From contig JAFXIF010000006.1 of assembly GCA_017533325.1 (NCBI GenBank), positions 1 through 39,929 on the forward strand: DNA of 39,929 bases. Direction: 5' to 3'. Under the pieces are notes generated by a model. The model was given only the letters and a program-made list of their open reading frames with translations, was not told the DNA's origin and ran no database searches. The stretch is from Alphaproteobacteria bacterium. GTDB taxonomy: Bacteria; Pseudomonadota; Alphaproteobacteria; CAAHEQ01; UBA3637. The translations under genes were made by a program, and so were the position numbers. Positions 1 through 39,929 of the stretch are shown piece after piece. Position 1 is the first letter of the stretch; the number at the start of each line of letters is the position of its first letter.

Positions 1-492
1 ACACGTTGGTTTTGATTGTCAAGTTGCAACGATTGAACTTGTCCTTTACTAACCAACTGGATTGTAACACGTCGGTTTTGATTGTCAAGTTGCAACATGT
101 TTTAGTTTGGTGTTCCCAACCCTTTTATTGTAACACGTTGGTTTTGATTGTCAAGTTGCAACATGATAGAATACGTAAGCGTAGTATATAAAATTGTAAC
201 ACGTTGGTTTTGATTGTCAAGTTGCAACTCAACGCCTTCCAACCCTTTGATGTTTGCTATTGTAACACGTTGGTTTTGATTGTCAAGTTGCAACTGACTT
301 TGGAAGATGTTGAAAATATAAAATATTGTAACACGTTGGTTTTGATTGTCAAGTTGCAACGATCAATACACCATCACGCAAAATGTTTTAATTGTAACAC
401 GTTGGTTTTGATTGTCAAGTTGCAACTAAGGCTGGCGGCTCTAAAGGTGGTCGTCCATTGTAACACGTTGGATTTGATTGTCAAGTTGCAAC
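1..492 (-). CRISPR. CRISPR array, probably type II-C (partial at left edge)
   Basis: Repeats of 36 bp start at 61, 127, 193, 259, 325, 391 and 457; positions 1-30 are the last 30 bp of another, cut by the window edge. All seven spacers are exactly 30 bp. Two repeats differ from the consensus by one base: 61-96 (T to C) and the rightmost, 457-492 (T to A). Read on the minus strand, the repeat begins GTTGCAAC and ends TTACAAT, like the Neisseria type II-C repeat (GTTG...ACAAT), and 36/30 spacing is typical of type II-C. I therefore assign crRNA to the minus strand. No cas gene or tracrRNA anti-repeat is visible here. In Neisseria-like loci the order is cas9-cas1-cas2-array with crRNA transcribed back toward cas, so cas genes are expected to the left. 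Presence of the array is certain; subtype and strand are inferred. Confidence 0.97.
127..162 (-). promoter_or_regulatory. Promoter embedded in each CRISPR repeat (consensus copy shown)
   Basis: On the minus strand this repeat contains a perfect -35 TTGACA (149-154), a 16-bp spacer, and TACAAT (127-132) preceded by TGT, giving an extended -10 (TGnTACAAT). The same elements occur in every full repeat, including the two variants, because the variant bases lie in the -35/-10 spacer. Transcription would start a few bases into the adjoining spacer. This is the arrangement known from Neisseria meningitidis type II-C arrays, where each crRNA has its own repeat-borne promoter. The elements are seen; activity is inferred. 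Confidence 0.75.
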
Positions 493-532
493 GGATTCAG
501 AACGATGGGGGCTTTTTAATGTTAATTATTAA

Positions 533-570
533 AACGAAAAAAAACGCCTATCAAAAATGATAAACGTTTT
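533..570 (-). terminator. AT-rich hairpin with T-run beside the CRISPR array
   Basis: The inverted repeat AAAACG (541-546)/CGTTTT (565-570) encloses TATCA (549-553)/TGATA (558-562) with an AAAA loop. Read leftward, the outer arm runs into a tract of eight T. It lies between the leftward promoter at 622-649 and the array, so it could terminate a small RNA of roughly 75-80 nt or dampen leader transcription into the array. The outer stem is weak, with two G:C pairs. Confidence 0.4.
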
Positions 571-621
571 AGGGTAAAAGTAACAAAAATTCGTTTATAA
601 ATAATCCGAACTTTCTTCCTC

Positions 622-649
622 AGTATAGTAAATAAAATTTTCTTGTCAA
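622..649 (-). promoter_or_regulatory. Leftward sigma70-type promoter pointing into the CRISPR array
   Basis: On the minus strand: TTGACA (644-649), 16-bp spacer, TATACT (622-627). Transcription would start near 615 and run toward the array about 120 bp away. It is the best promoter match in the 493-740 gap and could be the CRISPR leader promoter or drive a small RNA ending at the hairpin at 533-570. Confidence 0.55.
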
Positions 650-689
650 GGGTTTGTTTTTTTTATTTTCTTGTGTAGGGTGATTATTC

Positions 690-718
690 TTGTATTCTGG
701 CATTTTTTGTTCTATAAA
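690..718 (+). promoter_or_regulatory. Candidate promoter for lemA-DUF2207
   Basis: TTGTAT (690-695), 17-bp spacer, TATAAA (713-718), about 20 bp upstream of the lemA start. An alternative pair is TTGTGT (671-676) and TATTCT (693-698) with a 16-bp spacer. Both are imperfect and the region is AT-rich, so this is tentative. Confidence 0.3.
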
Positions 719-740
719 AAAATAAACAGGGAGATTTGAT

Positions 741-1283
741 ATGATTATTTTTATTTTAGCTTTTATACTTGGATTAATTTTTATCTATAATAAAACAATT
801 CGTCTTAAAAATTTGATTCTTGAAGCCGAAAGCGGTGTTGATGTGCAATTGAAACGCCGGTATGATTTGGTGCCTAATCTTGTGAAAACGGTTTCAGCAT
901 ATTGCGATCATGAAGCAAAAACATTTGAAGAAGTTGCGCGTCTTAGAACACAAACAATGAATCAAAAAACATTAAAAGAAAAAGAGAGTTTTGAAAATCA
1001 GTTTGAACATGGCTTATGCACTATTTTGGGGTTAAAAGAAAGTTATCCAAACTTAAAAGCAGATGCGGCATTTTTAAAAATACAACAAGAATTATCGTTG
1101 ATTGAAGATGATTTGCAACATGCGCGGCGTTATTATAATGGGGTGGTTAGAAAATTTAATTCCTTTATTAACTTATTTCCCATTTGTTTATTAAAAAAAT
1201 TATTTACGCTTGTTGATAAACCTTTTTTTCAGTTAGATGGTGAGCATGAAAAATTAGTTCCAAATGTGAAGGATTTTTTATAA
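741..1283 (+). CDS. lemA: LemA family protein
   Basis: A 180-aa protein with one N-terminal membrane segment (residues 2-17) followed by a mostly helical cytoplasmic body. The family signature is clear: a conserved stretch around residues 37-47 (LKRRYDLVPNL), then a helix rich in charged residues. LemA proteins are membrane-anchored helical proteins of unclear biochemical role, often encoded beside DUF2207 or TPM-domain membrane proteins, as here. An AGGGAG ribosome-binding site lies 7 nt before the ATG. The stop codon overlaps the next start by one base (TAATG), implying translational coupling. Family assignment is firm; function is not known from sequence. Confidence 0.9.
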   Translation: MIIFILAFILGLIFIYNKTIRLKNLILEAESGVDVQLKRRYDLVPNLVKTVSAYCDHEAKTFEEVARLRTQTMNQKTLKEKESFENQFEHGLCTILGLKESYPNLKADAAFLKIQQELSLIEDDLQHARRYYNGVVRKFNSFINLFPICLLKKLFTLVDKPFFQLDGEHEKLVPNVKDFL

Positions 1284-3133
1284 TGATTAAAAAAGCGATA
1301 TTCCTTTTTGTTTTTATATTAAATTTCTTTTGTTTTTCACCAGCAAAAGCTGATATCCAAAAAGAAGAAATTTTATCTTATCATATTTATGCTGAATTAA
1401 ATCAAGATTCGTCTTTACTTGTGCAAGAAACAATTAAAGTAAGAGCGCAAGGTAAGGATATTCAAAGAGGTATTTATAGGGATTTACCAACACGTTATGC
1501 AGGAGAAAAAACTCCAGTTTCAATTTTATCTGTAACAAGAAATGGGAAAGATATTCCCTATACCACCAAAAGGAGAGATAATCAAAAACGTGTTTATTTG
1601 GGGGATATGAATCGATATATTTATCCGGGGGTTTATGAATATAAAATAAAATATAAATATCAAAATATTGTAAGGTATAATGAAGAAAAAACACAAGATG
1701 TGTTTTTTCATAATTTGATTGGAACAGAATGGGCTTTTGATATGTTGGAGGTGATGGCCGTTGTTCGTTTTCCTTCGGGTGTAAAGTTCACAGAAGAGCC
1801 GAAAGTATTTTTTGGGCAATATGGATCAAAAAATCAAGCATCGTCTTTTTTAAAACAAGACGGTCAAATTTTAATTCATTTGCCAAATGGATTAAAAAAA
1901 CAAGAAGCTCTGACTTTAAGAGCTGTTTTTGATTCAGGTTTTTTTAAAACACCGGAGAAAGGCATTCCTTTTAATAACTATGTAAATATTTTATTTATAA
2001 TAGTTATACTTTTTGTGTTCTATTGGTTAGCATATTATGCTTATTTTTCATGGAAAAAACATGGAGAAGACGGTATAAGAAGGCCAGCCTATCCAAGATT
2101 TGATATCCCTAAATTTAATGAATTAGGTGCGTTATTTTTACTTAAGAATCATCAATCTTTAGGTATTGATCCTTGTGATTTAATCATGCCTCATTTAGCA
2201 GCTCTTTCACAAAAGGGATTGTTAAAAATAAAAACCGATAAAAAAGGAATAACCCTTGAAAAAAATATGAAGATAAAACCCAGTAATTCAGATGAAAAGT
2301 TTTTTATCGAAAAGGCAAAAAACAAGTATTCGCTTAAAAAGGGGGTATATAGTTCTTCGTTTGTAAAGTATGTTGAAGAGTATAAACAATATTCTGAAAA
2401 ACAGACATCTGTATTGTTTAAATATAACACAAAATGTCTTTTGATGTTTAAATTTTTAATGTTTGTTTTTTGTTTTTGTTTTTTCATGTTATACTTTAAT
2501 GATTTTTCGTTTTTATTTGTTTCTCTTATCTTGGGTGGTGTAACGCTTGGGTTTTCAAATGTTGTTTTAAGTGTTTTTACAAGAGGTAAAAATTGGCTTA
2601 TAATTGCAGTTGGTGTGATCATATTGACGGTTTTTTTAGCTTGTTTTAGTTTCTTGTTTTTACATGCTATATATGAGCTTTCAGATTTATTATTAAAAGA
2701 GGTTGATGAGCTTATAACAAGTATGGCAGATTATAAAGTATGGTGTTTTGTCTTTTTATTTTCTTGTATTGTTGCTTTTTATAAATACATTATTGTTCGC
2801 GTTTATGATAAGGGTTTAGGTTTGATGGAGCATTTAGAAGGAATAGAAATGTTCTTAAAAGGAACTGATGATTTAAAACATCAAACACCAGAGCAAGCTG
2901 AAATGGAAAAGTTGCTGCCTTATGCCATTTTGCTTGGGTTACAAAATCAGTGGTATGAAAAAATGGAAAAGTATTTCAATTTTATACCGCCGGATGACAA
3001 TGTTTTTTCAGATGCGGCTGTTTTTTCAAGTGTTAGCTCCTGTTTGCATAGTGCCTCAACTTCTTCCTCCGGTGGTTCCGGCGGTGGTGGAGGCGGTGGT
3101 GGTTCCGGCGGTGGTGGCGGCGGTGGTTTTTAA
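1283..3133 (+). CDS. DUF2207 family membrane protein with poly-glycine C-terminus
   Basis: A 616-aa protein with a signal peptide (cleavage expected after AKA, residue 23), an extracytoplasmic beta-rich domain to about residue 225, a membrane segment at about 230-253, a cytoplasmic region, and further membrane segments near 386-425, 437-466 and 486-506. It ends in a Gly-rich tail (about 594-616) terminating in Phe. This layout and the Gly-rich end are typical of DUF2207 proteins, which commonly accompany LemA. Biochemical function is unknown. The tail is encoded by a GGT/GGC run (about 3067-3130) that is strikingly GC-rich for this DNA and may be prone to slippage. Confidence 0.85.
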   Translation: MIKKAIFLFVFILNFFCFSPAKADIQKEEILSYHIYAELNQDSSLLVQETIKVRAQGKDIQRGIYRDLPTRYAGEKTPVSILSVTRNGKDIPYTTKRRDNQKRVYLGDMNRYIYPGVYEYKIKYKYQNIVRYNEEKTQDVFFHNLIGTEWAFDMLEVMAVVRFPSGVKFTEEPKVFFGQYGSKNQASSFLKQDGQILIHLPNGLKKQEALTLRAVFDSGFFKTPEKGIPFNNYVNILFIIVILFVFYWLAYYAYFSWKKHGEDGIRRPAYPRFDIPKFNELGALFLLKNHQSLGIDPCDLIMPHLAALSQKGLLKIKTDKKGITLEKNMKIKPSNSDEKFFIEKAKNKYSLKKGVYSSSFVKYVEEYKQYSEKQTSVLFKYNTKCLLMFKFLMFVFCFCFFMLYFNDFSFLFVSLILGGVTLGFSNVVLSVFTRGKNWLIIAVGVIILTVFLACFSFLFLHAIYELSDLLLKEVDELITSMADYKVWCFVFLFSCIVAFYKYIIVRVYDKGLGLMEHLEGIEMFLKGTDDLKHQTPEQAEMEKLLPYAILLGLQNQWYEKMEKYFNFIPPDDNVFSDAAVFSSVSSCLHSASTSSSGGSGGGGGGGGSGGGGGGGF

Positions 3134-3249
3134 CTGTCAGCCTTTGATGTTTTTTTTGATTGACGCTTTTTGAGGTAAAATATTTAAACAAAAATACCTG
3201 AAAGAGGCTTTTTTCCTTAAATCTTTTTGTTAAAAATGAAAGATAATCG

Positions 3250-3278
3250 TTTACTTTTAAAAGTTTTTTTTCTATAAT
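3250..3278 (+). promoter_or_regulatory. Promoter for the ybaB-recR operon
   Basis: TTTACT (3250-3255), 17-bp spacer, perfect TATAAT (3273-3278). It lies 43 bp before the ybaB start, with AGGAG just before that ATG. This explains how ybaB-recR is expressed here without dnaX, which usually precedes the pair. Confidence 0.7.
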
Positions 3279-3321
3279 ACCTTTAAGTAACGGTAATTTA
3301 TTTATTTTTAAGGAGAAAAAT

Positions 3322-3645
3322 ATGCGTAATATCGGTGATTTGATGAAAAAAGCTCAAATGGTTCAATCCCAAATGACAATTTTGCAACAAAAAATGGAAA
3401 AGCAAGAATTTGAAGGGGTTGCAGCCGGTGGTGCCGTTAAAATAACGGTGACGGGTAAACATATTCCGGTTAAAGTTTCAATTGATCCGTCAGTTGTTGA
3501 TGCAAATGATAAGGAAACATTGGAAGATTTGGTTTTGGTCGCTATGCGTTCAGCTTATGAAAATGTTGATGCAGCAATGGCAAGCGAAATGGAAAGAATT
3601 CAATCTTCTCTCGGATTACCGTCCGGCTTTAAAATGCCGTTTTAA
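3322..3645 (+). CDS. ybaB: YbaB/EbfC family nucleoid-associated protein
   Basis: A 107-aa protein with the family layout: an N-terminal helix (MRNIGDLMKKAQMVQSQM), a central beta region (GGAVKITVTGKHIPVKVSID, about 33-52), and a C-terminal helix ending in GLPSGFKMPF. YbaB dimers bind DNA as tweezers-like nucleoid proteins. The gene is followed 10 bp later by recR, the classic pairing; dnaX, the usual third member, is replaced upstream by lemA-DUF2207. A strong AGGAG site and promoter precede it. Confidence 0.95.
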   Translation: MRNIGDLMKKAQMVQSQMTILQQKMEKQEFEGVAAGGAVKITVTGKHIPVKVSIDPSVVDANDKETLEDLVLVAMRSAYENVDAAMASEMERIQSSLGLPSGFKMPF

Positions 3646-3655
3646 GGAATAAAAA

Positions 3656-4249
3656 ATGGCTGCACCGGAACTGGAACAATTAATCGGTTTGCTTTCAAAA
3701 CTGCCTGCTTTTGGACCAAGGTCTGCAAGACGGGCAGTTTTGTCGTTATTAAAACAAAAAGAAAGCAAATTTGTTCCTCTTGTAGCAGCCATGCAAACTG
3801 TTCTTGATAAAGTTGATGCTTGTCCTGTTTGCGGGAATATGGATACCTCAAAGCCTTGTTCTGTTTGTCAGGATGAAAAAAGGGATAAAACACTTGTTTG
3901 TGTTGTTCAAGATGTGGCTGATTTATGGGCGCTTGAAAGAGCGGGTGTTTTTAAAGGGGTTTATCATGTTTTGGGCGGTGTGTTATCTGCGCTGGACGGA
4001 ATTGGGCCTGATGAATTAACGATTAATGAGCTGATTCAAAAAGCAGCCTTGGGAACGGTTAAAGAAGTTGTTTTAGCGCTTCCGGCAACGGTCGAAGGGC
4101 AAACAACGGTTCATTATTTATCTGATAAATTAAGCGAATTTAATGTGAACGTTTCAACGCTTTCAAGAGGGGTTCCTGTTGGCGGTGAATTGGATTATTT
4201 GGATGACGGCACTTTGCAACTTGCATTTAAGGCCAGACGAAATGTGTAG
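3656..4249 (+). CDS. recR: Recombination mediator protein RecR
   Basis: A 197-aa protein of normal length. Order of parts: an N-terminal helix-hairpin-helix region (LPAFGPRSARRAVLSLL, about 16-32), a four-cysteine zinc finger (C56, C59, C68, C71), then a Toprim domain starting near residue 80 (VVQDVADLWALER) and a C-terminal segment ending in LDYLDDGTLQLAFKARR. RecR works with RecO/RecF to load RecA on gapped DNA. It is translated from a site overlapping the ybaB stop (TAAGGA). Confidence 0.97.
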   Translation: MAAPELEQLIGLLSKLPAFGPRSARRAVLSLLKQKESKFVPLVAAMQTVLDKVDACPVCGNMDTSKPCSVCQDEKRDKTLVCVVQDVADLWALERAGVFKGVYHVLGGVLSALDGIGPDELTINELIQKAALGTVKEVVLALPATVEGQTTVHYLSDKLSEFNVNVSTLSRGVPVGGELDYLDDGTLQLAFKARRNV

Positions 4250-4256
4250 GTGAAAT

Positions 4257-4451
4257 ATGGAAGAAATTAAAAAAGCGATTAATGGATTAGAACGGGCTTT
4301 GGTTTCTTTGGAGACGGCATTATTGCAAACAAAAAAAGATAAAGAGCAATCCTGTGCAAAGGTTGATGAGTTAAAGAAAGTTATTCAAACAACTTATAAT
4401 CGTTTAGATAATGCATTAACCGCATATCATCAAGATCAAGGGAGTGAATAA
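4257..4451 (+). CDS. Small coiled-coil protein upstream of ZapA (ZauP-like candidate)
   Basis: A 64-aa, wholly helical, heptad-patterned protein (LERALVSLETALLQTKKDK) with no membrane segment. It overlaps the zapA start by one base (TAATG). In Caulobacter, ZapA is encoded with a small coiled-coil partner, ZauP, which works with ZapA to focus the Z-ring; this gene fits that position and form. Similarity by eye is structural, not a confident sequence match, so the name is not assigned. It could also be called a DUF4164-type protein. Confidence 0.7.
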   Translation: MEEIKKAINGLERALVSLETALLQTKKDKEQSCAKVDELKKVIQTTYNRLDNALTAYHQDQGSE

Positions 4452-4777
4452 TGGCTGTTGTTTCATTAAAAATCGGCGGTAGATATTATAAATTTTCTTG
4501 TGCAGACGGGCAAGAAAGTTATATGGCTTCTTTGGCGGAAAATTTGGATACACGTGCCGAAAAATTATTAAAAACAATCGGGTTCATGCAAGAAGGTCAA
4601 TTACTGGCCATGTTGTGTTTGTTATTGGCTGAAGAAAAAAGTCAAATTGAAAAAAATTCTCAAACGGCAACCTATCTTGAAAACCAAAAACAGGTTGTGG
4701 ATTTGATTCAAAATTTAACAATGAAAATTAATTCACTGACAGAAAGTTTGTCAGAAGAAAAGATTGAAGAAGAATAA
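4451..4777 (+). CDS. zapA: Cell division protein ZapA
   Basis: A 108-aa protein beginning VSLKIGGRYYKFSCADGQE, the ZapA N-terminal domain, followed by LAENLDTRAEKL and a long C-terminal coiled coil (about 55-105). ZapA binds FtsZ and promotes bundling and Z-ring stability. It is translationally coupled to the coiled-coil gene just upstream and sits 3 bp before ymdB. Length and both domains are complete. Confidence 0.92.
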   Translation: MAVVSLKIGGRYYKFSCADGQESYMASLAENLDTRAEKLLKTIGFMQEGQLLAMLCLLLAEEKSQIEKNSQTATYLENQKQVVDLIQNLTMKINSLTESLSEEKIEEE

Positions 4778-4780
4778 AAA

Positions 4781-5593
4781 ATGAAAATATTATTTTGTGG
4801 CGATGTTGTCGGCAAAGCCGGCAGAAAATTGGTTTTATCTTATTTGCCGAAATTAAAAGAAAAATTTATGTTGGATTTTATTATCGTGAATGGTGAAAAT
4901 GCAGCTCACGGTTTTGGGATAACTCCAAAAATTTACACTTCCTTTTTAGAGGCTGGTGCAAATGTGATTACTCTTGGAAATCATTCTTTTGATAAGGCTG
5001 ATATTTTTCCTATTTTAGAATCGGCAGATAATATTATCAGACCGATGAATTATCCTGAAAATACAATTGGGAAAGGGTTTACGATTATCAAAACCGAAAA
5101 AGGAGTTAAAGTCGCAATCGTTCAATTAATCGGCAATGTTTTTATGCGCACAAATGAAAGCGCTTTTGAGTCAATTCAAAAATGGTTGCAAACATATAAA
5201 AAAGGAAAAGATTATGATGTTTTAGTTGTTGATTTTCATGCAGAAGCAACAGCGGAAAAAGTTGCTTTAGGTCATTATTTGGACGGTCATGCTTCTTTAG
5301 TTGTCGGCACCCATACACATATCCCGACAGCTGATGCGCATGTTTTGTCATTCGGAACGGCTTATATTTCAGATGTTGGCATGTGTGGAGATTATGATTC
5401 TGTTATCGGAATGAAAAAAGAATCAGCATTCCCAAGATTTTTAACAGACGCTAAAAGAAGTAGGTTAGAACCGGCCGAAAAAAATTCAACATTTTGTGCC
5501 GTTGTTGTCGATATTGATGAAAAAACAGGGCACGCAAAAGAAATTTTTCCCATTCGATTGGGGCAAATACTTGAAAATACGCATGAAGTATGA
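4781..5593 (+). CDS. ymdB: YmdB family metallophosphoesterase
   Basis: A 270-aa protein of the TIGR00282/YmdB family. Metal-binding motifs are all present: FCGDVVGKAGR (D8), NGENAAHGFG (E39), TLGNHSFD (N67, H68), VDFHAEAT (His near 150) and GTHTHIPTAD (His pair near 175-177). The Bacillus relative is a 2',3'-cyclic nucleotide phosphodiesterase; the cellular role in alphaproteobacteria is not settled. The gene follows zapA by 3 bp, and a gap of about 50 bp then separates it from yebC. Confidence 0.92.
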   Translation: MKILFCGDVVGKAGRKLVLSYLPKLKEKFMLDFIIVNGENAAHGFGITPKIYTSFLEAGANVITLGNHSFDKADIFPILESADNIIRPMNYPENTIGKGFTIIKTEKGVKVAIVQLIGNVFMRTNESAFESIQKWLQTYKKGKDYDVLVVDFHAEATAEKVALGHYLDGHASLVVGTHTHIPTADAHVLSFGTAYISDVGMCGDYDSVIGMKKESAFPRFLTDAKRSRLEPAEKNSTFCAVVVDIDEKTGHAKEIFPIRLGQILENTHEV

Positions 5594-5640
5594 TATAAGG
5601 TTTACATCATTTTTTTATTATTTATTTAAAAGGAAAAAGT

Positions 5641-6393
5641 ATGGCAGGACATTCACAGTTTAAAAATATTATGTATCGTAAAGGGGCGCAAGATAAAATG
5701 CGCGCTAAAGTTTTTTCAAAACTTGCTCGTGAAATTACAGTTGCGGCAAAACAAGGAGGTGGCGATCCAGCTGCTAATCCACGTTTACGTTTGGCTATTC
5801 AAACGGCTCGTTCCGAAAATATGCCAAAAGACAACATTGAACGTGCTATTTTGAAAGGAACTCAAGGAACAGATACTTCTAATTATGAAGAAGTCAGATA
5901 TGAAGGTATGGGACCCGGTAAGGTTTCCGTTATTGTTGAAGCTTTGACGGATAATCGTGCGAGAACGGCTCCGGTGTTAAGATCATTATTTTCAAAAAGC
6001 GGTGGATCTTTGGGTGAAACAGGCTCGGTAACATTTAATTTTGAGCGTATTGGATATATTGAATATCCGGTTGCAGTCGGGACGCCTGATGCTATTTTTG
6101 AAGCAGCTTTAGATGCCGGTGCTGATGATGTTGTTTCAACAGATGAAGCGCATGAAATTATTTGCCAAGTAGATGATTTGGGATCTGTTCGCGAAGCTTT
6201 GGAAACAAAACTCGGAACACCGAATGTTGCCAGACGTGATTGGCGCCCAATGGTTCAAAAAGAAATCACTGATTTAGAAACGGCTCAAAAATTGATGAGA
6301 TTTTTGGATGCTTTGAATGAAGATGATGACGTTCAACGTGTAATCACAAATGCAGATATTTCTGAAGAAGTTATGGCACAATTGGGGGAATAA
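5641..6393 (+). CDS. yebC: YebC/PmpR family protein (TACO1 type)
   Basis: A 250-aa protein starting MAGHSQFKNIMYRKGAQDK, the YebC signature, with NMPKDNIERAI and YEGMGPGKVSVIVEALTDNR further in and an acidic C-terminal domain. Family members are reported as transcriptional regulators and as translation factors that relieve ribosome stalling. Its position directly before ruvC (3 bp apart) is a widespread arrangement. An AAAGGAAA site precedes the ATG. Complete. Confidence 0.96.
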   Translation: MAGHSQFKNIMYRKGAQDKMRAKVFSKLAREITVAAKQGGGDPAANPRLRLAIQTARSENMPKDNIERAILKGTQGTDTSNYEEVRYEGMGPGKVSVIVEALTDNRARTAPVLRSLFSKSGGSLGETGSVTFNFERIGYIEYPVAVGTPDAIFEAALDAGADDVVSTDEAHEIICQVDDLGSVREALETKLGTPNVARRDWRPMVQKEITDLETAQKLMRFLDALNEDDDVQRVITNADISEEVMAQLGE

Positions 6394-6396
6394 TCG

Positions 6397-6900
6397 ATGG
6401 TCCGCATCTTGGGACTTGATCCGGGATTAAGACATACAGGTTGGGGAGTCATCGAAAAAGATGGCTCCCGTTTGCGTTTTATTGCAGCCGGTGTGATTAA
6501 TCCGGATACGGAAAATCAGTTATGTAATCGATTGGGAGAGTTGCATACTGATTTAAAAAAAGTTATTGAAGCATATCAACCGGATGAAGCGGCGGTTGAA
6601 GAAACATTTGTTAATAACAATCCGACTTCAACACTTAAATTAGGACAGGCGAGAGGTGTTGTTTTATTAACACCGGCATTATTTAATATCCCTGTTGCCG
6701 AATATACGCCGAATCAGATTAAAAAGATGGTTGTCGGTGTGGGGCATGCGGATAAAAAACAAGTGGATATGATGGTGCGCACATTATTGAAAAGTGTGCC
6801 TGAAAAAATTCCGCCTGATGCAGCTGATGCTTTGGCTATTTCTTTATGCCATAGTTTTATGCGGCCGGTATCCTTAAAAAAAATGATGGAGAAAGCATGA
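6397..6900 (+). CDS. ruvC: Holliday junction resolvase RuvC
   Basis: A 167-aa endonuclease with all four acidic catalytic residues: D8 (LGLDPGLRHTGWG), E68 (AVEETFVNNN), and D141 and D144 (PPDAADALAIS). RuvC cuts Holliday junctions in concert with RuvAB. In most alphaproteobacteria ruvA and ruvB follow; here an amidase gene overlaps its stop instead (ATGA), so ruvAB must be elsewhere. Confidence 0.96.
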   Translation: MVRILGLDPGLRHTGWGVIEKDGSRLRFIAAGVINPDTENQLCNRLGELHTDLKKVIEAYQPDEAAVEETFVNNNPTSTLKLGQARGVVLLTPALFNIPVAEYTPNQIKKMVVGVGHADKKQVDMMVRTLLKSVPEKIPPDAADALAISLCHSFMRPVSLKKMMEKA

Positions 6901-7454
6901 AAATTATTCAAAAATTTTCCTCGCATTTTGATGAAAGAAAATCCCCTATTGATATGATTGTTTTTCATGCAACAGCAACAAAAACGCTTGAAGAAACGTT
7001 ATCAATTTTTATTGAAAAAGAAGAGGGTGGGCGTGTAAGTTCTCATTATGTGATTGATAGAGATGGAACGATTTATCAGATTATCCCTGAAGAAAAGAGA
7101 GCTTGGCATGCTGGTATTTCCAGATGGAAAGATATTAAAGAAGATATTAATTCCCATTCGATTGGAATTGAGTTTCAATGTCCTCCAACAGGAGAAAGAA
7201 CTTTTACAGAGTTTTCAAAAGAACAGATTGAATCCGGACTTTTACTTTGTGAAGACATTATGAAAAGATATAAAATTAAGCCTGAAAATGTTGTGGCTCA
7301 TTCGGATATTGCACCGGATCGAAAATTTGACCCGGGTTCAACATTTCCATGGGAAGTTTTTGTTCAAAAAGGGTTAGCGGCAAATCCCGACCGTCGCCCG
7401 ATTTTAAATGAAAACAGGGATTTTTTATTAACAAAGGAAGAAAATAAATGTTAG
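6897..7454 (+). CDS. N-acetylmuramoyl-L-alanine amidase (Amidase_2 family)
   Basis: A 185-aa zinc amidase. Zinc ligands of the AmpD/PGRP fold are visible: H24 (IVFHATAT), H135 and D145 (VAHSDIAPDRKFDPG); the central motif SHYVIDRDGTIYQIIPEEKRAWHAG follows the usual pattern, split here over two lines of the fold. It cleaves the bond between MurNAc and L-Ala of the stem peptide. There is no signal peptide, so a cytosolic AmpD-like recycling role is more likely than a periplasmic one; an AmpG-type permease is at 36356-37645. Start overlaps ruvC and the end overlaps terC. Confidence 0.88.
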   Translation: MKIIQKFSSHFDERKSPIDMIVFHATATKTLEETLSIFIEKEEGGRVSSHYVIDRDGTIYQIIPEEKRAWHAGISRWKDIKEDINSHSIGIEFQCPPTGERTFTEFSKEQIESGLLLCEDIMKRYKIKPENVVAHSDIAPDRKFDPGSTFPWEVFVQKGLAANPDRRPILNENRDFLLTKEENKC

Positions 7455-8416
7455 AAGCTTTATCGCACTTATCCACAGGAGTTATGTGGGGTGTTTTTGG
7501 ATTAATTGTTTGCACAATTTTGTTTTTGGATTTATTTGTTTTTCATAAAAAATCTGAAATGCCGACAATGAAAGGAACATTTAAAATTTGTCTTTCATAC
7601 GTGATTGTTTCATTATTGTTTGGTCTTTTTGTTCTTTATGAAAAAGGCATGGAAACCGGTATGCTGTTTTATACAGGTTATTTGGTTGAATTTAGTTTAT
7701 CAATGGATAATATTTTTGTTATTTCATTAATTTTCACATCTCTTAAAGTTCCTGCCATGTATCAACATCGAGTTTTATTCTGGGGTGTTTTGGGCGCTGT
7801 TGTGATGCGGGCAGTTATGATTTTAATTGGTGCACAACTGGTCAGTCAATTCCACTGGGTGTTATATCTTTTCTCAGCATTTTTAATTTATACTGGCGCA
7901 AAAATGCTTATTGAAACAATGAAGGATGAAGAAGATGAAAGCGCTTCGGAAACAGAAGGAAAAATGCTTTCTTTTGTTAAAAAATACCTTCCGATGACAA
8001 ATAAAATTCATGAAGAACATTTCTTCATTAAGCAAGCCGGTAAATGGGTCGCAACTCCTTTGTTTTTGGCATTGGTTATCATTGAAACAATGGATGTGAT
8101 TTTTGCTATTGATAGTATTCCGGCCATTTTCTTAATCACCCAAGATGTTTTTGTTGTCTATACAAGTAACATTTTTGCGATTTTGGGATTACGTTCCTTA
8201 TACTTTTTATTGGCTCAAGCGGTGACTCGTTTTGTGTATTTAAAACATGCCTTATCTTTTGTTTTAATCTTTATCGGATCAAAAATCTTTTTGCCGTATA
8301 TCGGATTAAAAGTAACAACTGGTGTTTCTTTAATTGTTACTTTCGGTATTTTAGCTTTAGGAATTTTGTTTTCACTTTATCAAACAAGAAAATCAAGTGA
8401 AGAGTTAAATAATTGA
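7448..8416 (+). CDS. TerC/Alx family integral membrane protein
   Basis: A 322-aa protein with about nine hydrophobic segments and the TerC signatures: FSLSMDNIFVISLIF in an early helix and VIFAIDSIPAI in a later one, each with the conserved membrane Asp, then NIFAILGLRSLYFLL. TerC/Alx proteins are linked to manganese export and to tellurite-resistance gene sets. No other ter gene is present, so metal homeostasis is the more likely role. AAGGAAG lies 7 nt before the ATG. The 3' end overlaps mtaD on the other strand by 12 bp. Confidence 0.9.
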   Translation: MLEALSHLSTGVMWGVFGLIVCTILFLDLFVFHKKSEMPTMKGTFKICLSYVIVSLLFGLFVLYEKGMETGMLFYTGYLVEFSLSMDNIFVISLIFTSLKVPAMYQHRVLFWGVLGAVVMRAVMILIGAQLVSQFHWVLYLFSAFLIYTGAKMLIETMKDEEDESASETEGKMLSFVKKYLPMTNKIHEEHFFIKQAGKWVATPLFLALVIIETMDVIFAIDSIPAIFLITQDVFVVYTSNIFAILGLRSLYFLLAQAVTRFVYLKHALSFVLIFIGSKIFLPYIGLKVTTGVSLIVTFGILALGILFSLYQTRKSSEELNN

Positions 8417-9652
8417 TTCTGACACTTTTAAAAATGAGTCTATAATTTCATTTTCGAACGGGTGGTGCTTATCTTTTAAGATAAACCGCCCGTTTGAACA
8501 AACATCAGAAACTGCACTTGATTCTGCACTATAAACCAAATGAGATTTTAAGAACGCTTGTGGTTGTAAGAACAGATTGTTTAAATCTAAAAGAATGAAA
8601 TCAGCGAGTGCACCTTCTCTTATTAATCCTGCATTAAGCCCTAAAAATTGAGCGGGTTCTTGTTGAGAAGCGTTTAAAATTTGTTCAACTTTCCCAGCCG
8701 TAATATTATGAGATTGACCTTTTGCAGATAAAGCTGCAATTTTCATTTCACTAAACATGCTCAAAGAATTATTGGAAGAGGCGCCATCTGTTCCAAGTGA
8801 GATTTTAAGTCCTTCTTCTTTATAAAGATTAAAAGGCATTTGTCCGGAATTGAGTTTAAGATTTGAGGTTGGACAATGAGCAATTAAGCAGCCTTTTTCT
8901 TTGATGAGTTTTCTGTCTTCTTCATTTAACCAAACACAGTGGGCTAAAATGGTTTTATCGGTCAATAATCCGAGTTTATTTAAGTATTGTGTCGGTGTTA
9001 ATCTTGTTTTTTCAACACAATCATCTACTTCTTTTTGAGTTTCGGCCAAATGTATATGCAAAAAAGTATGATGTTTTTGAGCTAAGTCTCTTGCAAAGCA
9101 GAGTAATTCTTCTGAAACAGTATAAACAGCATGACAAGAAACAGTTTTTTTGATATAGGAAGAAGATATTTTTCTTTCCATAAATTCGTTCATTGATTGC
9201 TTTTTTTCTGCAGTCATTTTGGGATTAAATAAATCAAAAGCAACACAAGAAGAAAGCATTTTAACACCCATTTCATCAGCTGCTTGTTCTGTGCTGGATG
9301 CAAAAGGATACATGTCATTAAATAAAACCGTTCCTGATTTTATCATTTCTAAAATAGCGAATTTAGAAGCAACATAAACTTGTTCTTTTGTTAATTTTTC
9401 TTCGCGTGGCCAAATATCTTTTTGAAGCCACTCAAACAAATCTTTATCTTCACCGATGCCTCTGAATAAAGTCATAGCCGAATGGGTATGCATATTATAA
9501 AAAGCGGGAATGATAGCTTTTCCGTCGCCTAAAATAATTTCATCTGAAAGTGCTGTCGGAATATGCTCTGCAATTTGTTCAATTTTGTTGTTGCAAATAA
9601 GGATATCAACAGGTTTATTGTCTAATAAAACATGTCTGATTAATGTTGACAT
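8405..9652 (-). CDS. mtaD: Amidohydrolase, 5-methylthioadenosine/S-adenosylhomocysteine deaminase type
   Basis: A 415-aa amidohydrolase of normal length. Metal and catalytic residues: H55 and H57 (NMHTHSAM), H201 and E204 (HLAET), H238 (AHCVWL) and D289 (LGTDGASSNN). This pattern is that of the MTA/SAH deaminase branch of the TRZ/ATZ family, which removes the adenine amino group of SAM-cycle products. Related chlorohydrolases and guanine deaminases share the fold, so the substrate is probable rather than proven. It is divergent from the sulfatase gene. Confidence 0.85.
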   Translation of the reverse strand: MSTLIRHVLLDNKPVDILICNNKIEQIAEHIPTALSDEIILGDGKAIIPAFYNMHTHSAMTLFRGIGEDKDLFEWLQKDIWPREEKLTKEQVYVASKFAILEMIKSGTVLFNDMYPFASSTEQAADEMGVKMLSSCVAFDLFNPKMTAEKKQSMNEFMERKISSSYIKKTVSCHAVYTVSEELLCFARDLAQKHHTFLHIHLAETQKEVDDCVEKTRLTPTQYLNKLGLLTDKTILAHCVWLNEEDRKLIKEKGCLIAHCPTSNLKLNSGQMPFNLYKEEGLKISLGTDGASSNNSLSMFSEMKIAALSAKGQSHNITAGKVEQILNASQQEPAQFLGLNAGLIREGALADFILLDLNNLFLQPQAFLKSHLVYSAESSAVSDVCSNGRFILKDKHHPFENEIIDSFLKVSESII

Positions 9653-9710
9653 TTTAAAGCCCTTTCAGTAAGATATTTTCATTCTTTTTATTCTACAGGA
9701 TACTTTAAAA

Positions 9711-11306
9711 ATGTCAAATCTAATTTTTTCTTTTGCTTATGTCTTTTTGATTGGTTTTTTGCCGCTTTTCTATACTTTTTTTAAATCAATTAAACAGGCG
9801 GATTTGAAAAATAAACTGTTTTATAAATTATTTTTAAAAGATGTTGTTCGCACTTTTCCGATTTGTTTTTTAATGCTTATTCCTCTTTTTCTTTTTCCAT
9901 CTTATTTAAAAGCATATTTACTGATTCTTCATTTTATTTTTATTCCTTTGATGTTGTTAGAAATCGGACATATTTACTTTTTTAAGACAAGAGTTGGATT
10001 AAACACGTTTTTCACTTTGTTTGTTTCAAATATGAAAGAAACCAAAGAATTTTTAACGCAAAATATACCTCCCTTTATTTTTATTTTGTCTGCAATTTGT
10101 TTAGTTTTACCTGTTTTTTTTATTTTAAATTTATCTGATTTTTCACTTGATTTGAATGAAAGAGTTGCGGGCGCTCTCTTTTGTTTAATTTTTGGATTCC
10201 CATTTATCCGAAATCTTTTTAAGAAAGGTTTTAAGTTTAAAGATGGATATGTTTTAAATCCATATAGTAATGTTGTTTACCATTTTTTCTTATATAAAAA
10301 AACATACGGCGAATTGAAAGAGGCTTTGTCTAAAAATAAGGCGGAACCTTTTCAAAACATTGTCTCTGATACATCACCTGATACGCCTGAAACTTATGTT
10401 GTAATTATCGGTGAATCAGCAAACAGAACACACTTATCTTTATATGGATATCCGCGTCAAACAACGCCTTTTTCTGATGCCAGAAAAGAAGATTTGTTTG
10501 TTTTTGAAAACGTTAAATCTCCATTTGCGCAAACAATGCCGGTTTTAGAGCGAGTATTAACTTTTGCTGAAGAAGGTAAGATGGAATATTTAACACAAAA
10601 AGGAACGATTGTTAATTACTTTAAACAAGCCGGATTTAAAACATATTGGCTTTCAAATCAATATGCATTGTCAGACACATTAATAACAGCTATTTCTTCT
10701 CATGCCGACTGGGAAAAATCATATAATTTTAGCGGAATGAAGAGATTTGAAAAAACGGGTTTTGATGCGGATATGTTGCCGGACATTGAAAAGATTTTGA
10801 ACGATAAATCGAGTGTTAAAAAAGTTATTTTTGTTCATTTAATCGGATCTCATTCTGCTTATACAAACCGATATCCGGCTGAATGGGCTTATTTTAAAGA
10901 TAATTTAAAAGATAAAAATTTATCACTTCAAGGACATCAACTTTTAAATGCTTATGATGATTCAATCCGATATACGGATTATGTTGTTAATGAAATTATT
11001 AATATAACTCAAAAACATGATGATGTTTCTTTTTGTTTATATTTTAGCGATCATGGTGAAGATATTTATGATTCAACTGAAACAAAAATTTTGGGTCATT
11101 CAGAGCTTGCTAATGAGCCGATGACAACCATCCCATTTGTTTTATGGACTTCCGAAAAATATCGCTCTATCAGAAAAAAAATTATTTATAATCTTTATCA
11201 AAATCAGAAAAAATCCTATAATAGCGAACATGTGATTCATACAGTGATTCGTTTAGCAGGATTAGATAATCAAGATATTGAAAAAGAAAAAAGCTTGGCG
11301 GACTAA
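9711..11306 (+). CDS. Sulfatase-fold membrane phosphoethanolamine transferase (EptA/CptA-like)
   Basis: A 531-aa protein with about five N-terminal membrane helices (to about residue 165) and a periplasmic alkaline-phosphatase-fold domain. The metal/nucleophile segment is VVIIGESANRTHLSLYGYP with Ser236 in the position taken by Thr or Ser in this family; later motifs HLIGSHSAY and FSDHGEDIYD supply metal ligands. Such enzymes move phosphoethanolamine from phosphatidylethanolamine to lipid A, core or other glycans. Which acceptor is used cannot be read from sequence. It converges on the kinase-like gene, sharing 4 bp (CTAA). Confidence 0.85.
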   Translation: MSNLIFSFAYVFLIGFLPLFYTFFKSIKQADLKNKLFYKLFLKDVVRTFPICFLMLIPLFLFPSYLKAYLLILHFIFIPLMLLEIGHIYFFKTRVGLNTFFTLFVSNMKETKEFLTQNIPPFIFILSAICLVLPVFFILNLSDFSLDLNERVAGALFCLIFGFPFIRNLFKKGFKFKDGYVLNPYSNVVYHFFLYKKTYGELKEALSKNKAEPFQNIVSDTSPDTPETYVVIIGESANRTHLSLYGYPRQTTPFSDARKEDLFVFENVKSPFAQTMPVLERVLTFAEEGKMEYLTQKGTIVNYFKQAGFKTYWLSNQYALSDTLITAISSHADWEKSYNFSGMKRFEKTGFDADMLPDIEKILNDKSSVKKVIFVHLIGSHSAYTNRYPAEWAYFKDNLKDKNLSLQGHQLLNAYDDSIRYTDYVVNEIINITQKHDDVSFCLYFSDHGEDIYDSTETKILGHSELANEPMTTIPFVLWTSEKYRSIRKKIIYNLYQNQKKSYNSEHVIHTVIRLAGLDNQDIEKEKSLAD

Positions 11307-12289
11307 TGATTTTTTAAATTTTTAAAATATGATTCAACTTGATTGTATCGATGCATAAATGATAAGATTTGAATCATTTTTTTAATATTTGAAAAATTTG
11401 ATTTCCCGACTTTTGAAAACATTTTTTTATATTTTTGTAATGCAAAAGAATTAAGGCCGGTAAGCCACTCTTCTTTTGAATAGGAAAACTCTTCAGTTAT
11501 AAAGTTAAGGTATGTGAATAGTGTTTTCTTTTTAGGATAAAAAATTGGTTGACGGGCAATTAAACAAAAAATAAAGCGCAATAAATCTTCGCTTTTATAT
11601 CCGAAACCCAAATCTTCTAAATCTAAAATTGCGACTAATTTATCGTTTTTGAACAATAAATTATTATGATGAAAATCACCATGAATAATGCTTTTTTTAT
11701 CTTTAAAAATTTTTAATGGAGTGTTCCCGATTTTAATGAGATTTTTTTTGCATTTCAGCAACAAAAAGAAAAACAAAAATTTAATTTTTGTTTGCTTAAT
11801 CATTTTTTCGCAATTTAAAAGATAGGTTTGTTGTATCTGTTTAAAATCATAAGCCGGCATTAAAAGTTTTTCATTAGGAATATTTATTTTTCCGATATTT
11901 TTATATGCAAAAATGATTTTTTTAATATGCTCCATAGTTATTTTTGTTGCGGCAGGAGAATGCCCTTCAATGTATTCTAAAACAACACCATAACTGTTTT
12001 TATATTTGAACATATTTTTGTTATTAAAAGAAAGAATTTTGGCAATGGGAAGATCTTTTTGATTAGATAATAAATTAATAATTTGAACTAATCTTTCAAC
12101 CCCTTTCTTTTTATATTTCCAAGCCAGTTTAACCAACACTTTTTTATTTTGAAGCGTAACTAAATAATTAAAAGAAGAAGAGCCTCTTTGAAATTGGTAA
12201 AGAGAGAGAATGGGCTCTTTAAAAATTTTTTTTTCTAAAAAAGAAGTTAAATCTTTTTTGTCCGGAATATGTTTTTCTATTTTTTGCAT
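11303..12289 (-). CDS. APH-fold phosphotransferase (choline/aminoglycoside kinase-like)
   Basis: A 328-aa protein of the APH superfamily: a Lys in the N-lobe (VLVKLA, K54), the catalytic loop HGDFHHNN (D205, N210), and the metal-binding ILDLEDLGFG (D223). Length and motifs fit small-molecule or sugar kinases such as choline, ethanolamine or homoserine kinases; nothing in the sequence picks the substrate. It is rich in Lys, Phe and Ile and locally very AT-rich. Convergent overlap with the phosphoethanolamine transferase gene hints at, but does not prove, an envelope role. No antibiotic-resistance claim is supported. Confidence 0.8.
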   Translation of the reverse strand: MQKIEKHIPDKKDLTSFLEKKIFKEPILSLYQFQRGSSSFNYLVTLQNKKVLVKLAWKYKKKGVERLVQIINLLSNQKDLPIAKILSFNNKNMFKYKNSYGVVLEYIEGHSPAATKITMEHIKKIIFAYKNIGKINIPNEKLLMPAYDFKQIQQTYLLNCEKMIKQTKIKFLFFFLLLKCKKNLIKIGNTPLKIFKDKKSIIHGDFHHNNLLFKNDKLVAILDLEDLGFGYKSEDLLRFIFCLIARQPIFYPKKKTLFTYLNFITEEFSYSKEEWLTGLNSFALQKYKKMFSKVGKSNFSNIKKMIQILSFMHRYNQVESYFKNLKNH

Positions 12290-12399
12290 GGATTATTTAT
12301 ATCATAGAAAGATAAAAAAAATCAAGCGGGTGTTTTTAGATTGTTTTTTTCTTTTATTTTAGATAAACTGACGGCATAAAATTTTATAGGAGAAAGGCT

Positions 12400-12990
12400 A
12401 TGTTAGAAGAATTAGAAAAAGTGAAACAAGATTGTTTAAATTGTCAAAAATGCCCATTGGCAAAAACAAGAACCAATGTTGTATTTTCAGATGGAAAACC
12501 AAATTCAAATATTGTTTTAATCGGAGAAGCTCCAGGGGCTAATGAAGATTTGCAAGGAAAACCGTTTGTTGGGCGTGCCGGTCAATTGCTGGATAAAATT
12601 TTTGAGTCTGTTGGATTAAGTCGAGAAAAGGATATTTATATTTGTAATACTTTAAAATGCCGGCCTCCTGAAAATAGGGATCCGTTACCCAGTGAAAAAG
12701 AAGCTTGCAGAAATTATTTAGACGCACAATTAAATATTTTGAAACCGAAAATTATTTTGCTTTGTGGGCGTGTGGCTTTAACAAGTTTTTTACCGAATGT
12801 GGCCTCAATTTCAAAAGTGCGTGGGAAATGGTTTGATGGGCCAAATGGTTCGAAAATGATGCCGATTTTTCATCCTTCCTATTTGCTCAGAAACCCGATT
12901 GCAAGACCCGGTTCTCCCAAGGCGCTTATGTGGGAAGATATTAAAGAAATTAAACGTCGCTATGATGAAATTTTAAAAGGAAATTCTTAA
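12400..12990 (+). CDS. Uracil-DNA glycosylase, family 4 (4Fe-4S)
   Basis: A 196-aa enzyme with the family 4 cluster cysteines C15, C18, C87 and C103 in the usual spacing (CQKC, then C-x15-C). Active-site motif GEAPGANEDLQGKPFVGRAG (about 42-61) and the uracil-binding FHPSYLLRN near the C-terminus are intact. It removes uracil from DNA and starts base excision repair. AGGAGAAAG precedes the ATG. The stop codons of this gene and the convergent GT2 gene interlock in the palindrome TTAA (12987-12990). Confidence 0.95.
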   Translation: MLEELEKVKQDCLNCQKCPLAKTRTNVVFSDGKPNSNIVLIGEAPGANEDLQGKPFVGRAGQLLDKIFESVGLSREKDIYICNTLKCRPPENRDPLPSEKEACRNYLDAQLNILKPKIILLCGRVALTSFLPNVASISKVRGKWFDGPNGSKMMPIFHPSYLLRNPIARPGSPKALMWEDIKEIKRRYDEILKGNS

Positions 12991-13982
12991 TAAAAAAATC
13001 GAATAAGTTTTTTTGCAAGATTTGGGTTTCCTGAAGTTAATGCATATAAAATACTTTTTTGCACCAATGACAGACTGAGGCCTTTTAAAAGGCCATAGTC
13101 TTTCATTTCCTCAATTAAGGAAATGATTTGTTGGTTAATGCAAATAAAAGAGCCCTCCGGTGTGTGCATTAAAATATGTTTAATTGCGGAAAATAAATCT
13201 TGCGAGCATTTATAATTTAAAAGACTTTCCGTATAGGAAGTTGTTCTTCCGCCGTCAACGAAATAGGCATATTCAAATAAAATTCTCTCTTTGAGATTCA
13301 TTAAAGTTTCATAAGAAGCAACGGAAGGGATATGCGCTTCTTTACGATAAAAATAAAGCGGATAGCGAATATAAACTAAATTTTGAGCTACCGAATAGAA
13401 TTGTTCCACAAAGAAATAGGGAGAAAATTCACTGAGTGTTGGATGAAATTTAAGATAAGCAAGTAGCGTGCCGGAAAACATTTTTCCTTCTAACGTTTCA
13501 TCAATGAATGGAAAATTTTCTTGCCAAAAGTCAGATAAAAGATGGTTATTTTTCTTTTTAAGTGAACTTTTTTCAAATGAGATTTTTTTATCAAGCGCTT
13601 TTATTTTTTTTGCCCCTGAAAAGTAAGCCGGATTTGCCGTTGCAATATCAGCATGCGAATAACGAAGCGCATCAGTATAAATATCCAATGCTTGTGGATG
13701 AAGCAAATCAGCATCATTTAAAAACAGCGCATATTCCCCCTTCATTTGATACAAAGCTTCATTATAACAGTGCCATTTACTTGGGGAATCTATTTGTTTT
13801 AATATTCTAAATCTTTTGTCTTTTTTTGAAATTGAAGTTAAAAATGGGTATTCTTTTTCCGTTTCGGAAATAACACATAAACATTCAAAATCTTGAAATG
13901 TTTGTTTTAATAAACTTTCAAAGCAGAGATTGGTAATATGTTCTTGAGCGGTTATATGAATGATAATACTTACTTTTGGCAC
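12987..13982 (-). CDS. Glycosyltransferase family 2
   Basis: A 331-aa protein with an N-terminal GT-A domain: VSIIIHITAQE at the start, LLKQTFQDFECLCVIS, and LFLNDADLLHPQAL carrying the acidic metal/nucleotide motif (about 92-105). The C-terminal part is helical and unassigned. The start is GTG (13980-13982) with GGAG 7 nt before it; no better ATG lies nearby. It is the last gene of a three-gene minus-strand unit with the ELM1-like gene and a lipoprotein hydrolase, which suggests envelope glycan synthesis. Donor and acceptor are unknown. Confidence 0.85.
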   Translation of the reverse strand: MPKVSIIIHITAQEHITNLCFESLLKQTFQDFECLCVISETEKEYPFLTSISKKDKRFRILKQIDSPSKWHCYNEALYQMKGEYALFLNDADLLHPQALDIYTDALRYSHADIATANPAYFSGAKKIKALDKKISFEKSSLKKKNNHLLSDFWQENFPFIDETLEGKMFSGTLLAYLKFHPTLSEFSPYFFVEQFYSVAQNLVYIRYPLYFYRKEAHIPSVASYETLMNLKERILFEYAYFVDGGRTTSYTESLLNYKCSQDLFSAIKHILMHTPEGSFICINQQIISLIEEMKDYGLLKGLSLSLVQKSILYALTSGNPNLAKKLIRFFY

Positions 13983-13996
13983 GATTATCTCCGGTT

Positions 13997-14950
13997 TTAA
14001 AATAATTTTTTTATTTGATTAATAATTTCTTCTGAGGGGTTAAAGTTCCCTTTTGTTTTTTGAAGTTTGGAACCTGCCGGAAGCGCGTATCCTTGTTCAA
14101 AAAGGCTTTTATGAAAACGTTTGTGTTTTTCGCTCATCATTAGGTCAGGAGCAAAAATAAATACAGGAACACCCGTTGCACAGCATTCCGAACACATTGA
14201 CATAGAATCACCTGTGACAAGAATCATATCTGCAGATGAAAGAAGCCCAAAATATGGGTTTTCGGATTTATCGCCAAATTGGTAAAAAAAGGTTGTTTTT
14301 TTATCAAGATTATTTTTCAAATATGAAACAATTTCATTTGGCGTTCTTCTTGACGTTGTAACCAAAACACTTTTTGGTTTGAGAGCGTTAACATTTTCAA
14401 GCAACTCTTGTGCCATTTTTAATGTAAACGGATTATTTTTTGTTGCTCCACCAACAATTAAAGATAATCTTGGTAAGGCATACTTTTTAAATGTTGATTC
14501 CCATTTTTCTTTTTCCGTTTTTAATTTTTCAGGCGTAATTCGATGCGGTGTTCCGGTTGAAATCAAAACATTTTTTAAATCGCCTTTATATAAATCATGT
14601 TTAGGTAAAATAATTAAATCAGCTTGTTTAAAATAAGCTTTTCCGGGATTCATTAGTTGAATAATTTTTGTTTTGCCGTTTGATTTTTTCTTTAGCCAGA
14701 GGGCAACAGGATAAGAACGTCGACCGGCGCTTAAAACAAGATCCGGATAAGTTTCTGTTGATAAATTTTTTTTACTTTCTTTTGTTAATCCGACAAGGCT
14801 TTTTCCCCTTAATAGGTTTGGTAATTTTACAAAAGAATTATAACGAATTTCTTTTCGTTCATAAGGATAAGGCAAGCGTTCGGCAATTCCTAAAAGTTGA
14901 TTGACATTCCCGATTCTATCGTCAGCAAGTATCCAAACGGTTTTTGTCAT
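13997..14950 (-). CDS. ELM1/GtrOC1-type protein (mitochondrial fission ELM1 family)
   Basis: A 317-aa protein starting VWILADDRIGNVNQLLGIAE, characteristic of the ELM1 family (PF06258). Later motifs include LSAGRRSYPVALWL, SLIVGGATKNNPFTL, VTTSRRTPNE and LVTGDSMSMCSECCATGVPVFIF, a GT-B-like C-terminal pattern. Bacterial members are common in alphaproteobacteria; the fold and context suggest a nucleotide-sugar glycosyltransferase, although the plant relative is named for mitochondrial fission. AAGGAG precedes the ATG. It lies between the hydrolase (9 bp upstream) and the GT2 gene (14 bp downstream). Confidence 0.88.
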   Translation of the reverse strand: MTKTVWILADDRIGNVNQLLGIAERLPYPYERKEIRYNSFVKLPNLLRGKSLVGLTKESKKNLSTETYPDLVLSAGRRSYPVALWLKKKSNGKTKIIQLMNPGKAYFKQADLIILPKHDLYKGDLKNVLISTGTPHRITPEKLKTEKEKWESTFKKYALPRLSLIVGGATKNNPFTLKMAQELLENVNALKPKSVLVTTSRRTPNEIVSYLKNNLDKKTTFFYQFGDKSENPYFGLLSSADMILVTGDSMSMCSECCATGVPVFIFAPDLMMSEKHKRFHKSLFEQGYALPAGSKLQKTKGNFNPSEEIINQIKKLF

Positions 14951-14959
14951 TTAGACTCC

Positions 14960-15736
14960 TTAATTTAAATCATAGATCTGTTTTAAAACAGAATCATATC
15001 CTTTTTGATGATCTGCTTTTTCAAGAGTAATAATGGTATTCTTATCTTGAACAAAGTTTTCGGTTAAATGATTTGGAACAACTCTGTCTTTTTTACCGAT
15101 GAAATGAGTTTGTGGAATTTGATCAAAAATTTCTTTATAATCTCGAAGATTTAAAGATTTATTCAGAGGCGTATCTTGGTGATAAGCTGTCCAAGCTTCT
15201 TGATCTAAAACACCGGCAATTGTGATAATTCTGTTCATTATTTTGGGGTGTTTAACTCCGACTAATCCCGCAATTTGAGCCCCGCCGGAATATCCGATTA
15301 AAACGATATTTTGGGTTTGCCCTTTTTTTGCTAATTGAAGAACGGATTGTTCCATCGAATTCACAATTTGTGGCGAAAAACGGCCACAGGTCCAATCATC
15401 TTGAGTGCACGTATTTGTTTGAAGATATTGGCAAGGTCTTCCTAAGTAAGCAACATTTGGATTTGGATCATTGGCTGCAATTTCCCTTAAAAATGTTGAT
15501 TTTGGGGTTGGATTTGCCGTTGGTCTGTTATATGCATCAAAAGAATGTCCATCTCCTTCGATATAAATGCGGATGGGTGCTCCAAGTTCAGAAATACGAT
15601 ACCAGGAAGCCAAAACATACGGTGGAGCCATAACGGTTTGAAATTGGAAATCTGTTAACGGGTTTTTATGCGCGCATCCGCTTGCTAAAACGAAAAAAGC
15701 AAATAAAAGCGCTGTTTTTATTTTTTTTGAAAACAT
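14960..15736 (-). CDS. Alpha/beta-hydrolase lipoprotein
   Basis: A 258-aa protein with a lipoprotein signal ending LASGC (lipidated C21). The hydrolase nucleophile elbow is GYSGG (IVLIGYSGGAQ); an acid is likely in GKKDRVVPNH and the catalytic His in KADHQKGY near the end. The segment with several Cys (CQYLQTNTCTQDDWTCG) suggests periplasmic disulfides. Substrate unknown; an esterase acting on envelope components would fit the glycosyltransferases downstream. Its promoter is back-to-back with that of the tiny gene at 15864. Confidence 0.82.
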   Translation of the reverse strand: MFSKKIKTALLFAFFVLASGCAHKNPLTDFQFQTVMAPPYVLASWYRISELGAPIRIYIEGDGHSFDAYNRPTANPTPKSTFLREIAANDPNPNVAYLGRPCQYLQTNTCTQDDWTCGRFSPQIVNSMEQSVLQLAKKGQTQNIVLIGYSGGAQIAGLVGVKHPKIMNRIITIAGVLDQEAWTAYHQDTPLNKSLNLRDYKEIFDQIPQTHFIGKKDRVVPNHLTENFVQDKNTIITLEKADHQKGYDSVLKQIYDLN

Positions 15737-15768
15737 GTTTGGCCTTGTATTTTGATTAATCTAAAATG

Positions 15769-15797
15769 AGTGTAACAAAATTATTGTCTATTGACAA
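15769..15797 (-). promoter_or_regulatory. Promoter of the hydrolase-ELM1-GT2 operon
   Basis: On the minus strand: TTGTCA (15792-15797), 17-bp spacer, TACACT (15769-15774). Its -35 overlaps that of the opposite promoter at 15791-15819, within the inverted repeat TTGTC-TATT-GACAA (15784-15797). One bound protein could therefore affect both directions. Confidence 0.55.
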
Positions 15798-15819
15798 GTA
15801 TAAAAGAGGGAATTACTTT
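15791..15819 (+). promoter_or_regulatory. Candidate promoter for the 11-codon gene
   Basis: Perfect TTGACA (15791-15796), 17-bp spacer, TACTTT (15814-15819, a weak -10). It lies 44 bp upstream of the tiny ORF and shares its -35 region with the divergent hydrolase promoter. The strong -35 and the presence of a terminator downstream make a short independent transcript plausible. Confidence 0.45.
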
Positions 15820-15863
15820 ATTTATGGTGATAATATTAAAAAAGAAGAAAGGAGGGGATTTTT

Positions 15864-15899
15864 ATGCCGGGTTGTGGATGCGGAACAAAGAAAAAATAA
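15864..15899 (+). CDS. Putative 11-aa cysteine microprotein or leader peptide
   Basis: The ORF encodes MPGCGCGTKKK and stops with TAA. It is preceded by AAAGGAGGGG (15848-15857), the strongest Shine-Dalgarno sequence in the window, with 8 nt between GGAGG and the ATG. A promoter lies just upstream and an 11-bp-stem terminator just downstream (15916-15942), so the transcript would be only about 115-120 nt with this ORF alone. CGCG with a basic tail could bind a metal or act as a cysteine-responsive leader, but no regulated gene follows on this strand. I do not recognise a family. The regulatory frame is clear; that the peptide functions is inference. Confidence 0.55.
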   Translation: MPGCGCGTKKK

Positions 15900-15915
15900 A
15901 TTATTTTCTTTAAAA

Positions 15916-15942
15916 GAAAAGCGCCTAAATAAGGCGCTTTTC
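15916..15942. terminator. Bidirectional intrinsic terminator
   Basis: A perfect 11-bp stem, GAAAAGCGCCT (15916-15926) and AGGCGCTTTTC (15932-15942), with loop AAATA. T-runs end the stem in both directions. It would terminate the tiny plus-strand transcript and the minus-strand ihfA-merR transcript, whose last stop codon is at 15949. Confidence 0.88.
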
Positions 15943-15948
15943 AATAAT

Positions 15949-16293
15949 TCAAATATGGTCTTCCAGAGATGTTTTAATATCCGATATTTCTCTGATCAGC
16001 GCATCTGTTGCGGCATTATTTTTTTCTTTTTCAAAAACAGATGGTTCAGATGTTTTATCAGAATTTCTCAGCCGTTTTTGAACGCCTTTAATCGTGTATC
16101 CTTCCTTATAAAGATAATCACGGATTCTTGCTAATAAAACAACATCCTGAGCCTGATAATAACGGCGACCCATTCTCTTCATCGGTTTAATTTGGTGAAA
16201 CTGAGTTTCCCAAAAACGAAGAACGGTAGCGGGAACTTGTAAAAGTTCGGCAACTTCAGTGATGGTTCGATAGGCGTTTTCAGCCTTAAGCAT
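15949..16293 (-). CDS. MerR family transcriptional regulator
   Basis: A 114-aa protein whose N-terminal half is a MerR winged helix-turn-helix: [22 protein letters not shown] (split at residues 8-29), then [19 protein letters not shown]. The C-terminal part is short and lacks the Cys of metal sensors. The same MerR gene follows ihfA in many alphaproteobacteria. AGGAGA precedes the ATG; it begins 12 bp after ihfA and ends at the bidirectional terminator. Confidence 0.9.
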
Positions 16294-16305
16294 GGGTATC
16301 TCCTG

Positions 16306-16593
16306 TTATTTTAAAGTGCTTTTCAAAGTGTTTGATGCTTTGAAAGAAACAACCGTGCGAGGGGAAATGGCATGTTTGACACCTGTTTTAGGGTTACGGC
16401 CGATTCTTTCTTTCTTTGCATGAGGAATAAAAGATGCAAATTTAGAAATTTTAACTGTTTCACCTTTTGCCAATGCATCAATAATATCTTGCAAAATTTG
16501 TTCAATCAACTTAAATGATTCGGCATGGGAAAAACCAAGTTCCCGATAAATAGCATCTGCAATATCTGCACGTGTAATCGTTTTTTGTGTCAT
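16306..16593 (-). CDS. ihfA: Integration host factor subunit alpha
   Basis: A 95-aa DNABII protein starting MTQKTITRADIADAIYRELG, with the DNA-intercalating arm around GRNPKTGVKHAISPRTVV (about 62-79). IHF bends DNA strongly at specific sites. The position between fabH and merR is the standard alphaproteobacterial order and favours IHF-alpha over HU. A gap of about 90 bp separates it from fabH, so a promoter of its own is possible. Confidence 0.93.
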   Translation of the reverse strand: MTQKTITRADIADAIYRELGFSHAESFKLIEQILQDIIDALAKGETVKISKFASFIPHAKKERIGRNPKTGVKHAISPRTVVSFKASNTLKSTLK

Positions 16594-16686
16594 ATTTTTT
16601 TCCTTTTTTTATTTAAAATTTTCTGTTGTTAGAATGTCATAAATTTCAAATATAATCAACTACTTTTTTAATTTATAACAAAAAAA

Positions 16687-17658
16687 TTAAAGGCGGATTA
16701 AAGCGCCGGCCCAGGTAAAACCTGCACCCATTGCATCTAGTAAAATCAGATCGCCTTTTTTTAATTTTTGAGATTTAACACCCTCATATAATGCAAGTGG
16801 AATTGATGCAGCTGAAGTGTTTCCTTGTTCCGGTAAAGTGACGATAACTTTTTCCATTGGAATATCCAATTTTTTTGCTGTTCCTTCGATAATTCTTAAA
16901 TTTGCTTGGTGAGGGACAAGGTAATCGACATCAGAAAGCTTAATATTTGAAGTATCAATTAATTCTTGGGCAACATTTGAAAGATTTGTAACAGCATGTC
17001 TGAAAACCTCTCTACCTTCCATGTGAACAAACCCAGCAGTTTGTGTTCTTGAAACACCTCCGGTTGTTGTTAATAAATCTCTTAATCTGCCATCGGAATG
17101 CAAAATAATGTTGATAATTCCTGTATCTTTGTTTTCTTCGGTTTCTTCTTCGCCTTTAACAATCACTGCGCCGGCACCATCACCAAAAAGAACGCAAGTG
17201 TTTCTGTCTTTCCAATCAACAATTCTGGAAAGAGTTTCGGCACCGATAACAAGAGCAGTTTTAACACTTTTTGTCTTGATAAATTTATCAGCCACACTTA
17301 AAGCATACATGAATCCGGAGCAAGCAGCTTGAACATCAAATGCAAAAGCATTTATGGCTCCAAGTTCAGCTTGAACGCGCATGGCGGTTGCAGGTGTTGT
17401 GTCATCAGGGGTTGTAGTTGCCAAAATAATAAGGTCGATTTCATCTCCGGAAATTTTGGCATTTTTGAGGGCTTCTTTTGCAGCCAATACAGCTAGGGAT
17501 GAAGTTGTTTGCTCATCAGAAGCAATATGTCTTGATTGGATGCCCGTTCTTTCACGAATCCATTCATCACTGGTTTCAACCATTTTTTCCAAGTCAAAGT
17601 TTGTTAAAATTTTTTCCGGAAGGTATCCGCCGACACCAGCAATGATAGATTTAATCAT
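16687..17658 (-). CDS. fabH: 3-oxoacyl-ACP synthase III (FabH)
   Basis: A 323-aa condensing enzyme with the catalytic triad in place: C113 (VQAACSGFMYAL), His in VPHQANLRI near 250, and Asn in GNTSAASIP near 280. It condenses acetyl-CoA with malonyl-ACP to start fatty-acid synthesis. It lies 15 bp after plsX. The TSDEWIRERTGI motif near residue 29 is the expected FabH signature. Confidence 0.97.
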   Translation of the reverse strand: MIKSIIAGVGGYLPEKILTNFDLEKMVETSDEWIRERTGIQSRHIASDEQTTSSLAVLAAKEALKNAKISGDEIDLIILATTTPDDTTPATAMRVQAELGAINAFAFDVQAACSGFMYALSVADKFIKTKSVKTALVIGAETLSRIVDWKDRNTCVLFGDGAGAVIVKGEEETEENKDTGIINIILHSDGRLRDLLTTTGGVSRTQTAGFVHMEGREVFRHAVTNLSNVAQELIDTSNIKLSDVDYLVPHQANLRIIEGTAKKLDIPMEKVIVTLPEQGNTSAASIPLALYEGVKSQKLKKGDLILLDAMGAGFTWAGALIRL

Positions 17659-17673
17659 TTTATAACCCTTTTT

Positions 17674-18717
17674 TTATTCAATAACTTCGTCTGGAATATC
17701 TACATCAATTGTGTGACGCAGTTCTTCCTTAATTTTGTTGCACAAATCATTTTTTGCCATTCGGATGGCTGATTCAATTGCACAGGCAAAAGCATACGCA
17801 TCCGCACCACCATGACTTTTAACCGATATTCCTTTTAAGCCTAAGAACATGGCGCCATTATAATTTCTCGGGTCCATTTTTTTCTTCATTTTTAAAAGAG
17901 CCGGTGTTGCCAGCATGAAGCCGATTTTTGATATAATTGATTGACGAATGGTTTGTTTTAAAACATTTGAAATGAATTTTGCGGTTCCTTCAATTGTTTT
18001 AAGAGCAACATTTCCGGAAAACCCATCAGACACAATCACATCCGCTTTGCCGGCACAAATATCATTTCCTTCGACAAATCCAATGAAGTTAATTTTGCCG
18101 TCTAATGATTTTAATGTTGTAGCGGCTTCTTTAATTTCATCCCGACCTTTTGTTTCTTCAGATCCGATATTAAGTAATCCGACACTCGGATGCTCGGTTT
18201 TATACAAAACCCGATGAAGAACATGCCCCATAATGGCAAATTCCACAAGGTTTTGCGAATTGCATTCCGCATTTGCGCCCAAATCAAGGGCAACAAGGGG
18301 ATTTTTGCTTGTTGGTAAAATAGCCGCAATAGCCGGTCTGTCAATGCCGGATAATGTTCCAAGACAAATTTTACTCATTGCCATAAGGGCGCCGGTATTC
18401 CCGGCAGAAACAACCGCTTTGGAATAGCCGTTTCTAACAGACATAATGGCTTTCCACATGCTGCTTTCACGTCCACTACGAATCGCCACGGACGGTTTCG
18501 CGTCTCCGCTGATAACATCGGTTGTATGATGGATTTTATATCTTGTATCCGGAATGTGATACTCGTCCGCCAAACTTTTTATTTTTTCTTCATCTCCAAA
18601 TAAAAAGAAAAACGTATCCGAATCTTTTTTGATAACCCGGCTGACGCCTTCGATCACTGATTGGGGAGCATTATCGCCCCCCATTGCATCAATTGATATG
18701 ACTAATGTTTCACTCAA
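17674..18717 (-). CDS. plsX: Phosphate acyltransferase PlsX
   Basis: A 347-aa protein starting SETLVISIDAMGGDNAP, the PlsX signature, with SAGNTGALMA, ALDLGANAECNSQNLVEFA and VSDGFSGNVALK further on. PlsX makes acyl-phosphate from acyl-ACP, the first step of the PlsX/PlsY phospholipid route. It sits between rpmF and fabH, so lipid supply and ribosome synthesis share a transcript. Confidence 0.97.
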   Translation of the reverse strand: MSETLVISIDAMGGDNAPQSVIEGVSRVIKKDSDTFFFLFGDEEKIKSLADEYHIPDTRYKIHHTTDVISGDAKPSVAIRSGRESSMWKAIMSVRNGYSKAVVSAGNTGALMAMSKICLGTLSGIDRPAIAAILPTSKNPLVALDLGANAECNSQNLVEFAIMGHVLHRVLYKTEHPSVGLLNIGSEETKGRDEIKEAATTLKSLDGKINFIGFVEGNDICAGKADVIVSDGFSGNVALKTIEGTAKFISNVLKQTIRQSIISKIGFMLATPALLKMKKKMDPRNYNGAMFLGLKGISVKSHGGADAYAFACAIESAIRMAKNDLCNKIKEELRHTIDVDIPDEVIE

Positions 18718-18729
18718 CAGTCAAATTCC

Positions 18730-18921
18730 TTATTTTGCTTCAGATGATTCCTTTACAATAATATCTTTTTTATTGTAATGACCGCATGATTCACAAACGT
18801 GGTGTGGACGAACCAATTCACCGCACTTTGGGCATTCAATGCAAGCATTTGTGCCTAAAGCCAAATGTGAACGACGCATGTTCTTTTTGGATTTAGATGT
18901 TTTTTTCTTAGGTACTGCCAT
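18730..18921 (-). CDS. rpmF: 50S ribosomal protein bL32 (zinc form)
   Basis: A 63-aa protein starting [19 protein letters not shown], with four zinc-binding cysteines, C30 and C33 (CPKC) and C43 and C46 (CESC). First gene of the rpmF-plsX-fabH unit. Confidence 0.97.
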
Positions 18922-18993
18922 TTTAATCTCTCTTCTTCATTTTAATATACTAAACACCAACCATTGATGTTTTTTGCTTATAATAGGTCTTAT

Positions 18994-19022
18994 CTTATAC
19001 ATAAAAAATAATTAATTTGCAA
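18994..19022 (-). promoter_or_regulatory. Promoter of the rpmF-plsX-fabH operon
   Basis: On the minus strand: TTGCAA (19017-19022), 17-bp spacer, TATAAG (18994-18999). It lies about 70 bp upstream of the rpmF start and is the best match in the rpmF-ydbH gap. Confidence 0.6.
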
Positions 19023-19079
19023 GCATTTTTTTATAAATCTTGAAAAATTTATATAGATTTTAATATGTTGTTTTCGTTT

Positions 19080-21719
19080 TTAGTTCCCAAAAAGTTGTTT
19101 TTGCATTTTTAAAATGTTTGAAGGAAGAGGTAAAGTTGCTTCCGGCTTAAATAAATCTTGGAAGTTGAATGTTTTGTCTGCTCTGTAAAAAGTTCGTTCA
19201 GTTTCATTTTTTTCGCGACCTTCAAAATTAATATAGGCATCTAAAACATTTTTTTCTTTAGAGTTTAAAACGATGGTGCCGCTACGAACGGAATATTCGT
19301 TTCCTGTTTTAAAGAAATTATTTTTTAATTCTTCATTTGTGCCGTTATAAAGAAGCGTTGCATTGATTAATCTTGCTTCTGCGTTATTTATTTTTGTGCT
19401 GTTTGGAGTGGCTTCAATCGGAATATATATACTGCCTGTTCCGTCAAGCGTCAAATCTTTTATGTTTAAATAAGGATTAACATCTTTCCATTCAAACGAG
19501 CCATTTCTAAAATAAAGTAAAGAGCTATATGATTTATAAGGAATGGTTGTATGGTCAGCTGTGAGCGGAATACCTGCAAAAGAACCGGTAAGAGAGAAAA
19601 GTCTTAATAATTGGTTTTCAAATTTAACAGAAGCGCGAACATTTTGTAACGGAATGGCTGCTTCAATTTCGTCAATGGCTAAATTTTGAGTGGCCTGTGA
19701 AACAAACGGTGTTAAGGATTGTAGTGTCAAAACCGTGTTTAAGTTTTTAACTTTGGTTTCTCCTTTTGCAAAACTGATGTTTTTTAAGGAAAGATACATT
19801 GGACCGGAAATTTGACGTTCATTTTTCCAGTCGATATTGCCGTATAAGGATAATTTTCCGGTTAGATCAGTTAACGTTGAAGGGAAAAGATCTGAAATTT
19901 CTGAAATATTTGGAATATGTGCCAAATTAACAGGAGGCATATAAATTGTGCCGGAGAAATGACCGGAATTCAGGTTAATTGTGCCGTTAAAAAGAGTTTC
20001 AATTTGACCGTTTGCAAAAATGGCTTTTGCTTTTGCATCTCCGTTTTCGGATTGAATATCTAAAGAAAACGGTTGTTTAATAATATTGTTTTCAAACAAT
20101 TTAATGTAATTTGTGCTTAAAGCAAATTGGTTAACAGTATTATAAATATCTTTGATGTAAACGGTTGCATTTTTTATTTCTTGCGATTTGTTTTTGAAAC
20201 TCAAATTGGTTGCAGAAAAAGATGCCGGTTGATCCGGTTTTGTTGTATCTGTTGCAATTATAAATTCTTTACTGGTTAATTCAAGAGGCGTATTGGTTAT
20301 AGATTTTTTACCTTTGAAATCCAAATTTTCCCCTTTTAAATTAATATTAAAAAAGCTGTTTGCGAATTTTATTGTATTATTTTGTGGAAGAATATTAAAG
20401 AGTAAAGGGCTGGTATTTGTATATGAGTTCACACCGTCTTTGTATGAAATTTCTTTAATTCTTATGGAAGAAGGTGCTGTAACATCAATTTGACAAATTC
20501 GTTTTTGGCAATTTAAGTTTCCATTAATGGTGGATTTTAAATTGCTTAATTCAAAGGATGGATGTGTTAATGTTTCAATATCAACAGAAAAAGGTTTTTT
20601 TGTTGTAAATGAAGAGAAGGAATTTAACTGCAGTCCTTTGAAATTAAAAGATATATCAGAATCTATCTGATTTTTATCATCTTGTGTATGTGATCTTGTA
20701 TAGGTCGCTATCCCTTCAAAAAGAGCATTATTTTTTTTCAAGTCAACAAAAAGTTTTTTTTGGGAGGAGCCTAATGAAAAATTTGTTTCAACAGTTAATT
20801 CTTTTGGAGAAAGCTCTTCTGTTTTAAGAGTGATAGATCCGGAAACATTTTCTGGTTTTTTGCTCAAAATATCGGTGCTTCCGCGCAAATTCTTGATTGA
20901 CCAGACAAAATCATTCCCTTCTTTTAAGATGGTTAAATGGGCCATCAGGTTTGTGTTGCCTTCTTTAATACGTAATGGCACGTCCATTCTGTTATTATTT
21001 TCAATGGTTGCATCCATAGAAAAGTTGATAGGAATTTTGTAATTTTCACCTTCAAGTTCAAGAATGCCGCTTTTAATAACAACGGTATGAATATCGATTT
21101 TGGACTTTTCGCTTAAATTTAAAATAAGAGAAAAAAGAGGGCTGAGCTTAACGGAGTTTTGATTTTCTTTAATTTTAACAACAACATTTTCAAGTTCAAC
21201 GCGTTCAACCTTTTTCCGTAAAAAATCACCAAATGTTGAATAAAGATTCATATATGAAACGCGATATGTTTTTTCTTCATCTTCGAGCCCTGCAATTTGA
21301 ATGTGAGATAAAGAGTTATCCACAACCTTAAGTGATTCAACAGAGATTTCATTCTTTTTCAAATGATTACCGACAATTGTCGGAAAGTGAATTTTTGAAT
21401 AATGAATGGTGCTGATCATAGTGATACCGCCGGCATAAATCAGCGAAAGGAAAAAGGCCCATAAATAAGAGCAAATCTTGAAAAAATCTTTATGATTACG
21501 TTTAAGAGAATCGATAAAGAGTGTTGTTTTCATTACAAAAACAATAGAAAAAGAGGATAAAGATTTATGAACAACCTTCTTTTTCTTTTTTTTAGCAAGA
21601 TCTTTTTGAATATCAGCAGAGGCGATTTGGTGAAGCAATTCACCTTCACTGTTTAAACCATAAGCCGGTCTTGCGGCTTGTTTAGTTTCCGTTTGATTTT
21701 GTTCTTGATCTTCTGCCAT
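19080..21719 (-). CDS. YdbH-like (AsmA/TamB-type) intermembrane lipid transport protein
   Basis: An 879-aa protein. The cytoplasmic N-terminus (about 60 aa) is followed by one membrane segment (KICSYLWAFFLSLIYAGGIT, about 82-101) and a very long periplasmic region of repeating beta-strands. The C-terminal part (VNLAHIPNISEISDLFP, LTGKLSLYGNIDWKNERQ, TQNLAIDEIEAAIPLQNV) follows the pattern of the YdbH domain. In E. coli, YdbH, TamB and YhdP bridge the inner and outer membranes and carry phospholipid. Here it follows bamD-recN-ligA on the same strand, with a 66-bp gap after ligA. Family placement rests on the C-terminal pattern and overall form. Confidence 0.75.
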   Translation of the reverse strand: MAEDQEQNQTETKQAARPAYGLNSEGELLHQIASADIQKDLAKKKKKKVVHKSLSSFSIVFVMKTTLFIDSLKRNHKDFFKICSYLWAFFLSLIYAGGITMISTIHYSKIHFPTIVGNHLKKNEISVESLKVVDNSLSHIQIAGLEDEEKTYRVSYMNLYSTFGDFLRKKVERVELENVVVKIKENQNSVKLSPLFSLILNLSEKSKIDIHTVVIKSGILELEGENYKIPINFSMDATIENNNRMDVPLRIKEGNTNLMAHLTILKEGNDFVWSIKNLRGSTDILSKKPENVSGSITLKTEELSPKELTVETNFSLGSSQKKLFVDLKKNNALFEGIATYTRSHTQDDKNQIDSDISFNFKGLQLNSFSSFTTKKPFSVDIETLTHPSFELSNLKSTINGNLNCQKRICQIDVTAPSSIRIKEISYKDGVNSYTNTSPLLFNILPQNNTIKFANSFFNINLKGENLDFKGKKSITNTPLELTSKEFIIATDTTKPDQPASFSATNLSFKNKSQEIKNATVYIKDIYNTVNQFALSTNYIKLFENNIIKQPFSLDIQSENGDAKAKAIFANGQIETLFNGTINLNSGHFSGTIYMPPVNLAHIPNISEISDLFPSTLTDLTGKLSLYGNIDWKNERQISGPMYLSLKNISFAKGETKVKNLNTVLTLQSLTPFVSQATQNLAIDEIEAAIPLQNVRASVKFENQLLRLFSLTGSFAGIPLTADHTTIPYKSYSSLLYFRNGSFEWKDVNPYLNIKDLTLDGTGSIYIPIEATPNSTKINNAEARLINATLLYNGTNEELKNNFFKTGNEYSVRSGTIVLNSKEKNVLDAYINFEGREKNETERTFYRADKTFNFQDLFKPEATLPLPSNILKMQKQLFGN

Positions 21720-21785
21720 TTTTTTAACCCCGATTTTAAGACAAAATTCTTTCCCCTTATCTTAAAAAATATCATAACTATTTTT

Positions 21786-23891
<2,106 letters not shown>

Positions 23892-25568
23892 TTAAAGTAA
23901 CGTTTTTTGTTTGAAGAGTAATTCTTTTGCCATTTCAAGACCCGTTTGGGTAATTTTATCGCCGGATAACATACGGGCAATTTCTGTTAAACGCTCTTCA
24001 TCGGTTAATTTTTGAACAGATGTAATAATTTTCCCGCCTTTTTCCGATTTGGAAACGGTCCAATGTTGTAAACCATATGAAGCAACTTGTGGCGCATGAG
24101 TAACGGCAATAACCTGACAGTCCGAGGCCAGTTTATTTAATCTTGAACCAATGGCATCTGCGGTTGCGCCTCCGACACCACTGTCAATTTCATCAAAAAC
24201 AATGGTCGGTAGTGCGCTTTGTTTGGCAAGATTGACTTTAAGTGCCAACATAAAGCGGGATAATTCCCCGCCGGATGCAATTTTATTTAAAGGAGCAAGG
24301 GGCGTTCCCGTGTTGGTTGAAACGGTAAATGTAACCATATCCAATCCTGTTTCAGAGGCTTCGCTGAAAGGTTTTTGCTCAACAACAGTTTTAAAAACAG
24401 CTTTTTCAAGTTTTAATGCCGGTAATTCAGCTTTAACTTTTTCATCCAATTGTTGGGCAACTTTTTTTCTTTTTTCGGATAATTTATTTGCTTGTTCGAT
24501 AAATGTATTTAATAATGCTTTTTCTTTGGCTTCAAGTTGTTTTAAAGTATCATCCGCATTGTCAATGGCAACGAGTTCAGTTTTTAATCTTTGAATTAAA
24601 TCAGGCAAATCATCAATATTTGTTTGATGCCGTCTTGCGGCCGCTCTTAAGGCAAACAATCTGTCATCGATAATCGGTAACTCGCTGGTATCCCCAAAAT
24701 TTTCCGTTATTTGCTCTAGCTTATATTCTGCTTCGGATAAAAGATTTTGGGATTGGTCAAGAATTTCAATAATTTCGGTGAATGATTTTTCATCATATTG
24801 GCTGGCTTTTTCAAGGTGACGGGTTGCCAATGCCAGTTGCCGTTCAACACCATTTTGTTCATCCGAAAGAAGTTGATATGCCGAAGCGGTAGCTGAAAGA
24901 ATTTTTTCACTGTTCATTAAATTGGTGCGTTTTTGAACAAGGGATTCTTCTTCGCCGACTAAAGGGTTTAGGTTTTCCAAATCTTCAAGAGATTGTTCAA
25001 GATATTCTTTTTGTTTTTCAGCGTTTTCAAGTTTTTCTTTTGCTAAAGCTGTTTCTTTTACGGCTTTTTGATAGCTGTGCCATAATTCTTTTGTTTTTGC
25101 CTCGTCAGCACTTAATTTTCCAAAAGTATCAAGAACAAATAAATGAGTTGAGGGATTAAGCAAGCTATGAGTTGAAAATTGCCCATGAATTTCAACCAAG
25201 CTTTCGCCGATTGCTTTTAAAAATGAAACACTGACATTTTGGTCATTTATAAAAGATTTGCTTTTTCCTTCTTTTGTAACAACTCTGCGAATTAAAATAT
25301 TTCCTTCTTCGCATTCAATTCCTTGCTCTGTTAAAAAAGAAATAACTTCCGGCGATACGGCGGAAAATTCAGCCGCAACAGAAAGTTGATTTTCACCATA
25401 TCGGACCAACGAAGAATCGGCTCTCGCTCCCAAAAGGAGAGATAAAGAATCCAGCAAAATTGATTTACCCGCGCCGGTTTCTCCGGTGAAAACCCCCATT
25501 CCTTTTTCAAAAGTTAAATCAAGTTTGTCAATTAAAACAACATTACGAATTGACAAAGAATCAATCAT
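23892..25568 (-). CDS. recN: DNA repair protein RecN
   Basis: A 558-aa SMC-like ATPase. Walker A is GETGAGKSILLD (29-40), the middle third is two coiled-coil arms, and the ABC signature LASGGELSRFMLALK-like segment (IASGGELSRFMLALK) and Walker B TIVFDEIDSGVGG lie near the C-terminus. RecN acts at double-strand breaks. Its ATG directly abuts the bamD stop (TAGATG), so translation is coupled. Confidence 0.97.
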   Translation of the reverse strand: MIDSLSIRNVVLIDKLDLTFEKGMGVFTGETGAGKSILLDSLSLLLGARADSSLVRYGENQLSVAAEFSAVSPEVISFLTEQGIECEEGNILIRRVVTKEGKSKSFINDQNVSVSFLKAIGESLVEIHGQFSTHSLLNPSTHLFVLDTFGKLSADEAKTKELWHSYQKAVKETALAKEKLENAEKQKEYLEQSLEDLENLNPLVGEEESLVQKRTNLMNSEKILSATASAYQLLSDEQNGVERQLALATRHLEKASQYDEKSFTEIIEILDQSQNLLSEAEYKLEQITENFGDTSELPIIDDRLFALRAAARRHQTNIDDLPDLIQRLKTELVAIDNADDTLKQLEAKEKALLNTFIEQANKLSEKRKKVAQQLDEKVKAELPALKLEKAVFKTVVEQKPFSEASETGLDMVTFTVSTNTGTPLAPLNKIASGGELSRFMLALKVNLAKQSALPTIVFDEIDSGVGGATADAIGSRLNKLASDCQVIAVTHAPQVASYGLQHWTVSKSEKGGKIITSVQKLTDEERLTEIARMLSGDKITQTGLEMAKELLFKQKTLL

Positions 25569-26327
25569 CTATTTCTCTTTTTTATATTTTTGAATTATGG
25601 TTTTTGTTTTTTGAGTCCAAATGCTTTTCGGATAATAATAATTTAAAATCTTTTGCATTTCTTCGGCTTGCGATATCATTCCAAGGGCGATATAACAACC
25701 CGCTAATCGATAAAGAGCTTCTGAAGATTGATTTGCATTCGGATAGTCGAGAAGAACGGATTGGAATCGGTTTAATGCCGGAACATATTCTTTCGATTTT
25801 TGATAGTATCGTCCAACAGCCATTTCTTTTCCCGCCAAATGAGAATAAATCTCTTTTAATTTTTCATTTACATCCGGCACATAAACGGAATTTGGGAAGC
25901 GATAAAGAAGCTCTTTAAATGTTGCAAGAGCATCTTGAGTCATTTTTTGTTCGCGACTGACATCAGACATTTGCTCAAAATAGCAAAGACCTTTTAAATA
26001 ATAGGCATAGGCAATATTTCTGTTCCCCGGATGCAATTGAATGAACCGATCCAATGCTAAAATCGCATCATCATATTTATCGGCATTATAAAAAGAATAA
26101 GCAGCCATAATTTGAGCTCTTGGTGCCCAAACAGAATAGGGGTGTTGCCGTTCAACTTCGTCAAAATATTTTGCCGCTTCTTCATAATTTTTATCTTTAA
26201 AATAAGTATGGGCCTCTGTATAAAGATATTCAACAGGTGTATCGGGAATGGAATTATCACCGGCGGCACATCCTGTTAATAAGAAACCGACCAAAGAAAA
26301 ACAAAGTCCTGCTTTTAATTTTTTCAT
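25569..26327 (-). CDS. bamD: Outer membrane assembly lipoprotein BamD
   Basis: A 252-aa lipoprotein with signal peptide ending LLTGC (lipidated C20), then five TPR-like helical repeats (AHTYFKDKNYEEAAKYFDEV is the first). BamD is an essential part of the BAM complex that inserts outer-membrane beta-barrels. AAAGGATG precedes the ATG. In many alphaproteobacteria it sits between lpxC and recN; here lpxC is absent and the divergent pckG is next. Confidence 0.95.
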   Translation of the reverse strand: MKKLKAGLCFSLVGFLLTGCAAGDNSIPDTPVEYLYTEAHTYFKDKNYEEAAKYFDEVERQHPYSVWAPRAQIMAAYSFYNADKYDDAILALDRFIQLHPGNRNIAYAYYLKGLCYFEQMSDVSREQKMTQDALATFKELLYRFPNSVYVPDVNEKLKEIYSHLAGKEMAVGRYYQKSKEYVPALNRFQSVLLDYPNANQSSEALYRLAGCYIALGMISQAEEMQKILNYYYPKSIWTQKTKTIIQKYKKEK

Positions 26328-26358
26328 GATTACATCCTTTTCTTTTTTATTTTAATTA

Positions 26359-26387
26359 ATGCTAACAAAATTTCTTATGGATTTCAA
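26359..26387 (-). promoter_or_regulatory. Promoter of bamD-recN-ligA
   Basis: On the minus strand: TTGAAA (26382-26387), 17-bp spacer, TAGCAT (26359-26364) preceded by TGT, an extended -10. It lies 31 bp upstream of the bamD start. Confidence 0.6.
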
Positions 26388-26408
26388 CTTTTTTATTCTC
26401 ATATATGA

Positions 26409-26432
26409 AAAAACATAGCTCTATATGTTTTT
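26409..26432. repeat. Inverted repeat between divergent bamD and pckG promoters
   Basis: AAAAACATA (26409-26417) and TATGTTTTT (26424-26432) form a perfect 9-bp inverted repeat with a 6-bp centre. It lies between the two divergent promoters and could be an operator or a weak bidirectional terminator. Only the symmetry is seen. Confidence 0.5.
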
Positions 26433-26453
26433 AAAATTTTAACTAAAAATGTT

Positions 26454-26481
26454 TTGACTTTTTTGGGTGAATTGCTATCAT
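26454..26481 (+). promoter_or_regulatory. Promoter of pckG
   Basis: TTGACT (26454-26459), 16-bp spacer, TATCAT (26476-26481) preceded by TGC, an extended -10. The ATG is 35 bp further, with AGGAGAG between. Confidence 0.65.
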
Positions 26482-26516
26482 AATTTTATGTTTCATAAAC
26501 TTAGGAGAGATAAACA

Positions 26517-28319
26517 ATGGAAAAATATCCAACAAAAAACCAAAAAGTTATCGATTGGGTAAATTCAATTGCCGCTATTACACAACCGGATTCTATTTAT
26601 TGGTGTGACGGAACGGAAAAAGAAAATAAAAATATTTGTGCAACTCTTGTTAAAAATAAAACATTTATACCGCTTAATCCTAAAAAACGACCGAACAGTT
26701 TTTTAGCTCGTTCAAATCCTAAAGATGTTGCGCGTGTTGAAAAAAGAACTTTTATTTGCTCAGAAAAAGAAATTGATGCCGGACCAACAAATAATTGGGC
26801 AAGTCCTAAAAAAATGAAGAAGAAATTAGGCAAGCTTATGAAAGGTTGTATGCGCGGAAGAACCATGTATGTTATTCCTTTTTCAATGGGTCCGCTTGGC
26901 TCTGATATCGCTAAAATCGGCGTTGAAATCACGGATTCACCATACGTTGTTGCCAATATGCGCATCATGACAAGAATGGGCAAAAAAGTGTGGACTGTTT
27001 TAAAAGATGGCGATTTTGTTAAATGTTTCCATTCGGTTGGCTCTCCGTTAAAAGAGGACGAACAAGATGTGGCATGGCCATGTAATCCTGAAGAAACATA
27101 TATCACTCATTTTCCAGAAACAAACGAAATTATCTCTTATGGGTCAGGTTATGGCGGTAATGCTTTGTTGGGCAAAAAATGCTTGGCATTAAGAATTGCT
27201 TCTTCCATGGCAAAAAGGGACGGTTGGCTTGCGGAACACATGCTTATCGTTGGTCTTAAAAATAAAAAATTAGGGCTTTCTTCTTATGTGGCCGCGGCTT
27301 TTCCAAGCGCTTGCGGAAAAACAAATATGGCCATGCTTATTCCGCCAAAGTCAATGTCAGATTGGACTGTTTCAACGGTTGGAGATGATATTGCTTGGAT
27401 TAAACCGGATAAAAACGGCATTTTAAGAGCGATTAATCCCGAAGCTGGATTTTTCGGTGTTGCTCCGGGAACGTCTGCAAAAACGAATAAAAACGCGATT
27501 GAATCTTGCAGAGCAAACACGATTTTCACTAACGTTGCCTTAACAGATGATGGAGATGTTTGGTGGGAAGGTTTAACGGATAAAGCACCGGCACACCTTA
27601 TTGATTGGCAAGGGAATGATTGGACGCCAGATTGTGGCAGACCGGCAGCTCATCCGAATTCAAGATTTACCGCGCCGGCCAGTCAATGTCCTTCAATTGA
27701 TGAAGCTTGGGAAGATCCGAAAGGTGTTGCCATTGATGCATTTATTTTTGGTGGACGTTTGGCAACGAATACACCGCTTGTTTATCAATCATATAATTGG
27801 CAACATGGTGTTTATCTTGCCAGCACAATGGGTTCTGAAAAAACGGCAGCTTCTGAAGGAAAAACGGGGGAAATTCGCCGCGATCCAATGGCTATGTTAC
27901 CGTTTTGCGGATATAATATGGGTGATTATTGGGCTCATTGGTTGTCTATGGGGCAAAAGGTTTCTAAAAAACCGCTTATTTTCCGCGTGAATTGGTTTAG
28001 AAAAGATGCACAAGGCAAATTTATTTGGCCGGGATTTGGCGAAAATATGCGCGTTCTTGAATGGATTTTAAAACGCGTAAACGGTTCTGCATCAGCCACT
28101 GAAACGGTTTTGGGCTATTCACCAACATACAATGATTTAAACTGGAAAGGTCTTTCCATGACTGAAGAAAGATTTGAAGAATTAATGTCTGTGGATAAAA
28201 AAATGGCCTTATCTGATGTTCAAGCACAACAAGATTATTTTAAAATCTTTAAAAAGCAAAAACGTTTGCCTCAAGAATTTGAAGCAGAATTAATTTTGCT
28301 TGAAGGCAGATTGAAATAA
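26517..28319 (+). CDS. pckG: Phosphoenolpyruvate carboxykinase (GTP)
   Basis: A 600-aa enzyme of the GTP-dependent family. The P-loop FPSACGKTN (about 261-269) contains the reactive Cys typical of the GTP form; [19 protein letters not shown] and [18 protein letters not shown] match the nucleotide and substrate regions. It converts oxaloacetate and GTP to phosphoenolpyruvate, CO2 and GDP. Most alphaproteobacteria use the unrelated ATP form, so this is less usual. It has its own promoter and terminator and appears to be a single-gene unit. Confidence 0.97.
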
Positions 28320-28335
28320 TCAAAAATAACATATT

Positions 28336-28368
28336 AAAAAAGCTCGATTTTTATCGGGCTTTTTTTAT
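28336..28368 (+). terminator. Intrinsic terminator of pckG
   Basis: AGCTCGAT (28341-28348) pairs with ATCGGGCT (28353-28360), one wobble, loop TTTT, followed by seven T. Almost the same sequence ends the next gene block at 32327-32356. Confidence 0.9.
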
Positions 28369-28375
28369 TTTTCCT

Positions 28376-28535
28376 AAGTCGGAAATTTAATGGTCGTTTA
28401 TTTTTCTATATCATAAAGTATATAGTATTGCAACAGTTTAATTGAAAATAAAATAATAATCAGCACTTTAATTTTTTTAACAAAAAGCATAAAAGTCGGC
28501 AAATCTAACGACCCTTTTTTTTGCCGATTTTTTAT
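28376..28535 (+). promoter_or_regulatory. Leader of the glycerophosphate cassette with possible antiterminator
   Basis: AAGTCGG occurs at 28376-28382 and again at 28493-28499, where it forms the left arm of the terminator at 28491-28533. The upstream copy (TCGG, AAA at 28379-28385) can instead pair with the terminator's right arm (28520-28527, one bulge), and GGTCGTT (28392-28398) can pair with AACGACC in the terminator loop (28507-28513). The two pairings nest, so an alternative fold would exclude the terminator. It also holds the inverted repeat CTATAT-N8-ATATAG (28406-28425). No clear promoter was found: TTGCAA (28428) is followed only by a poor -10, and a transcript starting there would lack the upstream elements, so readthrough from pckG may be needed. 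Confidence 0.4.
28491..28533 (+). terminator. Intrinsic terminator in the leader of the 28551 gene
   Basis: TCGGCAAA (28496-28503) and TTTGCCGA (28520-28527) form a perfect 8-bp stem, extended by AAAAG/TTTTT pairing outside it, with a 16-nt loop and a six-T run. It ends only 17 bp before the start codon of the next gene on the same strand, so it looks like an attenuator rather than the end of a gene. Confidence 0.8.
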
Positions 28536-28550
28536 GATGAGTAAAATAAA

Positions 28551-29159
28551 ATGACGATAGCATTAATTGTTAAAAACAATAAATATATTAATGAGTTGCA
28601 GCAAAATACTTTGCTCTTATCGTTTTTTAATACTCAGCAAGAAAAGGATATCTTTTTTGTTGAAAATGAAAATATATTTTCAGAACCAAGCATTTTTGAA
28701 ACATCAAAAAGAATAGTTGTGGCGTCATTAATGTGTTTGGCGGACAGTATGAGCGAGATAAAAACCGTGTTATTGGATTTATATAAGCGGAAAATCAGTT
28801 TGGTTAGCATAAAGGAAAATTTGTTTTTATTAACCCAAAAAGAAATGAAAAATTTTATATTGGGGTTTGATTTGGCATTGCAGTTAAAAGTTGATTATTC
28901 TTCTTTTAAAATAAAAAGTTCGTTGCAAAAAAAGAAAGAGCAAGGCATTAAAATCGGCCGCCTTATCGGAGCAAAAAATAAGAAAAAATCAAAATGCGCT
29001 GAGCACCATCAATATATTTTTCAAGCTTTAAAAAATGGTGAAAAAATAACAACTATTGCAAATACAGTTGGGGTAACTGAAAGAACTCTTTTTAATTATA
29101 AAAAAGAACATTTTCCTACATTGTGTTTGCATAAATCAAAGGAACATGGAAATGCGTAG
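28551..29159 (+). CDS. Serine-recombinase-like protein lacking catalytic residues, probable DNA-binding regulator
   Basis: A 202-aa protein that aligns end to end with small serine recombinases of the Mpi/resolvase type. The central part (RIVVASLMCLADSMSEIKTV, 54-73) matches the region around the conserved SRLGR motif; the C-terminal part has the linker GIKIGRLIGAKNKK (132-145, like GRPKGSKN) and a helix-turn-helix (about 165-186, ITTIANTVGVTERTLFNY). The catalytic residues are gone. Where active enzymes have Y-x-R-x-S, this has LIVKN, so the nucleophile Ser is Asn9 and the Arg is Val7. The two Arg of SRLGR are Cys62 and Asp65. It cannot be a normal recombinase; a regulator for the cassette it heads is the best guess. 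It overlaps the GT4 start. Confidence 0.75.
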   Translation: MTIALIVKNNKYINELQQNTLLLSFFNTQQEKDIFFVENENIFSEPSIFETSKRIVVASLMCLADSMSEIKTVLLDLYKRKISLVSIKENLFLLTQKEMKNFILGFDLALQLKVDYSSFKIKSSLQKKKEQGIKIGRLIGAKNKKKSKCAEHHQYIFQALKNGEKITTIANTVGVTERTLFNYKKEHFPTLCLHKSKEHGNA

Positions 29160-30558
29160 AAAAATATTATTCTATAATTGGACCCCGTTTGATAATCCGC
29201 AAAATGCGGGAGGTGGGATTACCATTTATATAAAAAATATAATAGGAAATATTAATTGTTCAAAGTATGATGTTTACTTTTTAAGTGCTGGTAAAAAATA
29301 TAATCCCTTTTGGGGTAAGCCATATATTAGAAAAAGTCAAAATATATTTGGTGACAAATGTAAATCATTTGAAATAATAAATGCAGAAAGTTTTGCCCCA
29401 ATGGGATTGGCTTCTTGGTGTCTTAATCGATATGCTAAATCACAAAAAGAAGATTTATTAATTGAAAAGTTTAATAAAAAATATGGACCATTTGATGTTA
29501 TCCATATTGCAAATATTGCATCTGTTTTTCCAAGTATTATAAAATTAAAAGAAAAAAATCCAAATACAAAATTGATTTTTGACATTCATAATTACAATTT
29601 TTGCTGTTTAAATAGTTTATTATTTAGGCGTGATACTAATAAATTGTGTTCTGATTTTTGCAACGGTGAATCATGTTTATATTGTTTTAAAAATGATATT
29701 CATACGAAAAAGATATTTTTGGAAAGAGTAAAAAGTTATTTAGAATCTACTAAAATTTTAAAACCATTTACAAAATTATTATTGAAAATGAAATTTTTTT
29801 ATCAATACAAATATAAAAAATATTATTTAGATAAGAAAAACAATAAATCAATAGGACTTGACTTTGTAAATTATCGAAATACAAATATCTGGTTGATAAA
29901 TCAATATGCAGATTATATTCTTGCAGTTTCTAAAAGAGTGGCCGATATAGGAATTAAATATGGGTTAAATAAAGACAAGATGAGAATTTCATATATTGGG
30001 ACATCGTTTTCAGAAAATACCCAAAAAAGAATTGTAACAGACACTTCAAAATTTACAATCGCATATTTTGGGTATGCCCGAATTTCTAAAGGTTATTTTT
30101 TCTTGATTAAAGAATTATCAAAAATACCTCCAGAAATTGCAAAAGATATAAATCTAATTTTTTGTGCAAAAAACAGTAAACCATCAGATATAAAACGTCT
30201 TTCAAAATTTAATAGTATTCAGATTTATAATGGATATACACATAAGGATATGCTTTCAAGACTTACCAATGTTGATCTAGGCGTTGTTCCTGTTTTATGG
30301 GAAGATAATTTACCACAAGTTGCTATTGAATTAACTTCTATGGGCGTTCCAATTTTATGTTCTAATTTGGGCGGAGCTTCTGAATTATCGAACTCAAAAT
30401 ACTTTATTTTTAATCCGGACTTGGAGAACGATTTGGTGGAAAAAATTATTAATATTTTAAATGATAGATCACTATTAGAGGAATATTGGAAAGAATTTAA
30501 TGGATTAACTTCTATTCAATCAAATCTTGATTATTTATATAAATTATATGAGGGTTAG
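29152..30558 (+). CDS. Glycosyltransferase, GT4-like
   Basis: A 468-aa GT-B protein. The N-terminal NAGGGITIYIKNI segment is the acceptor-side glycine-rich loop; the C-terminal domain has IAYFGYARISKGYFFLIKEL and a donor-binding TSMGVPILCSNLGGASEL, typical of GT4. I chose the ATG at 29152 because AAAGGA (29138-29143) is 8 nt from it but only 2 nt from the ATG at 29146. A Cys cluster around CSDFCNGESCLYC (about 163-175) is unusual and may bind metal. Codon use is more AT-rich than in the flanking genes. Donor and acceptor unknown. Confidence 0.85.
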   Translation: MRRKILFYNWTPFDNPQNAGGGITIYIKNIIGNINCSKYDVYFLSAGKKYNPFWGKPYIRKSQNIFGDKCKSFEIINAESFAPMGLASWCLNRYAKSQKEDLLIEKFNKKYGPFDVIHIANIASVFPSIIKLKEKNPNTKLIFDIHNYNFCCLNSLLFRRDTNKLCSDFCNGESCLYCFKNDIHTKKIFLERVKSYLESTKILKPFTKLLLKMKFFYQYKYKKYYLDKKNNKSIGLDFVNYRNTNIWLINQYADYILAVSKRVADIGIKYGLNKDKMRISYIGTSFSENTQKRIVTDTSKFTIAYFGYARISKGYFFLIKELSKIPPEIAKDINLIFCAKNSKPSDIKRLSKFNSIQIYNGYTHKDMLSRLTNVDLGVVPVLWEDNLPQVAIELTSMGVPILCSNLGGASELSNSKYFIFNPDLENDLVEKIINILNDRSLLEEYWKEFNGLTSIQSNLDYLYKLYEG

Positions 30559-30562
30559 TGGG

Positions 30563-31822
30563 ATGTTTTTAAAAGAAAAGTTATTCTCTATTAAAATATC
30601 AAATGACAAGGAAAGTATTATTTTTCACTTACTGGGAATAAGGTTAAAATGTAAAATTTTTACAAAAAAAAATATGTTTTTTTTTGATACGTTTTTGGTA
30701 AAAAATAAAAAGAAAATAATATTTGCAAGTATGCCTGATTATTCAGATAATTCTAAAGAATTTTATGAATATCTGAAAAAAAATTATTCAAATGAGTATG
30801 ATTTGGTTTGGTTGATTCTAAACCCTAAAGCAAAAATAACTATGCCAAATGCCTATTATTTTTCTACTTTTTTAGGTAAATACCATTTATTAACCTCAAA
30901 ATATATAGTGTATACAGGACTATATTTGGCTGATTTTATTAATTTTAAAAAGCATGTTGTTTTGGAAGTTTGGCACGGAATGCCATTGAAAACTTTGGGT
31001 TTTAATGAAAAAAATATACCTTCTAATGTTTTTAATCAGTATCAAAAAATAGGAAAAAGTAGTTATTTTTTTGTTTCTTCGGATATCTTTAAGTTATCTA
31101 TGATTTCTTCCTTTTTGATTCCAGATAATAATATTTATATTACAGGACAAGCACGGACGGATTGCATAATTGATCAACGAAACAAAAAGGAAGTTGCAAA
31201 TTTTATTGAAAAGAAAAGTTTTAAAAAAGTTATTTTGTATACTCCAACCTACAAGGAGGCTCAACGGAATAATCGAAGAGACATCAATAAAGAATTTGAA
31301 AACATTTTTTATTTTGATGATTATAACGAAGAAAAATTTTATCAATTTTTAGAAAAAGAAAAGATTCTCTTCATTGTTAAACCTCACCCATTTGATGAGC
31401 GTTTTTATAAACAGGAATTAGATCAAAAAAAATTAATACATCCAAATATTAAAATCATATTTAATGTGGATATGACTAAAAATAATTTTTATTTTTATGA
31501 GTTTTTTCAACATGCGGATTTAATGATAACGGATTTTTCTTCTATTGCAATTGATTTTTTAATTACAAAAAAACCGGTTATTTTTTTAGATAATTTAAGT
31601 GATGAATATTCCCAAAATCGGGGTTTTATTTTAGATGATAATTATCAAATTCTTATGCCAGGAGAAAAAGTTAAATCATTTAATAAATTATTACATTCTA
31701 TTCAAGATGCTTTAACAGTCGATTCTTGGAAAGAAGAACGCGAAAAAACTTTGCCACTTCTTCATAAATATCAGGATAACAAATCTTGTGAAAGAATTTA
31801 TAATATAATTAAGGAGTTATAA
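30563..31822 (+). CDS. CDP-glycerol glycerophosphotransferase family (TagB/TagF-like)
   Basis: A 419-aa protein of the Glyphos_transf family. Motifs in order: VVLEVWHGMPLKTLGF, ITGQARTD, VKPHPFDE and ITDFSSIAIDFL, the last binding the donor phosphate in TagF. Such enzymes move glycerol-phosphate from CDP-glycerol to a glycan or to a growing polymer. The start at 30563 is chosen because GAGGG (30550-30554) is 8 nt before it; ATGs at 30527 and 30548 lie inside the upstream gene and have no ribosome-binding site. The next gene, tagD, makes CDP-glycerol, giving a donor-transferase pair. Single transfer versus polymerisation cannot be told from sequence. Confidence 0.88.
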   Translation: MFLKEKLFSIKISNDKESIIFHLLGIRLKCKIFTKKNMFFFDTFLVKNKKKIIFASMPDYSDNSKEFYEYLKKNYSNEYDLVWLILNPKAKITMPNAYYFSTFLGKYHLLTSKYIVYTGLYLADFINFKKHVVLEVWHGMPLKTLGFNEKNIPSNVFNQYQKIGKSSYFFVSSDIFKLSMISSFLIPDNNIYITGQARTDCIIDQRNKKEVANFIEKKSFKKVILYTPTYKEAQRNNRRDINKEFENIFYFDDYNEEKFYQFLEKEKILFIVKPHPFDERFYKQELDQKKLIHPNIKIIFNVDMTKNNFYFYEFFQHADLMITDFSSIAIDFLITKKPVIFLDNLSDEYSQNRGFILDDNYQILMPGEKVKSFNKLLHSIQDALTVDSWKEEREKTLPLLHKYQDNKSCERIYNIIKEL

Positions 31823-31823
31823 A

Positions 31824-32219
31824 ATGAAACGAGTAATTACATACGGCACATTTGATGTGTTGCATTATGGTCATATTAATCTTTTAAAAAGAGCAAGAGC
31901 TTTGGGGGATTATTTAATCGTTGTTCTTTCAAGCGATGAGTTTAACAAGGTAAAAAACAAAACATCATATTACACATACGAACAACGAAAAATTATTTTG
32001 GAAGCTTGTAGATATGTTGATTTAGTTATTCCTGAATATGATTGGGAACAAAAAGTTGATGATGTTCAAAAATATCAAGCAGATATCTTTGTTATGGGGG
32101 ATGATTGGAAAGGGCAATTTGATTTTTTAAAAGAATATTGCGAAGTTGTTTATTTGCCAAGAACTCCTGATGTTTGTTCAACTAAAACAAAAAAGTATTT
32201 AAAGCAAAAAGATTCATAA
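31824..32219 (+). CDS. tagD: Glycerol-3-phosphate cytidylyltransferase
   Basis: A 131-aa enzyme with the nucleotidyltransferase motif GTFDVLHYGH (8-17, HxGH) and, near the end, RTPDVCSTKTK in place of the usual RTxGISTTxIK. It makes CDP-glycerol from CTP and glycerol-3-phosphate, the donor for the transferase encoded just upstream. It starts one base after that gene, with AAGGAG before the ATG. Ends the cassette. Confidence 0.94.
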   Translation: MKRVITYGTFDVLHYGHINLLKRARALGDYLIVVLSSDEFNKVKNKTSYYTYEQRKIILEACRYVDLVIPEYDWEQKVDDVQKYQADIFVMGDDWKGQFDFLKEYCEVVYLPRTPDVCSTKTKKYLKQKDS

Positions 32220-32326
32220 GTATGAAAAAATCGATTGCCAAATTATATTGTAAATGTATTCGGAATAAAGAAAAAATATAAACAACGTTTAAAACAAATT
32301 AAAAATTACTTAAAATAAGTCCATTT

Positions 32327-32356
32327 AAAAAGCTCGATTTTGTCGGGCTTTTTTAG
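32327..32356 (+). terminator. Intrinsic terminator of the glycerophosphate cassette
   Basis: AGCTCGAT (32331-32338) can pair with GTCGGGCT (32342-32349) through GCTCGA-like pairing, followed by six T. The sequence is almost identical to the pckG terminator at 28336-28368, differing by a one-base length change in the loop and one substitution. Confidence 0.88.
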
Positions 32357-32381
32357 TGAAAAATAAAACACTTTTCCCCTC

Positions 32382-32410
32382 TTTACAAAAACATCCTTTT
32401 GTTATAAAAT
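32382..32410 (+). promoter_or_regulatory. Promoter of the HAD-PEBP-tsaC operon
   Basis: TTTACA (32382-32387), 17-bp spacer, TAAAAT (32405-32410). The start codon is 28 bp further, after GAGGAA. Confidence 0.6.
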
Positions 32411-32438
32411 ATCCTTTTAAGAAACAAAAGAGGAACAA

Positions 32439-33287
32439 ATGAAAGAGAAAAATCCACAACTGATAAAAATGGCAATTTGTTATGACTTTGACGGGACTTT
32501 AGCCCCCGGCAATATGCAGGAATATGGATTTATTGAAAAGCTTGGTATGACGCCGGAAGAATTTTGGCAAAAAAGCAATACATTAGCTAAAACAAAAACG
32601 GTTGATAATATTTTGGCCTATATGTATCAAATGAAAAAAGAATCATTAAAACGCGCCATTCCCTTTACAAAACAAGATTTAACGGATTATGCGGCAAAAG
32701 TTGAACTTTTTAACGGCGTTGAAACCTGGTTTACGCGCATTAATGAATATGCTTTAAAACGAGGTGTTGCGTTAGAGCATTATATCATTTCTTCCGGTTT
32801 GAAAGAAATGGTCGAAGGAACAAAAATTGCTCCGTTTTTTAAGGAAATTTTTGCCTCTTCTTTTATGTATGATGACAACGATTATGCAATTTGGCCGGCC
32901 CTTGTTGTGAATTATACGAATAAAACTCAATTTTTATATCGCATTAATAAAGGGTGTTTAGATGTGAATGATGATGCGCATTTAAATGCTCACATGGATG
33001 ATAAAGATAAACCGATTCCGTTTTCAAATATCATTTATATCGGAGATGGAGATACGGATGTTCCCTCTATGAAAACGGTTAAACGCGAAGGCGGGCATAC
33101 GATTGCCGTTTATCAAAAAAAGAATAAGAAAAAAATGAAAAGTTTGCTTGGTTCCGAACGGGCCGATATTATTGCGCCGGCTGATTATTCTTTAAATCAA
33201 TCAATTGATATTTTTGTTAAGTCAATTATTGATAAAGTTGTAACGGATACACATTTAAGATATCTGGAATCTGTGTTAAGTAAATAG
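32439..33287 (+). CDS. HAD superfamily phosphatase
   Basis: A 282-aa hydrolase with the HAD motifs: nucleophile DFDGTLAPGN near residue 16, the Ser motif IISSGLKEMVEG, and the C-terminal acidic motif YIGDGDTDVPSM. The layout is that of the phosphoserine-phosphatase-like group. The substrate cannot be assigned. First of three tightly linked genes. Confidence 0.85.
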   Translation: MKEKNPQLIKMAICYDFDGTLAPGNMQEYGFIEKLGMTPEEFWQKSNTLAKTKTVDNILAYMYQMKKESLKRAIPFTKQDLTDYAAKVELFNGVETWFTRINEYALKRGVALEHYIISSGLKEMVEGTKIAPFFKEIFASSFMYDDNDYAIWPALVVNYTNKTQFLYRINKGCLDVNDDAHLNAHMDDKDKPIPFSNIIYIGDGDTDVPSMKTVKREGGHTIAVYQKKNKKKMKSLLGSERADIIAPADYSLNQSIDIFVKSIIDKVVTDTHLRYLESVLSK

Positions 33288-33296
33288 GAGAAGAAT

Positions 33297-33767
33297 ATGA
33301 AAGTTTCATCAACGGGAATACATAATGGTTTGATTGAGGATAAATTCGGAAAATTCGGGAATCATTTTATCGGCGATATGCCAAGCTTTTCTCTTCCTTT
33401 TCAAATTGAAGATGAACCGGAAAAAACGGTTTCTTTCGCCGTTATTTTAGATGATAAAGATGCTATTCCTGTTTGCGGATTTGATTGGATTCATTGGCTT
33501 ATTTGTAATTTGAAAAAAAAGCATGTTGTTGCCGGCGAATCAACCAATATTAATGCGGAATTTATTCAAGGGGCAAATAGTTGGAATCAAAATCTTTATG
33601 GTGGAATGGCGCCCCCCGATAAGGATCATGTTTATGATTTAACCGTTTATGCTTTAGATGCGGAACTTTCTTTAGAAACGGGTTTTTCTTGTGAAACGTT
33701 GTTAAAGGAAATGGAGGGGCATATTTTGGATTCTTATTGTTTAAAGGGTAAATATCGGGCATTTTAA
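33297..33767 (+). CDS. YbhB/YbcL family (PEBP) protein
   Basis: A 156-aa protein of the phosphatidylethanolamine-binding protein fold, with DDKDAIPVCGFDWIHWLICNL replacing the usual DPDAP...HW motif, and GGMAPPDKDHVYDLTVYALD near 101-120. No signal peptide. Bacterial relatives have no firm function. Its stop abuts the tsaC ATG with no gap. Confidence 0.88.
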   Translation: MKVSSTGIHNGLIEDKFGKFGNHFIGDMPSFSLPFQIEDEPEKTVSFAVILDDKDAIPVCGFDWIHWLICNLKKKHVVAGESTNINAEFIQGANSWNQNLYGGMAPPDKDHVYDLTVYALDAELSLETGFSCETLLKEMEGHILDSYCLKGKYRAF

Positions 33768-34328
33768 ATGAAATACCAAGTTGAAAAGACAATATCCGTT
33801 TTGAAAAACGGAGGGGTGATTTTATATCCGACAGATACTGTTTGGGGTTTGGGCTGTGATGCCACGAATGAAGGGGCGGTCAAAAAACTTTTTGCCATAA
33901 AAAAAAGAATGGAAGATAAAAGCGTTATTTGCCTTGTGGATAACTTTGAAATGATTCAAAATTATGCGGATGTTTTTGATGAAAATATCAAAAATCTTTT
34001 CTTGAATGAAAGACCGACAACCGTTATTTTGCCTCAAGGAAAAAAGATGGTAAAAGGCGTTATTAATCAAAATGGATCTGTTGCTTTTCGAATTCCGAAT
34101 ACAAAGTTTTGTCAGGCACTTTTAAAAAATTTAAAAAAGCCTCTTGTTTCAACCTCGGCTAATGTTTCCGGTCAAAAAACGCCGTCATTTTTTAAAGAAG
34201 TCGGTGAAGAAATTAAAAAAGCGGTTGATTATATCGTTCCTGAAGAATTTGAAGAAAATGCAACACATCAGCCCTCGCGTATTTTGCTTTTAAACGAAGC
34301 GGGCGAAGTTTTGGTTATAAGAGATTAA
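33768..34328 (+). CDS. tsaC: L-threonylcarbamoyladenylate synthase (TsaC/YrdC type)
   Basis: A 186-aa single-domain YrdC protein. Motifs: GGVILYPTDTVWGLGCDAT (about 15-33), AIKKRMEDKSVICLV (the KR-x-x-x-x substrate motif), TTVILP, and VSTSANVSG. It makes threonylcarbamoyl-AMP for the t6A37 modification of ANN-decoding tRNAs. The length indicates TsaC rather than the longer Sua5. Confidence 0.92.
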   Translation: MKYQVEKTISVLKNGGVILYPTDTVWGLGCDATNEGAVKKLFAIKKRMEDKSVICLVDNFEMIQNYADVFDENIKNLFLNERPTTVILPQGKKMVKGVINQNGSVAFRIPNTKFCQALLKNLKKPLVSTSANVSGQKTPSFFKEVGEEIKKAVDYIVPEEFEENATHQPSRILLLNEAGEVLVIRD

Positions 34329-34336
34329 AATTTTGC

Positions 34337-34365
34337 TGGACTTTTAAGAAAAAAAAGCGTATAAT
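34337..34365 (+). promoter_or_regulatory. Promoter of typA
   Basis: TGGACT (34337-34342), 17-bp spacer, perfect TATAAT (34360-34365). It would give a 5' leader of about 105 nt before the typA ATG, in which I see no convincing riboswitch or terminator. Confidence 0.65.
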
Positions 34366-34476
34366 CCGCTAAAAATTAAACAAGATTATTAAAAATAAAC
34401 AAATCAATTGTTCTTTTAAATCTTATCTGTTAAGGTTAAAAGAGCGGTTGTTTTTTACATTATAAAGAGGCAAAAA

Positions 34477-36300
34477 ATGACACAAGAAATGAGAAATATT
34501 GCAATTATTGCACACGTTGACCATGGGAAAACAACATTTGTTGACGCGTTTTTAAAACAAAGCGGGGCTTATCGCGAAAATCAACAAGTTGTTACTTGCG
34601 CTATGGATTCAAACGATCTTGAAAGAGAACGTGGGATTACGATTTTTGCAAAATGTACTTCTGTTGAATGGAATAATATCAGAATTAATATTGTTGACAC
34701 GCCGGGTCACGCAGACTTTGGTGGCGAAGTTGAACGTATTTTATCAATGGTTGACGGGGTTATTTTGCTTGTTGATTCTGCTGAAGGGCCGTTACCGCAA
34801 ACAAAATTTGTTCTTTCAAAAGCTTTAAAACTTGGTCTTCGCCCGATTGTTGTGATTAATAAAATTGACCGTGCTGATGCCAGACCGGACGAAGTTCATA
34901 ATGAAATTTTTGATTTGTTTGATAATTTAGGTGCAACGGAAGAACAGCTTGACTTTCCGACTCTTTTTGCCTCAGGTCGCGAAGGATGGGCTGTAAATGA
35001 TTTAAATGATGAACGCAAAGATATTATGCCGTTGTTTAAAAAAATTGTTGAACATGTGCCAGCTCCTCAATGTGATGAAAACGGACCGTTTAAAATGCTT
35101 GTTACAACATTGGAAGCTGATCCGTTTGTCGGCCGAATTTTAACAGGTCGCATTTTATCCGGTAAAATTGAAACCAATCAAATGATTAAGGCGATAACCC
35201 GTGAGGGTAAACCGGTTGAAAATGCAAGAGCCAGTAAAATTTTGGCGTTCCGCGGTCTTAAACGTCAACCGATTGATGAGGGCGTTGCGGGTGATATTGT
35301 GAGCATTGCAGGGATGACGGATGCTACCGTATCTGATACGCTTTGTGACGCTTCTGTAACCGAACCAATTCAAGCAGAGCCGATTGATCCACCAACCTTG
35401 GCGATGACTTTTTCAATTAATACATCCCCGTTAGCCGGAACGGAAGGGGATAAAGTAACTTCCCGTATGATTTGGGACAGATTGTGCAAAGAAGCAGAGG
35501 GAAATATTGCTTTACGTGTTACCCGAACGGATACAACAGATGCATTTGAAGTTGCCGGTCGTGGTGAATTGCAGTTGGGTGTTTTAATTGAAACAATGCG
35601 CCGTGAAGGATATGAACTTTCCGTTTCTCGTCCGCGCGTTGTTTTTAAAGAAGATGAAAACGGTCAAAAATTAGAGCCGATGGAAGAAGTTGTTATTGAT
35701 GTGGATGATGCTTATACAGGTGTTGTTGTTGAAAAAATGAGTCTTCGCAAAGGTGAAATGACCGAAATGCTTCCAAGTGGCGGTGGAAAAACAAGATTAA
35801 CATTTATTGCTCCGTCCCGTGGTTTAATCGGATATTATAGCGAATTTTTAACGGATACTTGCGGAACGGGTGTGATGAACAGATTGTTCCATTCCTATGC
35901 ACCGTATAAAGGTCAAATTACGGGTCGCAGAAATGGTGTTTTGATTTCAACGGAACAAGGAAAAGCCGTTCCTTATGCCTTGTTTAATATTCAAGAACGC
36001 GGTCCTCTTTTTATTCCTGCCGGTGTAACGGTTTATGCCGGTATGATTATCGGGGCGAATGCAAAACCGGGGGATATTGAAGTGAACCCGATTAAAGGTA
36101 AAAAATTAACCAATATGCGCGCTGCCGGAAAAGATGACAACGTTCTTCTTTATCCGCCAAGAACAATGAGTTTGGAAGTGGCACTTTCATATATTGAAGA
36201 TGATGAATTGGTTGAAGTAACGCCTGAAAATATTCGGTTACGCAAAAAATATCTTGACAGTAATGAAAGAAGAAAATTTGAACGTAGAAAAGAAGATTAA
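34477..36300 (+). CDS. typA: Translational GTPase TypA/BipA
   Basis: A 607-aa GTPase. G1 is AHVDHGKTT (near 12-20), the switch regions ERERGITI and [15 protein letters not shown], and G4 NKIDRAD. Domains II and III and the BipA-specific C-terminal domain ([12 protein letters not shown]) are present. BipA assists 50S assembly and growth under stress or cold. A strong terminator begins 4 bp after its stop. Confidence 0.98.
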
Positions 36301-36304
36301 TCAA

Positions 36305-36338
36305 AAAAGAGTGAACCTTTTTAAGGTTTGCTCTTTTT
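36305..36338 (+). terminator. Intrinsic terminator of typA
   Basis: AAAAGAGTGAACC (36305-36317) pairs with GGTTTGCTCTTTT (36325-36337) over 13 bp with two wobbles, followed by T. It ends 17 bp before the AmpG-like start codon, leaving no room for a separate promoter between. Confidence 0.85.
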
Positions 36339-36355
36339 AACTTTTGGAGATAAGA

Positions 36356-37645
36356 ATGCATACATGGAAACAAGCTCTTAAAGGATATTTAAAACCGGCT
36401 GTTTTTATTTTCTTTTTCTTAGGGCTTTCTTGTGGCCTTCCATATAGTTTAATCGGATATTCTCTTTCGCTTTGGTTGGCAGATGCCGGCATTAAATTAA
36501 GTGTGATCGGTTTTTTTGCTTTGGTGTTGTTGCCATATAATTTTAAGTTTTTGTGGGCACCATTTATTGATAAAATTAAAATACCTTTTTTCAGTCAAAA
36601 AATCGGCCCTAAAAAAACATGGTTAATTTTGTTTCAAATCGGATTGGTATTGAGTGTTTTAGCGCTTTCCTATTTTTCGCCGGATAAAAATACATGGGTG
36701 GAAGAATTTGAAACAAAAAAGGGAACATTAACGATTCCGCTTCAAACATATTTATTTTCTTTTTTAGTTGCCTTTTTTGCAGCCAGTCAAGATATTGTTG
36801 TTGACTCCTTAAGAATAGATACTCTTGAAAAAGAAGAAATGGGCGAAGGTGCCGGTATGTATCAATTTGGATATCGTATGGGAATGTTGAGCGCCGGAGC
36901 TGGTGTTGTTGCTCTTTCTGCCTTAATCGGGTGGCAAATGTCCTATATGCTTATCGGATTAATTTTAATCGGTAGTATTTTTTCAAGTCTGTTTGTTAAA
37001 GAAGAAATAACAATTCAAAAAGAAGAACAAAATAACTTTTTTTATGATATGGTTGTTGCGCCGTTTAAAGATTTTATGAAACATCATAAATGGGTTCTTT
37101 TGCTTCTTTTTATTATTTTATATAAGTTATGTAATGCTGTTTTGGGAAGAATGGCGCTTCCATTTTATAAGGATTTGGGATTTTCAAAAGGCGAAATTGC
37201 TCTTATTTCCGGAACGATTGGCCCATGGATAACTTTAACCGGCGTTGCAATCGGTGGCGTTTTGGTTATGAGGTATAAAATTTTAAATCTTTTAATGGCT
37301 TTGGGGTTTGTTGAAATTTTAACTTCTCTTGTTTTTGCGATGTTTTCCTATTTTCCTCATTCAACGATTATGTTTTTAATTGTTATTTTGTTTGATAATA
37401 TTGTCGGCGGTATGGGCGGAGCGGTATTTATTGCCTTTTTATCGGGGCTTTGTTCAAAAAAATATTCGGCCACACAATATGCTTTGCTCACAAGCTTAAT
37501 GATGTTGGCTGTGAGTGTTATTTCTGTGTATAGCGGCATTTGGGCAGAAGAAATGGGTTGGTTTTTCTTCTTTATGTTTACGGGAATTTTAATGTTGCCT
37601 GCTTTGTTTTTATTATCCTATTTAATTATTCACGAAAAAAAATAA
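36356..37645 (+). CDS. AmpG-type muropeptide MFS permease
   Basis: A 429-aa transporter with about twelve membrane helices and the AmpG pattern: FLGLSCGLPYSLIGYSLSLW, YNFKFLWAPFID, and SQDIVVDSLRIDTL. AmpG imports GlcNAc-anhydroMurNAc peptides for wall recycling; the cytosolic AmpD-like amidase at 6897 could act on what it brings in. The start is the ATG at 36356, 5 nt after GGAGA; an upstream TTG at 36344 overlaps that ribosome-binding site. Expression must come by readthrough of the typA terminator or from a promoter inside typA. Confidence 0.85.
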   Translation: MHTWKQALKGYLKPAVFIFFFLGLSCGLPYSLIGYSLSLWLADAGIKLSVIGFFALVLLPYNFKFLWAPFIDKIKIPFFSQKIGPKKTWLILFQIGLVLSVLALSYFSPDKNTWVEEFETKKGTLTIPLQTYLFSFLVAFFAASQDIVVDSLRIDTLEKEEMGEGAGMYQFGYRMGMLSAGAGVVALSALIGWQMSYMLIGLILIGSIFSSLFVKEEITIQKEEQNNFFYDMVVAPFKDFMKHHKWVLLLLFIILYKLCNAVLGRMALPFYKDLGFSKGEIALISGTIGPWITLTGVAIGGVLVMRYKILNLLMALGFVEILTSLVFAMFSYFPHSTIMFLIVILFDNIVGGMGGAVFIAFLSGLCSKKYSATQYALLTSLMMLAVSVISVYSGIWAEEMGWFFFFMFTGILMLPALFLLSYLIIHEKK

Positions 37646-37646
37646 A

Positions 37647-38042
37647 ATGCGATTTATTGTTTTTTACTCAGATCACCCTAAGATTAAGGGATATATTTCC
37701 CGTGTTTGGCATACCTTTCAAAGTCATCCGAATTTTAAAGGTGAGATGACTCATAACTTATTTATTAAACATTACCATATAGATCCTAAAACTATCTCTT
37801 CACTGGGCGATGTTTATTATAATATCAAAAATAAACAGTGGGAACTTGAACCGAATAAGCCATTGGTTGCAATTAAAGAAGAAAGGATGCGTCAAGATCG
37901 TTTTTTAATCTTAAATTTCATGAATGAAAAATATAAAACAGATATAGAAATGATTAACTATTCCTTACAAGAACAACAAATGGTTGCAAGGGCTCAATTT
38001 TTAAAAAATGCCAGTGTTAATTTAAATATCCGGACTAATTAA
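37647..38042 (+). CDS. Unrecognised 131-aa protein
   Basis: Starts one base after the AmpG-like gene and is probably co-transcribed with it. The protein is soluble, with no membrane segment or signal, rich in aromatic and basic residues at the N-terminus (FIVFYSDHPKIKGYISRVWH) and helical at the C-terminus (EEQMVARAQ-like end). I recognise no family. Its last 8 bp overlap ftsB on the other strand. An intact frame over 131 codons and tight spacing argue that it is real. Confidence 0.7.
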   Translation: MRFIVFYSDHPKIKGYISRVWHTFQSHPNFKGEMTHNLFIKHYHIDPKTISSLGDVYYNIKNKQWELEPNKPLVAIKEERMRQDRFLILNFMNEKYKTDIEMINYSLQEQQMVARAQFLKNASVNLNIRTN

Positions 38043-38328
38043 ATATAATAAGAGTGGATTCATCCCCCATGTTTAAAATCCTGAAAGCGGATTCTTCTAA
38101 TTGATCCATATCAAGAGATTTTGGAGATAATGCATTGACTTTAGATTGTAAAAGATTTTTTTCTTTTAAAAGTTTTTTGTGAATCTCATCGGCAACCTGA
38201 ATTTCTTTTTTGACTTCGTTCATTCTGTGAATACCATGATTACCTTCAATTCCGTGATAAAAGAAATAAATGGTAATTAAACTGCAAATAAACGGGAAAA
38301 ATAAATTTCGTCCGATTTCGCTCTTCAT
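38035..38328 (-). CDS. ftsB: FtsB/DivIC family septum formation initiator
   Basis: A 97-aa single-pass protein: membrane helix (about 9-26), then a coiled coil (IQVADEIHKKLLKEKNLLQS, about 43-62) and the end SLDMDQLEESAFRILNMGDE, the signature of alphaproteobacterial FtsB. It links FtsL/FtsQ in the divisome. AGGAG precedes the ATG. Usually near eno and pdhA; here it stands alone, divergent from dnaK. Confidence 0.88.
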   Translation of the reverse strand: MKSEIGRNLFFPFICSLITIYFFYHGIEGNHGIHRMNEVKKEIQVADEIHKKLLKEKNLLQSKVNALSPKSLDMDQLEESAFRILNMGDESTLIIFN

Positions 38329-38357
38329 AAAAAGTCTCCTTTTGATTTTCTTAAAGG

Positions 38358-38386
38358 ATAATAACGTAAATGCTTTTGATTTTCAA
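38358..38386 (-). promoter_or_regulatory. Promoter of ftsB
   Basis: On the minus strand: TTGAAA (38381-38386), 17-bp spacer, TATTAT (38358-38363), 29 bp upstream of the ftsB start. Confidence 0.65.
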
Positions 38387-38466
38387 GATGAAACCATAAA
38401 AAAATATATAAAAATGAGACAATTGAGCATTTTTATAAAAAAAACGAAAAAAATTAAAAAAAGAGG

Positions 38467-38498
38467 GTTGAAAAATACAATGTTATGACCTATATAAG
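38467..38498 (+). promoter_or_regulatory. Heat-shock (RpoH) promoter of dnaK
   Basis: GTTGAA (38467-38472), 16-bp spacer, CCTATATAAG (38489-38498). The second element matches the alphaproteobacterial heat-shock consensus CYTATNTNNG at every position; the first is close to CTTGAC. The dnaK ATG is 38 bp further. Confidence 0.75.
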
Positions 38499-38536
38499 TT
38501 TCATCAAAAAAAGACGTATATATAAGGAGAAGATAA

Positions 38537-39929
38537 ATGTCTAAAATTTTAGGAATTGACTTAGGAACAACAAACTCATGTATGGCCATTATGGATGGTA
38601 AAGATGGTAAAGTTTTGGAAAACAGAGAAGGTGCCAGAACAACACCATCCATGGTTGCGTTCACATCAAAAGGTGAACGTTTGGTCGGGCAAGCCGCTAA
38701 ACGCCAAGCTGTGACAAACCCGGGCGGAACGCTTTTTTCAATTAAACGTTTAATCGGTCGTCGTTTTAATGATAAAATGGTTGAAAGGGATAAAGGATTG
38801 GTCCCTTATAAAATTGTTGAGGGTGATAATGGTGATGCTTGGGTTGATGTGAATGATAAAAAATATGCTCCAAGTCAAATTTCTGCATTTGTTCTTCAAA
38901 AATTAAAAGAAGATGCCGAAAGTTATTTGGGTGAAAAAATCACACAGGCTATTATTACTGTTCCGGCTTATTTCGATGACTCACAACGTCAGGCAACAAA
39001 AGATGCCGGTAAAATTGCCGGTCTTGAAGTTCTTCGTATTATCAACGAACCGACAGCTGCTGCTTTGGCTTATGGTATGGATCAAAAGAAATCAGGAATG
39101 ATTGCTGTTTATGACTTGGGTGGCGGAACATTTGACGTTTCAATTTTGGAAATCGGTGATGGTGTTTTTGAAGTTAAAGCCACAAATGGGGATACATTCT
39201 TGGGTGGTGAAGATTTTGATGCCCGTATTATGGATTATTTGGCTGATGAATTTAAAAAAGAAAATGATATTGATTTAAGAAAAGACCGTATGGCATTGCA
39301 ACGATTGAAAGAAGCGGCCGAAAAAGCAAAAATTGAACTTTCATCCGCAACTCAAACGGACATTAACCTGCCGTTTATTACAGCAGATGCTACGGGTCCG
39401 AAACACTTGAATGTTTCATTGACAAGAGCAAAACTTGAAAGTTTGGTTGAAGATTTGCTTGAAAGAACAAAAGGCCCGATGGAAAAAGCATTGAAAGATG
39501 CCGGCCTTTCCCGCTCAAATATCGATGAAGTTATTTTGGTTGGCGGTATGACACGTATGCCGAAAGTTCAAGAAATTGTGAAAGACTTCTTTGGTAAAGA
39601 ACCTCATAAAGGTGTTAACCCTGATGAAGTTGTTGCTATGGGTGCAGCCATTCAAGGTGGTGTTTTAAAAGGCGATGTGAAAGATGTTTTATTGCTTGAT
39701 GTCACACCTCTTTCACTTGGTATTGAAACATTAGGCGGTGTCTTTACGCGTTTGATTGACAGAAACACAACAATTCCGACAAAGAAAAGTCAGGTTTTCT
39801 CCACAGCAGAAGATGGGCAAACAGCTGTTACAATCAGAGTTCACCAAGGGGAACGCGAAATGGCTCGAGACAATAAATTGCTTGGTCAATTTGACTTAAT
39901 CGGTATTCCGCCAGCACCTCGTGGTATGC
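38537..39929 (+). CDS. dnaK: Chaperone DnaK (Hsp70), 5' part
   Basis: The frame runs from ATG at 38537 off the right edge of the window, giving 464 codons, about three-quarters of a normal DnaK. It begins [19 protein letters not shown], the nucleotide-binding phosphate-1 motif, and includes [20 protein letters not shown], the phosphate-2 motif [14 protein letters not shown] and [11 protein letters not shown]. The substrate-binding domain starts before the edge. AAGGAG precedes the ATG. dnaJ is expected downstream, outside the window. Confidence 0.98.

Follow-up and report, generated by a model that had tools for sequence, protein, structure and literature searches.

Why should an operon for surface glycans begin with the gene of a DNA recombinase that lacks the catalytic residues of its active relatives? 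This question is raised by the gene at 28551-29159 of the window, by which we mean the whole analysed stretch of 39,929 nucleotides. The window belongs to a 1.44-Mb draft genome (G000), the nearest named relatives of which are alphaproteobacterial MAGs from the ruminant gut. The locus comprises the following features.

26517-28319, upstream of the leader: PEP-carboxykinase-like gene, named from its sequence
28336..28365, + strand: intrinsic-terminator-like hairpin from a pattern scan (0.5 expected), ending the 26517-28319 gene and insulating the leader
28374..28413, + strand: left recombination site GTCGGAAATTTAATGG/TCGTTTATTTTTC, crossover centre 28393/28394, called by comparison with other sites
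28394..28511, no strand: putative invertible segment, 118 bp between the crossover centres, delimited by comparison with G003
28405..28433, - strand: promoter-like TTGCAA-N17-TATAGA with TG before the -10, read directly; it points away from the operon (OFF here)
28492..28531, - strand: right recombination site, palindromic (hairpin at about 28491-28532), crossover centre 28511/28512
28551..29159, + strand: dead small serine recombinase P0001, first operon gene
29146..30558, + strand: family-4-type glycosyltransferase (Glycos_transf_1, E 1.5e-12), overlapping the recombinase gene by 14 nt
30527..31822, + strand: CDP-glycerol:poly(glycerophosphate) glycerophosphotransferase-like protein (E 1.6e-56)
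31824..32219, + strand: glycerol-3-phosphate cytidylyltransferase, TagD-like (TIGR01518, E 5.5e-57, above cut-off), the last clear gene of the operon

P0001 is encoded by an intact frame of 202 codons and is classified as a small serine recombinase. When aligned with live relatives, it carries V, N, C, D, V and K at the six catalytic positions R8, S10, R68, R71, R119 and R125, respectively; in its own numbering V7 and N9 replace the Arg and Ser of the live enzymes, and the catalytic Ser/Arg set of active Mpi and small serine invertases is absent. Its closest named family is the Mpi invertase family NF009949 (E 2e-14), although the score of 53.8 bits is below the curated cut-off of 272; the Pfam Resolvase match is likewise under its cut-off (E 9e-4) and the HTH_7 match is similarly weak. 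The GR linker and the C-terminal HTH are retained, and the AlphaFold model (AF2, mean pLDDT 86.6) shows a resolvase fold with helix E followed by the HTH. Among PDB entries this model is closest to the Sin-DNA regulatory complex 2r0q (E 2.7e-8), with further matches to Tn3 and gamma-delta resolvases. Judged by its sequence, P0001 is a catalytically dead relative of Mpi-type invertases. Searches for a phage or plasmid origin returned weak matches to live invertases alone.

The same losses recur in an entire family. Among live relatives, R8, S10, R68, R71 and R125 are kept in all 61 sequences, and R119 is replaced by K in four and is otherwise R. The 47 aligned dead copies retain at most two of these six residues, a comparison that is partly circular since the dead class was assigned from two motifs; all 47 have also lost about ten residues of the catalytic loop, and this common deletion is free of the circularity. 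Two other HTH-containing ORFs were excluded from the dead set. In a tree built from 43 dead and 53 live sequences, a single branch divides dead from live (support 99/97, present in all 200 bootstrap trees), with several long branches on the dead side.

Altogether we read 48 dead loci, which are spread over 35 genomes and three alphaproteobacterial families; 40 regions were fetched from the top of the hit list, and the sample is thus not unbiased. The window genome has a single dead copy, and its genus contributes three more in two species (G002 and G003), all heading glycan operons. A class-wide search revealed dead heads in two further families, exemplified by G384, where the dead gene overlaps rmlA by 4 nt, and by G115, where both dead copies lie behind a live invertase; a search of 153 genomes from the order of G384 gave many more. 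In a phylum sample of 398 genomes, live enzymes only were found apart from the window's own copy. A single-sequence protein scan of a collection of genome contigs for relatives of P0001 gave no match, and an alignment-based scan of this collection recovered only the three known relatives.

Of the 48 dead copies, 41 open a glycan operon and two close one (L237 and L240); two lie at contig ends, two have neighbours that cannot be named and one (G010) lacks glycan genes. The first and second genes downstream of dead heads are mainly glycosyltransferases, nucleotidyltransferases, RgpF, Rml enzymes and NeuB (Pfam). By comparison, a glycan gene comes next downstream in none of 65 distinct live recombinases (Fisher below 1e-20). 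Two or three dead copies at separate glycan operons were found in each of G002, G452, G453, G460, G488 and G495. P0001 carries both traits of this family, namely the residue losses with the catalytic-loop deletion and the first place in a glycan operon. An earlier note made from the window sequence had described Asn9, Val7, the missing arginines of the SRLGR motif, the kept GR-type linker and HTH, an intact frame coupled to the next gene and a place at the front of a surface-glycan operon. All of this stands; the remaining catalytic arginines are lost too, the coupling is seen in the 14-nt overlap, and homologues elsewhere prove consistent in both the lost residues and the first position, which were the checks that the note had proposed.

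Two further observations concern individual loci. The G010 copy (L043:7247-7885) belongs to the same branch of the tree and lies behind an aldolase-like gene, with no clear inverted repeat. At three loci (L205:4309-5319, L223:3881-4879 and L225:639-1637) the gene of a 332-336 aa protein composed of many helix-turn-helix repeats separates the dead recombinase from the first glycosyltransferase.

In the leader of the window operon, two 40-bp sites face each other; both have the core GGTCGTT, and their crossover centres are 118 bp apart. Site patterns derived from other contigs, with the window excluded, match the window at these two places only (0 expected): one pattern at 28378-28398 of the + strand with two mismatches, and GGTCGTTAGATTTGCCG at 28497-28513 of the - strand with none (0 expected for each). 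The inverted repeat of this leader by itself reaches p 0.16 in a single-locus test, because its sites are short and imperfect; the call accordingly derives from comparison with other sites and not from the significance of the repeat. In G003 the corresponding segment is also 118 bp long, and its ungapped identity to the window is 46/118 in the forward direction and 72/118 as the reverse complement. All four loci of the genus (the window, G003, G002:C15 and G002:C5, the last on a contig that ends at the left site) carry TTGnAA-N17-TATARG at the same end of the segment. In G003 and G002:C15 this promoter faces the operon, and in the window and G002:C5 it has the opposite direction; the two orientations are thus seen only from one species or locus to another. 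The CTATAT-N8-ATATAG repeat overlaps the -10 and the spacer of the OFF-oriented promoter.

Like Bacteroides loci, the window locus has a promoter enclosed by facing recombination sites ahead of its first gene, and its operon would be phase-variable through inversion of the 118-bp segment in living cells. The earlier note had placed the operon behind an attenuator-like leader, a reading we had to abandon: the supposed attenuator hairpin is the palindromic right recombination site, with a partner in opposite orientation at 28374-28413, and forms half of an invertible-promoter switch. Its comparison with Mpi was apt in seeing a dead relative of Mpi-type invertases at the head of a glycan operon, and missed the Mpi-type switch at the locus itself.

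Related sites are spread over the genome. A covariance model of the site identified about 20 further copies in G000, many of them paired face to face at a distance of exactly 277 bp. These enclose a strong promoter ahead of genes for large proteins that carry an autotransporter beta-domain. About twelve autotransporter genes, with an N-terminus M(T/S)NYSRTTLRELKKRYLN or similar, stand behind facing GGTCGTT cassettes, mostly of this 277-bp spacing; three of the cassette promoters point towards the gene and the rest away. These cassettes are located as follows.

G000 contigs C12, C16, C35, C42, C45, C51, C52, C63, C65 and C73 (L107-L119): autotransporter cassettes

Many G000 contigs end at such cassettes. 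In G002, the arms of the autotransporter sites and of the glycan sites are both different, as expected if one enzyme per species serves all its sites. The site core of G384 is identical to that of the window. A significant facing inverted repeat is present in 15 of 42 leaders of dead genes from the other families, compared to 3 of 49 control leaders (Fisher p 0.0005). Site centres can differ between loci of one genome, and such differences would presumably prevent recombination between loci. At L233 (G495:C17), one live invertase has dead heads on both sides, leading two divergent glycan operons with the site centres CTCC and CTTC.

The enzyme that would flip the window segment (28394-28511) is most likely the live Mpi-like invertase encoded on another contig of the window genome (G000:C24:37152-37757). 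Its orthologues in G003 (85% identity) and G002 (70%) place this type in the same three genus genomes that have dead heads and GGTCGTT sites. Full-length live relatives number one in G002 (the C24 orthologue) and three in G000, both counts being from draft genomes. Elsewhere, some 19 dead genes have a live invertase at a distance of 169-272 bp, arranged either in tandem or divergently. The leaders of L217, L219, L220, L229, L231, L232 and L233 contain a conserved palindrome, AAATAGTTA..TAACTATTT or a variant, upstream of the divergent live invertase, and this 5'-leader palindrome is possibly an operator.

We propose that the dead proteins descend from DNA invertases and have become regulators. 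The 118-bp promoter segment would be flipped between ON and OFF by a live Mpi-type invertase, most likely that of C24. With the promoter ON, the dead recombinase would be the first protein made, and it would be made in that state only, because its gene sits behind the flipping promoter. A protein that cannot cut DNA and still has the helix for dimerisation, together with the linker and HTH for DNA binding, would be a natural brake. It might occupy recombination DNA or the operator DNA of the invertase, repressing the invertase gene in the latter case, or it might draw the live invertase into inactive hetero-oligomers. Either route would lower the flipping rate once the locus is ON and could perhaps bias other loci. 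We consider such feedback of the dead protein on the promoter switch somewhat better than an even bet. The chances are about even for the broader proposition that the dead family is a dedicated regulator class for phase-variable surface glycans in gut alphaproteobacteria, in which an operon reports its ON state by a dead copy of the switch enzyme that controls the switch or its rivals. Dead recombinases, often found directly behind a promoter that appears to switch by inversion, are probably a new kind of surface-variation regulator.

Simple competition for sites is unsupported as a general rule, since L219 and L223 of one genome have near-identical dead HTHs beside different site types; a direct test for the dead HTH following the local site type gave no support. 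Shared specificity with the C24-type invertases was also considered and not taken as proven, the best C-terminal match being to these enzymes for some dead copies and not for all.

The layout has a known counterpart. In Bacteroides capsule loci, invertible promoters are flipped by Mpi, and the first genes encode UpxY and UpxZ, which mediate and inhibit transcription antitermination (PMC12632263). In both systems glycan operons follow invertible promoters and a regulatory gene comes first, and a single global invertase may act in the present one too; here, in contrast, that gene encodes a dead serine recombinase, the hosts are alphaproteobacteria and the switch is shared with autotransporters. 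P0001 has no match in Pfam or NCBIfam to the NusG-like domain that is the hallmark of UpxY. With Mpi (NF009949) and the Hin, Gin, Sin and gamma-delta recombinases it shares the fold, dimerisation helix, GR linker and HTH, but it lacks the catalytic residues and about ten loop residues and is encoded first in a glycan operon. The parts of a gut inverton survey consulted here (PMC11892184) give motifs for Bacteroidota and Akkermansia and describe similar short promoter segments that are bounded by inverted repeats and lie close to surface genes; one inverton of Akkermansia is near autotransporter-domain proteins, and in the searches made neither Alphaproteobacteria nor catalytically inactive recombinases came up. 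Serine recombinases recruited for cellular functions, as covered in the consulted portion of PMC8987985, are also taken over by host regulation; those are active in inversion and excision, whereas the proposed regulator here is dead. A limited literature search yielded no earlier report of an inactive invertase or dead recombinase serving as a regulator, nor of a regulon in gut alphaproteobacteria that puts autotransporters and glycans under phase variation. The combination of invertible promoter and first-gene regulator is therefore known, and the protein class in that place appears to be new. A different lineage seems to reach the Bacteroides capsule layout by making the recombinase itself the first-gene protein. 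The locus also exposes this apparent regulon, and the split into dead and live forms, often side by side, provides a clear test bed for how bacteria limit or coordinate phase switching.

The Bacteroides parallel admits an alternative in which the dead protein of an expressed locus acts mainly on other loci, whether of glycans or of autotransporters, and holds them OFF or prevents their flipping, in the manner of UpxZ among capsule loci. The six genomes with multiple dead copies favour it, as do the opposite ON and OFF states of two such loci in G002 and the first-gene position itself, which matches UpxY/UpxZ (PMC12632263). The single dead copy of the window genome would however restrict such cross-talk there to the autotransporter loci, and we regard this account as unlikely. 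We are equally doubtful that the dead protein is a plain transcription factor that activates or represses its own operon independently of inversion. Conservation in the linker and HTH is at the level of live enzymes (2.75/2.40 bits in dead and 2.60/2.38 bits in live sequences), and some dead loci have neither a nearby live invertase nor a clear inverted repeat. On the other hand, the excess of long facing repeats in dead-gene leaders and the frequency of adjoining live invertases tie the family to the switch.

Attenuation or antitermination at the RNA level is very improbable: a hairpin can form from the right site and has a T-run behind it in the window, but this hairpin is the palindromic site that also occurs, with no T-run behind it, at the autotransporter loci. 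The distance from the site centre to the start codon is only about 40 nt, and no RNA-binding domain was found in P0001 by the Pfam scan, the structure model or the PDB comparison. Even less credible is a recombinase in decay that simply travels with the operon, for which one relative with an in-frame stop (G488:C10) might speak, against the open frames of all other aligned dead copies, their low dN/dS, the common loop deletion and the old family split.

The earlier note had taken the frame to be kept, and purifying selection bears this out. For close dead pairs dN/dS is mostly 0.07-0.19, reaching 0.27 in a few more distant pairs, and is similar to that of live enzymes. Conservation falls in the catalytic domain (1.8-2.3 bits in dead copies versus 2.9-3.6 in live ones) and not in the linker or HTH, which is how a kept DNA-binding function would look; the dead protein may act as a local DNA-binding regulator.

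Two observations lie outside the glycan loci. The sister species G004 (e.g. L131, L132, L134, L135 and L137) has tens of site pairs with the core ACGTCCC, 129 bp apart, upstream of pilin-like genes that start M(K/E)ILN(S/A)FF..GRSMVEMLGVL, apparently a parallel invertible-promoter regulon. The window also contains a CRISPR-like array of direct repeats at 102-560, and a Cas9-like ORF is present elsewhere in this genome, on a different contig (L108:4695-6000).
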